From the NCBI RefSeq assembly GCF_007115105.1, contig NZ_SULJ01000002.1, forward strand, positions 1 through 64,000: a DNA stretch of 64,000 nucleotides, given 5' to 3'. The stretch's first letter is position 1. The number at the start of each line of letters is the position of its first letter. The notes beneath the pieces were generated by a model. The model ran no database searches. It saw only the letters and a list, made by a program, of their open reading frames with translations, and was not told where the DNA came from. Below are positions 1 to 64,000 of the stretch, piece after piece. This DNA comes from Clostridium sp. HBUAS56010 (lineage in GTDB: Bacteria > Bacillota > Clostridia > Lachnospirales > Lachnospiraceae). The position numbers and the translations under genes are program-made.

Positions 1-126
1 GATAATATTGAATTATCCTCCATTCAGTATATCAAAGATTACGACAAATAAGTACAATAATTTTATACTTTTACATTATATTAACAATACTCGTCAAAAT
101 TTATTTTTTATTTTATAACAAGCATT

Positions 127-155
127 AAAAAAAGACTGAATCTTCACCCAGTCTT
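127..155 (-). terminator. Terminator after the flotillin gene
   Basis: On the minus strand a 7-bp stem (132-138 with 149-155) is followed by a run of T (A-run 127-133 on the plus strand). It lies about 20 bases beyond the flotillin stop codon. Bases 1-126 are AT-rich and show no gene I can support. Confidence 0.75.
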
Positions 156-176
156 CTTTCCACAACAATCCTGATT

Positions 177-1739
177 CTATAAAGTTTTATCCGTTTCATC
201 CTTGCTATCTGCGTCTTCCGTCACTTCATTCAAAGCTTCTCCAGCCGCTACCACCTTTGCTGCATCTACGGCTGATGTATTCTCTGGAATACCTGTAATA
301 TTTAAATTCTTGGTTACTTTGGCGTCATATGTATCGGCTTTCATAATCTCAGAAAGATCCACGCCAGTTGCTTCTTTCATTGACTCAAACAATTTTGCCA
401 TTACAACCGGCACATTGCCAGCAACAGAGCCTACTCCATTACCAGAATCCCCATTGCCTCCGCCAATGATAGTGATCTTGTCAATCTGAGCCAGCGGCTC
501 TGCAATCTTGCCCGCAATTTCAGGAAGAACTTTAATCATCATCTCAGCCATGGCAACCTTGTTGTACTTCTGGTAAGCTTCTGCCTTTTTCTCCATTGCT
601 TCTGCTTCTGCCAAACCTCTTGCCTGGATCGCTGCAGCTTCTGCCTCACCCTTTGCCTTTATACCCTCTGCTTCCTGAAGCATGGCATACTTTTGGGCTT
701 CTGCCTGAGCTTTTTTGGCTTCTGCCTCTTTCTCCTGCTCATACTTTCTTGCTTCTGCTTCTTTTTGCCTTCTGGATAAATCTGCGGCTGCTTTCTGCTC
801 TACAGAATAACGGTCAGCATCAGCCTTTTTATTAATCTCAGCTTCTAAGGTCTGCTGCATAACGGCAACTTCCTTGCCCTTTAATTCCGCTTCTCTTTCG
901 GTCTTGGCAATCTGGGCATTGACGGTTGCAGTCTGGATGGTCTTTTGCTGTTCCTGCTGCTGAATCTCATATGCCGCATCTGCCTGCGCTTTTTTAGAGT
1001 CTGATATCTGCTTTAATTCGGCTTTCTTAATCTCTAATTCATTATTTCTTGTAGCAATCTCTGTTTCTGCATTTACCCGGGCGTCATTGGCTTCTCTGTC
1101 TGCGGAGGACTGGGCAATGGCTACCTCTTTATTTGCATTGGCTTTTGCGATTGCCGCATCTTTTTTAATCTGAGAAATATTGTCAATACCAAGGTTGTTA
1201 ATGACTTCATTTTCATCACGGAAGTTCTGGACATTGAAACTGACCAGTTCTATTCCCATCTTTTCCAGATCAGGGATTACATTCTCAGAAACTTTGGTAA
1301 CAAACGTCTTCCTGTCACCGATCAGTTCCCGCAGCTTCATGGTACATATGATTTCTCTGACATTTCCTTCTAAAACCTCGGAAACAATTGATCCAATCTC
1401 CTCTGCACTTTTGTTTAAGAAATTCTGTGCAGCAAGGTCAATGGATACATCTTCCGCTTTAATTTTTACGTTAACAGCAGCATCCACATAGATGTTGATA
1501 CAATCCTGAGTTGGTACGGGATCTTTGGTTTGAATATCAAGAGGAATCAGTTTTAAATTCAGCTTATCCAGCCTTTCTAAAAACGGGATCTTAATTCCCG
1601 CCCTACCGATTAATATCTTTGTTTTCTTTTTCAGACCGGATATAATATAGGCTGTATCCGGCGGTGCTTTTACATAACCAGATGCAAGAATTCCTAATAC
1701 GGCAATAACTAAAACAATTGGCACGATTAATTCTATCAT
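177..1739 (-). CDS. floT: Flotillin-family SPFH protein (FloT/YuaG-like)
   Basis: Membrane scaffold protein expected to organise functional membrane microdomains at the inner face of the cell membrane. The 520-residue product has an N-terminal hydrophobic segment (about residues 4-22), an SPFH/band-7 domain (about 25-200) and a long Ala/Glu/Lys-rich coiled coil (about 200-400) with repeated EAEA-type heptads, as in flotillins, then a Gly-rich linker and a polar tail. Length is that of bacterial flotillins. It has its own promoter (1850-1877), so it need not depend on the upstream spoIIIA genes. No NfeD-type partner gene is seen beside it within the window; one could lie to the left. Family assignment is firm, physiological role is inferred. 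Confidence 0.93.
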   Translation of the reverse strand: MIELIVPIVLVIAVLGILASGYVKAPPDTAYIISGLKKKTKILIGRAGIKIPFLERLDKLNLKLIPLDIQTKDPVPTQDCINIYVDAAVNVKIKAEDVSIDLAAQNFLNKSAEEIGSIVSEVLEGNVREIICTMKLRELIGDRKTFVTKVSENVIPDLEKMGIELVSFNVQNFRDENEVINNLGIDNISQIKKDAAIAKANANKEVAIAQSSADREANDARVNAETEIATRNNELEIKKAELKQISDSKKAQADAAYEIQQQEQQKTIQTATVNAQIAKTEREAELKGKEVAVMQQTLEAEINKKADADRYSVEQKAAADLSRRQKEAEARKYEQEKEAEAKKAQAEAQKYAMLQEAEGIKAKGEAEAAAIQARGLAEAEAMEKKAEAYQKYNKVAMAEMMIKVLPEIAGKIAEPLAQIDKITIIGGGNGDSGNGVGSVAGNVPVVMAKLFESMKEATGVDLSEIMKADTYDAKVTKNLNITGIPENTSAVDAAKVVAAGEALNEVTEDADSKDETDKTL

Positions 1740-1849
1740 ACTTTTCTCCCTTTTGTGTTTTCGAGTTTATGGATACGTGTTAAGATCCACGGAGACTGAT
1801 TGTTCATAGAATTTGGTATGAAAATCAATCAATAAAGATCTCTTCTATT

Positions 1850-1877
1850 ATTCTACCAACATTTCAGTGTATGTCAA
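1850..1877 (-). promoter_or_regulatory. Sigma-A-type promoter for the flotillin gene
   Basis: Reading on the minus strand, TTGACA (1872-1877) and TAGAAT (1850-1855) are separated by 16 bases. It lies in the 182-base gap between spoIIIAD and the flotillin gene, about 110 bases before the flotillin start. Confidence 0.65.
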
Positions 1878-1921
1878 TTATAATTCCATTCCAATGGTTT
1901 CTTGATAAATATACACCGTAA

Positions 1922-2308
1922 TTATGCTAAGAATACCTGTAATGTCTCAATTAATGCCAGAAGAATGGGCATACTGACTGCCAGTACCGATAGTTTTCCA
2001 AATATCTCAATCTGGGTTCCCACCGCTCCATATCCGGCATCTTTGCAGATTCCAGCAGCAAATTCTGCAATATAGGTAATACCAATCATTTTTACCAGCG
2101 TGGATAAATAAACATTGTTGATCTTAATATAAGACTGGATTTCTTTCATGGTATCCAGAATTGTTGAAAGTTTCCCCATACCATAGAAAAAAATAAAAAA
2201 TCCTGCTGCCAGAACGATATAAGTTCCGTATTCTCCTTTGATTCCTTTGATAGAAACTGCTAAAAGCACTGCCACAATTCCTGTTATGGCTATGGTTACG
2301 ACTGTCAT
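1922..2308 (-). CDS. spoIIIAD: Stage III sporulation protein AD
   Basis: Multi-pass membrane protein of the SpoIIIA-SpoIIQ channel that joins mother cell and forespore during engulfment and supports sigma-G activity. The start at 2308 gives 128 residues, close to the usual size, and follows a GGGGG ribosome site; a longer reading frame to 2359 lacks support. Several hydrophobic segments are evident (about 5-22, 30-45, 68-88, 105-125). It is the fourth gene of spoIIIAA-AB-AC-AD. Unusually, the next gene downstream is a flotillin with its own promoter, not spoIIIAE. Confidence 0.9.
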   Translation of the reverse strand: MTVVTIAITGIVAVLLAVSIKGIKGEYGTYIVLAAGFFIFFYGMGKLSTILDTMKEIQSYIKINNVYLSTLVKMIGITYIAEFAAGICKDAGYGAVGTQIEIFGKLSVLAVSMPILLALIETLQVFLA

Positions 2309-2368
2309 GCTTCCCCCTTTTTTTGAGCTGCTTCTAAGGGCATAAGGGTATGCCTGCAAGGTGCTTTC

Positions 2369-2563
2369 CTACAATGCAAACAGATTTTTAATGGATTCAA
2401 ATAGCTGATATATGTAAGGTACAAGCCAGAACAGCACCAGGACCAGCCCTGCAAGACTTGTTAGGAATGCCTGTTCTTCCCGCCCACTGTGTTTTAAAAC
2501 CTGGCAGATGACGGAAACCAGGATTCCAACTGCTGCAATTTTAAAAATCAAATTGACCCCCAT
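2369..2563 (-). CDS. spoIIIAC: Stage III sporulation protein AC
   Basis: Small 64-residue, two-helix membrane protein of the SpoIIIA channel. Hydrophobic stretches lie at about residues 4-22 and 33-52, separated by a short charged loop, the typical SpoIIIAC shape and length. It lies 11 bases after spoIIIAB and just ahead of spoIIIAD, so the genes are probably co-transcribed in the mother cell under sigma-E (known for the family; no sigma-E promoter was identified here). Confidence 0.92.
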   Translation of the reverse strand: MGVNLIFKIAAVGILVSVICQVLKHSGREEQAFLTSLAGLVLVLFWLVPYIYQLFESIKNLFAL

Positions 2564-2574
2564 GCAATTCCTCC

Positions 2575-3105
2575 TTAATACATTACAATGGTCAGAAATA
2601 GTCCGCCCATGATTCCAAGGCTGGTATAAAGACGAGTTTTTTCCTGCTTATGCTTTCTTAAATAACCGATGGTTAAATCTAATTGTTCTAAATACAAAAG
2701 AATGTTTCTTTCCTGCATTTCCATATCCAGATACCCCAGATGCTCTCCAAGCCCCTTTAAGTTCTGCTTATCTTCCCCTGACAGACAGACTTCCTTTGGA
2801 AGTTTATCAATTTCTTCCTGCCAGACTGTAAAAAACGATTCTGACTGTTGACTGATTAATCGTTCCGAAACAGTTAAAAACAAAGCTCCAAGACTGCCGC
2901 CTGCTTTTTTTCCGGTTCGTTCAAAAGCTTCTGTCAGCGGGGAATTGGCATATACAATCTCACTTTTTAATAAAAAAATCATTTTTTTTAACTTTTCCAA
3001 CGTTTTTAAACGTTCACTCCACTGGGCTGCCATATAGAATCCTAGACCCGTGGAGGAAATAATAACCAAAACCGCTCCTGCAATTTTAAACCAGGTCTTA
3101 TCCAT
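2575..3105 (-). CDS. spoIIIAB: Stage III sporulation protein AB
   Basis: 176-residue protein with an N-terminal hydrophobic segment (about 7-26), a long helical middle and a C-terminal hydrophobic segment (about 160-175), matching SpoIIIAB, which is structurally related to GspF-type secretion platform proteins. Its start overlaps the end of spoIIIAA by 8 bases, indicating translational coupling. Works with the SpoIIIAA ATPase in the forespore channel. Confidence 0.9.
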   Translation of the reverse strand: MDKTWFKIAGAVLVIISSTGLGFYMAAQWSERLKTLEKLKKMIFLLKSEIVYANSPLTEAFERTGKKAGGSLGALFLTVSERLISQQSESFFTVWQEEIDKLPKEVCLSGEDKQNLKGLGEHLGYLDMEMQERNILLYLEQLDLTIGYLRKHKQEKTRLYTSLGIMGGLFLTIVMY

Positions 3106-4102
3106 ACGCCCGCTCCTGCCTGTCCCATGGAATCGTTGTCTTTACAGGTGCTTTATACAACTGGGTTCCCCTGGAATTATAAATCTGTTCAATGTTTCCA
3201 ATCTTTCCATGACTGCCAAGAATGATATACCGTTCAAAAACCCGTTCTTCTACCAGCTTCCTCAGCACCGGCTTCTGCCTGATGTCGTCAATAGAACTGC
3301 CGTGAACCGTAGCAATCAGCTTGCACCCGCAGTTCATAACATATTCCATTGCCTCTAAATCCTCCCGGCTTCCAATCTCGTCTACTGCAATCACTCTTGG
3401 AGACATGGTCCGGATCAGCATCATCATACCTTTTGCCTTGGGGCAGCAATCTAAAATATCGGTCCGTATGCCCAGTTCATTCTGAGGAACGCCCTGATAG
3501 CAGGCTCCGATTTCCGACCGCTCATCCACCACTCCTACGGTAATGCCAGGATATTGACTGGAACCGTTGGAGACCTGCCTGATTAAATCTCTTAATAACG
3601 TGGTTTTACCGCACCTTGGAGGAGAGATAATCAAAGTATGGCAGATTTCTTCTCTTTCCTCATATATATAAGGGAGAACAGGAAGGGCACAGCCTTTAAT
3701 CTGATGGGACAAACGGACATTAATAAAAGAGATGTATTTCATGGTTTTAATTCCGTTCTCATCTAAAATCGTCTTTCCTGCGATTCCAATCCGGTGACCG
3801 CCCTGTATGGTGATAAATCCCTGTTTCATCTCTTCTTCAAAGGCATACAGAGAATGGTTGCTCATGTATTCCATGGTTTCTCCAAGCTCACGTTTGGAAG
3901 CAATGTAAGCATTGGTCTGATCTTTGCTTAACGCCCCGTTTTCAGTCACATAAAATTCCTCATTCCGGTACAGAATCAAAAGAGGACCAGCCGCCCGGAG
4001 CCTTATTTCCTGCACTTCTTCAAAGTCTGCGGGTACCCGGTTAAGAATCTGTCTTATGTTTTTTGAAAATATATGAATAAGCTCGTCTTTTTTCTCCACC
4101 AT
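3098..4102 (-). CDS. spoIIIAA: Stage III sporulation protein AA, secretion-type ATPase
   Basis: Predicted ATPase that powers or assembles the SpoIIIA-SpoIIQ feeding channel. A Walker A motif, SPPRCGKTT, lies in the middle of the protein, and a Walker B-like VIAVDEIGS follows roughly 75 residues later, as in SpoIIIAA. Two adjacent ATG codons (4105 and 4102) follow the AGGAGGG ribosome site; 4102 has the better spacing, giving about 334 residues. It is the first gene of the spoIIIA group here. No clear promoter was recognised upstream; a hairpin terminator of the NlpC/P60 gene lies at 4151-4200. Confidence 0.93.
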   Translation of the reverse strand: MVEKKDELIHIFSKNIRQILNRVPADFEEVQEIRLRAAGPLLILYRNEEFYVTENGALSKDQTNAYIASKRELGETMEYMSNHSLYAFEEEMKQGFITIQGGHRIGIAGKTILDENGIKTMKYISFINVRLSHQIKGCALPVLPYIYEEREEICHTLIISPPRCGKTTLLRDLIRQVSNGSSQYPGITVGVVDERSEIGACYQGVPQNELGIRTDILDCCPKAKGMMMLIRTMSPRVIAVDEIGSREDLEAMEYVMNCGCKLIATVHGSSIDDIRQKPVLRKLVEERVFERYIILGSHGKIGNIEQIYNSRGTQLYKAPVKTTIPWDRQERAYG

Positions 4103-4150
4103 CATCCCTCCTCTTACCTCAATATATGTAAAGAGGGACAAATTATTCCG

Positions 4151-4200
4151 AAAAAAAGAAGCGTATCAAACCACTTCATATTCTGTCTGAAACGCTTCTT
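4151..4200 (-). terminator. Terminator after the NlpC/P60 gene
   Basis: A 9-bp stem (4156-4164 with 4192-4200) is followed on the minus strand by a T-run (A-run 4151-4157). It separates the NlpC/P60 gene from spoIIIAA. Confidence 0.75.
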
Positions 4201-4203
4201 CTG

Positions 4204-4734
4204 TTATTCGCTTAAAATTCTTCTTATGGACTGAATTGGCATAAAATCCACTTTGGATATCTTGATTCCGTCCTTTGGACCACTGGCATGAATCACCTTG
4301 CGGTCTCCCACATAAATCCCGATATGCCCTATGTATGAGATCAGATCTCCAGGTCTGGCACTTTCTATTCCCTCTACCGTCATTCCTGCTTGTCCCTGCT
4401 CTCCGGAAGTTCTTGGGAGATTGATTCCGAAGTTCTTATACACACTCAGGACATAACCGGAACAATCAGCACCTTCTGTCAGGCTTGTCCCACCGTATGC
4501 GTATGGATTGCCTAGAAACTGTCTGGCAAAGGATACTACCTCTTCTCCTCTTGCGGATGAGACTCCTGTTCCCGGCATGGAGGGACCTCTTACATTCATC
4601 CCAGGACCGGCAGCCGGCGCTTCAAATGGCATAGGGGGTACTAACGGAATGGTGTCGGCTTTTGCTGGGAAGCTCCCTGAAAGAGCAATTAGAAAACCAG
4701 AAAGCAAAACTCCTGTGATTTTTTTTCTCTGCAT
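4204..4734 (-). CDS. Secreted NlpC/P60 peptidoglycan endopeptidase
   Basis: Probable cell-wall hydrolase cleaving peptide stems. Starting at ATG 4734 (ribosome site GGGAG upstream) gives 176 residues beginning with a classical signal peptide, MQRKK plus a hydrophobic core ending near AKA. After a Pro-rich linker comes the NlpC/P60 domain: catalytic Cys in GADCSGYV, His in GHIGIYVGD and a further polar site near VIHASG. Short and single-domain, with no SH3 or LysM repeats for wall binding. The longer frame to 4812 would mask the signal peptide, so 4734 is preferred. Whether it acts in vegetative growth or sporulation cannot be told. Confidence 0.88.
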   Translation of the reverse strand: MQRKKITGVLLSGFLIALSGSFPAKADTIPLVPPMPFEAPAAGPGMNVRGPSMPGTGVSSARGEEVVSFARQFLGNPYAYGGTSLTEGADCSGYVLSVYKNFGINLPRTSGEQGQAGMTVEGIESARPGDLISYIGHIGIYVGDRKVIHASGPKDGIKISKVDFMPIQSIRRILSE

Positions 4735-4762
4735 TAATTCTTCTCCCTGTCTGATATGTTTT

Positions 4763-5305
4763 TCATGCCATTTCCACCGCTTCTTCCAGTAAAAAGCGAT
4801 GATAGGTGGCATGGTTTCCGTGAAACTTTAAATAATACCGGTAACAGTCGAAAGAGGAGTCTTCAAAAAATATAATATAGTCGCACTCTTCTTCCTCTGA
4901 CTTCTCACAAATAATCCTGCCGTCTGAAAATTTACCAAACACGGTAAGAATCTCTTCCAGGGTTACTTCAGGCTTTTCTACTGTCTTAATAAATTCTCTT
5001 AAAAATCCATTATCTTCCACATTCTTATAGACGTATTCCACGCCTTCTCCAGGGATCTCAAAACAAAAGCGTTCCTGATTTTTTGTGATTCTGACAGCAC
5101 CAAGCTTGTCCTTTACAGAGTCTTTAAATCCCTCCATAAATGCCTTGACCTCTTCTTTTGACTCTCCATCTATTCCAATCATGTGAAACAGAGCTGTCTC
5201 CGGGTAATAAAACCGGATTGCTTCTCTCTCGTATCCTAATTTAATCTGTACTTCTTTAATGGAATTAATGAGCATCTGCTCCAGAAACCCGTATTGCATA
5301 TCCAT
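4763..5305 (-). CDS. Conserved protein, DUF3877-like
   Basis: 180-residue soluble protein of unknown function, acidic, with no signal peptide or membrane helix. The opening (helical, containing IKEVQIKLGYEREAIRFYYP) resembles the DUF3877 family common in Lachnospiraceae; this is recognition from memory. It ends 28 bases before the NlpC/P60 start, so the two may form a short operon. No catalytic motif is evident. Confidence 0.6.
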   Translation of the reverse strand: MDMQYGFLEQMLINSIKEVQIKLGYEREAIRFYYPETALFHMIGIDGESKEEVKAFMEGFKDSVKDKLGAVRITKNQERFCFEIPGEGVEYVYKNVEDNGFLREFIKTVEKPEVTLEEILTVFGKFSDGRIICEKSEEEECDYIIFFEDSSFDCYRYYLKFHGNHATYHRFLLEEAVEMA

Positions 5306-5386
5306 TCTCCCAACTAAACGTCTTTTATCAGACTGCTTTCCTATCTATTATAGACAGACTGTTCCTGCCAGTCAAGCATGTTTCTT

Positions 5387-6322
5387 CTAAGAATGCAGTC
5401 TCCGGATAATTTTATAAATGATGACTCCTTCCATGACCAGAGGCTGGGCATGGGCAAAGAATACGATGCCCTCTGCCGGTGCCAGAATCTGACTGATTAC
5501 AGTCCCTTCAAGAGGATCTAAAATCTCTGCAAGCACCTCTCCTCTGCGGACTTCCTGTCCTGGCTGAAAGTGGGGACGGTAGATTCCTGCACAGTCTGTC
5601 CGGACACTTGCAAGATCATGTTCGTGGATAACAGAAGCTATATATCCGCTGTGGCTGGAATACCGGATCATTCCCATGCGGGTCAGAAACCGGAGAACCG
5701 ATGCCACTGCCATCTGAGCGGAAGGCTCATCAATCTGATCGGTACTGCTGGTGTAAACGGAAAAAGCATTGGTATCATTTAACTGCCAGTTGTAATTAAG
5801 AGTCACCTTGTCAATGGGTTTTGCTTCCCGGATAATGACATAGGGAAGACCGAATAAATTGGCAAGACTGGGGTTTTGATGACCAGTATCCATCATCCGC
5901 ACATGAGGAATGAAGTCACCTGGAATATAAAAACTGGTAAACTGGATTCCATAGCTGTATTCCTTTGCCTTGTCAAAGATTCCGGCAGCGATCTGCTTTG
6001 TCGTCTCACCCTCCCTGTCACCGGGAAACATCCGGTTAATATCCGAATCATCCGTGGGCCAGAACCGTTTTCCCAGATTAATAGAAGCCGTATTAATCGT
6101 AGGAATGACCATGATCTCCTTGCCTTTTACAATGGCCCCCCGTTCTTCCAGCTCTTTTAGCCTTCTTATGAGCTGGGAACAGATATAAAGCTGCTGGATC
6201 TCATTTCCCCTGCATGCACCTATCACACAGGCAGACTTGTCTCCTTTTCCAAAATAGTAACCGTATATATCCATGTTATCACGGTAAAGGTTACTGAGCG
6301 TAATAATGGTTTCTTTTCTCAT
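5387..6322 (-). CDS. Deacylase-like M14-family protein, probably catalytically inactive
   Basis: Paralogue of the preceding gene in the succinylglutamate desuccinylase/aspartoacylase group, 311 residues. The core fold can be followed throughout, including a C-terminal barrel-like part ending in a segment similar to its neighbour. The metal site appears lost: the HGDE motif of the neighbour is RGNE here, DIHAS is GIQFT, and the FVVEMGAG glutamate region is FSVYTSST. The start at 6322 overlaps the stop of the upstream gene by 4 bases (ATGA), so the two are translationally coupled. A regulatory or structural partner of the active enzyme is a reasonable inference; substrate unknown. Confidence 0.78.
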   Translation of the reverse strand: MRKETIITLSNLYRDNMDIYGYYFGKGDKSACVIGACRGNEIQQLYICSQLIRRLKELEERGAIVKGKEIMVIPTINTASINLGKRFWPTDDSDINRMFPGDREGETTKQIAAGIFDKAKEYSYGIQFTSFYIPGDFIPHVRMMDTGHQNPSLANLFGLPYVIIREAKPIDKVTLNYNWQLNDTNAFSVYTSSTDQIDEPSAQMAVASVLRFLTRMGMIRYSSHSGYIASVIHEHDLASVRTDCAGIYRPHFQPGQEVRRGEVLAEILDPLEGTVISQILAPAEGIVFFAHAQPLVMEGVIIYKIIRRLHS

Positions 6323-7257
6323 CCCTCTTCTCCCCCCAACACCCTTGCCAGTAAAGATCCGGTGGATACTACCGGATATTCTCTCAAAGTAAACACAAGT
6401 CCTGAGATGGGAGAGATAATCTCTTCTGCTACTGTTCCATTCAAAGGGTCCAGGATCTGCCCCATGGGCTGTCCTTCACAGACCGTACCTAAATGTTCCA
6501 CTTTAGGAAGAAAAATTCCTGCCTTATGGGAATTGACCAGTCCCAGCTTTCTGTTTAAAGAGATCATGGGTTCTCTGGGTGTTATCGTCTCTCCCTCCCA
6601 TATGCCAAGCTCTTTCATCAGACAGAAAAGCCCTTCGGTCAACTGATGCCCATAGCTTTGTGTGATCCGCATACCGGCGCCCATCTCCACAACAAATGTG
6701 GGAACTCCAATGCTGTTGAGCCCGTAAGAAAGGGTGGATTCCAACACCACAGCACTTTCATGAATCCATACCAGATCTACATTCATCAGCTTTGCATAAT
6801 CAATCAGCGCTTCTGCCCGTTTTTCACTCATGCGGATCTGTGGAATCTCCCTTAGAAATATATTGCTTGCGTGAATATCCACACAAAAGTCAGAACCGGA
6901 TATATCTGACATGATTCTGGAAGCAATGTGCTCTGTTACAGCTCCCTCCTCATCTCCAGGAAAAATCCGGTTCATATCTATATCAAATCCAGGTACTCCT
7001 CTGGTAATCGAATCCACTCCTAAAGGATTTAAAGCCGGATACAGGTCAACAATCCCCTTGAGATGTTCCCGGTTCTCCTGTAAAATCCGATTTAATTCAT
7101 AACATACAAACTGCCCTTCCAACTCATCTCCATGAACCCCGGTCACAATGCTTAACCGTTTTTCATCCCCTTTTAACACTTCCGGCTGAATTCTGTTTTT
7201 GTATATGTTCCAGTTCTCTCCTACTGCCAGCCCTACAGATACAACCGTTTCTATCAT
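6319..7257 (-). CDS. Succinylglutamate desuccinylase/aspartoacylase-family zinc deacylase
   Basis: Predicted zinc-dependent amidohydrolase that removes an acyl group from an N-acyl amino acid or similar small molecule. Starting at ATG 7257 after GGGAG gives 312 residues. Zinc ligands are visible as GVHGDELEG and DIHAS, and a catalytic Glu as VVEMGAG. A C-terminal domain contains the MGQILDPLNGTV segment typical of these deacylases. It overlaps the second, degenerate paralogue downstream. The substrate cannot be deduced; a link to the arginine genes 12 kb away would be speculative. Confidence 0.87.
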   Translation of the reverse strand: MIETVVSVGLAVGENWNIYKNRIQPEVLKGDEKRLSIVTGVHGDELEGQFVCYELNRILQENREHLKGIVDLYPALNPLGVDSITRGVPGFDIDMNRIFPGDEEGAVTEHIASRIMSDISGSDFCVDIHASNIFLREIPQIRMSEKRAEALIDYAKLMNVDLVWIHESAVVLESTLSYGLNSIGVPTFVVEMGAGMRITQSYGHQLTEGLFCLMKELGIWEGETITPREPMISLNRKLGLVNSHKAGIFLPKVEHLGTVCEGQPMGQILDPLNGTVAEEIISPISGLVFTLREYPVVSTGSLLARVLGGEEG

Positions 7258-7313
7258 AATCTCCCTCGCCTTTTGTTTCTCTGCTCCTAAAATACAGTTT
7301 CCCTTTTGCAAAC

Positions 7314-7349
7314 AAAAAAGGCAACGAAAGCCCAAACAGCGCCGTTGCC
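7314..7349 (-). terminator. Terminator after the pentapeptide-repeat gene
   Basis: Stem of 7 bp (7320-7326 with 7343-7349) followed on the minus strand by TTTTTT. It separates the pentapeptide gene from the deacylase pair. Confidence 0.72.
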
Positions 7350-7419
7350 TAAGAATAATATACCGTTTTTTTAACCATTTGTCAATGCGTCAACTCCCCT
7401 TGTTATGCCCAGGGCGCTT

Positions 7420-8079
7420 TTACTCTTTCACAATCACACCAAGATACCGTATCAGTTCCGCCGCCTGATATAAATCCACCATTGCTCCCTGCAGCTCTCT
7501 TCCATCGTCAGAAAGCATCAGTCCATGAATTGTACTTTTGGTAAAGTCCATTCCTCTTAAGGAGGTTTTGAAAAAACTGGTCTCATTTAAAATAACCTGA
7601 TCCCATAAGATATCTTTAATATTGCACTGGGTAAAAAACGCCCCTTGAAACTGACTTTCCATAAAACGGATATGATCGAACCTGGATGCGTCAAAGTTGG
7701 CATAATCAAAATTAACACCGGCAGCAGAAACATGCACAAACGTGCTTCCAGATAGGTTTGTGCCAATTCCCTTTATATCTTTCAGCTCCACCCGGTTCCA
7801 GTAACTGTCCGGAAAAAAGCAGTTGGATAAATCACAGGAATGAAATCTAACATCACAGAATTCTGCCTGTTTAAAATCACAGCCCTGAATCATGCAATTT
7901 TCAAAAATCACACCATGAAAACGCATGTGGGAAAAATCTTCTTCTGTTATATTTAAGTTCTGAAACCGGACATGTCCAACCAGCTCATCAAGTTCCTTAA
8001 GCTTCCTCAATTGATCCGGCTTCTGAAAAACAGACTCTGTCTCCCCTGTAAAAACAGGGGATAGAAATTTCTGCTTCAT
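7420..8079 (-). CDS. Pentapeptide-repeat protein
   Basis: 219 residues with many tandem A(D/N)LxX-type units between about 50 and 190 (for example CDFKQ, CDLSN, ANFDA, TSLRG, MDFTK), predicting a right-handed quadrilateral beta-helix. No signal peptide. Such proteins range from gyrase protection factors to unknown roles; nothing here selects one. It follows rlmH by about 20 bases on the same strand and ends in its own terminator. Confidence 0.85.
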   Translation of the reverse strand: MKQKFLSPVFTGETESVFQKPDQLRKLKELDELVGHVRFQNLNITEEDFSHMRFHGVIFENCMIQGCDFKQAEFCDVRFHSCDLSNCFFPDSYWNRVELKDIKGIGTNLSGSTFVHVSAAGVNFDYANFDASRFDHIRFMESQFQGAFFTQCNIKDILWDQVILNETSFFKTSLRGMDFTKSTIHGLMLSDDGRELQGAMVDLYQAAELIRYLGVIVKE

Positions 8080-8099
8080 ATGTTCCCCCTTTTATCTTC

Positions 8100-8579
8100 T
8101 TACTTATGATACGGTTCCCCATTTATAATCCGGTAACTCCGATAGATCTGTTCCAGTAAAATAACCCGCATAAGCTGATGGGGAAATGTCATTGGGGAAA
8201 AGCTGAGCTTATAGTCTGCCCGTTTTAATACTTCTTTTGAAAGTCCCAGTGAACCACCGATGATAAAAACCAGATGGCTTGTCCCTCTTACCCCCAAAGA
8301 ACTGATCTTTTCCGATAGTTCCACGGAGTTAAGCATCTCTCCTTCAATTGCCAGTGCGGTCACATAAGCACCTTCTTTGATAAAAGATATGATCCGTTCC
8401 CCCTCTTTATCCTTAATCTGGCGTTCTGCAATTTCACTGGCATTGTCCGGCGTCTTCTCGTCTGCTACCTGAATGATCTCCAGTTTGCAGTAACGGCTCA
8501 GTCTCTTTTTGTATTCATCAATGGCATCCGCAAAGAATTTCTCTTTGATTTTTCCCACTGTTATAAGCGTTATCTTCAT
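8100..8579 (-). CDS. rlmH: 23S rRNA pseudouridine-1915 N3-methyltransferase RlmH
   Basis: SPOUT-class methyltransferase acting on helix 69 of 23S rRNA in the 70S ribosome. 159 residues, the normal length. The N-terminal MKITLITVGKIKEKF, the FIIGGSLGLS glycine-rich SAM loop and the C-terminal FPHQLMRVILLEQIYRSYRI followed by YHK are hallmark segments. It starts 9 bases after the esterase stop codon. Confidence 0.97.
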   Translation of the reverse strand: MKITLITVGKIKEKFFADAIDEYKKRLSRYCKLEIIQVADEKTPDNASEIAERQIKDKEGERIISFIKEGAYVTALAIEGEMLNSVELSEKISSLGVRGTSHLVFIIGGSLGLSKEVLKRADYKLSFSPMTFPHQLMRVILLEQIYRSYRIINGEPYHK

Positions 8580-8587
8580 AAAACTCC

Positions 8588-9616
8588 TTATCCATCAAGT
8601 TCCTTTTTCATCATGGCAATGAGAAATCTTGTTACATCTCCTGCCGATTTTTTCTGAGTGTTTTTTACCTTTTTGACCACTTTTCCCTCGGGCTTTACAC
8701 TTATGTGGTAAATAATTCTTAGAAATTCCTCTGCTTCCTCCCAGGCTTCCCTGCTTTCCGGGATTAAATCAAGTCCCATCTGAAATACATGGAACATCCC
8801 ATCGTATATGGAAATCCGGTGCCTGATGCCTGTCTTTTTTAAATTCTGCGCCAGTGAAAGCGTATCACTTAGAAGCACTTCGTAACTGCCTGCCTGCAAA
8901 AGAACGGGAGGAAATCCGTGGAAGTCTCCAAAGAGCGGTGAGATATAAGGATTCTCGGGAGATTCCTCTCCAAGGTAAGAAGAATGGTAAAGCATGTTGT
9001 CTCTGGAATTGCCAAACAGTGGATCAATCTCGTAGTTGGTCTGATGACTCTCTCCGCTGTTGGTTAAATCCGTCCAGGCAGACATGGTTATAAACCCACC
9101 CGGAAGAGGCAGATCATGATCTCTTAAATATAGCCCCAGTGCCAGTGCCAGACCGCCTCCGGCAGAATCGCCTGCTACCACAATGTTCTCCGGTTCATAC
9201 TTTTTTTCATGGAGCAGCCACTGATAGGCTGCAACTGCATCGTGAAGCGCTGCGGGATAGGGATTCTCCGGAGCCACCCGGTAATCCGGAGTCAGTACAT
9301 CACCTCCGTAGCTGATTTTGGAATAACGGACTGCAAACCTTCTATAGATATTCTTCATGGGACCAATATATCCGCCGCCGTGAAGCTGTAAGATCACCCG
9401 CCCTGTCACCACACCCTGGGGGCGCAAATACTCCATTTGAAATGATTCCAGCCCAATGATCTCATATTCATATCCAGAAGGACAGACCCATGCCGGCTCC
9501 ACAGGGTTTTTCCGCAGTTCTCCAGTTCTTATTGGGTCTTTTAATGAGGTTTCCATCACGTTCTGCATCATCTCTCTCACCAGATTTCCTCTTATACTCA
9601 CTTTCTTTTTTCTCAT
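8588..9616 (-). CDS. Alpha/beta hydrolase of the hormone-sensitive lipase family
   Basis: Predicted carboxylesterase, 342 residues. The oxyanion motif HGGGY (about residue 130) and the nucleophile elbow GDSAGG (about 200) are intact, with a later Asp region and His (FHVF) completing the triad. The last 40 residues are Lys-rich and atypical. It lies 22 bases downstream of an acyltransferase-like membrane protein, suggesting paired acyl transfer and removal; substrate unknown. Confidence 0.9.
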   Translation of the reverse strand: MRKKKVSIRGNLVREMMQNVMETSLKDPIRTGELRKNPVEPAWVCPSGYEYEIIGLESFQMEYLRPQGVVTGRVILQLHGGGYIGPMKNIYRRFAVRYSKISYGGDVLTPDYRVAPENPYPAALHDAVAAYQWLLHEKKYEPENIVVAGDSAGGGLALALGLYLRDHDLPLPGGFITMSAWTDLTNSGESHQTNYEIDPLFGNSRDNMLYHSSYLGEESPENPYISPLFGDFHGFPPVLLQAGSYEVLLSDTLSLAQNLKKTGIRHRISIYDGMFHVFQMGLDLIPESREAWEEAEEFLRIIYHISVKPEGKVVKKVKNTQKKSAGDVTRFLIAMMKKELDG

Positions 9617-9638
9617 TCAGGCCAACTCCTTCCAGTCT

Positions 9639-11495
9639 TTAAACATGAAACCGCCGCTTTAATTCATTCTTCACACTCCGGTCCCCCAGCACAATGGTAA
9701 CAGCCAGAATCAGAACCGTTACCGTAACTGCTGCTATGGTCAGAGGCGGTCTTGTAATAAGCCCTGCTGCCCACAGAATCAAAGGAATAAAACTAAACAC
9801 GGTTATGGCAATCTGATACATAAAATAACTCTGCCAGTTCATCCGGTTGACCAGAATCAGAAATACCACCGCCAGATCTGCGAACAAAATGGTCGATGGA
9901 ACACCATAATTCAAAGACCACCCGCTGTATCCAGAAGAATGGTCGATGGCAACCCACAATAACTGCGCTGCGCTGGTTTGTATAAGAATCTTAGACGCCA
10001 GATTGGCATGCCGCATCAGGGAATAACGGACCGTCATGGCGGCATAAGCCATCAGACCGATAACAATGACAGACCACAGGGAATCGGAATAAGTGGCATA
10101 ATTAATCAGTCCTAAAACCGCCGCCATAAAAGCCATTAAGCCATAAAATAAGTTGGCAAGCTTTTTCAGCTTCTCTTTATCATAGCCAATCTCCGGATAC
10201 ATGCCTTTGTCTTCCTGTCTTTCTCCCACTCCATTGCTTTCCATCTGAACCGGAATTCCCTCCTCTTTTAGAAAGCCAAAGAAACAGTTCGGAAGTCTGA
10301 CATCGTGAAACACCGAAGTAAAGGTAACGATCACCTCATCTTTATAGGAACAGACTGCACATTTAAGCGGCTGTCTTTTGGACACACCAATCAACATATG
10401 AAACCGTTCAATATCGTCTTTATATTCATCTAAAATGTCTATGGGTCCAATGTTTGACAGGGTCATGGTATAAGCCTTATCATTCTTTCGGAAAATCAGA
10501 TTCATTGCTCCCCATTTAATAAAAAGGGGGGCAATACGCAGATACCATTTTTTTTCATTGGAAACATTATAGGAGATCACTTCCTCCATCTTTTCCTTTG
10601 TGATCTTTTCATCCATCTGCAGACTGACCGTCTTTAATATCTCTTCAAAGGTATGCTCTTTGCCGTCGGATAAAAATTCAATGAGAGTGACTGCAAAAAA
10701 GTTCGCCATGGTCTTGGAATCAAAAAGGGTCCGCAGGTTAATGGGAATGCTGATTCCAATAGGTTCTTCCCAGGATTTTTTTTCTAAATATTCCACATAA
10801 ACAGACCAGATAAGAGCGGCAGTAAGGAACCTGGTGATACTCACTCCATAACGCTTTGCTGTCTGTTTTAATTCCTTTAACCCAACATAGCCATGAATGA
10901 CATTCTCTTCATCAAGAGGAAGATACTCTCCTTTGATATGAAATGCTTTTTTTGAACTGTACCTGGCTTTTACCACCTTTTTATAATGACGGACATAACT
11001 GTCTTCCACATTCATGGAAAGATCAGAGGGAATCTTTTGGAAAAGCTTGTGTCCCGGTTTTAAACCTCTCTCAATATCCAGATAGCGGTAAACAAGCGCC
11101 TTAAGGAAATTCACCGCCCCAAGCCCATCGGTAATTGCGTGAAACACTTCCAGATTAATCCGCCTGTCATAGTAACTGACCCGGAATAAAAACTGGTGGC
11201 TGCTTCTTGGATCAATGTATTTGCATGGATAAGTGGTCTCCCGCTCAATCACTGGCATTCGCTTATTATTCTCCAGATAGTACCAGAAAAATCCTCTTCC
11301 GAGCCTTACGGAAAATCCCTCAAACTGAGGCAGTATCTCTTCCAATGCTCTCTGCAGGGTTCCCGGATCTATTTCCTCCATTAAAGTGGCAGAGAGCCGG
11401 AAAACACTGCTCAAATTTTCACTTGCTATCACGGGAAAGATCTTGGCTGTATTATCAAGTCTTCTCCATCTTTCCCCCTGGGGGCTTCGTTTCAT
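9639..11495 (-). CDS. Condensation/alcohol acyltransferase-like protein with a C-terminal membrane domain
   Basis: 618 residues. The N-terminal ~430 residues resemble alcohol O-acetyltransferase/condensation-type acyltransferases, with the HxxxDG catalytic motif as FHAITDGLGA near residue 137 and an RxPLKC-like segment later. The remaining ~180 residues hold about six predicted membrane helices (roughly 450-600), matching the DUF6320 type of tail. Probably a membrane-bound acyl or lipid transferase. It is 78 bases downstream of an OmpR-type regulator and upstream of a hydrolase. Product unknown. Confidence 0.75.
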   Translation of the reverse strand: MKRSPQGERWRRLDNTAKIFPVIASENLSSVFRLSATLMEEIDPGTLQRALEEILPQFEGFSVRLGRGFFWYYLENNKRMPVIERETTYPCKYIDPRSSHQFLFRVSYYDRRINLEVFHAITDGLGAVNFLKALVYRYLDIERGLKPGHKLFQKIPSDLSMNVEDSYVRHYKKVVKARYSSKKAFHIKGEYLPLDEENVIHGYVGLKELKQTAKRYGVSITRFLTAALIWSVYVEYLEKKSWEEPIGISIPINLRTLFDSKTMANFFAVTLIEFLSDGKEHTFEEILKTVSLQMDEKITKEKMEEVISYNVSNEKKWYLRIAPLFIKWGAMNLIFRKNDKAYTMTLSNIGPIDILDEYKDDIERFHMLIGVSKRQPLKCAVCSYKDEVIVTFTSVFHDVRLPNCFFGFLKEEGIPVQMESNGVGERQEDKGMYPEIGYDKEKLKKLANLFYGLMAFMAAVLGLINYATYSDSLWSVIVIGLMAYAAMTVRYSLMRHANLASKILIQTSAAQLLWVAIDHSSGYSGWSLNYGVPSTILFADLAVVFLILVNRMNWQSYFMYQIAITVFSFIPLILWAAGLITRPPLTIAAVTVTVLILAVTIVLGDRSVKNELKRRFHV

Positions 11496-11573
11496 ACCGT
11501 CTGTGCCTCTTTTCTCTTCTTACGATAATAAAGGCGGATTCCCCGGCAACCGGCAGGAAATCCGCCCCATTGT

Positions 11574-12272
11574 TCAGACGCGGAAATAATATCCTACGCC
11601 CCATTTGGTATGCACATATTTGGGATCGCTGGGACTTGGCTCAATCTTCTCCCTGAGACGGCGGACATGAACATCCACCGTACGGACATCTCCCGTATCC
11701 ATGGCTTTGTTGCCCCATACAAAAGTAAGAAGCTGTTCCCGGCTGTATACCTTGCCTGCATTGCAGGTAAGAAGTTCCAGTAAATCAAATTCCTTTGCCG
11801 TTAAATTAATCTCTTTCTCTCCAATGAATACCCGTCTGCTGTCCCGGTCCAGTTTTAAATCTCCTGCCGTAACAAGCCGGTTCTCATTCTGCTGCTCCCG
11901 CCTGCTCTTCTTGGCATTCCGGCGCATAATCGCCTTGATCCTTGCCTTTACCTCCAGAATGTTAAAGGGCTTTGTAATATAATCGTCCGCACCGTATTCC
12001 AGCCCTAAGATCTTATCCATATCATTGCCTTTTGCCGTAAGCATAATAATAGGCATCTCCGAAAACTCACGGATTGCCTGACAGACTTCATAGCCGTCAA
12101 ACTCCGGAAGCATCACATCCAGAAGTACCACATCATACTCCTTCTGCTTTGCTAAATCTATGGCTTCCTTTCCATCATACGCACAGTCCACTTCCATGCC
12201 ATCCTGCTCCAGACTGAAGCGAATTCCTTTTACAATCAGTTTTTCATCATCAACTACTAAAACACTTGCCAT
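11574..12272 (-). CDS. OmpR/PhoB-family response regulator without an adjacent kinase
   Basis: 232 residues: receiver domain (1-115) with acidic pocket VDDE, phospho-acceptor Asp in VVLLDVMLP, Thr and Lys in MLTAKGND; winged-helix DNA-binding domain (135-232) with LTAKEFDLLELL and the RTVDVHVRRLREKIE recognition region. No histidine kinase gene is beside it, so it is an orphan here or its partner is elsewhere. It lies between comEA and the acyltransferase and could control the downstream genes. Confidence 0.93.
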   Translation of the reverse strand: MASVLVVDDEKLIVKGIRFSLEQDGMEVDCAYDGKEAIDLAKQKEYDVVLLDVMLPEFDGYEVCQAIREFSEMPIIMLTAKGNDMDKILGLEYGADDYITKPFNILEVKARIKAIMRRNAKKSRREQQNENRLVTAGDLKLDRDSRRVFIGEKEINLTAKEFDLLELLTCNAGKVYSREQLLTFVWGNKAMDTGDVRTVDVHVRRLREKIEPSPSDPKYVHTKWGVGYYFRV

Positions 12273-12293
12273 CTCACACCTCTGTCTTCAATC

Positions 12294-12941
12294 TCAAACC
12301 GTTATGTTGTCTTTTATCTTCTGAAATGCTGAATCCTTGATCCCTGGTACCTTCATAATATCCTCAATCTTTTTAAATCCGCCATGGCTTTCCCGGTATC
12401 GTATGATATCCTCTGCTCTGGACTGCCCGATGCCCCGTAAGGTCATCAGCTCTTCCCTGGCGGCTGTATTTAAATTTACCTGTGATTGTTCCTTTGGAGA
12501 ATCTCCCTGGAATGGCGGTTTTAAACGGGCTTCTTCCTTGCTGAGGACGACGATCTTCATGCCGTCTTTTACCCGTTCTGCCATATTAAGACTTTCTGCG
12601 GCTGCGTTCTGAGTCAGTCCTCCCGCCTGATCCACTGCTTCAAACACGCGGCTTCCTTCTGAAAGCTGGTAGACTCCCGGGGAGGCAACTTCTCCGCAGA
12701 TATGTACATAGCAGGGCGGTGATTGTGTTTCTTCCCGGTCTTTTTCTTCAAAAGAACCGGCAGACCCAGGATTAAGACCTGCTTCTGCCAGCTCCTTACC
12801 AGCTTCTTCGTTCTCATCAGCCAGATAAAGAAGTGACTCCTCAACTGCCGCAGTTCTCTGACTTCTGCTGAAACTATAACACAATCCAGAAACCAAAACG
12901 CATACAACAATGACTGCAATCTTCACTTTTTTGTATTTCAT
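12294..12941 (-). CDS. comEA: ComEA-like DNA-binding protein (SLBB plus helix-hairpin-helix)
   Basis: Membrane-anchored DNA receptor of the competence type. 215 residues: N-terminal membrane anchor (about 7-22), linker, SLBB/soluble-ligand-like domain (about 75-135, VHICGEVASPGVYQL), and paired helix-hairpin-helix motifs (about 150-215, LNTAAREELMTLRGIG and IMKVPGIKDSAFQKI). No comEB or comEC follows; the downstream gene is a response regulator. Confidence 0.9.
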   Translation of the reverse strand: MKYKKVKIAVIVVCVLVSGLCYSFSRSQRTAAVEESLLYLADENEEAGKELAEAGLNPGSAGSFEEKDREETQSPPCYVHICGEVASPGVYQLSEGSRVFEAVDQAGGLTQNAAAESLNMAERVKDGMKIVVLSKEEARLKPPFQGDSPKEQSQVNLNTAAREELMTLRGIGQSRAEDIIRYRESHGGFKKIEDIMKVPGIKDSAFQKIKDNITV

Positions 12942-13042
12942 GATATCCTCCTGTCTGCATAATCATGCAAATGGGATACCACCTTCAGCCTATGCTACTA
13001 TTCTACCGAAAGACATAGGCAAATACAAGCACTATTTCCAAA

Positions 13043-13468
13043 TTAATTAAATATCATGATTCCGATGATTGCAACAACAGCACCCAGAAGTTTCTTCCAT
13101 TCAAAGCCTGCTTTATCCACCCCGAACAGGCCAAAAAGTTCAATTCCATAAGCCACAAGAATCTGGGATACAACAATGACAAGAGCAGCCTTCGCCGGTC
13201 CCAGTGTTCCCATACTTCTAATTACCGTATAAGTAATAAATGCACCTATAATTCCTCCAAGAAGCAGGTATTTCGGCTGAACTTCCAAAAGGCTTCCAAT
13301 ATTTTCCCTTCCTGAAAAATACCACAATATAATACAGGTGAGAAATGCTGTAAGCTGGACCCAGCCAGTAGATACCCACATGCTGGTCTGTTTGGTCACT
13401 CCTGTATTCAAAACGCCCTGAATGCTCATAAGTGCCCCGGATATAAGGGCGATCACAAAGCCTGTCAT
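13043..13468 (-). CDS. Small DMT-superfamily transporter (YdcZ/DUF606)
   Basis: Starting at 13468 after GGAGG gives 141 residues, the usual size of DUF606 proteins, with four to five hydrophobic segments (MTGFVIALISGALMSIQG at the start). The frame continuing to 13597 has no ribosome site. Likely a half-size exporter acting as a dimer; substrate unknown. Divergent from the thiamine transporter unit. Confidence 0.85.
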   Translation of the reverse strand: MTGFVIALISGALMSIQGVLNTGVTKQTSMWVSTGWVQLTAFLTCIILWYFSGRENIGSLLEVQPKYLLLGGIIGAFITYTVIRSMGTLGPAKAALVIVVSQILVAYGIELFGLFGVDKAGFEWKKLLGAVVAIIGIMIFN

Positions 13469-13555
13469 AGATAACCTCCATTTTTGTATTTTTCTTCTAT
13501 ATCCTAGGTTGTGCTTTATCTGCTTTTTTATGCAAATATTATCATTTGACACGAC

Positions 13556-13584
13556 TTGACAATTCTTTTTATATGAGCTATACT
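13556..13584 (+). promoter_or_regulatory. Sigma-A promoter of the TPP riboswitch-thiT unit
   Basis: TTGACA (13556-13561) and TATACT (13579-13584) are 17 bases apart, placing the transcript start just before the riboswitch. Confidence 0.8.
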
Positions 13585-13606
13585 CACAGAAAATCATATA
13601 ACGTTC

Positions 13607-13696
13607 ACACGCTAGGGGAGCCTTGGGCTGAGATTGGTAAAAACCAAACCCTCACTACTTGAACCGGATAATGCCGGCGGAAGGAAGCTATTTCGG
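13607..13696 (+). promoter_or_regulatory. Thiamine pyrophosphate (THI-box) riboswitch
   Basis: Hallmark segments appear in order: TAGGGGAGCC, TGGGCTGAGA (13624-13633), a short variable hairpin, ACCCTCACTACTTGAACC and GGATAATGCCGGCG (13666-13679), then GGAAGC. Downstream, CCTCC at 13700-13704 can pair with the ribosome site GGAGG at 13715-13719, so ligand binding probably controls translation of thiT. The aptamer is seen directly; the switching mode is inferred. Confidence 0.95.
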
Positions 13697-13726
13697 TCCC
13701 CTCCTGCGCAAAAAGGAGGTATTTTT

Positions 13727-14398
13727 ATGTCATTTTTTCTAACCTATTCTGCGGAGGATGCAGAATACATATTAAAACCCGGAGGGTATGCGGCTGTTCT
13801 TATTTTGCTTGCTGCAATCTTCTTTGGATTCCAGTTTCTGTCAAAATCCCAGGATAAATCAAAAACACAGAGAACCAGGGAGATGGTATGCTGTGCAGGT
13901 GCTATGGCGCTTGCCCTTGTCACTTCGTTTATTAAATTTGCTTCTCTGCCTTTTGGCGGCTCCATCACCTTATTTTCCATGATGTTCATCTGTCTTACCG
14001 GATATGTATTCGGCTTAAAGACTGGAATCATGACCGGCGTCGCTTACGGAATTCTTCAATTTATTATGGGACCTTATATCTATGCCCCCCTGCAGGTACT
14101 TTTGGACTATCCGGTTGCTTTTGGCGCTCTGGGACTTTCCGGATTGTTCTTTAACAAAAAACACGGTCTGGTTCTGGGATATATCGCTGGTGTACTTGGC
14201 CGGTATGTGTTCCATGTCCTGTCCGGTTACATTTTTTTCGCAGCTTATGCGCCGGAAGGAAGCAATCCTATGATTTATACTCTGTTGTACAATGCCACCT
14301 ACATTGTTCCAGAACTGGTCCTCACCATTATCATCTTATATATGCCACCTGTGCTCAATGCCATCAATCAGGTCAAGCGACAGGCAGTGAACGGCTAA
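13727..14398 (+). CDS. thiT: ThiT, thiamine-specific S component of an ECF transporter
   Basis: Membrane substrate-binding subunit that captures thiamine for energy-coupling factor transport; the ATPase/T-component module is not in the window. Start at 13727 follows AAAGGAGG; 223 residues with about six membrane helices. The central KFASLPFGGSITLFSM segment and the C-terminal NATYIVPELVL are typical of ThiT. An extra N-terminal stretch with one hydrophobic helix precedes the core. TPP riboswitch control supports the assignment. Confidence 0.95.
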   Translation: MSFFLTYSAEDAEYILKPGGYAAVLILLAAIFFGFQFLSKSQDKSKTQRTREMVCCAGAMALALVTSFIKFASLPFGGSITLFSMMFICLTGYVFGLKTGIMTGVAYGILQFIMGPYIYAPLQVLLDYPVAFGALGLSGLFFNKKHGLVLGYIAGVLGRYVFHVLSGYIFFAAYAPEGSNPMIYTLLYNATYIVPELVLTIIILYMPPVLNAINQVKRQAVNG

Positions 14399-14400
14399 AT

Positions 14401-14451
14401 AAAAACGGTATCTTCCACTGGAATCAGACCCAGAGAAGATACCGTTTTTTT
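14401..14451. terminator. Bidirectional terminator between thiT and the MFS exporter
   Basis: A stem of about 13 bp (14403-14415 with 14435-14447) is flanked by A5 on the left and T7 on the right, so it can end the converging thiT and exporter transcripts. Confidence 0.85.
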
Positions 14452-15874
14452 ATTTTTTAATCTTACGGTTATAGAGACGAAGTGCAGTAAGAAGTGCACC
14501 CACTGCGCAGATCAGGGCAGCAATTATATAGACCCACTTCATTCCATAAATGAAAATATCATCTCGCCCCACAATGTAATTTGTAACATTATAACCAATC
14601 TTATGGCTCATACGGCTGTATAAAATCACCACTGCAAAGGATACTCCGCTGATCATTCCCAGATTCCGGATCAGTGCATTGACACTGCCGCATATTCCAA
14701 GCATGTTCTTTGGAGCCGTTGACATGGTAAGGGAATTGTTAGGGGATTGAAACAATCCATTTCCCACAGACATAATTGCCAGGTATGCAATCAGATAACC
14801 AAGATCAGACGTTTCTGTCAATGTGGACATCAGCCCCAGACCAATTCCGGTAAATATCAGCCCCAAAAAGGTGAGAATCTCTGATCCGATTTTATCAGAC
14901 AAATGACCGCTTACCGGTGCCACCACTGCCAGGACCACAGGAGATACCATAAGAATAATACCCGTAAATGCAGGAGAATATTTTAAAGTATCCTGAAGGT
15001 AAAACGGCAGAATAATGGTGGAACTGCTGATTGCCACAAAGGATAAGAATGCACACAATATACTGATGGAAAACAGGCTGTTCTTAAATAAGGACAGGGG
15101 CAGAAGGGGCACCTTTGTTCTGTTTTCCAGAAAAAGAAACAGGGGAAATGAAACCAGAAACACAAGGACTCCTGCCACAATAACCGGATTTCCATATCCA
15201 TAACTTTTTCCTAAAATCAGGGACAAAAATAACGAAGCGATGGAAATGCAAAAGAGAACTGCCCCTTTTACATCGAATTTCTCTCCAGTTGCCTTTCCTG
15301 CTTTGGGAAGTGTTCGAATTCCCAGAGCATACACGATAATTCCAATTGGTACATTAATTAAGAAAATATATTCCCATGCAAAAGAGTGGATAATCAGCCC
15401 GCCCAGAGGAGGTCCCGCCATGGAACCAAGTGCCACGGAGGTTCCGGATATTCCCAGCGCTTTTCCTCTTTCATGAACCGGAAACACCTCTGTTATAATT
15501 CCCTGATTGGTTCCCATGGCAGCCGCTGCCCCAAGTCCCTGTATTGCCCTGGAAATAATAAGCTGCAGAAAGCTGTTGGATATACCGCACAGCAAAGAAC
15601 CTGCCGTAAACACCAGAACACCATATAAAAAGATTCTTGTCTTTCCAACAATATCTCCCAGACGTCCAAAGATCAAAATCGTTCCTACCACCACCAGCAG
15701 ATAGATGGTAACAACCCAGGCAATGGATTCCGAGCTGACCAACAGAATATGGGACATCTGAGGAAGTGCCACATTCACAATACTGCTGTCCAAAGTAGCC
15801 ATAAAGGTAAGTAAAACAACGTTAATTAAGATCAGCATACGGTTTTTGTATACTTTTTCATTTGATTCTTCCAT
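14450..15874 (-). CDS. MFS drug exporter, DHA2 (EmrB/QacA) family
   Basis: Proton-coupled multidrug efflux protein with about 14 membrane helices in 474 residues. DHA2 signatures include LDSSIVNVALP in helix 1, GRLGDIVGKTR in the loop 2-3 motif and RAIQGLGAAA in helix 4. The start at 15874 follows GGAG with 7-base spacing; a longer frame to 15952 adds a Lys/Arg-rich leader without a well placed ribosome site. No membrane-fusion partner, as usual in Gram-positives. Confidence 0.92.
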   Translation of the reverse strand: MEESNEKVYKNRMLILINVVLLTFMATLDSSIVNVALPQMSHILLVSSESIAWVVTIYLLVVVGTILIFGRLGDIVGKTRIFLYGVLVFTAGSLLCGISNSFLQLIISRAIQGLGAAAAMGTNQGIITEVFPVHERGKALGISGTSVALGSMAGPPLGGLIIHSFAWEYIFLINVPIGIIVYALGIRTLPKAGKATGEKFDVKGAVLFCISIASLFLSLILGKSYGYGNPVIVAGVLVFLVSFPLFLFLENRTKVPLLPLSLFKNSLFSISILCAFLSFVAISSSTIILPFYLQDTLKYSPAFTGIILMVSPVVLAVVAPVSGHLSDKIGSEILTFLGLIFTGIGLGLMSTLTETSDLGYLIAYLAIMSVGNGLFQSPNNSLTMSTAPKNMLGICGSVNALIRNLGMISGVSFAVVILYSRMSHKIGYNVTNYIVGRDDIFIYGMKWVYIIAALICAVGALLTALRLYNRKIKK

Positions 15875-16081
15875 GTTATTTCTCCATTCCGTTCTATACC
15901 GTGTATAATTTTTTCTTCTTTTCCACTGAAACATCTCCTTTTTTATTTTCATCTGGAAATTGTACTCCAGATATTATAGCCCAGACTTGTTGATGTATCA
16001 ACTATATTTCCCTAAAATACTGTTTTAATCACGTCTTGCTCCATCCCGGGAATATAATGAAGTAAAAAGGAAAAAGGAGAC

Positions 16082-17650
16082 ATGACGATGATGGAGGCGG
16101 AAGCCTTAAGAACCATAAAAACGCTTTATGAGGAAGCAGCTCATAACAGCCTTGATCATAGGGTTTACTATCAGTTAGGAAAATATTATGAAAAGGAGGG
16201 AAACAAAAACCGTGCCTATCTCTGCTACGAGCACAGTTATTTTTTGTGTGATGACAAAGAGGAGCAATTGTTTTTAGAAAAACGTTTAACTGACTGGAAA
16301 AGCAGTTCTGAAAACCCTGTTCCATCTGTTTCCCTTATCATTCCGGCTCTTACCAGCCTGGAACAGATGAAAGCGGTCATAGCTGCCTGTCTTTTGCGAA
16401 AAGAAGACAGCAGCCGGGTGATTGTCCTTGATTGGGAAGAGTCCAAAGAAGTGACCGACTGGATTCTGGAACAGAAAGACTTGACCGTTGTATCGGTAAA
16501 AGGAGAAAATCTCCATAACGCTTATGAAAAAGCAGCAGAAAAAGCAGACAAAAATGACGACCTTCTCCTGTTAGACCGGGGAGCTGCACTTTTAAGCCAT
16601 GCCCTGTTCCACCTTCGCATGTCTCTTTATAAAAGTAATGACATTGGAGCTGTCAATGCGGTTACCAACGGACCAGCCCAGGGATTAACAGAATTTGAAA
16701 CTCCAATTAAAAGAGCTGACGGATATGCGGTGGAACACAGTCTGCCAGGGGATGAACGCATGGACCCGGTTCTTCTTCCTTCTTGCAAAACCCTCCTTGT
16801 GAAAAGGGAATTCTGGGAAGAAACCGGAGGGCTTGATGGCTCTTTTCTCACTCTGGAAACAGCGCAGAAGGATTACTGTTTTCAATTGCTGCAGCTAAGA
16901 AAACTCACTTATCTGTGCCACCATGGTTATGTATACACCCTGATTCAGCCAAACAATTCTTCTTTTCAGTGGTTTGACAGCGAGTATTTTCATAAAAAAT
17001 GGGATGTAAGGCTGAACTACTCTCTTTTTGCCCGTCCGGAAATTTTAAGACTGATTGATGAGCCGGCGGAAGCCTCCATCCGTATCCTTGATGTGGGCTG
17101 TGCCTGCGGAGCCTCTCTCCTTTCCATGAAAAAGAAATTTCCTCATGCAAAGCTTTATGGTATTGAACTTGACCCTGGTTCCTGGAACATTGCATCAAAA
17201 ATCTTTCCTGTAACCCAGGGAAATGTAGAAGGAGATCTGGATTATCCGGAGAAATTCTTTGACTATATTATCTTCGGAGACGTTTTGGAACACCTTCACC
17301 AGCCGGAAGAAGTGCTTATTAATATGAAACGGTATTTAAAGTCAGGCGGCAGGATTATCGCCAGCATCCCCAACATTATGCACATATCCGTTCTTGCTGA
17401 TTTACTGAACGGGCATTTTACCTACCAGGAAAGCGGGATTCTGGACCGGACCCATCTGCGTTTCTTTACAAAGGCAGAGATTGTTAAGATGTTTTCCAGA
17501 GCAGGATATGAGATAAAGGATATTGGAAACACCAGAGCCTATATGACCAAAGACCAGGAAAACCTGGTAAAGACCCTGTGTGACATCAGTAAAAGCCCGG
17601 CAAATGAATTTGAAGCATACCAGTATCTGGTAAAGGCAGAGAAACTCTAA
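16082..17650 (+). CDS. Fusion of a TPR/glycosyltransferase-2-like region with a SAM methyltransferase
   Basis: 522 residues. Residues 1-70 look like a short TPR helix pair; about 78-310 have a GT2-like fold (VSLIIPALTSLEQM opening, VLLP and REFWEETGGLDGSF segments) but no clear DxD metal motif, so sugar transfer is doubtful; about 335-500 form a class I methyltransferase with motif I ILDVGCACG and motif LEHLHQPEEVL. Probably modifies a surface glycan or peptide-linked sugar. ATG at 16082 lies very near AGGAG; ATG 16088 has better spacing. It stands alone between the exporter and folD. Confidence 0.8.
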   Translation: MTMMEAEALRTIKTLYEEAAHNSLDHRVYYQLGKYYEKEGNKNRAYLCYEHSYFLCDDKEEQLFLEKRLTDWKSSSENPVPSVSLIIPALTSLEQMKAVIAACLLRKEDSSRVIVLDWEESKEVTDWILEQKDLTVVSVKGENLHNAYEKAAEKADKNDDLLLLDRGAALLSHALFHLRMSLYKSNDIGAVNAVTNGPAQGLTEFETPIKRADGYAVEHSLPGDERMDPVLLPSCKTLLVKREFWEETGGLDGSFLTLETAQKDYCFQLLQLRKLTYLCHHGYVYTLIQPNNSSFQWFDSEYFHKKWDVRLNYSLFARPEILRLIDEPAEASIRILDVGCACGASLLSMKKKFPHAKLYGIELDPGSWNIASKIFPVTQGNVEGDLDYPEKFFDYIIFGDVLEHLHQPEEVLINMKRYLKSGGRIIASIPNIMHISVLADLLNGHFTYQESGILDRTHLRFFTKAEIVKMFSRAGYEIKDIGNTRAYMTKDQENLVKTLCDISKSPANEFEAYQYLVKAEKL

Positions 17651-17662
17651 AGCAGTATAAAA

Positions 17663-17717
17663 ATACGTCTTGGACCAGAATATCCTTTTTCATGGGAATT
17701 CCAGGTCTAAGACGTAT
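17663..17717. terminator. Long hairpin between converging genes
   Basis: A 14-bp stem with one wobble pair (17663-17676 with 17704-17717) sits between the methyltransferase gene and folD. It lacks a strong T-run on either side, so termination is likely but not certain. Confidence 0.5.
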
Positions 17718-17730
17718 GTTTATGCAGTAT

Positions 17731-18567
17731 TTATCTTGCAAGAGCAGCCGTTACCAGATGTTTGGCAAGCACAGCGGTTGTCACAGCTCCCACCCCGCCA
17801 GGCACAGGAGTTGCCATGGAAGCAGTTCCTTCCAGAGTATCGAAATCCATATCCCCGCACAGCTTTCCGTTCTCATCTACATTGATTCCCACATCAATGA
17901 CAATGGCATCCTTTCCCACATAAGAAGAATCAAGCATCTTTGCACGTCCTGCTGCTGCAACTAAAATCTCGCCATGACGGCAGGTTTCTTTTAAGTTTTC
18001 TGTCCGGGTATGGCAGATGGTGACCGTTGCATTCTCTTTTAACAGCAGCATGGAAAGAGGTCTTCCCACCACCATGCTTCTTCCTACAATGGTAACCCGT
18101 TTTCCAGTCATTTGAATCTCATTGGCTTTTAATACTTCCACTACAGCTTCTGCCGTACAGGGAGCGAATCCGCTGTCATCTCCGGCAAATACCTTTGCAA
18201 TATTAACGGGAGAAATACCGTCTAAATCCTTTCCCGGGTCAATCATCCTCTCGATGTCCGTCTCTTTAATCTGCTTTGGAAGGGGACGCAGAAGAAGAAT
18301 TCCATCAATCTCCGGATTATCATTGATCCGGGCAAATTCCTGTTTAAACGCTTCATCAGAGATATCTGCCGCAAAGGCAAAACTTTCTGCTTTCAGCCCA
18401 AAGGCTTCCATCTTCTTTAAAGCTCCCCGCTCATAGGACAAATCATCAGGCTGTTCCCCAACCCTTACGATCGCCAGCTTTGGAATCTGTCCCTGAACCC
18501 CATTTAAAAGACCTTCTACCTGTTCTTTTATCTTTGCAGACACTGCTGCTCCCTTTAATGTAATCAC
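17731..18567 (-). CDS. folD: FolD, methylene-tetrahydrofolate dehydrogenase/cyclohydrolase
   Basis: Bifunctional cytosolic enzyme interconverting 5,10-methylene- and 10-formyl-tetrahydrofolate with NADP. 278 residues, normal length. Conserved sites: VGEQPDDLSYERGALKK (catalytic Lys region), ILLLRPLPKQI (variant of the usual QLPLP), GRSMVVGRPLSMLL nucleotide loop and the C-terminal TPVPGGVGAVT. Immediately downstream of a cyclodeaminase-like gene, forming a one-carbon unit. Confidence 0.95.
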   Translation of the reverse strand: MITLKGAAVSAKIKEQVEGLLNGVQGQIPKLAIVRVGEQPDDLSYERGALKKMEAFGLKAESFAFAADISDEAFKQEFARINDNPEIDGILLLRPLPKQIKETDIERMIDPGKDLDGISPVNIAKVFAGDDSGFAPCTAEAVVEVLKANEIQMTGKRVTIVGRSMVVGRPLSMLLLKENATVTICHTRTENLKETCRHGEILVAAAGRAKMLDSSYVGKDAIVIDVGINVDENGKLCGDMDFDTLEGTASMATPVPGGVGAVTTAVLAKHLVTAALAR

Positions 18568-18583
18568 GGCTTTTCTGCCTCCT

Positions 18584-19216
18584 TTATTCTGTCTTTAACG
18601 CCGCTTCTACCTGAGCGTATATTCCATCTGCCAGCAAAATTCCTTCCTCTGCCATGGACTGGGCCTTATTATTTAACTCTGCCGCCTTTTCTCTTTGAAC
18701 CATTGTTTTGGTATTGATGGAAACGTTCATTTTGGCACCTAACAGGGCGGATCTTAAAAACTGAACTCCAACTCCAACATCACTTACCGCCATACGGCTT
18801 CCCTTTGCCGCCAGAATCTCCATCTCACCAAGTGCTTTTAAGGAACACTCCATAACAGCGAGAGGAACCTGGGCAGCCGCAATCAGATGGCCTTCCAGGA
18901 CTTCTTTTTTCCTGGCTTTTTCTTCCTCTGTGGTTGAAGGAAGGGAATAAGCCTGTGCCAGAGGGGCAAAGACAGCCGCATCTTCATCTGCAAGCCTTAA
19001 AAATGCCTTTTGGATATCCTCCAGGCGGATAAGGCTGGACTTCATCTCATCTTCCACCTCTGCATATTTCTTTTTTCCAAGGGTTAAATTCACCACCATC
19101 TCCCCAAGGGCTGCTCCAACTGCCCCGCCAAGGCCTGCCGCTCCGCCGCCGCCCGGAGTGGGACTTTTGGAAGATAGCTGGCTTAGAAAGGAAGAAACCG
19201 TAAGATCCTGTGTCAT
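18584..19216 (-). CDS. fchA: Formiminotetrahydrofolate cyclodeaminase/methenyl-THF cyclohydrolase-like (FchA)
   Basis: 210 residues of the FTCD_C family: SPTPGGGGAAGLGGAVGAALGEMVVNLTLGK-type N-terminal folate site and helical remainder. In clostridia this family serves as methenyl-tetrahydrofolate cyclohydrolase, or as cyclodeaminase in histidine breakdown. Being 17 bases ahead of folD and away from hut genes favours a role in one-carbon metabolism. Confidence 0.88.
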   Translation of the reverse strand: MTQDLTVSSFLSQLSSKSPTPGGGGAAGLGGAVGAALGEMVVNLTLGKKKYAEVEDEMKSSLIRLEDIQKAFLRLADEDAAVFAPLAQAYSLPSTTEEEKARKKEVLEGHLIAAAQVPLAVMECSLKALGEMEILAAKGSRMAVSDVGVGVQFLRSALLGAKMNVSINTKTMVQREKAAELNNKAQSMAEEGILLADGIYAQVEAALKTE

Positions 19217-19285
19217 TTGTAATACCGCCTTTCAGACTGAAAATTTTATTTATCATTATATAAGGCTTTTGAAAAAATTACAAGG

Positions 19286-19465
19286 CTATCTGGAAAGGTG
19301 TTTTATGGACAGCTCCTGAAGTTCGGATTGAAGCCGCACATCTTTGTATTTTGCTGCAAGGGGAGAAAAAAGACGGATGGTTTCCTCGCACCTCTTTTTC
19401 CAGGTTGCCGGATCAACAAATTCTATGGTGCGCATATTGTGAAGACGGTCTGCAAGAGCGGCTGT
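19286..19465 (-). pseudogene. C-terminal remnant of a RelA/SpoT-type HD protein
   Basis: Immediately after the argD stop codon an open frame encodes 59 residues beginning TAALADRLHNMRTIEF and continuing to RLFSPLAAKYKDV before a stop at 19286-19288. The LADRLHNMRT motif and the ETxxxFSPLA segment are those of the HD hydrolase domain of RelA/SpoT proteins. There is no start codon or upstream part; the 5' portion has been replaced by argD. A gene fragment left by a rearrangement is the simplest reading. The plus-strand frame across it is a shadow. Confidence 0.72.
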
Positions 19466-19466
19466 T

Positions 19467-20666
19467 CTAAATTTGCTCTTTTAATATAGTTTTCATTTTT
19501 TTAATCATCGTATCAACCTGCTCTTTTGTAACAATAAGAGGAGGAACCATACGAATGACATTGGCACCTGCACTGATAATTACCAGTTGCTCTTCTAATA
19601 GTGCCCGCTCCACAAGAGGCGCTGCCGGAATGGAGAACTCCAGCCCCTGGATCAGACCAGCTCCCCGATGTGCAAGAATCACATCATGTTCTGCCATAAT
19701 ATCTTCCAGCTTTTCCCACAGATATTCTCCCACTTCTCTGACATGTTTTACAATCTCTCTCTTTTCAAAAATTTCTAAAACCTTTGCTGCCGCTGCTGTT
19801 ACAAAGGGATTTCCTCCGTAAGTGGTTCCGTGGTCACCGGGGACCATGGCAGTCGCCGCTTTTCCAGTGGCTAAAAACGCTCCGATGGGTACCCCATTTC
19901 CCAACGCTTTTGCGGTTGTCATCACATCGGGTTTCACACCAAATTTCTGCCATGCAAACATGGAGCCGGTCCGTCCCATGCCGCACTGGATCTCATCCAG
20001 AATCAAAAGAGCATCATATTCTTCACACAGAGCTTTTACTCCTTTTAAAAATTCTTCCGAAGCAGGATAAATTCCGCCTTCTCCCTGTATGGTTTCCAGA
20101 ATAATGCCACAGGTTTTTTCATTCATCAATGCTTTTACACTGTCCAGATCATTATATTCGGCAAACCGGATTCCAGGAATCAGCGGTTTGAACGGCTCCT
20201 GATAGTGGTCATTGCCTGTTACAGAAAGAGCACCCAGGCTTCTTCCATGAAAAGAGTGATTCATGGCAATGATCTCATGATCATGGCTTTTGTCTTTGTT
20301 GTAGGCATACCTTCTGGCAATTTTTAATGCTCCTTCAATGGCTTCTGTCCCACTATTGGTAAAAAACACTTTCTCCATACCAGACGCTTTTAGAAGCAGT
20401 TCTCCTGCTTCCACAGACGGAACATTATAAAAAAGGTTGGAGGTATGAAGCAGTTTATCCACCTGGTTTTTTAATGCCTCATCAAATTCTTTGTCATGAT
20501 ACCCCAAGCCCATTACCGCAATTCCAGCGGCAAAATCCAGATATTCTTTCCCCTCTGTATCATAAAGATAAACGCCTTCTCCATGATCAAACACGATGGG
20601 ATAACGGTTATAGGTTTTATAGATATTTTTTTCCGTCTTCTTGATATATTCCTGTTTACTCAGCAT
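19467..20666 (-). CDS. argD: Acetylornithine aminotransferase
   Basis: PLP enzyme converting N-acetylglutamate semialdehyde to N-acetylornithine in arginine synthesis. Start 20666 is chosen because GAGGAG lies about 10 bases upstream inside argB; it gives 399 residues. Class III aminotransferase features: [45 protein letters not shown] and the PLP lysine in [15 protein letters not shown]. Overlaps argB by about 11 bases and ends abutting a pseudogene fragment. Confidence 0.95.
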
Positions 20667-21552
20667 GATAATAGCGCTCCTCTCCATGACTTATAATTGC
20701 AGTGCCGATTCCTTTATTGGTAAATATCTCAAGCAGAAGACAATGAGGAATTCTGCCATCCATAATATGTACCCGGGACACTCCCTGGTTCATGGCATCA
20801 ATACAATTTTGAAGCTTTGGAAGCATACCACCCAACAAAGTTCCGCTGTCCACAAACTCAGTTGCTTCCTGTATGGTCATCTCAGAGATGAGAGAATTTT
20901 TATCCTTAAAATCCCGGTAAACTCCCTCAACATCAGTCAAAAAAGCCAGTTTCTCTGCCTCCATAGCCGTGGCAATGGCGCAGGCAGCATCGTCTGCATT
21001 AATATTGTAAGTCTTAAAGTCTTCATCAAATCCAATGGGACAGATAATGGGAAGAAAATCCTTTTCCAGAAGATCGTGGATGATCTGAGGATCAACCTCT
21101 GTAATATCACCTACATACCCGATGTCTTCTCCATTGGAAAGACGTTTTTTGCACTTGAGCATCATCCCGTCTTTTCCACTGATGCCAACCGCTTTGATTC
21201 CAAGCTCATTGACAAGCTGAACCAGACTTTTATTTACCCGGTTGAGAACCATCTCCGCAATCTCCATGGTGGATTCATCTGTAACCCGCAGCCCATTGAT
21301 AAAATGAGGCTCCATGCCGGATTTCTCCACCCATTTGCTGATCTCTTTTCCGCCTCCATGAACAATAATGGGCTTAAAACCAACCAGTTTTAATAAAACA
21401 ACATCCTGGATTACCTGTTTTTTCAATTCTTCATCAACCATGGCACTTCCGCCGTATTTTACCACAATGGTCTTCCGGTTAAACCTCTGGATATAAGGAA
21501 GTGCTTCGATCAGTACTTCCACCTTCTGCATGATACTTTGATCTAATTCCAT
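20656..21552 (-). CDS. argB: Acetylglutamate kinase
   Basis: Phosphorylates N-acetylglutamate with ATP. 298 residues; VVKYGGSAM phosphate loop, [18 protein letters not shown] and a nucleotide region with [12 protein letters not shown]. Of the arginine-sensitive subtype by length and N-terminal helix (residues 1-24), which in known members mediates hexamerisation and feedback inhibition. 21 bases downstream of argJ. Confidence 0.96.
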
Positions 21553-21573
21553 GTTTTTTCCTCCCTGGCTGGA

Positions 21574-22797
21574 TTACGAACGGTAATCTGCATTGATTTT
21601 CACATAATCAAAGGTCAGATCACAGCCCCAGGCTGTTGCGGCAGCTTTTCCCATTTTAATGTCTGCAATGGCTGTTACTTCCGGCTCTGACAAGATCTTT
21701 GTGGCTTCCTCTTCGCTGTAAGGCAATGCCACACCGTCTTCAATAATCTTTAAAGTTCCTGCTGCGCTTTCAAAATATAAATCCACCTGTTCCGGGTCAA
21801 ACTCTGCACCGGAATACCCCATGGCACAAAGAATCCTTCCCCAGTTGGCATCATGTCCAAAGATAGCTGCTTTGGTCAGACTTGAAGTAATAACTGATTT
21901 AGAAAGGGTTACTGCCTGTTCCTTTGTCTGTGCTCCCACAATCTTTACTTCAAACAGGGCTGTACAGCCTTCCCCGTCTCCGGCAATCTTTTTTGCCAAA
22001 GTTTCATTGATATAGTGAAGCGCATTTAAAAAGGCATAGTAGTCTTCATTTTTCTCTGTAATCTCTTCATTTCCTGCCAGACCATTGGCAAGAAGCAGCA
22101 CCGTATCATTGGTGGAAGTATCGCCGTCTACGGAAATCATGTTATAGGTATCTTTAATATCTTCCCGCAAAGCTTCCCCAAGCAGTTCTTTGGAAATAGA
22201 AATATCTGTGGTAACAAAACTTAACATGGTGCACATGTCCGGATGAATCATGCCGGAACCCTTGCACATGCCTCCAACGGTAATGGTTTTTCCGCCTGCC
22301 TGGAACTGGACTGCTGCTTCCTTTTTAACCGTATCTGTGGTCATAATGGCGGTGGCTGCATCCGTACCGCTTTCGATGGTTTCTAAAAGCATGGGAACCA
22401 TGGCATTGATTCCTGCTGTAATGCGGTCCATGGGAAGCTGTTTTCCGATCACTCCCGTGGATGCCACTAAGACAGAATCAGAAGGAATGGAGAGACATGT
22501 GGCTGTTTCATTGGCTGTTTCCTCACAATAAGCATCTCCTTCTCTTCCGGTACAGGCATTGGCAATTCCTGCATTGATTACAATGGCATGAATTGCAGGA
22601 GCATGATCCACCATTTTTTTATCCCATTTGACCGGAGCCGCCTTTACCACGTTGGTGGTATAGGTTCCTGCTGCCTTACATGGCACTTCGCTGTAGATCA
22701 TTGCCATATCTTTTCTGTCTTTATATTTAATTCCTGCCGCTGTGGAAGCTGCTTTAAATCCTGCTGCCGCCGTTACTCCTCCATGAATCTCTTTCAT
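21574..22797 (-). CDS. argJ: ArgJ, glutamate/ornithine N-acetyltransferase
   Basis: Transfers acetyl from N-acetylornithine to glutamate and in many Firmicutes also makes acetylglutamate from acetyl-CoA. 407 residues. The self-cleavage site is visible as AAIMTTDT, where the second Thr becomes the nucleophile; VASTGVIGKQLPMDRI and the KGSGMIHPDMCTMLSF segment are typical. Lies between a GNAT gene and argB in one operon. Confidence 0.96.
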   Translation of the reverse strand: MKEIHGGVTAAAGFKAASTAAGIKYKDRKDMAMIYSEVPCKAAGTYTTNVVKAAPVKWDKKMVDHAPAIHAIVINAGIANACTGREGDAYCEETANETATCLSIPSDSVLVASTGVIGKQLPMDRITAGINAMVPMLLETIESGTDAATAIMTTDTVKKEAAVQFQAGGKTITVGGMCKGSGMIHPDMCTMLSFVTTDISISKELLGEALREDIKDTYNMISVDGDTSTNDTVLLLANGLAGNEEITEKNEDYYAFLNALHYINETLAKKIAGDGEGCTALFEVKIVGAQTKEQAVTLSKSVITSSLTKAAIFGHDANWGRILCAMGYSGAEFDPEQVDLYFESAAGTLKIIEDGVALPYSEEEATKILSEPEVTAIADIKMGKAAATAWGCDLTFDYVKINADYRS

Positions 22798-22825
22798 TGG
22801 TTTTCCTCCCTGTTTTTTTGTCCCT

Positions 22826-23272
22826 TTATTTTATAAAAGTAGTTCTGTTTTCTTCATCCAAAGAAAAGTCGTAATAATTCAAATCTTCCCGGAACGTAAA
22901 TCCCATATCTTTCCAAAACTGATTCCCCACCTGATTGGACTGAAATGCAACAAGACCCACTTTGCAGATTCCTTCTTTTTCCAGCCTTTTCACTGCCTCT
23001 AAAACCATCTCTCTGCCAACACCCTTTGCCCGGTCTTCTTTTGCCACACAAACATGGTAAAAATTCCCCCGTCTTCCGTCATGTCCGCTTAAAATACTTC
23101 CAATAATTCTGCCGTCTTCTTCTGCCACCACACTGGTGTCTGGATTTCTCTGTAAAAACCGGATTATGCTCTGTTTTGAATCATCGACTGCCCGGATTCC
23201 AAATCCTTTGATTCCTGTCCAGAGTTTGTAAACATTTTCATAATCATTGGGTGTCATTGTTCGAATTATCAT
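22826..23272 (-). CDS. GNAT acetyltransferase inside the arg operon
   Basis: 148 residues with a single GNAT domain; acetyl-CoA loop in VAKEDRAKGVGREMVLEAV (R/Q-x-x-G-x-G/A type). Closest in look to the YpeA/RimI-like group. It is tightly placed between argC and argJ (13 and 28 bases), so it is part of the arginine operon; an accessory N-acetylglutamate synthase is possible but unproven. Confidence 0.85.
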   Translation of the reverse strand: MIIRTMTPNDYENVYKLWTGIKGFGIRAVDDSKQSIIRFLQRNPDTSVVAEEDGRIIGSILSGHDGRRGNFYHVCVAKEDRAKGVGREMVLEAVKRLEKEGICKVGLVAFQSNQVGNQFWKDMGFTFREDLNYYDFSLDEENRTTFIK

Positions 23273-23285
23273 TTGGATTCCTTCC

Positions 23286-24326
23286 TTATGGAAACATGGG
23301 GATCAGTTTCAGCCCTTTTTGTTCCGGCAGTCCAAAAAGCAGATTCATATTCTGTACTGCCTGGCCTGCTGCTCCTTTTACCAGATTATCAATGGCTCCC
23401 ATCATAATCACCCGGTTGGTTCTTTTATCAACTTTAACATTCACATCCACAAAATTGCTTCCTTCCACCCACTTGGTCTGAGGAGTCAGATCCCCCTCCA
23501 GGACACGAACAAAGAATTCATCTTTATAACGTTCTGCATAAGCGTTTCTCACTTCTTTTTCTGTAACTCCCTTTTTTAAGGCAGCATAGGAAGTAACTAA
23601 AATCCCACGATTCATTGGAACCAGGTGGGGAGTGAAGCTGAGAGTAAGGGATTCATCTGCACAGTAGGACAACTGTTCTTCAATCTCCGGTGTGTGTCTG
23701 TGAACGCCTACTCCATAAGCTTTGATGTTCTCATTGACTTCACAGTAAAGATTATCCACCTTTGCCCCTCTGCCTGCACCGGTGGTTCCTGATTTTGCAT
23801 CAATAATAATACTGGAGGGTTCAATCAGTCCTTCTTCCAGCAATGGTGCAATGGTTAAAATGGAACAGGTCGGATAGCAGCCTGGATTGGCGATAAGCCT
23901 TGCATTCTTAATCTTCTCCCGATTCAGTTCCGGAAGCCCATAGACAGCCTCTTTTATATACTGGGGAGTTTTATGTACCATCTTATACCACTCCTCATAA
24001 ACTTCCACATCTTTAATCCGGTAATCCGCACTTAAATCAATTACTTTAGTTTTGGATAAGATTGTTTCATTTAATAAAGAGGCTAAAAATCCCTGGGGAG
24101 TTGCTGTAAAAATTACATCTGCCTTTTGAGCCAGTTCTTCTATATTATCATCCAGACAGATTTCGTCTGTAATCTGAAACATATTTTGATAAACGGATGA
24201 ATATTTATGATCTACATAACTTTTGGAACCATACCATATTATTTCCACATCATCTCTCTGGAGCAACAGTCTTGCAAGTTCTCCCCCTGCATAACCGGTT
24301 GAACCAATGATTCCTGCCTTTATCAT
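23286..24326 (-). CDS. argC: N-acetyl-gamma-glutamyl-phosphate reductase
   Basis: NADPH-dependent reductase, third step of arginine synthesis. Start 24326 has GGAG 8 bases upstream; 346 residues. Rossmann loop IIGSTGYAGGELARLL, catalytic Cys in ANPGCYPTC, and the HRHTPEIEEQL segment. First gene of argC-GNAT-argJ-argB-argD, with promoter and operator-like dyad upstream. Confidence 0.97.
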   Translation of the reverse strand: MIKAGIIGSTGYAGGELARLLLQRDDVEIIWYGSKSYVDHKYSSVYQNMFQITDEICLDDNIEELAQKADVIFTATPQGFLASLLNETILSKTKVIDLSADYRIKDVEVYEEWYKMVHKTPQYIKEAVYGLPELNREKIKNARLIANPGCYPTCSILTIAPLLEEGLIEPSSIIIDAKSGTTGAGRGAKVDNLYCEVNENIKAYGVGVHRHTPEIEEQLSYCADESLTLSFTPHLVPMNRGILVTSYAALKKGVTEKEVRNAYAERYKDEFFVRVLEGDLTPQTKWVEGSNFVDVNVKVDKRTNRVIMMGAIDNLVKGAAGQAVQNMNLLFGLPEQKGLKLIPMFP

Positions 24327-24408
24327 AGCCATCTCTCCTTTTTGTATTTTCTTATTTTCATTCTTCACCTGCGGGCAAGGATTCATACCCATATTCTAGT
24401 AGTTCATA

Positions 24409-24437
24409 ATTATACATCCCGTTTGCATATTATGCAA
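24409..24437 (-). promoter_or_regulatory. argC promoter overlapped by an ARG-box-like palindrome
   Basis: On the minus strand TTGCAT (24432-24437) and TATAAT (24409-24414) are 17 bases apart. The -35 is half of the 15-base palindrome TTGCATATTATGCAA (24423-24437), similar in style to ArgR/AhrC operators. Location suggests arginine repression; the regulator gene is not in the window. Confidence 0.7.
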
Positions 24438-24464
24438 GTTCTTTTTATAAATTTCATTTTACAC

Positions 24465-24493
24465 TTGCAATATACCCTGTTTTGGTGTATATT
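24465..24493 (+). promoter_or_regulatory. argG promoter
   Basis: TTGCAA (24465-24470) and TATATT (24488-24493) with a 17-base spacer; followed by the AGAGGAGG ribosome site of argG. The palindrome at 24423-24437 lies about 28 bases upstream and may serve both divergent promoters. Confidence 0.6.
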
Positions 24494-24544
24494 TATGAAA
24501 GTTTAATTAATAAATATCCATTTAAAACAGAGGAGGAACTATAA

Positions 24545-25768
24545 ATGAAAGAAAAAGTTATCTTAGCTTATTCCGGTGGACTGGATACTACTGCTATCAT
24601 TCCGTGGTTAAAGGAACACTTTGATTATGACGTGATCTGCTGCTGCATCGACTGCGGACAAGGCAACGAACTGGACGGGCTGGAAGAAAGAGCTAAATTA
24701 TCCGGTGCGTCAAAATTATACATTGAAGATCTGGTTGATGACTTCTGTGACAATTACATCGTTCCCTGCGTTCAGGCAAATGCTATTTATGAGAATAAAT
24801 ATCTTCTGGGAACCTCAATGGCACGTCCTGCTATTGCAAAAAGACTGGTTGAAATCGCAAGAATAGAAGGCGCCACTGCCATCTGCCACGGAGCAACCGG
24901 CAAGGGCAATGACCAGATCCGTTTTGAACTGGGAATCAAAGCGCTGGCTCCAGATTTAAAGATCATCGCCCCTTGGCGTATGACAGATATCTGGACCATG
25001 CAGTCCAGGGAAGACGAGATTGATTACTGCAAACAACACGGAATTGATCTTCCGTTCTCTGCAGACAGCAGTTACAGCCGTGACCGCAACTTATGGCATA
25101 TCAGCCACGAAGGTCTTGAATTAGAAGACCCTGCGAATGAACCAAATTATGACCATCTTCTTGTCCTTGGTGTTTCACCGGAGAAAGCACCGGAAGAAGG
25201 GGAGTATGTAACCATGACTTTCGAAAAGGGAATTCCGGTCAGCGTCAACGGCAAGAAGATGAAAGTCTCTGACATCATCACAACCTTAAATGAACTGGGC
25301 GGCAAGCATGGCATTGGTATCGTTGACATTGTAGAAAACCGTGTAGTGGGCATGAAATCCAGAGGTGTTTATGAAACTCCAGGCGGAACCATCTTAATGG
25401 AAGCACACCAGCAGTTGGAAGAACTGGTTCTTGACCGTGCTACTACAGAAGTGAAAAAAGACATGGGCAATAAGTTCGCCCAGATCGTTTACGAAGGAAA
25501 ATGGTTCACTCCTTTGCGTGAAGCGGTTCAGGCTTTTGTAACCTCTACTCAGGAATATGTAACCGGAGAAGTAAAATTCAAGCTTTACAAAGGAAATATC
25601 ATCAAAGCAGGAACCACCTCTCCGTACTCTTTATACAGTGAATCACTGGCTTCCTTTACCACAGGAGACCTTTATGACCATCACGATGCAGACGGTTTCA
25701 TCACATTATTCGGACTGCCTTTAAAGGTCCGTGCAATGAAGATGCAGGAAGCAGAAAAAAATAAATAA
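24545..25768 (+). CDS. argG: Argininosuccinate synthase
   Basis: ATP-dependent joining of citrulline and aspartate. 407 residues, usual length. [16 protein letters not shown]-loop, [15 protein letters not shown] and the [14 protein letters not shown] signature are intact. Transcribed divergently from argC. argH is not adjacent; a terminator follows. Confidence 0.97.
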
Positions 25769-25778
25769 TACCATTAAA

Positions 25779-25815
25779 AAGAACGCATCCGGATTATATC
25801 TCCAGATGCGTTCTC
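25779..25815. terminator. Terminator between argG and a GNAT gene
   Basis: Stem of 9 bp (25781-25789 with 25805-25813), extendable at its inner end, with a T-run on the minus-strand side and a T-rich tail on the plus side. Confidence 0.75.
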
Positions 25816-25817
25816 TT

Positions 25818-26291
25818 CTATTGTGCAAGGTGATTCAGCGTTTCACCTGTTACACGGTAAACCGTCCAGCCCTCCATTGGCTCCGCTCCTAAAGAACGGT
25901 AAAACATGATACTTTTGGTATTCCAGTCCAGACAGGACCACTCAAGCCTTCCGCAGCCACGTTCAACCGCTATGGATGCCAGTTTCTTAATAAGAGCTTT
26001 CCCAAGTCCGTTCCCACGGCTTTTGGGTGTGATATAAAGATCTTCCAGATAAATACCGGCTCTTCCAAGAAACGTAGAAAAATTATGGAAAAACAGGGCG
26101 TATCCCACCGTTTTCCCATCTGCCTGGACCAGAAGCACTTCTGCCCTTTTCTTTTCAAATATCCATTCGGTCAGGATCTCTTCGGTAGCAACCACTTCAT
26201 GAAGCAGTTTTTCGTACTCCGCCAGTTCCTTAATAAAACCCAGAATCACAGGTACATCTTCTTTTTGTGCATATCGAAATGCTACTTCCAT
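25818..26291 (-). CDS. GNAT acetyltransferase (spermidine/thialysine acetyltransferase-like)
   Basis: 157-residue single GNAT domain. N-terminal MEVAFRYAQKEDVPVILGFIKELAEYEKL and the LYITPKSRGNGLGKALIKKLASIA acetyl-CoA loop, then RLEWSCLDWNTKSIMFYRSLGA, are characteristic of the SAT1/thialysine N-acetyltransferase branch. Substrate unverified. Confidence 0.88.
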   Translation of the reverse strand: MEVAFRYAQKEDVPVILGFIKELAEYEKLLHEVVATEEILTEWIFEKKRAEVLLVQADGKTVGYALFFHNFSTFLGRAGIYLEDLYITPKSRGNGLGKALIKKLASIAVERGCGRLEWSCLDWNTKSIMFYRSLGAEPMEGWTVYRVTGETLNHLAQ

Positions 26292-26326
26292 TCCGCTTCC
26301 TCCTTCTATAATATCATTTTTTTATT

Positions 26327-27214
26327 TTAAATACCGAATAATACCCTTTTAATGCGGGGAATCATCTTTTTGGTGTAACGATATCCACTTTCCATGCACT
26401 CCTCCATGCAGTCAAACGTCAGCAATCCTGCATCTTTGGGAAGAGGTGGTTTTAATAACATACGCTCTCCACCGCTGCCGCAGTTTTTTAAATCCCGGCT
26501 CATAACAAAGAAAGAATGATATGCAATCTCAATCAAGGATTCATCATGGGGCTTTTCATACTTATCTCCCAGATCTACGCCTAAGACTTTAGGCACTCCG
26601 GCAGCAATCAGTAAATCCACGGGAAGATTATTGGTTACACCGCCATCAACTAACAGAAAATTCTTCATGGGTCTGGGACAGAAAACTGCGGGAACAGAAG
26701 AACTTGCCATCATAATATCACACAACAGTCCGCTTCTCTCCCATTTCACATGCTCCAAAGTCAGAGCGGACAAAGGAATCTGCTCTTTAAAAAGATTGGT
26801 AAACACAACCGTATCTCCGCTGTTAATATCCACCGCTGGAATCAACAGCCCTTTACACTGCCCCTCAATGTCCAGTTTTTCTGTCAGCTCACAGAGAAAA
26901 CGCTGGAGCCGGTTTCCTTTAATCAGACCTTTTAAGGTGGTTTCCTTTCCAAGAATTATCTGAGGCAGAAACAATACAATGCCAAGAATATCCGGATCAA
27001 TCAGCCCTTTTCCATGTTTTGCAAGCCAACGCACCGTATCCCGCATCTCTCCTACTTCCATTCCTGCTGCATAAAGACCTGCCACAATACTTCCGGCACT
27101 TGCCCCTGCAACATGGCTTGGAAGAATTCCGGCTTCCTCAAGAGCGGTCAAAACGCCTACATGAGCCGCTCCTTTTGCCCCTCCCCCAGCCAGCGCCAGT
27201 CCATAATCAGCCAT
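26327..27214 (-). CDS. Patatin-like phospholipase (RssA-type)
   Basis: Ser/Asp dyad lipid acyl hydrolase, 295 residues. Oxyanion segment LAGGGAKGAAHVGVL, nucleophile GASAGS (about residue 40) and catalytic Asp in VDGGVTNNLPVDLL. Cytoplasmic, no signal peptide. Follows the cell-wall amidase with a 187-base gap containing two hairpins. Confidence 0.92.
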   Translation of the reverse strand: MADYGLALAGGGAKGAAHVGVLTALEEAGILPSHVAGASAGSIVAGLYAAGMEVGEMRDTVRWLAKHGKGLIDPDILGIVLFLPQIILGKETTLKGLIKGNRLQRFLCELTEKLDIEGQCKGLLIPAVDINSGDTVVFTNLFKEQIPLSALTLEHVKWERSGLLCDIMMASSSVPAVFCPRPMKNFLLVDGGVTNNLPVDLLIAAGVPKVLGVDLGDKYEKPHDESLIEIAYHSFFVMSRDLKNCGSGGERMLLKPPLPKDAGLLTFDCMEECMESGYRYTKKMIPRIKRVLFGI

Positions 27215-27238
27215 TTCCCTTTTCCTCGCTTTTTTGCA

Positions 27239-27291
27239 GGGTGTGTCTGAAAATGCTTGTGCCGGAGGTACAATGAGTGTTCAGGCACACC
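27239..27291. repeat. Two-tier imperfect inverted repeat
   Basis: GGGTGTGTCTGAA (27239-27251) is nearly matched by TTCAGGCACACCC (27279-27291) and an inner stem TTGTGCC/GGTACAA lies between. No coding potential. Could be a palindromic interspersed repeat or a transcript hairpin; whether it recurs elsewhere cannot be told from this window. Confidence 0.5.
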
Positions 27292-27351
27292 CAGGTTTCA
27301 GAAAAATTTATGCCTGACTAAGGGAAAATATGCCTGCTCTCCATATACAAA

Positions 27352-27387
27352 GAAGAACAGGTCTAAGACTGCCAAAGACTGTTCTTC
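27352..27387 (-). terminator. Hairpin after the amidase gene
   Basis: A 9-bp stem (27352-27360 with 27379-27387) lies 15 bases beyond the amidase stop, followed on the minus strand by a modest T-rich stretch. Confidence 0.5.
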
Positions 27388-27401
27388 CTGATATCTCATT
27401 C

Positions 27402-28508
27402 TCATTTTGCGTAATAGGCATCAATTCCATCTGCAATGCCTTTTACAATCTTATCCCGGTATTCCTCAGTCGCCATCTTCTCATCTTCTTCTGGATTGCT
27501 CATAAAGCCCATCTCCACAATGGTTACAGGAATTTTGCACCAGTTAATTCCGCTCATGGAATCCGTCTCCTGGACTCCCCTGTTCTTAAACCCGGTGGTT
27601 CCTGCAATTCCATTGACCACAGCTTTTGACAAAGCCAGGCTTTTTCCGTAAAGAGTCCCATTATATGGATTCTTCGCGGTCTGACACATGGTCAGAACTC
27701 CATGGACACTGCTGTCATTTAAGGAATTGGCGTGAACCCGGACAAATAGATCTGCCCCGCTTTTATTCGCCATCTCTGCCCGTTCAGCATTGCTGATATC
27801 TACCTCATTGGTTTCCCGGATCATATAAACCTGATAGCCCCGGTTTAAAAGCTCCTGCTTTAATTTCAGGGAAACAGAAAGGGTAAGCTTATATTCTGGA
27901 ATTCCTGTTTTCACACCCTGGGTCCCGGAAGCTACCTTTGCTTTCATCTGAGTGGAGCCAGGTGCCACAGGTTCTTTGCCTGAATTCCCCTTTGCCTGAT
28001 GCCCCGGATCAATGGCAATCATTTTTCCAGTTCCATTTCCTGCAATTGACTCAGGCTTTGTCTCTGGTTGCGGCTTCTCCTTTGATACATAGTCAGAAGA
28101 AATATATAAGATCCTGTCTTCATAAACAACACGGCTCCAGGCACTGCTGTATCCGGTTCGTTTTAAAGAAGTTCCTTTTTTGAGTTTTTTTATAACATCA
28201 CCGCCAGTGGAAGGAGACTTTCTGATATTCACGAAAGAACCGGTCACATAAACCGTTTCATCAGCTCCCTGAAAAGCCGGTGCCGTCTCTTTGGTAACCG
28301 ATGCCTCATGGGAACTGGTCTCCGCTTGCTGTCCATCTCCAATCAATACCGGTCTGGTCTCTTTTTCTTCTGGCAGACCGCCTCCGGCTTCTTCTACCAC
28401 AGGGGCTTTTACTGCCTCATACTTTTTCCCGCAGCCAAACAGCAGCAGCATAGAAAAAAGGACAGAAAAAAGGAGGAACCACCCTTTTCTCATTCTGATC
28501 TTACTCAC
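27402..28508 (-). CDS. N-acetylmuramoyl-L-alanine amidase lipoprotein with SH3 domain
   Basis: Cell-wall hydrolase, 368 residues: lipoprotein signal with lipobox LLFGC near residue 26, bacterial SH3 domain (about 80-140, [16 protein letters not shown]), then Amidase_3 domain (about 162-368) with zinc ligand His in IAIDPGHQ, a Glu in IRETNEVD, His in RVHANS and the catalytic Glu in [14 protein letters not shown]. The start overlaps the mnmA stop by 4 bases. Confidence 0.93.
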
Positions 28509-29584
28509 AGTATGGTTCCTCCTCCTACAACATAATCCCCATCATAAAATACAACTGCCTGTCCAGGAGTAATGGCACGCTGTGCTTCTGTAAAATTACA
28601 TTCCACCACACCGTCTTCCACTTCTCTTATGGTACAAAGGGCACCTTTATGGCTATAACGGATTTTTGCAGTTACCTGCAGCTCCTGTCCGTGAAGCCCA
28701 TCAATTGCCATCCAGTTTAAATGTCCGGCACGCAGAGAATTGGAAAACACATCTTCTCCATTGCCAATCACCACTTCATTGGTCTCTGGGCGGATCTCCA
28801 CCACAAAGACCGGATGCCCCATGGATAAATTCAGACCTTTTCTCTGACCTACCGTATAATGGGTAATTCCTTTATGTCTGCCGATCACCTGACCTTCCAA
28901 ATCCACAAAATTGCCTTCCGGTGCTTTTTCTCCGGCATTTTCCTCAATAAACTCAGCATAATTATTATCAGGAATAAAACAGATCTCCTGGCTGTCCGGT
29001 TTATGAGCTACCCGCAGATTAATCTGACCTGCAATTTCCCTGATCTGATCCTTCGTATAGGCACCAACTGGCATTAAGGTTCTGGACAACTGTTCCTGGG
29101 TCAGATTATAGAGAGCATAGGTCTGATCTTTTGCAGCCGTTACTGATTTCTTTAAGGCATATCTGCCGCTTGGGAGCTTGTCTATCTGCGCATAATGACC
29201 GGTTGCAATATAATCTGCACCGATATCCAGACTTCTCTTTAACAGAGACTCCCATTTGACATAGCGGTTGCATGCAATACATGGATTGGGAGTCCGTCCC
29301 TTCTGGTATTCCTCCACAAAGTAGTCAATCACACTGGATTTAAACTCTTCTTTGAAGTTCATAACATAGTAGGGAATTCCCAGATCCCAGGCAACCCGTC
29401 TGGCATCGTCCACGGCACTTAGTCCGCAGCAGCCTCCGTTTTCTTCCTGGGTACTGGTATCCTCATCCTGCCAGATCTGCATGGTAACTCCGATTACGTC
29501 ATATCCCTGTTCTTTTAATAGCCAGGCTGCCACAGAGGAATCAACTCCTCCTGACATCCCCACTACTACTTTTGATTTACTCAT
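28505..29584 (-). CDS. mnmA: tRNA-specific 2-thiouridylase MnmA
   Basis: Thiolates U34 of tRNA Lys/Glu/Gln using sulfur relayed from a cysteine desulfurase. 359 residues; P-loop [15 protein letters not shown], catalytic Cys pair in [12 protein letters not shown] and SQEICFIPD. Placement right after iscS-iscU explains the sulfur supply. Confidence 0.97.
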
Positions 29585-29635
29585 CGCTTTATCATTTCCA
29601 CTTTCTCGCCCATGCTTTTGGGTATAGAAGGCATC

Positions 29636-30073
29636 TTAATATTCTTCTTCGATTTCCTCTTCACCGATATCGGACTTTGGTTTCTTCAAACCATCAATCT
29701 CGATTCCGTTCTTCACTGCATAATCCCATAAAGCGGCGTGAATCGCTTCCTCTGCCAGTAAGGAACAATGGATCTTTACTGGAGGAAGTCCGTCGAGTGC
29801 CTCGCAAACGGCTTTGTTGGTAACTTCCATTGCCTCTCTCACCGTCTTGCCTTTTACCATCTCTGTAGCCATACTGCTGGTTGCAACTGCAGCGCCACAG
29901 CCAAACGTCTTAAACTTTACATCACGGATTATCTGGTTCTCATCAATATCCAGATACATTCTCATAATATCTCCGCATTTGGCATTGCCTACGGTACCCA
30001 TACCGCTTGCATTATCTATCTCCCCAACATTTCTGGGATGTTCAAAATGATCCATTACTTTTTCTGTATACAT
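29636..30073 (-). CDS. iscU: IscU/NifU-type Fe-S cluster scaffold
   Basis: 145 residues, scaffold on which clusters are built before transfer. The three ligand cysteines are seen in NAKCGD, FGCGAA and IHCSLLAE. It has only the N-terminal NifU-type domain plus an acidic tail, so it is a general scaffold form; it may also serve the nitrogenase encoded 3 kb away. 40 bases after iscS. Confidence 0.94.
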   Translation of the reverse strand: MYTEKVMDHFEHPRNVGEIDNASGMGTVGNAKCGDIMRMYLDIDENQIIRDVKFKTFGCGAAVATSSMATEMVKGKTVREAMEVTNKAVCEALDGLPPVKIHCSLLAEEAIHAALWDYAVKNGIEIDGLKKPKSDIGEEEIEEEY

Positions 30074-30112
30074 ATTCTATTTTCTCCATTTCAAGGTAAT
30101 AATTCCCGACTG

Positions 30113-31303
30113 TTACGAATGACGATCCTGATGTTTCATGTAATCCTCATACAAAGGAGACATGCTGCGCAGCTTTGCTACAATCTCCTTAATGGATTCT
30201 ACCACAAAATCCATCTCTTCCCTGGTATTGACCTGATCCAGTGTAAGGCGGAGAGATCCGTGCGCGATCTCATGAGGCAGTCCGATGGAAAGGAGTACAT
30301 GGGATGGATCTAAGGAACCTGAGGTGCAGGCAGAACCGCTGGAGCCGCAGATACCTTTCATATCTAACATAATAAGAAGGGATTCTCCCTCAATAAACTG
30401 GAATGCAAAATTCACATTGTTGGATAACCGATTCTTCCTGTGCCCGTTGATTCTGGTATAAGGAACCTCTTCCATAACACGTTCCATCAGATAATCACGA
30501 AGTCCGGACTCTTTTTTAATTCTCTCATCCATCTCTGCCACTGCAAGCTCAACTGCCTTGCCAAAGCCTACGATGCCAGGTACATTCTCTGTTCCTGCAC
30601 GGCGCTTTCTCTCCTGACCGCCTCCATGGACGAAAGAACGGGACTTAATTCCGGTACGGATATAGAGAAAACCGATTCCCTTTGGTCCGTTGATCTTATG
30701 TCCGCTGGCACTGAGCATATCAATGTGATATTCATCCACATTAATGGGCACATGTCCGAACGCCTGGACTGCATCGGTATGGAATAAAATTCCATGTTCT
30801 TTTGCAATCTCACCGATTTCTTTAATGGGTTCAATGGTTCCAATCTCATTATTCGCAAACATTATGGAGATAAGAATGGTGTCTGGACGAATGGCTTTCT
30901 TTAATTCATCCAGTTTTACAACACCATACTCATCTACATCTAAATAGGTGATATCAAAACCGCGCTTCTCTAAGTATTCACAGGTGTGAAGCACAGCATG
31001 GTGTTCAATTTTACTGGTGATAATGTGTTTCCCTTTTGCCGAATAAGCTTCAGCAGTGGCAATCAATGCCCAGTTATCTGACTCAGAGCCTCCTGCGGTA
31101 AAATAAATCTCGTTGGATTTGGCGCCTATGGCATTGGCAATCGTCTCTCTGGCTCCTACAATCGCCTTCTTTGAGATGCCGGAAAACTCATATACGGAAG
31201 ATGGATTCCCATAATATTCCGTAAAATACGGCAGCATGGTTTCTACGACCTCTGGACGTGTTTTGGTCGTTGCTGCGTTGTCAAGATAAATCAGTTGCTT
31301 CAT
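30113..31303 (-). CDS. iscS: Cysteine desulfurase (IscS/NifS)
   Basis: PLP enzyme releasing sulfur from cysteine. Start 31303 (MKQLIYLDNAATT) gives 396 residues. PLP lysine in SASGHKINGPKG; active-site Cys in SGSACTSGSLDPSHVL, of the NifS/IscS class I type. First gene of iscS-iscU-mnmA-amidase; no iscR regulator precedes it. Could be the nitrogenase NifS, housekeeping, or both. Confidence 0.95.
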   Translation of the reverse strand: MKQLIYLDNAATTKTRPEVVETMLPYFTEYYGNPSSVYEFSGISKKAIVGARETIANAIGAKSNEIYFTAGGSESDNWALIATAEAYSAKGKHIITSKIEHHAVLHTCEYLEKRGFDITYLDVDEYGVVKLDELKKAIRPDTILISIMFANNEIGTIEPIKEIGEIAKEHGILFHTDAVQAFGHVPINVDEYHIDMLSASGHKINGPKGIGFLYIRTGIKSRSFVHGGGQERKRRAGTENVPGIVGFGKAVELAVAEMDERIKKESGLRDYLMERVMEEVPYTRINGHRKNRLSNNVNFAFQFIEGESLLIMLDMKGICGSSGSACTSGSLDPSHVLLSIGLPHEIAHGSLRLTLDQVNTREEMDFVVESIKEIVAKLRSMSPLYEDYMKHQDRHS

Positions 31304-31359
31304 ATTGTTAGTTCCGCCTTTCTGTAGTTCTAAAGTTAAAAGCTTCATCTACAAATTCT

Positions 31360-31387
31360 ATTATACACACATTTCATAGAATTTCAA
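31360..31387 (-). promoter_or_regulatory. iscS promoter
   Basis: Minus strand TTGAAA (31382-31387) and TATAAT (31360-31365), spacer 16 bases, about 55 bases before the iscS start. Confidence 0.65.
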
Positions 31388-31471
31388 TAGGAATGATTCT
31401 CGTTATGAATCTGTCATGAAGAAAGAATTCCTTCCATATATTTATAATAATTCTCATTTCCAGGAGATTCC

Positions 31472-33022
31472 ATGAATGATACCCTAAAAATTGTGCGGAA
31501 ATTGTCTCCCACCAAATACGCTTTGCTGACCGGAACTCTTCTTCTGACTTCTGCCGGGCTGGTTACCAGAGTACTTGGTTTTTTTTACAGAATCTTTCTC
31601 TCCAGGACCATTGGCGCGGAAGGGCTTGGAGTCTTCAACCTGATTCATCCGGTTTTCGGCATCTGTTTTGCGTTATGCGCCGGGTCCATACAGACCGCCA
31701 TTTCCCAGTCTGTAGCTGCCAATGTAAAAAAAGGCCGTTCCATTTTCAGGGCAGGTTTGCTGATCTCTGTTGCCACTTCCTTTGTTCTTGCCTATGGGAT
31801 TATTCAGTTTAAGGAGCTGATCGCAACCAACATCTTAATGGAGCCAAGGTGTGCCCCGCTTCTGATTTTTATTGCGGTTGCAATTCCCTGTGCAGCCATT
31901 CATGCCTGTATCAATGGATATTATTATGGTATGCAGCGTCCCCAGGTTCCTGCTGTTGCTCAGATTGTGGAACAGACCATTCGGATTGGGGCTGTATTTC
32001 TGATTGCGGATATTATGCTGAAATCAGGAATTAAAATCACAGTACAGCTTGCAGTTTTAGGGCTTTTGGTTGGAGAAATCGCCTCTTCCCTCTATACAAT
32101 TACTGCTTACCGATTTTTTCCACCTAAAATGGCACAAGGGGTCAATCACGTTCATTCGGGATTCCGGGAAACAGCACCGGAGCTGATGGAACTTGCCCTT
32201 CCGCTTATGGGAAACCGTCTGGTACTAAATCTTTTAGCTAGTGCAGAAGCCATCTTAATTCCCAGCCGTCTGCAGATGTCTGGGCTGTCTGGTTCTGATT
32301 CCCTATCGGTTTATGGGGTTTTAACCGGAATGGCTCTGCCCTTTATTTTGTTCCCCTCTACCGTTTTTAATTCACTGGCGGTTCTTTTACTTCCTACGGT
32401 AGCAGAAGCCCAGTCAGAGGGAAATGACCGCAGGATCGGAGCAGCCGTTTCCATGTCTCTTCGTTATTGCCTGTATGTGGGGATTCTCTGCATTGGTATC
32501 TTCACTTTATTTGGAGATGATCTGGGGCAAAGTGTTTTTAAAGATCCTACTGCTGGCAGTTATATGACCATTCTTGCCTGGCTCTGTCCTTTTCTCTATC
32601 TGGTGACCACTATGGGCAGCATCTTAAACGGACTGGGGCGGACTTCCGTAACCTTTATACAAAATGCCTGTTCCATGGTAATCCGTCTTTGTTTTGTTCT
32701 CTTTGGAATTCCCCGATTTGGAATTCTGGCCTACTTAATCGGAACGCTGGTCAGTGAGCTTTTACTGGCTCTCATGCACGTTCTGACCTTAAAGAAAAAG
32801 ATCTCCTTTGACTGGAATGCACTGGATATGATCGTAAAGCCTGCCCTCCTTATGATTCTGGCAATCGGAATCTATTATGCTGTATTTTCCCTGGCTGATC
32901 CATTTGGAGGCCTGCCCCTGTTTATAAAAACTGCTGTACATATTCTGATATTATGTCTGCTGTATCTGCTTCTGCTTCTTGCCGCCCATGTGATGAAGGG
33001 AGGAGAAGATGAGAACTTTTAA
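31472..33022 (+). CDS. SpoVB/MurJ-like oligosaccharide flippase (MOP superfamily)
   Basis: 516 residues with about 14 membrane helices. The N-terminal GTLLLTSAGLVTRVLGFFYRI and IGAEGLGVFNLIHP segments are typical of the SpoVB/polysaccharide biosynthesis branch of MATE-like flippases. Probably exports lipid-linked wall or spore-cortex precursors. Stands alone, divergent from iscS and convergent to the nif operon. Confidence 0.88.
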   Translation: MNDTLKIVRKLSPTKYALLTGTLLLTSAGLVTRVLGFFYRIFLSRTIGAEGLGVFNLIHPVFGICFALCAGSIQTAISQSVAANVKKGRSIFRAGLLISVATSFVLAYGIIQFKELIATNILMEPRCAPLLIFIAVAIPCAAIHACINGYYYGMQRPQVPAVAQIVEQTIRIGAVFLIADIMLKSGIKITVQLAVLGLLVGEIASSLYTITAYRFFPPKMAQGVNHVHSGFRETAPELMELALPLMGNRLVLNLLASAEAILIPSRLQMSGLSGSDSLSVYGVLTGMALPFILFPSTVFNSLAVLLLPTVAEAQSEGNDRRIGAAVSMSLRYCLYVGILCIGIFTLFGDDLGQSVFKDPTAGSYMTILAWLCPFLYLVTTMGSILNGLGRTSVTFIQNACSMVIRLCFVLFGIPRFGILAYLIGTLVSELLLALMHVLTLKKKISFDWNALDMIVKPALLMILAIGIYYAVFSLADPFGGLPLFIKTAVHILILCLLYLLLLLAAHVMKGGEDENF

Positions 33023-33031
33023 ATATGGAAA

Positions 33032-33054
33032 GAAGATCTGCCAGGCAGATCTTC
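33032..33054. terminator. Terminator between the flippase gene and the nif operon
   Basis: Perfect 11-bp stem (33032-33042 with 33044-33054) around a one-base centre, in the 48-base gap between converging genes. Tails are pyrimidine-rich rather than a pure T-run. Confidence 0.7.
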
Positions 33055-33070
33055 TCCTTCCTCCCTATTC

Positions 33071-34048
33071 TTATCCTTTGTTACACAAAGAACAGTTTGC
33101 ACAATCCGATGGACTGCAGTGCATCCCCGGTCTTTGAAAGGCTTCTATGGTAAAACCGCAGCGGTTTAAACAATAGCTTTGACCTCCCATTGTAACCTGT
33201 CTGGAATTATAATCAAATTCCACTTTCAGCCCGGATACAGTAAGTACATCATCATACAGGGGATGCATCTTTTGTTCAGGGGTGTATTTCACAATGCTCC
33301 CCTCTTCGGTCTGGACATAGATGGAATGGTCGCAGGTAATCAGCGACTTAATCTCTCCCTCCTGGGTAAAGGAAAGGGAATTGCTGTCCGCATTGATCCC
33401 GTTATGATCCGGATCAAAGGCTGCAAGGGTTCCGATGGGTGTAGGCACCATTACCGCTTCCATAGGTTCTACAGATTTTAATTTTCCTGACTGCCAGAGA
33501 GATAACCCAACTTCTGTTTCTACCGTTCCCAAAGGTGTCTTTACTGCAATCTTCTCTCCAGGAAATAAAGTAATGCTCTTAATCTCTCCGCTTTCATAAA
33601 AACAGATGCCGCTGATCATTGCCTTAAACTGACAAATACCAAGGTCAAAGGAAAGAGGAATATTGTGTTTCCGTTCATCTTCCTCTGACCAGAATCCGCT
33701 TAACTGACCATCAACCATGAATATACGGTGAAGTTCTCCGCCTGGATAAAACCGTACCAGTTCTGCAGGAAGTCCTCCAATAGGTGTTATAATCTCCTGC
33801 TGCTGTTCCAGGGACACAGCCACCACCATTCCCTTTCTGTCAAATTCCACAGCAAGCTTATTCTTTCTTCTGGGTGTTTCCGTATAAGCCGGAACCAGTT
33901 CTCCAACTTCTGTAACAATCATATTTTTTTCCGAAAGCTTTACGCCAAAAAGTTCTCCTTTTGGATGGCAGGTAAAAGAAGCCACGCCTCCTAAGATACC
34001 AAAAGGTGTCTGCAGCGTCTTATCATCAATCACCATATAATTCTGCAT
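33071..34048 (-). CDS. Nif-operon repeat protein with a C-terminal cysteine cluster, function unknown
   Basis: Not assigned to a named family. 325 residues without signal or membrane segments. A loose repeat is visible: TP-x-G at residues 14, 88, 171 and 203, each followed by a hydrophobic strand and a G-E/K-L/I-K turn (31, 104, 154, 188, 231), suggesting stacked beta hairpins somewhat like MORN/YwqK repeats. The C-terminus has C293, C297, C311, C316, C319 and C322 (ending CANCSLCNKG), a plausible Fe-S or metal site. It is the last gene of the nif operon, 2 bases from the AnfO-like gene, so a role in nitrogenase assembly or protection is inferred. Confidence 0.8.
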   Translation of the reverse strand: MQNYMVIDDKTLQTPFGILGGVASFTCHPKGELFGVKLSEKNMIVTEVGELVPAYTETPRRKNKLAVEFDRKGMVVAVSLEQQQEIITPIGGLPAELVRFYPGGELHRIFMVDGQLSGFWSEEDERKHNIPLSFDLGICQFKAMISGICFYESGEIKSITLFPGEKIAVKTPLGTVETEVGLSLWQSGKLKSVEPMEAVMVPTPIGTLAAFDPDHNGINADSNSLSFTQEGEIKSLITCDHSIYVQTEEGSIVKYTPEQKMHPLYDDVLTVSGLKVEFDYNSRQVTMGGQSYCLNRCGFTIEAFQRPGMHCSPSDCANCSLCNKG

Positions 34049-34050
34049 TG

Positions 34051-34674
34051 TTACCCCTCCTTTAAACAGAAACTTCTTGTTATGGTTACATGAACAGCTC
34101 CTTTTTTAAGCTGTACCGTTTTTTCAAAATCTTTCTGATTCTCCAGCCAAGGAGGAATATGGGCACAGATCAGATGAAGTTCCAGAAAAGGGGTTTCTGC
34201 CAAAAAGGGCATAAGCGCTTTTTTAGAAGACACTTCTGGACATTCCTTTTGCACCTCCAGAAGATTAAAATAATATATACCTGGAGTGTCCCCCTGTACC
34301 GGACGCAGGTTTTTCACCATCTCTGCCTTCCCTTTTTTGCGTTCCTCACTCTGCTTTAAATCTTCTATCACTCCGTTCAGGGTTTCTTCATCCACCTGGT
34401 CTGTAAGAAAAATACCATAGCCTTTTCTATCAATGACAGAAAAGGGAATTCCTGTGATTTCTTTACAGATCACTGCTTTGGCATTCCCTGCATAACCAGC
34501 TATTTTTTCTGTCTCCTGTCTTAACTCCACCACAGAACTCCCCTTTAGAGGGACAAAAGAAATGGAACTGACCCGTTCCCAAATCCCACCCTGTTCTTCA
34601 TAAATCTGTACCAGATTGCAGCGCAGAAAAGCTTCCATTGTTTCATCACGGCTAAATACTGCTATTTTATCCAT
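34051..34674 (-). CDS. AnfO-like nitrogenase accessory protein
   Basis: 207 residues from ATG 34674 (GGGGG 7 bases upstream; ATG 34680 is too close). The opening MDKIAVFSRDE, the IYEEQGGIWERV stretch and the AVICKEITGIPFSVIDRKGYGIF centre resemble AnfO, an accessory protein best known from Fe-only nitrogenase clusters. Here it sits in a molybdenum nif operon with no anfG. Assignment by remembered pattern, moderate confidence. Function of AnfO itself is poorly defined. Confidence 0.62.
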   Translation of the reverse strand: MDKIAVFSRDETMEAFLRCNLVQIYEEQGGIWERVSSISFVPLKGSSVVELRQETEKIAGYAGNAKAVICKEITGIPFSVIDRKGYGIFLTDQVDEETLNGVIEDLKQSEERKKGKAEMVKNLRPVQGDTPGIYYFNLLEVQKECPEVSSKKALMPFLAETPFLELHLICAHIPPWLENQKDFEKTVQLKKGAVHVTITRSFCLKEG

Positions 34675-34691
34675 AGACATTCCCCCTTTGT

Positions 34692-34982
34692 TTAGCGGTC
34701 AAACTCAATTACATTTCCGTGAATCAGCTTTGCAAGAAATTCTTCCAGTTCCAGTTGGGCTTCTTCTTCATCAATATTTTTTTCCTCTGACAAAAGAGAC
34801 ACCAGCCTGCCAACCTCTGTTCCCCGCTCCAGACTGTTCCATAAAAAGATACAGGTTTCATTGACAGACGGAAGACCGTCTAGGGAGCCGTTCTGGCTGT
34901 CCCTTTCATCAAAAATACAGAATTCCCCGCCAAGCTCTTTTAAGACAAATCCAGGCTTTAGTTTTACGTTTCTAATTTTCAT
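34692..34982 (-). CDS. PqqD-like peptide-binding (RRE-type) protein
   Basis: 96 residues resembling the PqqD family: short beta strands (KLKPGFVLKELGGEFCIFD), an NETCIFLWNSLERG helix that matches the N-x-x-A/C-x-x-I/L-W hallmark, and a winged-helix end (EEEAQLELEEFLAKLIHGNVIE). PqqD-type domains bind and present a peptide to an enzyme, usually a radical SAM protein. No precursor peptide or RiPP enzyme is near; the only radical SAM enzyme in the operon is the NifB part of NifN-B. Overlaps none, but starts 1 base after the chaperonin-like stop. Confidence 0.78.
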   Translation of the reverse strand: MKIRNVKLKPGFVLKELGGEFCIFDERDSQNGSLDGLPSVNETCIFLWNSLERGTEVGRLVSLLSEEKNIDEEEAQLELEEFLAKLIHGNVIEFDR

Positions 34983-34983
34983 T

Positions 34984-36378
34984 TCAGCCTCTTAACCTTT
35001 CTATATCCACACCGTTTTTCATCAGTTCCAGATCTTCCCTGTCATATCCGGTACTCACCATAACGGCTCCTGTTGTCAGCCACATCACCAAAAGTCCAGT
35101 TACTTTCTTGATCATCAAAATAAGAAGCCAGGTGCTTACTGCTTCCTCTTTTAAACTTCTGATTATGGATTCCAGAAGTATGGTCTCTGTTTCAGAACCT
35201 GGGAAAACAGAGGCAAGATCCTCTTTGGAAACAATTCCGTACTGGTCCATGGTCTGGGCATACGCAACTGCATATTCCACTTTTCTTTTTTCATCCTTTG
35301 ACTGGGTCAGGGTCTGCCCACCCACATAGATGACCGGCGCCTTTTCCTTTAGACCGGCAATCCGTTCCCTGAGTTTCTGCTTATCATAATAATTGGTTTC
35401 CGGCTGGTTTATCCGTTCTTCTATGGAATGAATCCGATTGAAAACCGGTTCTCTTTTCAGACTTCCTTCTATAATAATGTACCCAGGTGTTACGGTAAGA
35501 GTCTTTGCTTTTCCAAGCATATGGAGGGAAATCTCTTTCATGGGGCAGGGATAGATGCCGTCAAACACCGTAGTATTTGTCAAAACTGCCGTATCTCCCA
35601 TGAGATCTTCTTTTCGCCTTCCTATTCCGGGGATTTTCCCCGCCCATACGGGAAGATGGTTTTTCTGAGTATTGACAGCCAGAAGATTCTTTGCTTCGCC
35701 CTCTATCTGGTCTGTAAGAATGAGAAGCCTCTCTCCTTTTAATCTGGTTAAAAGCGGATAGATCTCCTGAAAGGAGGATATGGAACGGTTTACCACCAGA
35801 ACACGGACATCATAAAACGTTCCACAGGTTCCCACAGCCAACGGCCCATCAAGGCGCATTCCTTCTGTGATTTCCAGCTTTGTTTCTGCATTCATGGACT
35901 CTTTTACTACCAATTCCCCAGCCTCCATGCCAGAAAGAATCAAATCCGCCAAGTTGGGATCATTTGTTATCCGGGTAAGAAGCTCTTTCCTGGAATCCCT
36001 GGCAGGATGGGTGCTTTGTCTGACTGATTCTTCCAGAGACAGGGCGGCAGATTTTAAACATTTTGCAAAATACACCGGACTGATGCCGGATGCTTCCCTG
36101 CGTTGGCATACGGGGAGCAAAAACTTCATCATAGACGCAGTCTCTCTGGTGCCGCAGCCTGACAACGTGTTAATCTCCTGAATTGCTGCACTGGCAAGGC
36201 GGATCCCCTGGTTGACATAATAATCCTTCCCTTCCAGCTCTTTTGCCACCTCAGACGCAGACATACTGAATCTTCCATTGACTAAAATATTACCTTCCGC
36301 AGAGAGGACATGGCAAAGAGTTCCAATTCCCTGTGCCATCTTCCTTTTTCCGTCTTCATAACTTATCTGACGTATCAT
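34984..36378 (-). CDS. Divergent GroEL-family chaperonin-like protein lacking catalytic aspartates
   Basis: 464 residues (GroEL about 540). Homology to GroEL runs through all domains: SGCGTRETASMM (73-84) aligns with the GDGTTTATVL loop, ITEGMRLDGP (170-179) with VVEGMQFDRG, RLLILTDQIEGEA (217-229) with PLLIIAEDVEGEA, KIPGIGRRKEDLMGDTAVLT (248-267) with the apical PGFGDRRKAML region, and RIHSIEERI to KLRERIAGL (315-343) with its intermediate domain. The three ATPase aspartates appear replaced: D52 by S40, D87 by C75, D398 by Y369; the TLGPKG loop and GGM tail are also missing. Overlaps nifV-alpha by 23 bases. Probably a scaffold or client holder for nitrogenase maturation, by inference. Confidence 0.87.
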   Translation of the reverse strand: MIRQISYEDGKRKMAQGIGTLCHVLSAEGNILVNGRFSMSASEVAKELEGKDYYVNQGIRLASAAIQEINTLSGCGTRETASMMKFLLPVCQRREASGISPVYFAKCLKSAALSLEESVRQSTHPARDSRKELLTRITNDPNLADLILSGMEAGELVVKESMNAETKLEITEGMRLDGPLAVGTCGTFYDVRVLVVNRSISSFQEIYPLLTRLKGERLLILTDQIEGEAKNLLAVNTQKNHLPVWAGKIPGIGRRKEDLMGDTAVLTNTTVFDGIYPCPMKEISLHMLGKAKTLTVTPGYIIIEGSLKREPVFNRIHSIEERINQPETNYYDKQKLRERIAGLKEKAPVIYVGGQTLTQSKDEKRKVEYAVAYAQTMDQYGIVSKEDLASVFPGSETETILLESIIRSLKEEAVSTWLLILMIKKVTGLLVMWLTTGAVMVSTGYDREDLELMKNGVDIERLRG

Positions 36379-37183
36379 AGGCTTCTCCTCCCTTGCTCAT
36401 CCCTCTTAATAGTTCTTCCGCTTTTTTTATGTCCAGACTGGTTACCCCCAGATCGAATTTTCTTCCGGCTCCATGTACGAATTCATAAAGGTTGCAATTA
36501 CCTGCCCGTTCCCCAATTCCCAATAAAGTTCCATCTACCATATCTGCTCCTGCCAGCGCCATAACCATGGAGTTGGCAACTGCCATTCCAAAATCATTAT
36601 GTTCATGAACCTCCACCTGAATTCCAGTCTGACGGATCTCCTGAATCATCTCCCTTGCTCTTCTTGGGAATAAAACACCAACCGTGTCCGCTAACCGGAT
36701 TACCTCCACACCTTTTTTCCGAATCTGTCGGATGAGAGAAATCAAAAATGCCACATCGGCTCTGGAAGAATCTTCAAGCCCTACTGTAATCGGAATGTTA
36801 TAATCCTTTGCAACCTGGATACATTCCATTAAGGTATTCTCAATCCATTTCTTATTCTTTCCAATCTTGGTGTAAATCTGGGTATAGGATACCGGCGTAC
36901 CAACATGAATCAGATCTGGTTTCTGTCTGGCTGCCTCTTCCACATTCTTTGCATTCAGTCTGGACCAGACAGAGATGTCTGCATGCCTTTTTTCCTTCAT
37001 GATCCTTGCGATATAATGAATTCCTTCTGTCCCTGTATCGTATATTCCGGCTTCAATTTCATCAATGCCGATGCTGTCTAAGAACAGAGCCAGTTTGATT
37101 TTATCTTCTGGTGAAAATACGATTCCAGGGCACTGCTCTCCATCCCGAAGGGTTGTATCCACTATTTTAATTCGTCTTTTCAT
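36356..37183 (-). CDS. nifV: NifV alpha, catalytic part of a split homocitrate synthase
   Basis: Condenses acetyl-CoA with 2-oxoglutarate to homocitrate, the organic part of FeMo cofactor. 275 residues from ATG 37183: the TIM-barrel part only, with VDTTLRDGEQCPGIVF active-site motif, RLADTVGVLFP and HEHNDFGMAVANS metal ligands. The HSGK-type C-terminal region is encoded by the preceding gene. A GTG at 37198 is an alternative start; either overlaps nifV-omega, implying coupling. Same split as in C. pasteurianum. Confidence 0.93.
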   Translation of the reverse strand: MKRRIKIVDTTLRDGEQCPGIVFSPEDKIKLALFLDSIGIDEIEAGIYDTGTEGIHYIARIMKEKRHADISVWSRLNAKNVEEAARQKPDLIHVGTPVSYTQIYTKIGKNKKWIENTLMECIQVAKDYNIPITVGLEDSSRADVAFLISLIRQIRKKGVEVIRLADTVGVLFPRRAREMIQEIRQTGIQVEVHEHNDFGMAVANSMVMALAGADMVDGTLLGIGERAGNCNLYEFVHGAGRKFDLGVTSLDIKKAEELLRGMSKGGEAYDTSDKL

Positions 37184-38138
37184 TCTTATCACACTCACTC
37201 ATTATAGTTAAAAATTCTTCATCGGTTACTTCTCCATTGTTTTTCATGCTTTTTCGTTTTACCATCTCAAGCAGCTGCCCTTCATCGTATTGCTTCTCAA
37301 CTTTAAGCTGTTTCATTTTATAGCGTATGGATATCTTGCCCGAGTGCTTTCCAAGCACCACCTTTCTGGCTGCTCCCACAAGCTCTGGAGGAAAAGATTC
37401 GTAATTGGATGGCTTTTTTAAAACTCCGTCTACATGGATACCGGATTCAATATGAAAAATTTTGCTGCCGATCACGGGAGCATGACCGGATATGGTTTTC
37501 TTTGTCATCTGCTCAAAAACTCCCCGAAGCTCTGCCAGAGGTTCGAAGTTGTGGTTTGGTTTGTAACGCTCGACCACACGCATGGCAAGAATCACCTGTT
37601 CTGTGGCGGCTTTGTTGCCGATTCCTGTAAATGTGGTCATCACCGTACCGTTATGATGGTATTGGAGATAATCTGCGGCAATGGCAGAGGCACAGTAATA
37701 GGAATTCTCGGGATAAAGAATCGGGGATACCTGCATCAAAAGCTTCATTCCCCGTTCATATATATCCCTGCTTTCATAAATCAGAAGATCGTCAAGCCCT
37801 GTAAGCCTTAGCTTTTTGTCACAGCCAATATCCGCCAGGCCTTTTAATTCCGATACATCATTTACCTGAATGCTGCGGATACTTTTTCCAGTCCCATCAG
37901 AAAAGGAAGAAAAGAAAAACTGGATTCCCGGATATTTTCCGCATTCTCCCATACTGGGAAGTTCCATATAATAGATGATGCCTTCCGGCAGTTCACCATT
38001 TAACACATGATAAACTCTGGGGGAGAGAACTGCTCCCGACACAGAAAGACTGTTAAGCCCTTTTAAAAAATCTTTTACCAGTTTCTTTGTCAAACAACTT
38101 CCATCAACCATAGTCAGCGTAGCATCAATGATCTTCAT
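37167..38138 (-). CDS. nifV: NifV omega, accessory part of a split homocitrate synthase
   Basis: 323 residues from ATG 38138 (AGGGG upstream; the TTG at 38141 is less likely). The C-terminal half carries VVLGKHSGKISIRYKMKQL and the ADYLQYHHNGTVMTTFTGIGNKA segment found in the later half of homocitrate/isopropylmalate synthases, while the DTTLRDGEQ active-site motif is absent (N-terminus instead reads IIDATLTMVDG). Pairs with NifV alpha to make one functional enzyme. Omega precedes alpha. Confidence 0.9.
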   Translation of the reverse strand: MKIIDATLTMVDGSCLTKKLVKDFLKGLNSLSVSGAVLSPRVYHVLNGELPEGIIYYMELPSMGECGKYPGIQFFFSSFSDGTGKSIRSIQVNDVSELKGLADIGCDKKLRLTGLDDLLIYESRDIYERGMKLLMQVSPILYPENSYYCASAIAADYLQYHHNGTVMTTFTGIGNKAATEQVILAMRVVERYKPNHNFEPLAELRGVFEQMTKKTISGHAPVIGSKIFHIESGIHVDGVLKKPSNYESFPPELVGAARKVVLGKHSGKISIRYKMKQLKVEKQYDEGQLLEMVKRKSMKNNGEVTDEEFLTIMSECDKNEKTN

Positions 38139-38171
38139 CAACCGGCACCCCTCCCTTTTTTCGTAAATCTG

Positions 38172-38480
38172 TTATATCATCAGATCTTTGACCGGAACTC
38201 CTCCTTCAAAATGTTCATCAAATAACCGCTCCACATCAGGTCCGGTGACATTGCCATACCATACGCCTTCCGGATATACCACCACAACAGGTCCTTTGTC
38301 GCAGATGCCAAAACATCCTGTATTGTTTAAAACAACCTCTCCGGACAATTCCCGGTCCTCAATCTCCTGCATAAATGCCTGGATTAAATCAACCGCTCCT
38401 TTTTGATAACACATTCCTTTTTGAGTGCCATTTATTCTGCAGCTTGTGCAGATAAAGACATGATATTTGGGCTGTACCAT
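38172..38480 (-). CDS. [2Fe-2S] thioredoxin-fold ferredoxin, C. pasteurianum type
   Basis: 102 residues with cysteines at 11, 14, 24, 56 and 60, the same length and cysteine positions known for the C. pasteurianum 2Fe-2S ferredoxin, which is reported to interact with the MoFe protein. No signal peptide. Located between nifN-B and nifV-omega, so likely an electron carrier or assembly partner dedicated to nitrogenase. Confidence 0.92.
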   Translation of the reverse strand: MVQPKYHVFICTSCRINGTQKGMCYQKGAVDLIQAFMQEIEDRELSGEVVLNNTGCFGICDKGPVVVVYPEGVWYGNVTGPDVERLFDEHFEGGVPVKDLMI

Positions 38481-38496
38481 CTGACTCCTCCTCCTT

Positions 38497-41148
38497 TTAC
38501 ATTGCTGCTGCCGCTTTTTTCACCGCATCTTCAATCATATCGTAGGTATTTACCGGCGTAATCCCCATCTGTGCCAGCTTTTTCTTTGGCTCCATTCCAA
38601 TCCGCATGGCAATGACCCCGTTGCAGCCGGTAAGGGCATTTAAAATTGATTTCATTTTATCTTCCTGCTCTCCGCAGAATTCTTCACCGCTGCAGTACTG
38701 TTCCACCTTTCTCTTTCCTGCAAACCGTACTTCTCCGTTTTTGTAGTCATACAGGTAGAATTCTTTTGCATGACCAAAATGGGTATCCACCACCACTCCG
38801 CTTTTGGAAGCAACTGCAAACCGGTACTGTTTTTCCACGGAAAGTGCCTCTTTTGATTCTTCCGATAAGAACCCTTTTAATTCAATGGATTTATCATCCG
38901 TCAGGGTTCCCACCGCATCGGCACGGCAGTGCTGGCAATGATACATCTGTGGCATGATCGCTTCGCATTCTTTCCTCAATTCCGTCAACTGCCTGTTGGA
39001 GATGGGTTCCACCTGCTCCATGGCACTTCCCTCTACCGGAATCATCTGCATGATATTGGTAATAAAACAGCCCATTTCCTTCACAGCTTTTACCACTTCC
39101 GGTACATGATGGTCGTTGATTCCCTTTACCGTTACAATGTTAACCTTTACCAAAACCCCGTTGGCAATTAAGAGACGGATTCCTGCAAGCTGATTTGCTA
39201 CCATGATGGCTCCTGCAGCATCTCCCCGATACTCTTTTCCCATAAACCGGATATACTGATAGATCTGTCCGCTGATATGGGGATCTACAGCATTGAGAGT
39301 TACGGTTACATGGGATACGGAAAGGCGTGCCAGTTCCTGGGCATACATCGGAAGCTTTAATCCGTTGGTGGAGAGACAGAATGTCACATCCGGATCCGCT
39401 TCTCTTATGAGTTCAAAAACAGACTTTACACTCTCCCAGTTTTCCAGTGCCTCTCCCGGTCCTGCAATACCCACTACAGTTAAGTTTGGCATCTTTTCCT
39501 TTACCTTCAGATACCGTTCCAATGCTTCATTGGGAGTTAAGATCGCCGAGGTCACTCCCGGACGGCTTTCGTTGGGACAGTCAAACTTTCTGACACAATA
39601 TCCGCACTGAACGTTGCAGGCAGGTGCTACAGGCAGATGAATTCTGGCAAACTTGTGTCCTTTACAGTTATAGCAGGGGTGTTCCAGCGTCTTTTTTCTC
39701 ATAACGGCTTCCCGGTCTGCAAGTTCTGTAAATTCCGGTGTTTTTACTGGTTTGGGAGATTTTGGTTCTTCTTTATAATAAGTATCATAAAGTGTCTCCC
39801 GGAATGTGGTTTCAACCGTTTCAAGAAGATGATTGGAAATCTCATCCATCAGTTCCATGGAACCTTCATACCCAAGCATCTTTAAGCGCTGTCCCCCTAC
39901 ATGGTCATGAACAGGAAATCCCCTCCGCACAAGAGGAAGCGAAAGATCTTTTGCAATTCTTCTTCCATCAGAATTACCAACTAAAAGATTGGCATTGCAT
40001 GCAATAACCATAGCTTCAATCTCTTTAAAATCTGCCTGATCCGTAATTCTGTATTCTTCGATGAAATACCTTTGTGCCAGGGATTCGATCTCCGGAGCAA
40101 TCTTTTTCATCAGTTCCGGGGAATGTGACCCGGCGGCACATACCACAGGCATCACTCCGCACTCACACATCATACGAACCATGGAATACACCTGATCCGG
40201 TTCCCCAAAGACAGCGGCTCTTCCGGAAGAATTATATTTGTGGGAATCAATCATAGCATCCTGATACCGGCCTCTTTCCTTTTTGAGTTTCTCTGGAATT
40301 TCTTTTCCAGAAATATCCGAAAGAGTTTTTAAGAAAATATCCGTATCTCTTAGTCCTACCGGAAGGGGAAGACGGATATAAGGAACTTTGTAAGTATGAA
40401 GCAGGTATTCCGCTACGGAATTCTTCCGTTCAAACCCTGATAATTCCAGGGTAATCTTTGCTCCGCCCATTTTTCTTAGTTCCTCTAAGCTGGTTCCATA
40501 ATGGGGAAGACGGTTGTATTCTTTTTCATGAGCACCATCTAAATTCTCCGATAAGTCAGGTAACAGTATGGCTTCGATTCCAAAAAGGGCTAACATTTCT
40601 TTTATATACCTGGTATCAGCAGGGCTTAAAGGGGCAGTTACCACATTAACCAGATGATTTTTTTCCTTATCCATCGGAATGGAAGAAACAATTGCATGGA
40701 GTGCGGAAAAATAACCTTCATACTGACTTCCCCCATATCCGGGAGAACTGCACGGAATCAGGGTAATGTTCCGGTATTCTTCATTTTCTTCCAGAAAATC
40801 TTCTAAAATTCCAGGAACATCTTCTCCAATGGTTTCCGCAAGGCAGGTGGTCATGATTCCGATCATATCCGGATGATACAGCTCAATCAGATTTTTAAGT
40901 CCCTTTTTCAGATTATCGCTCCCACCATATACGGTCCCCTGCTCAGTTAAGGAAGAAGAAGCAATATCAACCGGCTCATTGTAATGGGTTGCCATATGTC
41001 TCCGGATGTAAGTGGCACATCCCTGAGAACCGTGAAGAATGGTCATGCAGTTTTTCAATCCGTAAAATGCAGTGGCACTGCCCATTGGCATACACATTTT
41101 ACAGGGATTGATATTTAGATTTACCAGAGGTTCTACTTTACTTTTCAT
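38497..41148 (-). CDS. nifN-B: NifN-NifB-NifX fusion for FeMo-cofactor assembly
   Basis: 883 residues combining three maturation functions. Residues 1-450 are NifN-like (INPCKMCMP and LHGSQGCATYIRRH, related to NifK) and pair with NifE as the cofactor scaffold. About 495-770 are NifB, a radical SAM enzyme making the 8Fe-9S-C precursor, with CNVQCGYC and further cysteines (GHKFAR region, HCQHCRADA). About 775-883 are a NifX/NafY-like carrier domain (VVVDTHFGHAKEFYLY). NifN-B fusion is known in clostridia; start follows AGGTGG. Directly after nifE. Confidence 0.95.
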   Translation of the reverse strand: MKSKVEPLVNLNINPCKMCMPMGSATAFYGLKNCMTILHGSQGCATYIRRHMATHYNEPVDIASSSLTEQGTVYGGSDNLKKGLKNLIELYHPDMIGIMTTCLAETIGEDVPGILEDFLEENEEYRNITLIPCSSPGYGGSQYEGYFSALHAIVSSIPMDKEKNHLVNVVTAPLSPADTRYIKEMLALFGIEAILLPDLSENLDGAHEKEYNRLPHYGTSLEELRKMGGAKITLELSGFERKNSVAEYLLHTYKVPYIRLPLPVGLRDTDIFLKTLSDISGKEIPEKLKKERGRYQDAMIDSHKYNSSGRAAVFGEPDQVYSMVRMMCECGVMPVVCAAGSHSPELMKKIAPEIESLAQRYFIEEYRITDQADFKEIEAMVIACNANLLVGNSDGRRIAKDLSLPLVRRGFPVHDHVGGQRLKMLGYEGSMELMDEISNHLLETVETTFRETLYDTYYKEEPKSPKPVKTPEFTELADREAVMRKKTLEHPCYNCKGHKFARIHLPVAPACNVQCGYCVRKFDCPNESRPGVTSAILTPNEALERYLKVKEKMPNLTVVGIAGPGEALENWESVKSVFELIREADPDVTFCLSTNGLKLPMYAQELARLSVSHVTVTLNAVDPHISGQIYQYIRFMGKEYRGDAAGAIMVANQLAGIRLLIANGVLVKVNIVTVKGINDHHVPEVVKAVKEMGCFITNIMQMIPVEGSAMEQVEPISNRQLTELRKECEAIMPQMYHCQHCRADAVGTLTDDKSIELKGFLSEESKEALSVEKQYRFAVASKSGVVVDTHFGHAKEFYLYDYKNGEVRFAGKRKVEQYCSGEEFCGEQEDKMKSILNALTGCNGVIAMRIGMEPKKKLAQMGITPVNTYDMIEDAVKKAAAAM

Positions 41149-41166
41149 GGTTATTCCACCTTTCTG

Positions 41167-42519
41167 TCAGCCTACATATTCCCATACAGGACTGTTGATG
41201 CTTCGATTGATCTCCTCAGTGAAGTGATAAACTCCCTGAAAACCAGCTAAAGGGAATTTTCTCTCGTGATTGTGATCGCAGAATGCGATTCCCAGTTTAT
41301 AAGCCAGAGGCCGTTCTTTCACACCTCCCACCAAAATATCCGCACCTTTTTTTTTCATGAACAGCTCAAGTTCTGCCGGATTGGCATCATCTAAAATAAT
41401 GGTGTCCGGTTCCACCAGACTTTCTATAATCTCATAGTCTTCTTTTTTACCAGTCTGGGTTCCCACCACAACGGTCTGTATTCCCATGGTCTGAAACTGC
41501 CGGATCAGGGAAATCGCCTTAAACCCTCCACCCACATAGATGGCTGCTTTTTTCCCTTCCAGATTGGTTCGGTATTTCTTTAAAAATCCACTTAATTCTG
41601 CCGTTTTCCTTCCACAGAACCCAATGGCTTTTTTTCTTGCTTCATCATCATGAAGCGCATCTGCCACACGGATTAAAGATGCGGTAGTATCCTCAACACC
41701 AAAAAAACTGACTTTGATAAAAGGAATGCCAAGCTCCTCCTCCATCCGATTTGCCAGATAGGTACTTGATCCGGCACACTGGACAATATTAAAGGATGCC
41801 TTTGGAGCTTCTATCATATCCGCATAACTGGTGTCCCCTGTAAAACCAGAGATCACATCAATGCCAATCTCCTTAAAATAATTTTTTATGATCCACATCT
41901 CACCTGCCAGATTAAAATCCCCCAAAATATTAATGGCTTTCTTTTTATGCAGACTTTTATATGGAAGAAGAACGCTCATAATGGCATCACATGCCATACG
42001 GTATCCTGTTGATTTGTTCCCGGAAAACCCAGGGGATTTAACGGGAATAACCGGAATGGAATATTGCTCGGATTTCATTCTGCACAGTGCATCTACATCA
42101 TCTCCGATTACACCTACAATACAGGTGGCATAAATAAAGATAAGCTTTACGTTCTCCTGTTTTTCCATCAGTTCATCAACGGCTGCCTCCAGTTTTTTAA
42201 TTCCCCCGAATATAATATCCGTCTCCTGCAAATCGGTGGAAAAACTGTTGCGGTAAATATCCTCTCCACTTGATAACGACCCTCTGATATCCCAGGTATA
42301 GCTGGAACAGCCAATGGGACCATGGACGATATGATAGGCATCCGTAATGGGATTTAATACCACCCTTGCCCCGCAGTACACACAGGCCCTTTGAGATACG
42401 GAACCGGATACACTGTTGCTGTCGCAGCAAATACCGCCTTTGGCGCCGCATCCCTCTTTGATTACAATGGAACCCTTTCTGGCATCCAGAATATTATTGC
42501 TTGATTTTTCCGTTCCCAT
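41167..42519 (-). CDS. nifE: NifE, FeMo-cofactor scaffold subunit
   Basis: Alpha-type subunit of the NifEN scaffold on which the cofactor precursor matures with Mo and homocitrate. ATG 42519 has GGAG 7 bases upstream, giving 450 residues; longer frame to 42558 is unsupported. P-cluster-type cysteines in RACVYCGARV, GPIGCSSYTW and ATCIVGVIGDD; C-terminal HNHERKFPLAGF. Follows nifK by about 85 bases. Confidence 0.95.
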   Translation of the reverse strand: MGTEKSSNNILDARKGSIVIKEGCGAKGGICCDSNSVSGSVSQRACVYCGARVVLNPITDAYHIVHGPIGCSSYTWDIRGSLSSGEDIYRNSFSTDLQETDIIFGGIKKLEAAVDELMEKQENVKLIFIYATCIVGVIGDDVDALCRMKSEQYSIPVIPVKSPGFSGNKSTGYRMACDAIMSVLLPYKSLHKKKAINILGDFNLAGEMWIIKNYFKEIGIDVISGFTGDTSYADMIEAPKASFNIVQCAGSSTYLANRMEEELGIPFIKVSFFGVEDTTASLIRVADALHDDEARKKAIGFCGRKTAELSGFLKKYRTNLEGKKAAIYVGGGFKAISLIRQFQTMGIQTVVVGTQTGKKEDYEIIESLVEPDTIILDDANPAELELFMKKKGADILVGGVKERPLAYKLGIAFCDHNHERKFPLAGFQGVYHFTEEINRSINSPVWEYVG

Positions 42520-42603
42520 GACCATACTCCTTTCAAATGCGAACCCGGTGAATACCACAAGAGGGAGGGTGCGGCGCCCTCCCTGGTTCCCTGGTTCTTT
42601 TGT

Positions 42604-43977
42604 TTACATTACCACTTCAAAGTCTTCATCTGCCGCATCCCGGTCCTGCCGGTCCATCATGGCATCCACGATTTTTTCCACATAACGGATTCCGCCTGAA
42701 TATCCAACGGTTGCCTGAATGGGGTTTCCGTACCGGTCAAGAACCGGAAATCCCATACGGACAAGAGGAATATCCTCTGCTTTTGCAATCTGTTTTCCAT
42801 AACTGGAGCCAATTAGAATATCCACGGATTCATTTTTAATCAACTGATGAAGATAGAATAAATCCGTATCCGCCTTTACCACATATTCACTTTCATCTAC
42901 TCCATACTGATCCATCAGTGCCTTGATTTCCTTCTCCCACCGTTCTTTTGGTGTTCCGGTAATGATGTATCTGGGGATCATTCCCAGTTCCAGACAAAGA
43001 GCCGTAAATCCATACACAATGTCCGGATCGCCGTAGATGGCGGCTTTCTTCTTATATACATACTGATGGGCATCTAACATTAAATCCACCAGTCTTCCGC
43101 GTTCATCCTCAAGAACTTTTGGTACCTCCTGTTTGGTAAATTTCTGGAGTTCTAAAAGGTACTGATCCGTCAGCTTTACTCCTACGGGAACGGGAATGTT
43201 GGAAAAAGGAACCTTAAATTCCTTTTCCATGTATTCCGATGGTTCCGTACTGCAATAAGTTCCCATGGAAATCAGCTTTTTACAGTCGCCAAGAGCTTTG
43301 ATCTCTTCTCCTGAGGTTCCGGCATTGTTATGGAAATATTCATTTTTCCCATCCATGGGATGATCCAGCGTGCCGTCATGATCTGGAAAATAGATATAAT
43401 CAGCTCCCATAAGTCCGGCGATTCTCTTTATTTCCCTGTCATCTCCAGGATTGACCCAGCCTGGGAAGATGGCTAATTTTCCATTGGACACTCCGGTCTT
43501 TTTTGTCATGTACTTCATAAACCCAATCATCATATTGGAAAATCCCTGGATATGTGATCCTTCATAGGAAGGAGTGCTGGCATATAACACCGTCTTTCCT
43601 TCCGGAATCTCCATGTCAAAAATATAGGAGCCAACATCATCGCCAATGGTTTCTGACAGGCAGGTGGTATGAATCGCCATAATGTCCGGGTTGTAGAGAT
43701 CAAACACATTTTTGGCGGCTGTTGTAATATTGCTCCGCCCGCCAAATACAGAGGCTCCCTCGGTAAAAGAGCTGCTGGAGGCAATTGCGGGTTCTTTAAA
43801 ATGACGGCTTAACACTGTCCTGTGGTAAGAACAGCATCCTTGGGAACCATGGGAATGGGGCATACATTTTTCTGCACCCAGTGCACAGAACATGGCACCT
43901 ACCGGTTCACAGGTCTTACAGGGATTAATGGTCATATGCCGTTTTTCCATAATTTCTTTTGGGGTTAATTCGAGCAT
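42604..43977 (-). CDS. nifK: NifK, MoFe protein beta subunit
   Basis: 457 residues, short at the N-terminus as in clostridial NifK (about 50-60 residues less than in Azotobacter). P-cluster cysteines are in INPCKTCEPVGA, HGSQGCCSYHR and TTCLSETIGDD, with the conserved Ser just after. The start codon overlaps the nifD stop (TGATG), implying balanced synthesis. Confidence 0.98.
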   Translation of the reverse strand: MLELTPKEIMEKRHMTINPCKTCEPVGAMFCALGAEKCMPHSHGSQGCCSYHRTVLSRHFKEPAIASSSSFTEGASVFGGRSNITTAAKNVFDLYNPDIMAIHTTCLSETIGDDVGSYIFDMEIPEGKTVLYASTPSYEGSHIQGFSNMMIGFMKYMTKKTGVSNGKLAIFPGWVNPGDDREIKRIAGLMGADYIYFPDHDGTLDHPMDGKNEYFHNNAGTSGEEIKALGDCKKLISMGTYCSTEPSEYMEKEFKVPFSNIPVPVGVKLTDQYLLELQKFTKQEVPKVLEDERGRLVDLMLDAHQYVYKKKAAIYGDPDIVYGFTALCLELGMIPRYIITGTPKERWEKEIKALMDQYGVDESEYVVKADTDLFYLHQLIKNESVDILIGSSYGKQIAKAEDIPLVRMGFPVLDRYGNPIQATVGYSGGIRYVEKIVDAMMDRQDRDAADEDFEVVM

Positions 43978-45575
43978 CAGCCTGCACCTCCTAACATTCC
44001 TTCAATCATTGGTGTGGTTTTCCACGGTGGTTTTACCAGGGACCAGGCATTGGTATAAAGACTCATTGCCACATCTCTTCCAAAGATGACCGCTCCTCTG
44101 AACCCTGCATAAGGTCCGGAATAATCATAGGAGTGCATCTGTCTGGATACCACACCACCATGCTGTATGGCGTATTTATCCTTGATTCCGGAAAAGAAAA
44201 TATCCGGCTTATATGCCTCAATTAACTGATCGGTTTCAAACATGTTATAATCGTCCACAACCATATAGCCCTTTTTCATATCCTTTAACATTCCATCATA
44301 AGTATCCAGTTCCACACCGGCTGCCCGCATCTCTTTCATCTCTTCTTCGGAATAGCGGTCTTCATACCCGGCTTCCCTGCTGACAGAGATTTCTTCGATA
44401 TTTTTAGAGTCTGCATCGGCTTTGATCTGGGGAATGATCTCACGGCCTTCATAATCATCTCTATGGGCAAATTCATACCCGGCAATTGTGGTTTCCATGC
44501 CAAAGTCCCGCAGTAACATCTGATAATGATGGGATCTGGAACCGCCTACAAAAATACCGGCTGTCTTTCCCTTTAGCTTGGATTTGTAATACTCCATATC
44601 TTCGCTGATTTCTGCCAGTTCTTCTGCAATGACTTCCTCCGTGCGCTTTGTAAGCTCCGGGTCATTAAAGTATGTTGCAATCATGCGAAGGGACTTACAG
44701 GTAGCTCCGATTCCGATGAAGTTGACCTTAATCCAGTCCACGCCGTATTTGGTCTTCATCATCTCTGCTATGTAATTAATAGAACGGTGGCACATAACCA
44801 GATTTAAATCCGCAAGATGGGAATTTTTAATGGTTTCATAGGAACCGTCTCCGGTAAATACCGAAACCACTTCATACCCGATCTTCTTTATTATCCGCTC
44901 CTGCTCCCAGCCATCACCGCCGATATTATACTCTCCAAGAATGTTGACACTGTACTTGCTCTTTGGGGCTTCTTCCCCCTTGCCGATCACATAACGCATC
45001 AGACCGTTATTCGCAATATGATGCCCGGCAGACTGGGATACACCCTTATACCCTTCACAGGAATAACCAATTGCCGTGATTCCGTATTTTTCCTCTGTTC
45101 TTCTCGCCACTGCCTGCACATCATCTCCAATCAGACCAATGGGACAGGTGGAGCAGATGAAGATACACTTCGGATTGAAGAGCCGCATAATCTCGTCAAT
45201 TCCTTCTTCCAGCTTCTTCTCTCCCCCAAATACAATGTCAGACGCCCGCATATCAGTACAAAATGAATAAGGAACAAAGTTAGGCTCTCCCTCATAGGAA
45301 GATTTTGCTTTATTTCTTCTGGTCGCCCAGGAATAAAAGGCACAGCCAATCGGTCCGTGGGTAATTACAACGGAATCCTTCATGGGACCTACAACAACTC
45401 CCTTACAGCCTGCATAGCAGCAGCCTCTTGCGGTTATGATTCCCGGTATTGCCCTGGTATTGGCAGTAATCTCATCGGGTTCTTCTGCAAATTCCAATTG
45501 GGTAATATGACTCTTTCTGTTTTTAAACACTCTGGTTGAATATTGATCCAACAACAATTCTCTTTCTTTTGCCAC
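43977..45575 (-). CDS. nifD: NifD, MoFe protein alpha subunit
   Basis: Carries FeMo cofactor and shares the P cluster with NifK. GTG 45575, 8 bases after GGAGG, is the likely start (532 residues); the GTG at 45584 lies inside the ribosome site. P-cluster cysteines in CCYAGCKG, GPIGCAFYSW and CSTCPIGLIGDD; SAGHHIAN carries the cofactor-neighbour His; cofactor Cys in LVMCHRSINYI; cofactor His in MHSYDYSG. An insertion of about 50 residues near 380-430 is the clostridial feature. Confidence 0.98.
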   Translation of the reverse strand: MAKERELLLDQYSTRVFKNRKSHITQLEFAEEPDEITANTRAIPGIITARGCCYAGCKGVVVGPMKDSVVITHGPIGCAFYSWATRRNKAKSSYEGEPNFVPYSFCTDMRASDIVFGGEKKLEEGIDEIMRLFNPKCIFICSTCPIGLIGDDVQAVARRTEEKYGITAIGYSCEGYKGVSQSAGHHIANNGLMRYVIGKGEEAPKSKYSVNILGEYNIGGDGWEQERIIKKIGYEVVSVFTGDGSYETIKNSHLADLNLVMCHRSINYIAEMMKTKYGVDWIKVNFIGIGATCKSLRMIATYFNDPELTKRTEEVIAEELAEISEDMEYYKSKLKGKTAGIFVGGSRSHHYQMLLRDFGMETTIAGYEFAHRDDYEGREIIPQIKADADSKNIEEISVSREAGYEDRYSEEEMKEMRAAGVELDTYDGMLKDMKKGYMVVDDYNMFETDQLIEAYKPDIFFSGIKDKYAIQHGGVVSRQMHSYDYSGPYAGFRGAVIFGRDVAMSLYTNAWSLVKPPWKTTPMIEGMLGGAG

Positions 45576-45590
45576 TGCCTTCACCTCCCA

Positions 45591-45974
45591 TCAATAAGCA
45601 TCCATGGTGTGTTCTCCGCTTCTAACGGTATACGCTTCCTCAATGGGAAGCACGAAGATTTTTCCATCACCTGGATTTCCTGTCTGGTTTGCTTTTATCA
45701 AAATATCAACTGCCTCTGTTACCTGTTCATCTTCCACAATCATTGTCAGAAGCCTTTTGGGAATCCACCGGAACACTTCTGTCAAATGTTCTCCCTGGGG
45801 CGATATGGGAAGTGCTCCATTTTCCAGAACCAGAGTAACCAGTTCGGGATCAATCCTTTTTTTCCCTCTGCCCATTACCGATCTGCAGGTAACTGCCGGA
45901 AAACCGCCTTCTGCCAAAGCTTTTTTGGTCGGATTGATCTTATTCACACGGATAAATGCCATTACTTCTTTCAT
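45591..45974 (-). CDS. nifI2: NifI2, PII-like regulator of nitrogenase
   Basis: 127 residues from ATG 45974 (GGAAGG 7 bases upstream). PII fold with the extended T-loop region of NifI2 (PELVTLVLENGALPISPQGEHLTEVFRWIPKR) and GDGKIFVLPIEEAYTVRSGE near the end. NifI1/NifI2 complexes bind NifDK and switch off activity when nitrogen is plentiful, antagonised by 2-oxoglutarate (known for archaea and clostridia). Confidence 0.93.
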   Translation of the reverse strand: MKEVMAFIRVNKINPTKKALAEGGFPAVTCRSVMGRGKKRIDPELVTLVLENGALPISPQGEHLTEVFRWIPKRLLTMIVEDEQVTEAVDILIKANQTGNPGDGKIFVLPIEEAYTVRSGEHTMDAY

Positions 45975-46005
45975 GTTCATCCTTCCTTTCTTTTAAAAGC
46001 TTTTC

Positions 46006-46329
46006 TTAAAGTCCTTTTTTTCCTGTGCTGATGGTATAAGCTTCTTCAATAGGAGAGATGAAGATTCTTCCGTCACCGTAATTGCCCTCTCCAGTCTTTG
46101 CAGTTCTTAAAATAACTTTCACCAGATCCTCTTTGTCCTCTTTGTTACAGAAAAATAAAAGCATTTCTTTCGGAATCTCGTCATAATGGACTTCTCCTAC
46201 GGTAATTCCCTTTTGTTTTCCACGTCCATATACATCCATTTTCGTCACTGCCTGAAATCCTGCTTCTGCCGCCTCTTTCATGACATAATCCGCCTTTTCC
46301 GGCCGGATAATCGCTCTCACCAATACCAT
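46006..46329 (-). CDS. nifI1: NifI1, PII-like regulator of nitrogenase
   Basis: 107 residues; N-terminal MVLVRAIIRPEKADYVMKEA, T-loop region GRGKQKGITVGEVHYDEIP and C-terminal GDGRIFISPIEEAYTISTGKKG. The nifH-nifI1-nifI2-nifD order is that of group II/III nitrogenases. Its absence of the uridylylation-type Tyr context of GlnB agrees with direct 2-oxoglutarate/ATP sensing. Confidence 0.94.
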   Translation of the reverse strand: MVLVRAIIRPEKADYVMKEAAEAGFQAVTKMDVYGRGKQKGITVGEVHYDEIPKEMLLFFCNKEDKEDLVKVILRTAKTGEGNYGDGRIFISPIEEAYTISTGKKGL

Positions 46330-46351
46330 ATCTGCCTCTCCTTTTCCCCTC

Positions 46352-47182
<831 letters not shown>

Positions 47183-47196
47183 TTAACTGAAAAGAA

Positions 47197-47245
47197 AAGA
47201 GGCAGAAGGCAGATACACCGGGTATCCTGCCATTCCACCTCTTTG
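47197..47245 (-). promoter_or_regulatory. Hairpin in the nifH leader, possible attenuator
   Basis: On the minus strand an outer stem AAAGAGG/CCTCTTT encloses an inner 9-bp stem (GGCA-GATAC with GTATC-TGCC, one bulged G) and is followed by CTTTTCTTTTC, then the nifH ribosome site. It resembles a terminator placed between promoter and gene, so premature termination control is possible. Confidence 0.5.
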
Positions 47246-47264
47246 TGAATAGAAAATGAAAACG

Positions 47265-47290
47265 CCACTAAGTTTTGTCGACCACTTAGG
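47265..47290. promoter_or_regulatory. Candidate operator downstream of the nifH start site
   Basis: Direct repeat CCACTAAG (47265-47272) and CCACTTAG (47282-47289), whose inner bases also form the inverted pair CTAAG/CTTAG. It begins right after the predicted start of transcription. Could be a repressor site or an RNA stem-loop. Confidence 0.4.
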
Positions 47291-47298
47291 TTGGTATA

Positions 47299-47327
47299 AC
47301 TATATCGGTTTTTTTTCTCACTTTCAA
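47299..47327 (-). promoter_or_regulatory. nifH promoter
   Basis: Minus strand TTGAAA (47322-47327) and TATAGT (47299-47304) with a 17-base spacer, a sigma-A type. No sigma-54 GG-N10-GC element was noticed, consistent with absence of nifA. Confidence 0.62.
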
Positions 47328-47405
47328 TACAGCACTATGTACAAATACAAATACATGTTTTTTCCATCTTTTATACAAATAGACTGTTTTGCTCTCATAA
47401 ACCAC

Positions 47406-47429
47406 AAAAGAGCTGGATCTCCAGCTCCT
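47406..47429 (-). terminator. Terminator after mop
   Basis: Perfect 8-bp stem (47410-47417 with 47420-47427) directly after the mop stop, followed by TTTTG on the minus strand. It separates the mod and nif transcripts. Confidence 0.75.
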
Positions 47430-47643
47430 ATCTTTCATTGACTCCAATCATTACAGAACTGGCTTTGATAATGGCATAAGCATCTTTACCTGCCTCCAGC
47501 TCCAGATCATTTACTGCTGCCATGGAAACCGTAGCCGATATGATATTACCGCCTCCCACGTCCATGGTTACCATGGCATTGACTGCCCCAGGTTCTATTC
47601 CTATAATCTTGCCTTTCAATTGATTTCTGGCACTTAATTTCAT
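47428..47643 (-). CDS. mop: Molybdopterin-binding-fold (Mop/TOBE) molybdate-binding protein
   Basis: 71 residues from ATG 47643 (GGAGG about 10 bases upstream); the longer frame lacks support. Single TOBE/Mop domain: SARNQLKGKIIGIEPGAVNAMV and the C-terminal DAYAIIKASSVMIGV. Such molbindins store molybdate or deliver it to cofactor synthesis. Lies between modC and nifH. Confidence 0.93.
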   Translation of the reverse strand: MKLSARNQLKGKIIGIEPGAVNAMVTMDVGGGNIISATVSMAAVNDLELEAGKDAYAIIKASSVMIGVNER

Positions 47644-47734
47644 ATTCAACTGCTCCTCCCCACCCATTTCTTTTGACACATGGTAAGCAATTTTATGCCT
47701 GTTGTCAATCTCTTTTACAAAGTACTTCTATTAA

Positions 47735-48760
47735 TTAAGATAAAAGCAGTATTTCTTCTTTCGGAAACTGTAAAAATAAAGGAATACTCTCTTTTTTATC
47801 TTGTAAATACCAAAGCCGCTCCGAGGATTCATGAGCCGCATTGTGAAATAAAACCTGACGTTCAAAGGGACTGTCTGTTACTTCCCTTAATCGGACCTGC
47901 ATCACATTCTCCCCCGGTCCTTCCACCGGAATCAGGCTGTGCCCCCTGATTCCAATGTATTTTACGAATTCTTTGATTTTCTCTCTGGTTTTCAGTCTGA
48001 TCTTCCAGTCAATGGCATAGAGTTCAAAATCGCTGACCCGTTGAATGGCTGAGATATTCTTACAGCCAGTCAACCGTGCTGCCTCCCTGTTCTCCGGGTC
48101 TTTAAATAATTCTTTTGTGGAGCCTTTCAGCAGAAGCTTCCCTTCTGCAATTACCACCATGTGATCACAGAACCGGTAGATCTCATCTCTGGAATGGGAA
48201 ACCAGTAAAACCTCCTTTCCATATTCCCGGATAAATGTAAGCATATCGGTCTGCAGCGCATCTTTTAAAAAGCCATCCAACGCTGAAAAAGGTTCATCAA
48301 GAAGAATCACCTCCGGTTCACTAAGAAGCATCCGGGCTAATGCCACTCTCTGCTGCTGACCTCCGGAAAGCTGGGAAGGTTTTCGTTTTTCCAGCCCGTT
48401 TAACTGAAACCGCTGCAGTATTTCATGAGTAAGTTTCTGGCGTTTTTCTTTTTGGGGAATTACAATTTCAAGATTTTCCTCCACTGTCATGGTCGGAAAC
48501 AGGGCATAGTTTTGAAACAGATATCCAACCTGACGTTTCCTTGCCGGCAGATTGATCTTCTTTTCCGAATCAAAAAGAATCCTTCCATTTAAAACAATTT
48601 TCCCTTCATCCGGTGTTTCAATCCCTGCCACGCATTTTAAAGTCATGCTCTTTCCGCAGCCAGAGGCTCCAAGAATTCCCATACATCCCCGGTCTGTACA
48701 AAAATCCACAGCCAGATCAAATCCACAAAACTTCTTTTTTATATTCACCTGCAATGACAT
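47735..48760 (-). CDS. modC: ModC, molybdate ABC transporter ATPase
   Basis: 341 residues from ATG 48760. Walker A LGASGCGKS, signature LSGGQQQRVALAR, Walker B VILLDEPFSALD, and a C-terminal TOBE-like region (about 240-335) that in this family senses molybdate. Its start overlaps the modB stop by a few bases. Confidence 0.93.
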   Translation of the reverse strand: MSLQVNIKKKFCGFDLAVDFCTDRGCMGILGASGCGKSMTLKCVAGIETPDEGKIVLNGRILFDSEKKINLPARKRQVGYLFQNYALFPTMTVEENLEIVIPQKEKRQKLTHEILQRFQLNGLEKRKPSQLSGGQQQRVALARMLLSEPEVILLDEPFSALDGFLKDALQTDMLTFIREYGKEVLLVSHSRDEIYRFCDHMVVIAEGKLLLKGSTKELFKDPENREAARLTGCKNISAIQRVSDFELYAIDWKIRLKTREKIKEFVKYIGIRGHSLIPVEGPGENVMQVRLREVTDSPFERQVLFHNAAHESSERLWYLQDKKESIPLFLQFPKEEILLLS

Positions 48761-48761
48761 A

Positions 48762-49460
48762 TCAACGCCACCCCTTCTCACCTTTGCTGCTTCTGCCGGA
48801 AATTAAATTAATCAATGCCACCATCAAAAAAGAAAGAGCCATAATTACACAGACCCAGAAACCTGCCCTATTCCAGTTGCCTGCCGAAACTTCTGTGGCA
48901 ATTGCTACGGATATGGTTCTGGTCTTTCCTAAGATATTTCCTGCAAGCATGGTGGTCGCCCCATATTCCCCCATTGCTCTTGCAAAAGCAAGAACCGTTC
49001 CTGATGCCAGTCCAGGTGCTGCAATGGGAACAACAATTTTCCAGAATATCTTTCTTTCAGAAAGCCCCAGAGTTCTTCCCGCATGAATCATGGTTACATC
49101 CACCTGTTCAAAGGCGGATCTTGCATTGCGGTACATAAGGGGAAATGCGATGACAAATGCCGCCAGCACACATCCGGACCAGGTCTGGACCAGCCTGATC
49201 TGGTACTGCTCCGCCAAAAATGCCCCAAATGGTCTTCGCAGACTGAACACCAGAAGCAGGAAAAAACCGGCTACCGTAGGCGGAAGCACCAGTGGAAGGG
49301 TTAATATCCCATCAAGAACTGCCTTTACTCTGTGATTTTGTTTCATCATAAAACGGGCAGCACCTGTCCCAAGAAAAAAAGTTAATACAGTGGCTATAAC
49401 TCCCGTTTTAAGGGATAGATAAAGTGGGCTGAAATCTATGGTATGTAACATCTCTGACAC
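48762..49460 (-). CDS. modB: ModB, molybdate ABC transporter permease
   Basis: 232 residues with about five membrane helices. LPPTVAGFFLLL and the EAA-like loop AGRTLGLSERKIFWKIVVPIAAPGL are typical of ModB. GTG start at 49460 with AGGAGAGG 8 bases upstream; ATG 49451 is an alternative. Confidence 0.94.
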   Translation of the reverse strand: MSEMLHTIDFSPLYLSLKTGVIATVLTFFLGTGAARFMMKQNHRVKAVLDGILTLPLVLPPTVAGFFLLLVFSLRRPFGAFLAEQYQIRLVQTWSGCVLAAFVIAFPLMYRNARSAFEQVDVTMIHAGRTLGLSERKIFWKIVVPIAAPGLASGTVLAFARAMGEYGATTMLAGNILGKTRTISVAIATEVSAGNWNRAGFWVCVIMALSFLMVALINLISGRSSKGEKGWR

Positions 49461-49488
49461 CCCGTTCCTCTCCTTTCTTCATATATGT

Positions 49489-50307
49489 TTATTCCGTGTA
49501 AGGTTCAAATCCGGCATCCACAAACAACTGCTTCACGCGGTTCTCTTCTGTGATATATTTCACAAAGTCTGCCGCCGCCTTTGTCTCATCTTCAGAAGAC
49601 TCTTTATTATGAATCAGCCCCACCGGATAGACCGCAGGTTCCACAAGGTCTTTTCCTGCTTTTGCAATCACTTCCACTTTATCGGGCATGGAGGCGGCAT
49701 CTGTAGCATAGACCACCCCCACCTCATTGCTTCCCTCTGCTACGGAAGTGAGCACAGCGGTTACATTGGAGCCTTCATTCACTTCCATTGCCATAACCTG
49801 ATCCAAAATCCCCATATTGGTAAACAGTTTTCTGGCATATTGACCTACAGGCACATCTTCCCCGGCAAGGGCAAGACTGGAAGCATTGGTGATATTATTA
49901 AATCCTGTAACAGATGTTGCAGCCCCCTTTGGTTTAATCAGCACCACCTGATTGACCAGCACATTATGAACTGACTCCTCTGATGCAAATCCGCTTTCCT
50001 TTAATTCATTCATCTGCTTTGTTGCTGCTGAAAAGAACACATCACATCTGGCTCCTTCTTCAATCTGTGTCTTTAACACACCGGAACTGTCCGCATTGTA
50101 AATAATCGTAACATCAGGATGCTCTTTTTCATAATTTTCCTTGATCTGATCCATGGTATTTTTTAAACTGGCTGCAATAAATACATAGACATCTTGTTTC
50201 TTTGGGCTGCTCCTTGTGTTGTCAGACATAACTGTGCTGCATCCTGCCATCAGACACAGCATCAGTATAACAAATCCCAGTGCCAATAACCTTGTTCCTC
50301 TCTTCAT
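49489..50307 (-). CDS. modA: ModA, molybdate-binding lipoprotein
   Basis: 272 residues; lipoprotein signal with lipobox LMAGC, then the periplasmic-binding fold: VFIAASLKNTMDQI, IIYNADSSGVLKTQIEEGA and VPVGQYARKLF carry the oxyanion-binding pattern of ModA. First gene of modABC-mop. Confidence 0.95.
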   Translation of the reverse strand: MKRGTRLLALGFVILMLCLMAGCSTVMSDNTRSSPKKQDVYVFIAASLKNTMDQIKENYEKEHPDVTIIYNADSSGVLKTQIEEGARCDVFFSAATKQMNELKESGFASEESVHNVLVNQVVLIKPKGAATSVTGFNNITNASSLALAGEDVPVGQYARKLFTNMGILDQVMAMEVNEGSNVTAVLTSVAEGSNEVGVVYATDAASMPDKVEVIAKAGKDLVEPAVYPVGLIHNKESSEDETKAAADFVKYITEENRVKQLFVDAGFEPYTE

Positions 50308-50374
50308 CGCATTTCCTCCTCATTGTTTTTCATCACTTTTGTTCTGTATTGTTGCGTTTGACTTTGTTTCGTTT

Positions 50375-50403
50375 ATTCTAGTTGATTTCTATTTTTGAAT
50401 CAA
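50375..50403 (-). promoter_or_regulatory. modA promoter
   Basis: Minus strand TTGATT (50398-50403) and TAGAAT (50375-50380), spacer 17 bases, within the 244-base divergent region. Confidence 0.6.
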
Positions 50404-50405
50404 TG

Positions 50406-50427
50406 TTGATATATTCATAATATACAA
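50406..50427. promoter_or_regulatory. Candidate operator between modA and its regulator
   Basis: Dyad TTG(A)TATATT-CAT-AATATACAA, nine-base arms with one extra A, directly upstream of the modA -35. A fitting site for the divergently encoded regulator or a ModE-like control; no binding data. Confidence 0.45.
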
Positions 50428-50486
50428 GTTAAAAATCAGATATTTTTTATGTAATTATTACAATTTCTCTCTTGTACTAACTTTTA

Positions 50487-50514
50487 TTGACAATACACTG
50501 AAATATGTTATAAC
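50487..50514 (+). promoter_or_regulatory. Promoter of the HTH/substrate-binding regulator gene
   Basis: TTGACA (50487-50492) and TATAAC (50509-50514), spacer 16 bases, 38 bases before the start codon. Confidence 0.55.
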
Positions 50515-50551
50515 TATTTATAAATAAATCGGAAAGAATTGGGGGATTCAC

Positions 50552-51508
50552 ATGGATCATGTATTTACGCCACAAGAGGTAGCAGATCGGCTCAGAATAA
50601 AAAAAGCCACCGTATACGAGCTGATTAAGCGGGGTGAATTAAAAGCCACAAAGATCGGAAAGCAGATACGCATCAGTCAGGAGCAACTAAACCTGTATTT
50701 AAAAGAACCGCCTGTGCCGGAAGAACCGCTTGTGCCAGTTAGTGATATTCCGCCTTTTACAGCAAGTTCTGCGATCCGGCAGACCGATTATCTTTTAAAT
50801 ACAAATGGATTGATTCTCAGCAGTCAGGAATCAAGAATCGTGGAACTGATCCGAAGCGGTCTGGACCAGACACCGGAAGGCCTGCCTTTGCTTCATTCCT
50901 ATATGAACGATTATAACAGTCTCTATTCCCTTTATTATGGAAAAACCCATCTGGCACTGACCTGCTTTCTTTTGGAGGAAACGGAACAGATCCATAATAG
51001 AATTACAAACCTTGTGCCTGGAAGAGAGCTTGCAATTCTATCTCTGTGCAGCGTTTCCTGCGGATTCTATGTAAAAAAAGGAAATCCCATGTCCATTCAT
51101 TCCCCCAAAGACCTTCTTCGCCCTGATGTAAGATTTCTAAACAGGGAGATGGGAAGCGGATACCGAATGTATATGGATTCCTGTTTTGTTGAAATGGGAA
51201 TGTCAAAAACAGCAGGCAAGTTCCAGAAAGAATGTCTGTCTCATATGTCTGCCGCCAATGGAGTTGCTTTAGGAGCTGCTGATGTAAGCATAGGGGATCT
51301 GTCCCATCTGGTTTCCTATCCGCAGTTGGAACCGGTATTTTTAACCTCCGCTTCCATGGACCTGGTGTTTTTTAAATCCGATTCCGATCATCCTGCTTTC
51401 CAATCCATTGTTCAAATCGTCCAGTCAGATGAATTCAAAAAGAGCCTTCTGCATTTTCCCGGATACCATACTGCCAACACCGGCAGGTATACTGTCGTAA
51501 AAGGTTAA
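50552..51508 (+). CDS. Excisionase-type HTH regulator with a periplasmic-binding-like domain
   Basis: 318 residues: N-terminal helix-turn-helix of the excisionase/MerR-like type (1-55, FTPQEVADRLRIKKATVYELIKRG), Pro-rich linker, and a C-terminal PBP_like ligand domain (about 95-310, ELAILSLCSVSCGFYVKKGNP and REMGSGYRMYMD). This architecture commonly sits beside molybdate/tungstate transport genes and is thought to sense the oxyanion or pterin cofactor. Divergent from modABC, so the likely controller of that operon. Confidence 0.85.
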   Translation: MDHVFTPQEVADRLRIKKATVYELIKRGELKATKIGKQIRISQEQLNLYLKEPPVPEEPLVPVSDIPPFTASSAIRQTDYLLNTNGLILSSQESRIVELIRSGLDQTPEGLPLLHSYMNDYNSLYSLYYGKTHLALTCFLLEETEQIHNRITNLVPGRELAILSLCSVSCGFYVKKGNPMSIHSPKDLLRPDVRFLNREMGSGYRMYMDSCFVEMGMSKTAGKFQKECLSHMSAANGVALGAADVSIGDLSHLVSYPQLEPVFLTSASMDLVFFKSDSDHPAFQSIVQIVQSDEFKKSLLHFPGYHTANTGRYTVVKG

Positions 51509-51517
51509 AGAAGTCTA

Positions 51518-51547
51518 TTGACATTGTTCTTTCTCCCTTTGTATAAT
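51518..51547 (+). promoter_or_regulatory. Promoter of the BlaI-type gene
   Basis: TTGACA (51518-51523) and TATAAT (51542-51547), spacer 18 bases. Confidence 0.7.
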
Positions 51548-51554
51548 GTATGTA

Positions 51555-51566
51555 TTACAAATGTAA
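51555..51566. promoter_or_regulatory. BlaI/MecI-type operator
   Basis: TTACAAATGTAA, a TACA-N2-TGTA dyad of the kind bound by BlaI/MecI, lies between the -10 and the ribosome site of the blaI-like gene, fitting autorepression. Confidence 0.7.
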
Positions 51567-51582
51567 GAATAGGAGAATCCTT

Positions 51583-51978
51583 ATGAACCAACTGCCGCAG
51601 ATTTCTGAAGCTGAATATGAAGTAATGAAAATACTGTGGAAACATGCTCCCATCAGCACCACCAAAGTGGCTGAACGCCTTACAAAGATAAGCGAATGGA
51701 GCCCCAAAACCGTACATACGCTGCTAAAAAGGCTGGTACAAAAAGGGGCAATTACCTATCAGAAGGAAAGCCGTGTTTTCGTATATACTCCTCTGATCAA
51801 GGAAGAGGAATATTTAGAAAAGGCAAACGATGATTTTTTGAAGCGTTTTTACAATGGCAGGATCTCCCGAATGGTGACCAGCTATATTCAAAGCGGGCAT
51901 ATGACCCAGGAAGATATGAATGAACTTCGAAAACTTCTTTTTAATGGAAGCAGGGAATCTCCTATATACAGGCAATAA
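51583..51978 (+). CDS. blaI: BlaI/MecI/CopY-family repressor
   Basis: 131 residues from ATG 51583 with AGGAGAAT upstream. Winged helix with ISEAEYEVMKILWKHAPISTTKVAERL and SPKTVHTLLKRLVQKGAI, then a dimerising C-terminal region with the YLEKANDDFLKRFY segment. In relatives the BlaR1/MecR1 protease inactivates the repressor; none is encoded nearby. Its convergent neighbours are two penicillin-binding proteins, likely targets. Confidence 0.92.
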   Translation: MNQLPQISEAEYEVMKILWKHAPISTTKVAERLTKISEWSPKTVHTLLKRLVQKGAITYQKESRVFVYTPLIKEEEYLEKANDDFLKRFYNGRISRMVTSYIQSGHMTQEDMNELRKLLFNGSRESPIYRQ

Positions 51979-52014
51979 AAATAGCTATCACAAGACCTGT
52001 GACAGCTATTTTTA
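51974..52014. terminator. Bidirectional terminator between blaI and the PBP genes
   Basis: Near-palindrome with AATAAAAATAGCT on the left and AGCTATTTTTATT on the right; A/T runs on both sides suit the two converging transcripts. Confidence 0.75.
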
Positions 52015-54129
52015 TTATGGCTGGGGAATATAGGAACTTAATACTTCTTTTTGTTTTCTTACCACATAACCGCTTCCTCCCCGGTTCTTTACATCTTCCA
52101 CCATACTGATAAGAAGAACAGGCTTTTGAACATCAGGGTCTGTTGTAAAAACAGCAAACCATCCCAACTCGGTACCTGTGGTGTCTCCTTTTGATGCCTT
52201 GATCTCAGCGGTGCCGGTTTTACCCGCCAGGGAAATATCACTGCGGTTAATAGCACGTCCGGTGCCATGCTCCGTCTGTACTACTTTTTTTAAATCTTCT
52301 TCAATCAACCTGGCATTCTCTGGTGAACTGGCGTTTGCTATCCAGATCTCAGGTGTTGGATTTTCCTTATACTGAAGATATGGTTTTATTACATTTCCAT
52401 CGTTGGAAAACATGGTATACAAAGCCGCCAGATGAACCGGATTCACAAGCATCTGTCCCTGTCCATACCCACTGTCAGCAAGTTGAACTTCGGATTCAAT
52501 TCCCTTTCCATTGGAATACTGGGATTTGGCGAGCGCAATCTCGAATGGAATCTGCTGCCCAAATCCAAGGCGGTCCAGACCCGACATAAATTCTTTGCTT
52601 CCAATCTTCAATGCCGCCTTTGCAAAATAAATGTTATTGGAATATATAAAAGCATTTTCCAAATTCACCGGACTACTGTCGTGAAGAGTTGTCACATAGT
52701 AATTTCCCCAGCTTTCATCTTTTCTCCAGCTCAGCGCTCCGCCTCCATAATCTTCTGCCGGATTAATGGCGCCGCTCTCCAGCCCCACCACAGCCGTAAT
52801 GGACTTAAAAGAAGAACCAGGGGCAAATTTTTGCCGGAACCGGTTAAACATAGGCTTTCGCTCATCCTCATTTAAAGCAGACCATTTCTCCTGTGACATT
52901 CCAAGAATAAAGTCATTGTTATCAAAAGATGGTGTACTCACCAGAGCCAGCACCTCACCTGTATAAGGATTCATGGCTACCGTACCGCTTTTATCTTCCG
53001 CTAAATTCTGATAGATAACCGATTGAAGATTGCTGTCAATGGTGAGAGTCATGTCTTTTCCGTCAATTCTTGACTTCGCAGCCAAAATCTTTCTCACTGT
53101 TCCATCTGCCATCACAATGGAAGCAGTCCGTCCATTGGTTCCTTTCAACTCCTTCTCATAAAGAGCCTCCGCACCACTTCTTCCGATCACGCTGTCAGTC
53201 AGATAGTCTTCACCTGCATGTTCCTTCATATCCTCTGCCGTCACATTCTGAACATAACCCACCAGATGAGAGGCGGCTTCTCCCAGCGGGTAATAACGGA
53301 CAGGTGTATCTGCAATCAAAACCCCTGGAATCTGTAAAAGCTGATCCTGAAAGGCTTTATTTTTCACATTCTCTTCGCTGGGATTCTGCCCGTTTAAATT
53401 GGCATCACTGACCTTTTTTAAGGTTTTTAAAGGAACAAAAGAATCCTCCTTTACCCATTTGGCTGATAGCTTCTTCTTAATCCCTTCTTCTGATATTCCA
53501 AGAAGCTGGGACAGGGTTGTAAGGTCTGTGGAAGGATCTTCGCTCATTTTTCCAGGAACAAGCCCCACAGCAGATGCCGTTCCTTTTCCAGCCAGAACCT
53601 GTCCGTTCCGGTCTAAAATACTGCCTCTGACTGCTTTATCCGTGGTAATGCGTACTTTATCCGTTCTTCCAAGTTCGGGAAAGATCAGATTGTCACTCCA
53701 CACCAGTCTGTATCCCTTTTTATCTTCCCTTTGAAACTCCGCCTTATTACGGAATTCCATATCTCCCGCGATGGTCTTAAATCTCATCTGAAAAGACAGG
53801 GTAGACTTTTTATCCACAAGATCTTCTCCTGTAACCTCCGCTGTAATGTCAGAAGCTTCCAACCCTCCGTAAATATTCTTATACCTGGCTGTAAAATCCT
53901 CCTGGCTGATATTAAGCTGGCTCTGTTCGGAAAGCATCTCATATATAGAAGCGTAATCTTCTTTTTTCAAATAATCAATATACTGGAAGAATAAATCCTC
54001 TGGCTTTTCTTTTGTTTCTGCCAGCTTTTTCTGAATTTGAAAAAACAAAAAGGCACCTGCTAATGCTGCAAGCAGAATAAAGAAAGTGACAACACTGCGA
54101 AATAAAATCCTCTTCTTTCCCCGGTTCAT
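52015..54129 (-). CDS. Class B penicillin-binding protein with MecA-type N-terminal domain
   Basis: 704 residues: membrane anchor (about 12-32), NTF2-like MecA_N domain (about 42-150), PBP dimer domain (about 165-340) and transpeptidase (about 370-700). Active-site motifs: SxxK as GSSFKSI, SxN as YSNNIYF, KTG as AGKTGTAEI. The architecture is that of PBP2a/PBP3 low-affinity enzymes of Gram-positives. 12 bases after the larger PBP gene, same operon. Reduced beta-lactam affinity is possible but unproven. Confidence 0.93.
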   Translation of the reverse strand: MNRGKKRILFRSVVTFFILLAALAGAFLFFQIQKKLAETKEKPEDLFFQYIDYLKKEDYASIYEMLSEQSQLNISQEDFTARYKNIYGGLEASDITAEVTGEDLVDKKSTLSFQMRFKTIAGDMEFRNKAEFQREDKKGYRLVWSDNLIFPELGRTDKVRITTDKAVRGSILDRNGQVLAGKGTASAVGLVPGKMSEDPSTDLTTLSQLLGISEEGIKKKLSAKWVKEDSFVPLKTLKKVSDANLNGQNPSEENVKNKAFQDQLLQIPGVLIADTPVRYYPLGEAASHLVGYVQNVTAEDMKEHAGEDYLTDSVIGRSGAEALYEKELKGTNGRTASIVMADGTVRKILAAKSRIDGKDMTLTIDSNLQSVIYQNLAEDKSGTVAMNPYTGEVLALVSTPSFDNNDFILGMSQEKWSALNEDERKPMFNRFRQKFAPGSSFKSITAVVGLESGAINPAEDYGGGALSWRKDESWGNYYVTTLHDSSPVNLENAFIYSNNIYFAKAALKIGSKEFMSGLDRLGFGQQIPFEIALAKSQYSNGKGIESEVQLADSGYGQGQMLVNPVHLAALYTMFSNDGNVIKPYLQYKENPTPEIWIANASSPENARLIEEDLKKVVQTEHGTGRAINRSDISLAGKTGTAEIKASKGDTTGTELGWFAVFTTDPDVQKPVLLISMVEDVKNRGGSGYVVRKQKEVLSSYIPQP

Positions 54130-54141
54130 GATTCCCTCCTT

Positions 54142-57006
54142 TTAATCGGTACGCAGATTGTTGGATACATTGGATGCTGTATTGGTTAAAATAGATGCAG
54201 GATCTTTTAACTGGAAATAATATTCAAAAATATTCTTTCCAACTCCCACTACGTTACCAGAACTGTATCCGTTGGCAATCCTTACAGTAACCGCAATCTG
54301 GGGATTCTCCAACGGAGCGTATCCGATAAAGAGTCCGTGGTTTGGTCTGTTCTTTGCTTCTTCTGCAGTTCCGGTCTTTCCTGCTGCACTGACCTTTAAA
54401 TCTTTTAAGGTCGCATTGGAAATTGCAAGTTCATTCATACCCTTTGTTACTTCCCCCCACACTGCTTCCGGTAATTCCACATGGCTTTGTTCCACAGAAG
54501 TAAATGATTTCTCTACATTGCCTTCTGAGTCTGTAATTTTTCCTACCAGTGACAGTTCAAAGCTCTTTCCATGGTTGGCAAGAGTAGACGTATATCTTGC
54601 AAGCTGGGTGGTGGTATAGTTATGGGTTCCCTGTCCGATTGAAGACGGGATTGCAAACTGATCCGTTACATGAGGCTGCGCTTCTCCAATCTCAATTCCG
54701 GTCTTTTTATCTAAATCCAGAAGTTCTGCATATTTTTGCAGCTTATTAAGACCCGTTCCTTCTGAAAATGTTCCATCTGCTTCTGTTCCCAGACGGTAAG
54801 TGATTTCAGACAGATACACGTTACAGGAATTCTTAAGTGCATCAGCAGGAGAGTTAATAATGCCATGTCCATTTCTCTTCCAGCACCGGAGAGCCGGCTC
54901 CACTTTGTCAAAGATACCGGTACAAACAATGCTGGTAGCTGAATCAATAACTCCTTCATTCATACCGGCAATAACCGTTACCGGCTTAAAGGTCGAACCA
55001 GGAGCTGTCAACTGGCTTGTTGCCCGGTTAAACAGGGGAAGCGAAAGATCATTGGACAGTTTATTGTAATATTCCGAATCCATCTGATTGGCAAGACGGT
55101 TATTGTCATAGCCCGGATAACTGACACATGCCAGAACTTCTCCATCCTGGGGATTGACAACCACCGCCGAACCGGAACAAGGATTTAATGCCAGTTGTGC
55201 AGGCGTAATCTCCAGATTCTTAATCTTCTTCTGCATAAAAGACCAGGCACTTAGCTGTCCCGTCTGCAAAAGTCCGTAGTCCGGATCGTCTTTGGATAGA
55301 ATTCCCTGTTCATATAGAAGATTCTCCACCGTTTCCCCGGAGATGGAACCTTCTTCGATCATTGCCTCATAAACCTTTAAATCAAATTCCCGGCTGTCTC
55401 TTAAATCTTCCAGAATTTTTTTCTCTGCCAGACGTTCCTCTTCTTCAATGGCAACGTAAGCTTCGCTGTTATCAATCTTACTTAAATCCACCAGACCGTT
55501 GGAAATACAATCCGTTAAATATTGACGGAAACTCTGATTCTTCCAGTCTGGAGAGCCTGCATTACCAGTAATCAGTTTTGACTTTTTTATCTCGCTGACT
55601 ACATAGTCCAGATATCCCTTCATCTCCGGGCTTAATCCGTCATAGGAATCATCGGCAGCCCCAAAGGCTGATTCCAACTGGGTGAGAACGGACTCCTTCT
55701 TTCCTGTAAATCCGCTATAAACAGACTTTTCCAGATCTGTGGCATTCTCATGCTTTAGCGCTTCCGTATCAATAATATGGTTTTTAAACAGGGCAAAATA
55801 AACTTCATCAGAAGAAATCCGTATCTGTGCTGCATTATCTGCCTTTGGCATATCTGCCCGTTTGCTGTCCACCATATTGGCAAGCAAAATTCCGGCGATC
55901 TGCTGCTCCAGCATCTGATACACGGCATCCTGCAGATCTTTATCAATGGTTAAATACACATTCTTTCCTGTTGCAGGAACTTTTATGACCACTGGATCGG
56001 TCTTTTTATTCCCCACCACATCCGTATAAAACTGTTCTGCTCCATCCTCGCCTCTCAACCATTCCTCCATGGATTTTTCAATTCCGCTCTTTCCTATGAC
56101 AGACTGGTTGGTGTAAATATTATTGTTTTGATTGGCAGTCTCCAGTTCATTGGAAGATATTCCACCGATATATCCAAGGATTGATGCCAGACTTTCTCCA
56201 CCTTCGTAAGTCCGGATACTGCTTTCCTGAATATCGGAACCTGGCAGAGCGGATTTATTCTCAAGAACGGCCGCCATGGTTTCATCGGACACATCAGAAG
56301 CCACCAGATACGGCAGATACTTTCGGTAGGAATTAAGAGAAAGTCCATAGCGGATATTCGCAATCTGAAGAATCTCCTTTTTGGTGAGAGACTCAGGAAG
56401 TCCATAAAGTTCCTGATCCTTATCTGCATAGGTTTCATCAATCATAAACTTTTTGTTCCCTGTCAGCTTGCTCATGAGACCGTCGGCTGTCTCTTCTTTT
56501 TCCTCATCCGTCATTTCTCCAACTTCTGCCCTGCCGAAATAATCCGCTTTAAAACGGTTTAACTTAAATCCGTCGGCTGTATAGTAATAATTGCCCTGTT
56601 CATCAATTCCAATCGGCAGCGTTACGTTCAGCTTGTCCTCATCATGCACCATCTGGATCAGGCGATAGGCAATTCCATTGAGAGACCTCTGACGCTCCTT
56701 TTTGTTTTTATAATTCATGGAATCTTCCAGCGTGATATCATAAGACAACCGGTTGGAGGCCAGCAGTTTTCCATTCCTGTCATAGATGTTACCTCTGCTT
56801 CCGGAAAGCCGCTGGGTCTTAATAATCGAACTCATAAATGCCTGCTGATTGGAGGCTCCCTCCATAATCTGAAGCTTATATAAACGAAATACAAGCACCA
56901 GCAATAAAAATGAAAAAAACGCACCAAGGACAGCAAGTCTCGGAATACGATCTATGAGCTGAAGCTCTGAACTATCTTTTTTTCTGAATAATTTATGATT
57001 GCGCAC
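54142..57006 (-). CDS. Large class B penicillin-binding protein (PBP2/MrdA-like)
   Basis: 954 residues; GTG start at 57006 after AAAGGAG. Membrane anchor (about 27-48), dimer domain with SRGNIYDRNGKLLA, a long insertion (about 350-620) rich in acidic helices, and a transpeptidase with STFK in APGSTFKPVTV, SCN in KNSCNVYL and AGKTGTAEEAK. Elongation-type cross-linking enzyme; the insertion makes it longer than usual. Confidence 0.93.
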   Translation of the reverse strand: MRNHKLFRKKDSSELQLIDRIPRLAVLGAFFSFLLLVLVFRLYKLQIMEGASNQQAFMSSIIKTQRLSGSRGNIYDRNGKLLASNRLSYDITLEDSMNYKNKKERQRSLNGIAYRLIQMVHDEDKLNVTLPIGIDEQGNYYYTADGFKLNRFKADYFGRAEVGEMTDEEKEETADGLMSKLTGNKKFMIDETYADKDQELYGLPESLTKKEILQIANIRYGLSLNSYRKYLPYLVASDVSDETMAAVLENKSALPGSDIQESSIRTYEGGESLASILGYIGGISSNELETANQNNNIYTNQSVIGKSGIEKSMEEWLRGEDGAEQFYTDVVGNKKTDPVVIKVPATGKNVYLTIDKDLQDAVYQMLEQQIAGILLANMVDSKRADMPKADNAAQIRISSDEVYFALFKNHIIDTEALKHENATDLEKSVYSGFTGKKESVLTQLESAFGAADDSYDGLSPEMKGYLDYVVSEIKKSKLITGNAGSPDWKNQSFRQYLTDCISNGLVDLSKIDNSEAYVAIEEEERLAEKKILEDLRDSREFDLKVYEAMIEEGSISGETVENLLYEQGILSKDDPDYGLLQTGQLSAWSFMQKKIKNLEITPAQLALNPCSGSAVVVNPQDGEVLACVSYPGYDNNRLANQMDSEYYNKLSNDLSLPLFNRATSQLTAPGSTFKPVTVIAGMNEGVIDSATSIVCTGIFDKVEPALRCWKRNGHGIINSPADALKNSCNVYLSEITYRLGTEADGTFSEGTGLNKLQKYAELLDLDKKTGIEIGEAQPHVTDQFAIPSSIGQGTHNYTTTQLARYTSTLANHGKSFELSLVGKITDSEGNVEKSFTSVEQSHVELPEAVWGEVTKGMNELAISNATLKDLKVSAAGKTGTAEEAKNRPNHGLFIGYAPLENPQIAVTVRIANGYSSGNVVGVGKNIFEYYFQLKDPASILTNTASNVSNNLRTD

Positions 57007-57025
57007 CTTAATTCTCCTTTAATCT

Positions 57026-57074
57026 TACGGTTGTAGTATTTGAAACACAAAGCGTTTTAAATACTACGTCTGTA
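57026..57074. promoter_or_regulatory. Two BlaI-like dyads upstream of the PBP operon
   Basis: Boxes TAC-GGTT-GTA (57026-57035) and TAC-GTCT-GTA (57065-57074) lie in opposite orientation within CTTAC-N4-GTAGTA contexts, separated by about 30 bases. The TAC-N4-GTA pattern equals that of the operator at 51555-51566. The whole also forms a large inverted repeat. Confidence 0.55.
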
Positions 57075-57081
57075 AGACCAA

Positions 57082-57110
57082 ATTATACACTGATTTCATT
57101 TATATGTAAA
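57082..57110 (-). promoter_or_regulatory. Promoter of the PBP operon
   Basis: Minus strand TTTACA (57105-57110) and TATAAT (57082-57087), spacer 17 bases; the dyads follow just downstream. Confidence 0.7.
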
Positions 57111-57184
57111 CTGTTTTCGCAACTCTAATTCTTACAATATACTAAAATAAATCAGGATTATATTTTGCAGAGTTTCTACCATAT

Positions 57185-57223
57185 AAAAAAACGGGTGACA
57201 TCCTCTAAAAAGGTATGTCACCC
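57185..57223 (-). terminator. Terminator after the ABC exporter
   Basis: Stem of 9 bp (57193-57201 with 57215-57223) followed on the minus strand by TTTTTTT. Confidence 0.85.
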
Positions 57224-57228
57224 ATACA

Positions 57229-59016
57229 TCATCTCAACGCCATCTGCAGACGCTCCATCTCATAAAATTCGCCTTTTAAATCCATTAACTCCTGATAGTT
57301 TCCCATCTCCCGAATCCTCCCTTTGTCCAGAACAACAATCCGGTCTGCACCACGGACTGTAGAAAGTCTGTGAGCAACAATAAATGTGGTTCTTCCGCGG
57401 ATCAGGCGATCCAGTGCATCCTGAATCTCCTTTTCTGAAATGGTATCAAGAGCGGATGTGGCTTCATCCAGAATAATCACCCGGGGATTCCGGATAATCG
57501 CCCGTGCAATGGAAATTCTCTGCCGCTGCCCGCCGCTTAGATTTCCTCCATGTTCGCCGATCATGGTATCCAGCCCTTTGGGCAGTTTGGCAATCACGGA
57601 TTTTAAATTAGCCGCTTCTACCGCATGAGCTAATTCCTCCTCCGTTACATGATCCATGCCGTAAATAATATTCTCCCTGACCGTACCGCTAAAAAGCACC
57701 GGTGTCTGGGGAACCATGGAAATAAATCTGCGGTAACTTCTTAAATTAATATCACTAACGTCCATCCCGTCAATAAAAAGTCTTCCATCCGTAGGAGTAA
57801 TAAAACCAATGATCATATTGAGCACTGTGGTCTTTCCAGAACCGGATTCTCCCACCAGTGCAATGGTTTCTCCTTCTTTTACCTTCAAGTCAAACCCGTC
57901 CAGAACTGCTTCTTCTGAACCTTTGTAGGAAAACTGAACATTGTGAAAGGAATAACCGCCTTTCAGCTCCTTCATCTCTGTTTTTCCTTCGTTGTGCTCC
58001 ACATCATCGGATATTAAAACCTCACCGATGGAGGACACAGACTCAAGCCCTTTGGTCAGAATGGGAAGCAGGTTAATCAAAGCTGAAAACTGATTGACTA
58101 CGGTGGTAAAACTGGATTGATAAAAGGTTACATCTCCGATTTTAATCAGACCGTTTAACGCCATAATACCGGAAAATCCAAGGCAGAGTACCTGGAAGAC
58201 CTGGAAGATACACCAGCTCACTGCACCAAAATGGGATTGGATCATATCAAGACGATATCCCTTGTCGGCAGTCTCCTCCAGTTGTTCCTTAATCTTTTCT
58301 ACCTCAATCTTTTCCAGGGCATGCGCCCTTGCAACCGGCACCAGTTCCACCATCTCCATCACTTTGGCGCTGGTTTCTTCCATCTCCTGCCGGAATGCCC
58401 GGTTTTCTCTGTGAATTCGCTTGCGGAAAGCGACCACAATAAGGGAAGTAACCGGTGCAACCAGCAAAAAGAACAGTAGTACAACCCTGTTCTTCACGGC
58501 TGTAATAGACAGAGTAATCACCAGATTCATCACAATGTTCATGGCATTTACAAAAAGCTGGGAAGAAAGGGTTTCAACCGCTTCCACATCCCGTATGATC
58601 TTTGACTGGAGCCTGCCTGACTGAATCTCCGTATGATAAGGAATTGACAGTTCCTGAAGTTTTCTTACCAGCGCTCCCCGAAGACCTGCTTCCGTTTTAC
58701 GGATCACCCGGCTTTTATATTTGTTGTGAAGCCAGTTAGCTGGAAGGTGAATGATCAAAAGAGCAAACCAGATCATTACATTGATAAAAATCACCCGTTT
58801 TCCGGCATCTCCGCCCTCCAACGCCCCATTGATTACATTGGCAATCAACAGGGCGGAAAAGAGACTGGGGGCATGTTTCACCAGGAAAAAGAAGGTGGAA
58901 ATTAAAAATTTGTGGTATTGCCCCTTATAAAACCCAAGAAGCACCATAACGGAACGATTCCCGTACTTCTTGTAGCAATTTACAAAGCTGTGCTCAATCT
59001 CTTCGTATTTATCCAT
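57229..59016 (-). CDS. ABC exporter, fused permease-ATPase
   Basis: 595 residues: six membrane helices (about 35-320) then ATPase with Walker A VGESGSGKTT, signature LSGGQRQRISIARA and Walker B VIILDEATSALD. Half-size exporter of the MsbA/LmrA type acting as a dimer. Located 10 bases after the acetylesterase gene, so possibly transcribed with the polysaccharide genes; substrate unknown. Confidence 0.92.
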   Translation of the reverse strand: MDKYEEIEHSFVNCYKKYGNRSVMVLLGFYKGQYHKFLISTFFFLVKHAPSLFSALLIANVINGALEGGDAGKRVIFINVMIWFALLIIHLPANWLHNKYKSRVIRKTEAGLRGALVRKLQELSIPYHTEIQSGRLQSKIIRDVEAVETLSSQLFVNAMNIVMNLVITLSITAVKNRVVLLFFLLVAPVTSLIVVAFRKRIHRENRAFRQEMEETSAKVMEMVELVPVARAHALEKIEVEKIKEQLEETADKGYRLDMIQSHFGAVSWCIFQVFQVLCLGFSGIMALNGLIKIGDVTFYQSSFTTVVNQFSALINLLPILTKGLESVSSIGEVLISDDVEHNEGKTEMKELKGGYSFHNVQFSYKGSEEAVLDGFDLKVKEGETIALVGESGSGKTTVLNMIIGFITPTDGRLFIDGMDVSDINLRSYRRFISMVPQTPVLFSGTVRENIIYGMDHVTEEELAHAVEAANLKSVIAKLPKGLDTMIGEHGGNLSGGQRQRISIARAIIRNPRVIILDEATSALDTISEKEIQDALDRLIRGRTTFIVAHRLSTVRGADRIVVLDKGRIREMGNYQELMDLKGEFYEMERLQMALR

Positions 59017-59026
59017 GACTCACCTC

Positions 59027-59707
59027 TTAAGATACATCAAGCCCTTCATTTTCTTTCGTAATCTCTTCCTCTTCCAGAAGGTCTGCATAAGGAGAACCCA
59101 GCTTTTTCAGTTCCTGACAAAGAAATCCTGCAATCAGCACGGCTCCTTCCGGTTTTAAATGGGTATCGTCCTTTGGCCACATAAAATATGCCTTGGAAGC
59201 AAGATCTCCCACAACCGCTAAATACTGTTCCGTGATGGTTGTTAAATCAATTACTGGGACTCCTGCCCTTTCTCCCGTTCTTTTCATCGCCTCCGGATAA
59301 GCACCATGGCTTCCAGGCAAAAATACACCTTTCTCATTAAAATGTCTTCTGGCAATGGGCGTAATCAAGAGAGGATGAGCACCTTTTGCTCGCGCCGCTT
59401 CAATAAAAAGCAGCAGATTCTCAGAAAAAGTAGTATCTGGCTCTGTATGCCGCTCCAGATCTGGCTTTTCATCGTTATGCCCAAACTGGACAAAGAGAAA
59501 ATCCCCTTTTTTTATTTCTTTTTCGATAAGCGCAAGCCGTCCCTCATGAATAAAAGATCTGGTGCTTCGCCCGTTCTGTGCATAGCTTCTCATCTCCACC
59601 GAATCTCTTAAATACCAGAGCAGTCCCTGGGAGATTCCCGTCTGGGGATAGGTGGATATCTTGTTATATTTAACTGTGCTGTCTCCAGCGTAATAGATTG
59701 CTGCCAT
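59027..59707 (-). CDS. SGNH acetylesterase, rhamnogalacturonan acetylesterase-like
   Basis: 226 residues, cytoplasmic. Block I YYAGDSTVK with the nucleophile Ser, block III FVQFGHNDEKPD, and the C-terminal DDTHLKPEGA with Asp and His of the triad. Closest in pattern to RhgT/YesT enzymes that deacetylate pectin fragments. Overlaps the upstream GH43 gene by 38 bases, indicating coupling. Confidence 0.9.
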   Translation of the reverse strand: MAAIYYAGDSTVKYNKISTYPQTGISQGLLWYLRDSVEMRSYAQNGRSTRSFIHEGRLALIEKEIKKGDFLFVQFGHNDEKPDLERHTEPDTTFSENLLLFIEAARAKGAHPLLITPIARRHFNEKGVFLPGSHGAYPEAMKRTGERAGVPVIDLTTITEQYLAVVGDLASKAYFMWPKDDTHLKPEGAVLIAGFLCQELKKLGSPYADLLEEEEITKENEGLDVS

Positions 59708-61448
59708 TTACGTACACTCCATACATCGCCCCTGTAAAGCGTTTGCCTTTTACAAGACCCTCAGAACAAATAGAAGTTACATCGGTCCACTGCCACAGGA
59801 AGCTGTTATTTAATAGAAATTTTCGTTTCAGTCCGTCAGTCTCCACCCGGAAGGTAACCTGCCCCTGGAAGGAAAACGGCTTTTTCTCCGTTCTCACATA
59901 AGCATTGTCCACATATTCCGAAATAAAAACCTCATCTTTTGTAACACCAAATTTAATATAGGTATTCTCATCGTAGTAAAGAGTCATGCCTGCATCTGAG
60001 GTAAATGCCTTTTCCTCTTCTTCCTGCAGATCCATGGTAAATTCTGCGGCAAACTGAAAGTCAGGCTGACATTTAACCAAAAGACTTTTGCATTCCTTTT
60101 TACACAAATCCAGTCCATCTCCCCGAATCCAGATGGTTCCGTCTTCCTCTTCCCGAACCCGTTCATATTCCCTGGTTCTTGGAGACAGCCAGAGTTCCTG
60201 GTTTATCTTTCCTGATTTCTCTGCCCCGTCAGCAGTGTATGGAAGAGGTGCCATATAAGAAGGTCCTTTTCCACGGTTGATCACTGGCCACCCATCTGAA
60301 TTCCAGGTCATCTCATCAACACAGGTTTCTCTTCCAAGCATCCCCCACTGTCCGTCAAGGAACCGGGAACACAGATAAACAATGAACCATCTGCCGTCTT
60401 TCGTCTGAACCGGTTTTCCATGACCAGTGCACTGGATCACTGCCATCTCATCTTTCTGGTGCATGATCGGGTTATGGGGACAAGGCTCATAAGGTCCCAT
60501 CAGATTTTTCGATCTGGCAACCGTAATCATATGCCCTTTCCCTGTTCCGCCTTCTGCAAGAAAGCAATAATAATATCCGTCTTTTTTCACAATATGCGGT
60601 CCCTCTGGTGCATGACCGGAATGCCCGTACCAGATAAGAGACGGCTCCGAAAGAATCCTCTTTCCGTCTTCGGATATCTCCATAATTCTGGCACCCCGGT
60701 TGATGAGCATGTACCGTCTTCCATCATCATCTGTAAAAATAGAAGGATCAATGCCTAAAACGTTATGGATTACAGGAGTTTCATAAGGTCCTTCCGGAAA
60801 TTCGGAGCTTGTAACCATCTGAGTCTGAATATAAGGTGCATCGTCATTCTGTCTTAAAGTAGCACAGATATAAAAACGACCGTTATGATAACTGATATCA
60901 GGCGCCCAGAAACCTCTTCCACCCTCCAGTTTTCCCAGATTCTCTTCCGCCCAGCCGGCGTCAGTCACCGCATAACCAATGATATTCCAGTGGATCAGAT
61001 CTTTGGAATGGGAAATGGGAATACAGGGGAAATAAATAAAACTGGAATTAACCATGTAATAATCATCCCCAACCCGGACGATGCTGGGATCCGGATGCAT
61101 CCCCCTTTGCACCGGATTCCGGTAACAGTCTTTTAATCCAAATCCACAGACCGACTGAAAATACTCTTCCAGCGGAGTATTCTCCGCAAGATCATAAGGG
61201 GTAACCATGTTCTGATTGGACCATGTAGGATCAAGCCCGCACTGTTCCACCAGATAAGCCACCAGTTGCTGATTCTTTCCTTTTACGGCATAATGGAGAA
61301 TGCTGTTGCCTTCCTCGTCGCAGTCTTCTGTATTAAACGAATGGGCGATCATACGTTTTACAAGTGCTTCATCCCCATTAAGAGCGGCATCAAATGCCTT
61401 CTTCGCAGTTGCTTCTGTCTTCGATGTGTATAAATTCATATTCCCCAT
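59670..61448 (-). CDS. Ankyrin-repeat plus glycoside hydrolase family 43 fusion
   Basis: 592 residues. Residues about 12-95 form two ankyrin repeats (AFDAALNGDEALVKRMI, GNSILHYAVKGKNQQLVAYLV), an unusual partner for a glycosidase. About 105-400 are a GH43 five-blade propeller: base Asp in MHPDPSIVR, second Asp in LGIDPSIFTDDDG, acid Glu in APEGPHIVKKDG. The remainder (about 430-592) is a lectin-like beta-sandwich. No signal peptide, so it acts on imported oligosaccharides, probably arabinose- or xylose-containing. ATG 61439 is an alternative start. Confidence 0.9.
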   Translation of the reverse strand: MGNMNLYTSKTEATAKKAFDAALNGDEALVKRMIAHSFNTEDCDEEGNSILHYAVKGKNQQLVAYLVEQCGLDPTWSNQNMVTPYDLAENTPLEEYFQSVCGFGLKDCYRNPVQRGMHPDPSIVRVGDDYYMVNSSFIYFPCIPISHSKDLIHWNIIGYAVTDAGWAEENLGKLEGGRGFWAPDISYHNGRFYICATLRQNDDAPYIQTQMVTSSEFPEGPYETPVIHNVLGIDPSIFTDDDGRRYMLINRGARIMEISEDGKRILSEPSLIWYGHSGHAPEGPHIVKKDGYYYCFLAEGGTGKGHMITVARSKNLMGPYEPCPHNPIMHQKDEMAVIQCTGHGKPVQTKDGRWFIVYLCSRFLDGQWGMLGRETCVDEMTWNSDGWPVINRGKGPSYMAPLPYTADGAEKSGKINQELWLSPRTREYERVREEEDGTIWIRGDGLDLCKKECKSLLVKCQPDFQFAAEFTMDLQEEEEKAFTSDAGMTLYYDENTYIKFGVTKDEVFISEYVDNAYVRTEKKPFSFQGQVTFRVETDGLKRKFLLNNSFLWQWTDVTSICSEGLVKGKRFTGAMYGVYVNGSNLLRWRQHS

Positions 61449-62922
61449 ATCCTTCTGATTTCACATTATTTTTGTTGGCACTCCAGAGACATAACTTCGC
61501 CCCGGTCCAGGTTGCTCTGTGAAGAGGGTTGGCTCCCCCCACAGGAGTAAACCGGATTCCATCACCAGACCATGCAAAGCGGTACGTTTTATTCTTAAAT
61601 ACTTCAAATTTGAGGTACGCAGTATCATGGTCAAGAGGGAAGGTAACAAGAAGCTTCTCTTCTGCCTCTCCTTCATATGTAGTCTTTGTCACATTTCCGC
61701 TGTACAGGGAGATGTCATGACCTTTTTCCGTTTTCCGGATTCCCATATACGCATAGGTATGACCAATCATTCCGATGGATGCCATGTCCCCAGCCTCTGC
61801 ACCGTAAAGTTTTACTTTGGCAACCACAGAAAATGCACAATGCTGTGGAATCTGAGTTAAGGCATTGGGCGCATACCACAGATAATTTTCCCTTTCCTGA
61901 TTGGAAAGGCAGAACAGCCGAAGCCCTGAATGTCCTTTTATAGAATAAAAAGCTTCCCTTGGGTTTGCCTGCCACTGCCATTGAAGACCAAGACGCTCTT
62001 CCTTAAATTCATCAGACTGGGCAATGTGGTATTGAGGCTGTCCCTCTGCCGGCATATGCCATTCTTTTACCGGTTCTCCGATTCCATCCCCATTCTGCTC
62101 ACAACCGATAAAAGGCCAGCCATTGTTAAAGCACATAGGCTGAAGGTGGGTGATTCTTCCAAGCTCGTACACATCCTGGAAATGAACAAACCAGTGTCTT
62201 CCATCCACACCTGTAACCCAGCCGCCCTGGTGAGGTCCGTTCACATCCGTCTCTCCCTGGTGCATCACAATCCGGTATTCATAAGGACCTGTTACAGACT
62301 TGGAACGAAGAACAGACTGCCAGCCTGTTGCCACTCCGCCGGAAGGCATTAAAATATAATACTCTTCCTCATATTTATAGAACTTCGGTCCCTCAGTGGT
62401 TGGTCCAAGCTGTTCTCCGTCAAAGATGGTAACCGGCTCTCCCAGGATTTTTCTGCATTCCGGATCAATCTCTACAAGATCCAGGCGATGCTTGATTCCA
62501 GACCGGCTGTTGGCATAAGCAAATACCATGTATGCTTTCCCATCATCATCCCAGATTGGACATGGGTCAATCCAGCCTTTCGCCGCATGAAGGCAGTGGA
62601 GTTCAAATTCTCCATAAGGGTCTTTGCTGCTGGCAACAAAAATCCCTTCATCCGGAAGAGGAATAAATACATAAAATGTACCCTCATGGTGGCGGATGGA
62701 GGGTGCCCAGGTCCCGGAACCATGGGAAGGGCGGTCGTACTTTTCAAACGGAAGGGACTTTACACAGTAATTGATGATCTCCCAGTGCACAAGGTCCTTG
62801 GAATGAAGAAGAGGAACCCCTGGCAGATAGCTGAAAGAAGAAGCTACCATATAATAGTCTTCTCCCACCCGGATCACGTCCGGATCTGAATAGTCTGCAT
62901 ACAAAATCGGATTTTGGTACAT
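61390..62922 (-). CDS. Glycoside hydrolase family 43 (xylosidase/arabinofuranosidase-like)
   Basis: 510 residues, no signal peptide. Catalytic Asp in YADYSDPDVIRV, second Asp in WIDPCPIWDDDG, acid Glu in TTEGPKFYKYEE; C-terminal beta-sandwich (about 310-500). Resembles intracellular enzymes that cleave xylose or arabinose from side chains. Overlaps the ankyrin-GH43 gene by 59 bases. Confidence 0.93.
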   Translation of the reverse strand: MYQNPILYADYSDPDVIRVGEDYYMVASSFSYLPGVPLLHSKDLVHWEIINYCVKSLPFEKYDRPSHGSGTWAPSIRHHEGTFYVFIPLPDEGIFVASSKDPYGEFELHCLHAAKGWIDPCPIWDDDGKAYMVFAYANSRSGIKHRLDLVEIDPECRKILGEPVTIFDGEQLGPTTEGPKFYKYEEEYYILMPSGGVATGWQSVLRSKSVTGPYEYRIVMHQGETDVNGPHQGGWVTGVDGRHWFVHFQDVYELGRITHLQPMCFNNGWPFIGCEQNGDGIGEPVKEWHMPAEGQPQYHIAQSDEFKEERLGLQWQWQANPREAFYSIKGHSGLRLFCLSNQERENYLWYAPNALTQIPQHCAFSVVAKVKLYGAEAGDMASIGMIGHTYAYMGIRKTEKGHDISLYSGNVTKTTYEGEAEEKLLVTFPLDHDTAYLKFEVFKNKTYRFAWSGDGIRFTPVGGANPLHRATWTGAKLCLWSANKNNVKSEGYGEYEFIHIEDRSNCEEGI

Positions 62923-62956
62923 GTCATTACCCCCTGAGTAATTTTATTTTAATATA

Positions 62957-62983
62957 GAAAAAGAGGCAGACATTCTGCCCCTT
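62957..62983 (-). terminator. Hairpin between permease and GH43 genes
   Basis: GGCAGA/TCTGCC stem (62965-62970 with 62974-62979) followed on the minus strand by TTTTTC. Lies between genes of the same direction, so it may partly uncouple transporter and enzyme expression. Confidence 0.6.
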
Positions 62984-63000
62984 GTTTCTGCCCGAAACCA

Positions 63001-63837
63001 TTATTCCTTTACGGCTCCGATATTAACACCCTGAATGAAATACTTCTGGCAGAACGGATAAATAATCATGAATGGAAGGATTGCAACAATAACTGCCGCA
63101 TTCTTTACCGTATTCTCCGTTGCTCCGCCAATTGCAGTAGGCAAGTCACTTCCCAGTATAACAGACCTTAGCTTCATTTGGAAGTTATATAAGTTTTCAT
63201 TTGTAATATAGAGTTTGTAGTTCGTATAATCATTCCAGTAAGATACTGCATACATCAGACCAATTGCAGTAAGTGCTGCTTTGGAAAGAGGTAAAACAAT
63301 CTTTAAGAAGATTCCCATAGGAGGGCATCCATCAATCTCAGCAGATTCAAAAAGGCTTGCCGGGATTCCCTCAAAGAAGTTTCTCATCAGAACCATATTA
63401 TAAACATTGATTGCAGGAAGCAGGACTACTACAAACAGGGTATTGGTCATATGAAGAGACTTCATAACCAGGTAAGTAGGAATCATACCACCGTTGAATA
63501 TCATGGTAAACAACATTAAGTTTGCGAACAGAGTTCTTCCAGGCATCTTCCACTGGATCAGTACATATGCACCTAATGTGGCAACAATAAGACCGATAAC
63601 AGTACCTACTATCGTTGTAAAACAGGATACTAAAAACGGGCGGTAAAGCGTAGGATTGGTAAATACGGAAATATATCCGGCAAGACCAAACTTTTCAGGA
63701 AAAAGTTTCATTCCATAGGCTGTCTTTAAATCAAATGAGTCAATCAAAACTTTGTAGATGGGAATAATCATGATAAGGCTTATGATCACGAATATTATCA
63801 CCAGCGCATAGTCAAATGCGGTTGCTTTCTTTTTCAT
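63001..63837 (-). CDS. Carbohydrate ABC transporter permease, LplC/YtcP type
   Basis: 278 residues with six membrane helices. N-terminal DYALVIIFVIISLIMIIPIY and the EAA loop ESAEIDGCPPMGIFLKIVLPLSKAAL are typical; C-terminal QKYFIQGVNIGAVKE is the hallmark of the LplC/YtcP/YesQ group that imports oligo-galacturonides or related sugars. Works with the partial permease next to it. Confidence 0.94.
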   Translation of the reverse strand: MKKKATAFDYALVIIFVIISLIMIIPIYKVLIDSFDLKTAYGMKLFPEKFGLAGYISVFTNPTLYRPFLVSCFTTIVGTVIGLIVATLGAYVLIQWKMPGRTLFANLMLFTMIFNGGMIPTYLVMKSLHMTNTLFVVVLLPAINVYNMVLMRNFFEGIPASLFESAEIDGCPPMGIFLKIVLPLSKAALTAIGLMYAVSYWNDYTNYKLYITNENLYNFQMKLRSVILGSDLPTAIGGATENTVKNAAVIVAILPFMIIYPFCQKYFIQGVNIGAVKE

Positions 63838-63851
63838 GTTTTTCTCCTTCC

Positions 63852-64000
63852 CTACACAATTCCCCGTCCTCTAACTTTATAGCTTGCCCTGTTACAAATC
63901 AATACCAGGACACAACCAACCAGTGAGGAAACCAAACCAACCGCTGTTGTATAGCCGTAATCAGGAAGTGCTCCGGAATTAAATGTCTGTGTGTAAATAT
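63852..64000 (-). CDS. Carbohydrate ABC transporter permease, LplB type (partial, C-terminus)
   Basis: Cut by the window end; only the last 49 residues are seen, IYTQTFNSGALPDYGYTTAV then a membrane helix and KVRGRGIV before TAG at 63852-63854. This tail is typical of LplB/YteP permeases, the partner of LplC. The stop is 15 bases before the lplC-like start. Confidence 0.85.
   Translation of the reverse strand, partial: IYTQTFNSGALPDYGYTTAVGLVSSLVGCVLVLICNRASYKVRGRGIV

Follow-up and report, generated by a model that had tools for sequence, protein, structure and literature searches.

Two proteins of Azotobacter vinelandii are among the closest described parallels to the genes considered here. 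AnfO has been described as a guard of the Fe-only nitrogenase that sorts cofactors in Azotobacter (PMC11938142 and PMC9310841); its His203 is essential, its N-terminal domain binds the apo-FeFe protein, and its C-terminal domain binds FeMo-cofactor (PMC11938142). NafY binds both apo-NifDK and FeMo-cofactor and carries a histidine ligand (PMC11938142).

Here, we analyzed a 64,000-nucleotide stretch of Clostridium sp. HBUAS56010 (assembly GCF_007115105.1, contig NZ_SULJ01000002.1, positions 1 to 64,000; hereafter, the window), in which a molybdenum nif operon continues beyond nifV-alpha into genes for a GroEL-like protein, a PqqD-like protein, an AnfO-like protein, and a repeat protein with a cysteine cluster, rep (positions 33,071 to 36,378). 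An earlier note had described this tail as a single, undescribed module. The tail instead consists of two layers, a widespread anfO-rep pair and a genus-specific pair encoding the GroEL-like and PqqD-like proteins, and after literature searches "undescribed" can be kept for all of its products except AnfO. Together, the tail genes probably help load metal cofactor into nitrogenase. In our best reading, to which we assign a probability of roughly one-half, AnfO is a NafY-like FeMo-cofactor escort, rep is its partner, and the inactive chaperonin and PqqD form a genus-specific holdase.

The nif operon continues into four intact genes

All four tail ORFs are intact, lie on the minus strand, and directly follow nifV-alpha, in tight linkage with the nitrogenase genes, as the earlier note had placed them. 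The features of the region are as follows.

33031-33042 and 33044-33055, no strand: perfect 12-base inverted repeat after rep, terminator-like as read from the sequence
33071..34048, minus: rep, MORN-like beta repeat protein, 325 aa, with a C-terminal Cx4Cx2Cx2C tail
34051..34680, minus: AnfO-like protein, 209 aa, start at 34680 or 34674; PF09582, 132.5 bits (gathering cut-off, 30.3)
34692..34982, minus: PqqD-like (RRE-type) protein, 96 aa; PF05402, 36.3 bits (gathering cut-off, 23.4)
34984..36378, minus: GroEL-like protein, 464 aa, nucleotide-site aspartates lost; C-terminal tail conserved but disordered
36356..37198, minus: nifV-alpha, homocitrate synthase (HMGL part); TIGR02660, 243 bits, N-terminal part of model
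37167..38141, minus: nifV-omega, homocitrate synthase (C-terminal part); TIGR02660, 99.6 bits; HCS_D2, 58.7 bits
38172..38480, minus: 2Fe-2S ferredoxin; NF041612, 169.5 bits (cut-off, 150)
38497..41148, minus: nifN-nifB fusion ORF with a C-terminal NifX-like domain (PF02579, 75.2 bits, at 38512-38793)
41167..42558, minus: nifE, from ORF and gene order, kept in relatives
42604..43977, minus: nifK, 85 to 92% identity in 17 other genomes of the genus
43977..45584, minus: nifD, from ORF and gene order
45591..46329, minus: nifI2 and nifI1 (PII-like), from ORFs and gene order
46352..47170, minus: nifH; PF00142, 425.6 bits

The nifV-alpha and groL-like genes overlap by 23 bases, and gaps of 1 and 2 bases separate groL-like from pqqD and anfO from rep, respectively, as first reported; the 17 bases reported between pqqD and anfO presuppose initiation of anfO at the second ATG (34674), as in most relatives within the genus, whose ORFs span 203 aa, and the gap is otherwise 11 bases. 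Among the named loci of the genus, the nifV-alpha/groL overlap spans 17 to 23 bases, with frameshifted L085 as the exception, and groL and pqqD lie 1 base apart in every locus that has pqqD. Since these junctions are kept and the median dN/dS of the tail genes is low (0.05 to 0.15 for 8 to 9 sequences, with dS near saturation and 21/36 usable pairs for groL and 18/36 for anfO), the tail genes are not chance ORFs. On the minus strand from nifV-alpha to rep, the scan listed no terminator-like site other than a weak one inside anfO (34579-34564), and promoter-like sites over the operon showed no excess relative to shuffled sequences (27 versus 30.9).

anfO and rep are a widespread pair; the chaperonin and pqqD were seen only in one genus

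A sample of 391 genomes of the class contained 26 NifK-positive genomes (at least 399 bits, a score not reached by 21 of the 47 genomes that had a match of any strength). AnfO above the Pfam cut-off and strong rep matches were each found in 14/391 genomes, all within these 26, and 13 genomes carried both. Eight additional genomes (22 minus 14) had PF09582 matches below the cut-off and none above it, and were not counted as AnfO; three of these genomes are NifK-positive (G432 at 29.4 bits, G306, and G394). Two weak rep matches (<20 bits) were likewise not counted as rep. Both the association with NifK (Fisher, 5e-19) and the co-occurrence of AnfO and rep within the NifK-positive genomes (P = 1.7e-5; by genus, P = 6e-4, with g184, which has one genome without rep, and g291, which has one genome without either gene, scored as having both) are values from which shared ancestry is not fully removed; a Mantel r of 0.92, which ignores shared phylogeny, was set aside as evidence. 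Occurrence of the tail genes mostly outside nif operons, which the note had named as an outcome against its proposal, was not observed, and the class sample yielded anfO and rep only in NifK-positive genomes; no nitrogenase gene lay within the fetched stretch for 2 of the 16 AnfO copies (L119 and L132) and 4 of the 16 rep copies (L150 to L153). In these data, anfO and rep form a widespread partner pair beside nitrogenases in many related bacteria. Not every nif system requires them, however: of the 26 NifK-positive genomes, 12 have no AnfO above the cut-off, 12 have no rep, and 11 have neither.

The groL-like gene was seen only in the genus of the window among 150 family genomes and the examined neighborhoods, and the same was true of pqqD in the examined neighborhoods and plasmids. 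Within the genus, among the matches listed, groL-like is present in 18/18 nif-positive genomes, including G173 (L066/L067/L085), whose rep and anfO carry frameshifts, and pqqD is present in 17/18. The data do not bear out a single four-gene module. Among the loci from other genera, anfO and rep are retained but neither groL-like nor pqqD was detected, so that absence from relatives with the same operon, an outcome that the note had set against its proposal, applies to groL-like and pqqD. In Muricomes, nifV is followed by rep alone, and anfO was found without rep in G082, G144, and G198. One contig scan depended on matches to conserved peptides and overlooked more divergent rep genes, such as those recovered afterwards in the class sample.

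AnfO accompanies a molybdenum nitrogenase

The AnfO-like and PqqD-like assignments both hold, each protein scoring above its Pfam cut-off. Like AnfO of the A. vinelandii Fe-only nitrogenase, the window protein has an N-terminal part whose profile resembles NifX-like domains (hhalign E, 1.2e-5; probability, 81.5) and a C-terminal C-x-H pattern that resembles C201-x-H203, a likeness at the level of the pattern rather than of an alignment between the two proteins. The candidate cofactor-ligand histidine in this pattern is kept in 36/36 AnfO loci, and the four-cysteine C-terminal tail is kept in 34/39 rep loci, counts that omit L043, L044, and L045 (from the genomes of L082, L086, and L088) and the frameshifted L085. 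Unlike the A. vinelandii protein, the window AnfO is encoded in a Mo nif operon, falls below the NCBI equivalog cut-off TIGR02940 (71.4 versus 129.15 bits), and belongs to a genus in which AnfG/VnfG (PF03139) was detected in 0/25 genomes, the window's included (Methanosarcina acetivorans, the control, was positive). In the class sample, the delta subunit of alternative nitrogenases is missing from 12 of the 14 AnfO genomes and present in 2, which moves AnfO away from the part of an Fe-only specialist: in this sample, it occurs mostly in NifK genomes without this subunit.

From gene linkage, co-occurrence, the conserved candidate ligand, and predicted folds, we infer that AnfO would use its NifX-like N-terminal domain to dock on NifDK that lacks cofactor, that the histidine of its C-terminal domain would hold FeMo-cofactor, and that the protein would escort the cofactor, or hold it back, until insertion, as NafY does. 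This job would be that of NafY, namely, binding of apo-NifDK and of FeMo-cofactor through a histidine ligand, although the window protein falls in the Pfam AnfO family and not in the NifX/NafY domain family.

AnfO could instead sort cofactors as its Azotobacter counterpart does (PMC11938142 and PMC9310841), keeping NifDK from the wrong cofactor, for example, one from the second nitrogenase-like system of the same genome; on contig C1, this genome has another cluster that encodes NifH and NifDK-like proteins and has NifX-like domains of its own. We nevertheless regard sorting as improbable, given the 0/25 result for AnfG/VnfG and the presence of AnfO beside the Mo genes in G263 and G465, each of which has a second copy beside its alternative genes. 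Sorting also fits poorly with G171 and G172 (the latter a single contig), which carry anfO but in which NifK-like matches were confined to the nif operon and a single NifX-family domain, fused to NifN-B, was found. Because of these two results, AnfO is the only other carrier-type protein recognized in these genomes. At least two members of the genus thus yielded no stand-alone NifX/NafY-type domain; there, anfO and rep are candidate cofactor-delivery genes, and such helpers may be absent from minimal gene sets for engineering nitrogen fixation.

rep is a predicted beta repeat protein that adjoins several nitrogenase types

The AF2 model of rep is all-beta (pLDDT, 86.6). Window rep itself matched no Pfam family at E values up to 1, and 12 of 21 relatives matched MORN_2 (PF07661) at this threshold; one homologue (L151) passed the cut-off (36.9 versus 29.6 bits). 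rep shares beta repeats with the MORN_2 family but differs from it in lacking a Pfam match in the window protein, in its Cys-rich tail, and in its tie to nitrogenase. The cysteine cluster pointed out earlier is conserved, being missing only in Parasporobacterium (L086) and four short Butyrivibrio forms; in Butyrivibrio, rep adjoins a NifX-like gene.

Since rep adjoins Mo, Fe-only (L120, with anfG at 174.9 bits; Sporolactobacillus L083, with ANFD at 898 bits), and V-like (L122) nitrogenase clusters, it would act on a shared step, such as handling of NifB-co or the apo-enzyme, rather than on the heterometal. A tblastn reading of L083 as Mo nif was rejected after an NCBIfam scan identified an Fe-only operon. 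In our preferred reading, rep would be the partner of AnfO or of a different NifX-like carrier and would probably provide a platform for docking, and its flexible Cys-rich tail might take or give Fe-S or cofactor metal.

The same tail could alternatively bind a Mo-Fe-S cluster and give Mo to NifEN in place of NifQ, whose Mo-binding motif is Cx4Cx2Cx5C (PMC4417242). Like NifQ, rep ends in a four-Cys cluster; the NifQ motif is matched in 2/39 rep loci (L083 and L129, the latter with five Cys), and the rep ORF of L151 starts 147 bases after modC. The window tail, however, has the spacing Cx4Cx2Cx2C and fails the motif, and the NifQ-spaced tail of L083 is itself encoded in an Fe-only operon. Because rep also lies beside Fe-only and V-like operons, whose heterometal is not Mo, we keep the Mo-donor role only as a rival and a doubtful one.

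The GroEL-like protein has lost its catalytic aspartates

The description of the first tail gene product as a degenerate chaperonin is supported by its TIGR02348 score (157.3 bits versus a cut-off of 582.1). The nucleotide-site residues corresponding to D52, D87, D398, and D495 (E. coli GroEL numbering) are lost in 15/15 orthologues and kept in 30/30 canonical GroEL sequences; likewise, both residues L and P in the LGP motif, together with the GGG turn, are lost in 15/15 and kept in 30/30, except for the L (28/30), with the C-terminal alignment being less sure in this comparison. The G-x-G-T of the GDGTTT motif is retained in 15/15, so the protein may still bind some nucleotide, judging from this motif. 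It also differs from GroEL/Cpn60 in length (464 aa versus 539 for the genome's own GroEL), in its new conserved C-terminal tail, and in its neighbors, nifV-alpha and pqqD. A nitrogenase-linked chaperonin without catalytic aspartates is a testable oddity.

Since single-chain models predict that the chaperonin fold is kept while the ATP-hydrolysis residues are lost, we read the protein as a holdase, which would keep apo-NifDK or an assembly complex bound and would not carry out cyclic folding. Canonical GroEL has a role in MoFe protein maturation, and the GroEL-like protein might assemble with or regulate the genome's normal GroEL, with only its timing linked to nif. The shared predicted fold and kept apical positions such as L237 and L260 are consistent with such a partnership, but other apical contact positions have changed (Y199 in 15/15, Y203 in a gap in 15/15, and L234 in 14/15), and we consider it rather unlikely.

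A somewhat less remote alternative, though still an unlikely one, is that the GroEL-like and PqqD-like genes are passengers on nif transcription with no nitrogenase role. That they were seen only in one genus would fit, as would the faster evolution of the GroEL-like protein relative to NifK (dN/dS, 0.14 versus 0.03) and the lack of pqqD in one genome of the genus (G160/L080), whose operon keeps the rest, GroEL-like tail included. Against this, dN/dS is well below 1, 14 of the 15 named orthologues measured are 464 aa long (the exception is frameshifted L085), C-terminal tail residues are invariant in 13/13, the PqqD-like protein is 77 to 91% identical to 10 genus relatives, and the groL-like gene is present in 18/18 nif-positive genomes of the genus among the matches listed.

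Within the holdase reading, the PqqD-like protein would be a peptide adaptor for the GroEL-like protein. A more ambitious picture, which we advance as speculation and consider improbable, is that of a non-cycling, nitrogenase-dedicated chaperonin whose tail is read by PqqD while AnfO and rep hand in cofactor. The PqqD/RRE domain would then serve a metalloenzyme rather than a peptide product, and AnfO-rep would be a general gatekeeping pair of clostridial nitrogenases covering all metal types, with AnfO sorting in Fe-only systems as a special case. Apart from its score, the window protein differs from the PqqD family in its surroundings: no RiPP precursor or maturase was recognized among the operon genes, precursors under the 50-aa ORF limit being able to escape this search, and the operon's radical SAM enzyme is NifB.

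Operon layout and reading of the tail

The nif operon lies on the minus strand and runs modABC, nifH, nifI1, nifI2, nifD, nifK, nifE, a nifN-nifB fusion, a 2Fe-2S ferredoxin gene, nifV-omega and nifV-alpha, after which come the four tail genes that the earlier note had observed there:

34984-36378, minus strand, GroEL-like protein
34692-34982, minus strand, PqqD-like protein
34051-34680, minus strand, AnfO-like protein
33071-34048, minus strand, rep, a MORN-like beta repeat protein with a C-terminal Cys-rich tail

Our reading of the open reading frames bore out the coordinates and spacing first proposed, given the start-codon choice for anfO, and the gene spacing suggests that the nif genes and the tail would form a single transcript. 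A perfect inverted repeat was read between rep and the convergent gene. The genome is 3.95 Mb; in the named collection it stands closest to Lacrimispora and related Clostridium species, which probably places it in the class Clostridia. The earlier proposal of a single dedicated four-gene module held only in part, since the tail has two parts: the AnfO-rep pair, which is widespread, and the GroEL-like protein with PqqD, an addition specific to the genus. The nearest known proteins are AnfO, NafY, GroEL and PqqD, each a partial match.

The AnfO-rep pair accompanies nitrogenase

Full-length NifK was detected in 7 of 150 family genomes; rep was present in 4 of these 7 and in 0 of the other 143, and 5 of the 7 carried anfO within the nif region. 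Among 25 genus genomes, 18 had NifK at >900 bits, and the same 18 had rep. When the rep profile was used for a pattern scan of the genome-contig collection, 25 loci emerged, all 25 beside nitrogenase or nitrogenase-like genes. Of 391 class genomes analyzed, 26 had NifK (399 bits or more), 14 had AnfO above the Pfam cut-off and 14 had strong rep, and every AnfO or rep genome was NifK positive. Both proteins occurred in 13 of the 26, AnfO alone in 1 (G198), rep alone in 1 (G352) and neither in 11; tabulated by genus, with mixed genera entered as "both," the counts were 6, 0, 1 and 10, respectively (P = 6e-4).

rep adjoined 12 of 16 AnfO copies, and nitrogenase genes were present in the fetched stretch for 14 of the 16. 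No nitrogenase gene was found within the fetched stretch for 4 of 16 rep copies (L150-L153), one of which comes after modABC. The two genomes with alternative nitrogenases each carry two AnfO-rep pairs, one by Mo genes and the other by Fe-only genes (G263) or V-like genes (G465).

The Lacrimispora-type operon and tail also appeared in three metagenome-assembled genomes titled Paenibacillaceae (L069, L078 and L079), a title that is probably a mislabelling. In Lacrimispora xylanisolvens ASCUSBR21 (L085), nifE, nifN-B, anfO and rep all appear frameshifted, probably through sequencing errors.

AnfO away from Fe-only nitrogenase

PF03139, the alternative-nitrogenase delta subunit, was found in 0 of 25 genus genomes (the control was positive). 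In a set of 20 genomes, made up of all 14 class genomes with AnfO plus six family genomes positive for nif, it was found in 2. Published work on Azotobacter shows that the AnfO N-domain binds apo-FeFe protein and the C-domain binds FeMo- or FeV-cofactor; His203 is essential for AnfO, and Cys159 and Cys201 are not required (PMC11938142; PMC9310841). In the loci here, a matching C-x-H pattern holds a candidate ligand His in 36 of 36; its Cys was absent from one, L123. By profile comparison, the N-part of AnfO is similar to NifX-like domains, and in genomes G171 and G172 no NifX-family domain was found besides one fused to NifN-B. The simplest reading is that AnfO here would serve as a NafY-like escort.

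One AnfO (L119:3197-3832, genome G505) scored 153.4 bits, above the Fe-only equivalog cut-off; AnfG/VnfG was not found in G505.

rep and its cysteine tail

The AlphaFold2 model of rep is confident and all-beta (pLDDT, 86.6) up to residue 309, where a stretch of low confidence begins. Comparison with solved structures gave no confident match, and a rep relative passed the MORN_2 cut-off. A four-Cys tail was present in 34 of 39 distinct loci (mostly Cx4Cx2Cx2C, in 18, or Cx2Cx2Cx2C, in 13) and absent from the Parasporobacterium locus (L086) and from four short forms in Butyrivibrio. These Butyrivibrio forms lie behind a NifX-like gene, within a cluster that also encodes NifH and NifDK-like proteins. 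Since rep accompanies Mo, V-like, Fe-only and further Butyrivibrio-type nitrogenase-like clusters, it more likely acts at a step common to these cluster types than in Mo delivery.

The GroEL-like protein and PqqD

Among the 150 family genomes, the GroEL-like subfamily was found only in the window's genome (1017.5 bits); the runner-up was a 545-amino-acid ORF (140.7 bits, 31% identity). In the nif-positive genus genomes, the GroEL-like gene was present in 18 of 18 (seen in part within 1.5-kb flanks and whole in named loci) and pqqD in 17 of 18.

The predicted structure has a chaperonin fold. All 15 GroEL-like proteins compared have lost or altered the nucleotide-site aspartates D52, D87, D398 and D495 (E. 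coli numbering; the C-terminal alignment is less sure), the LGP-loop L and P, and the GGG turn, whereas each of 30 canonical GroELs retains the four aspartates. Cys always replaces D87, and the G-x-G-T part of GDGTTT is retained. In the window's protein, Cys22 and Cys75, the latter at the Asp87 position, are invariant residues; a metal or cluster site there is conceivable.

Because the C-terminal residues from GYDRED onward are nearly invariant yet modeled with low confidence, this tail looks like a ligand for a partner. Peptide binding is a property of PqqD-type proteins. The case for PqqD as the binder is nonetheless weak, since the genome lacking pqqD still has the tail.

Other nitrogenase-like clusters

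Elsewhere in the window's genome (contig C1:805000-824500), a second cluster encodes NifH and NifDK-like proteins along with NifX-like domains; it scores far under the NifD and NifK equivalog cut-offs and, judged by sequence, is nitrogenase-like. A third NifH-like stretch (contig C65:151273-152022) has its match interrupted by one TAA. A single Butyrivibrio cluster (L089:5045-10633) combines a NifB-like radical SAM protein lacking a NifX domain, NifH, two divergent NifDK-like genes, a NifX-like gene and a short rep; from these genes, it is a putative unnamed NifB-type nitrogenase-like system, and three further clusters (L090-L092) resemble it by tblastn.
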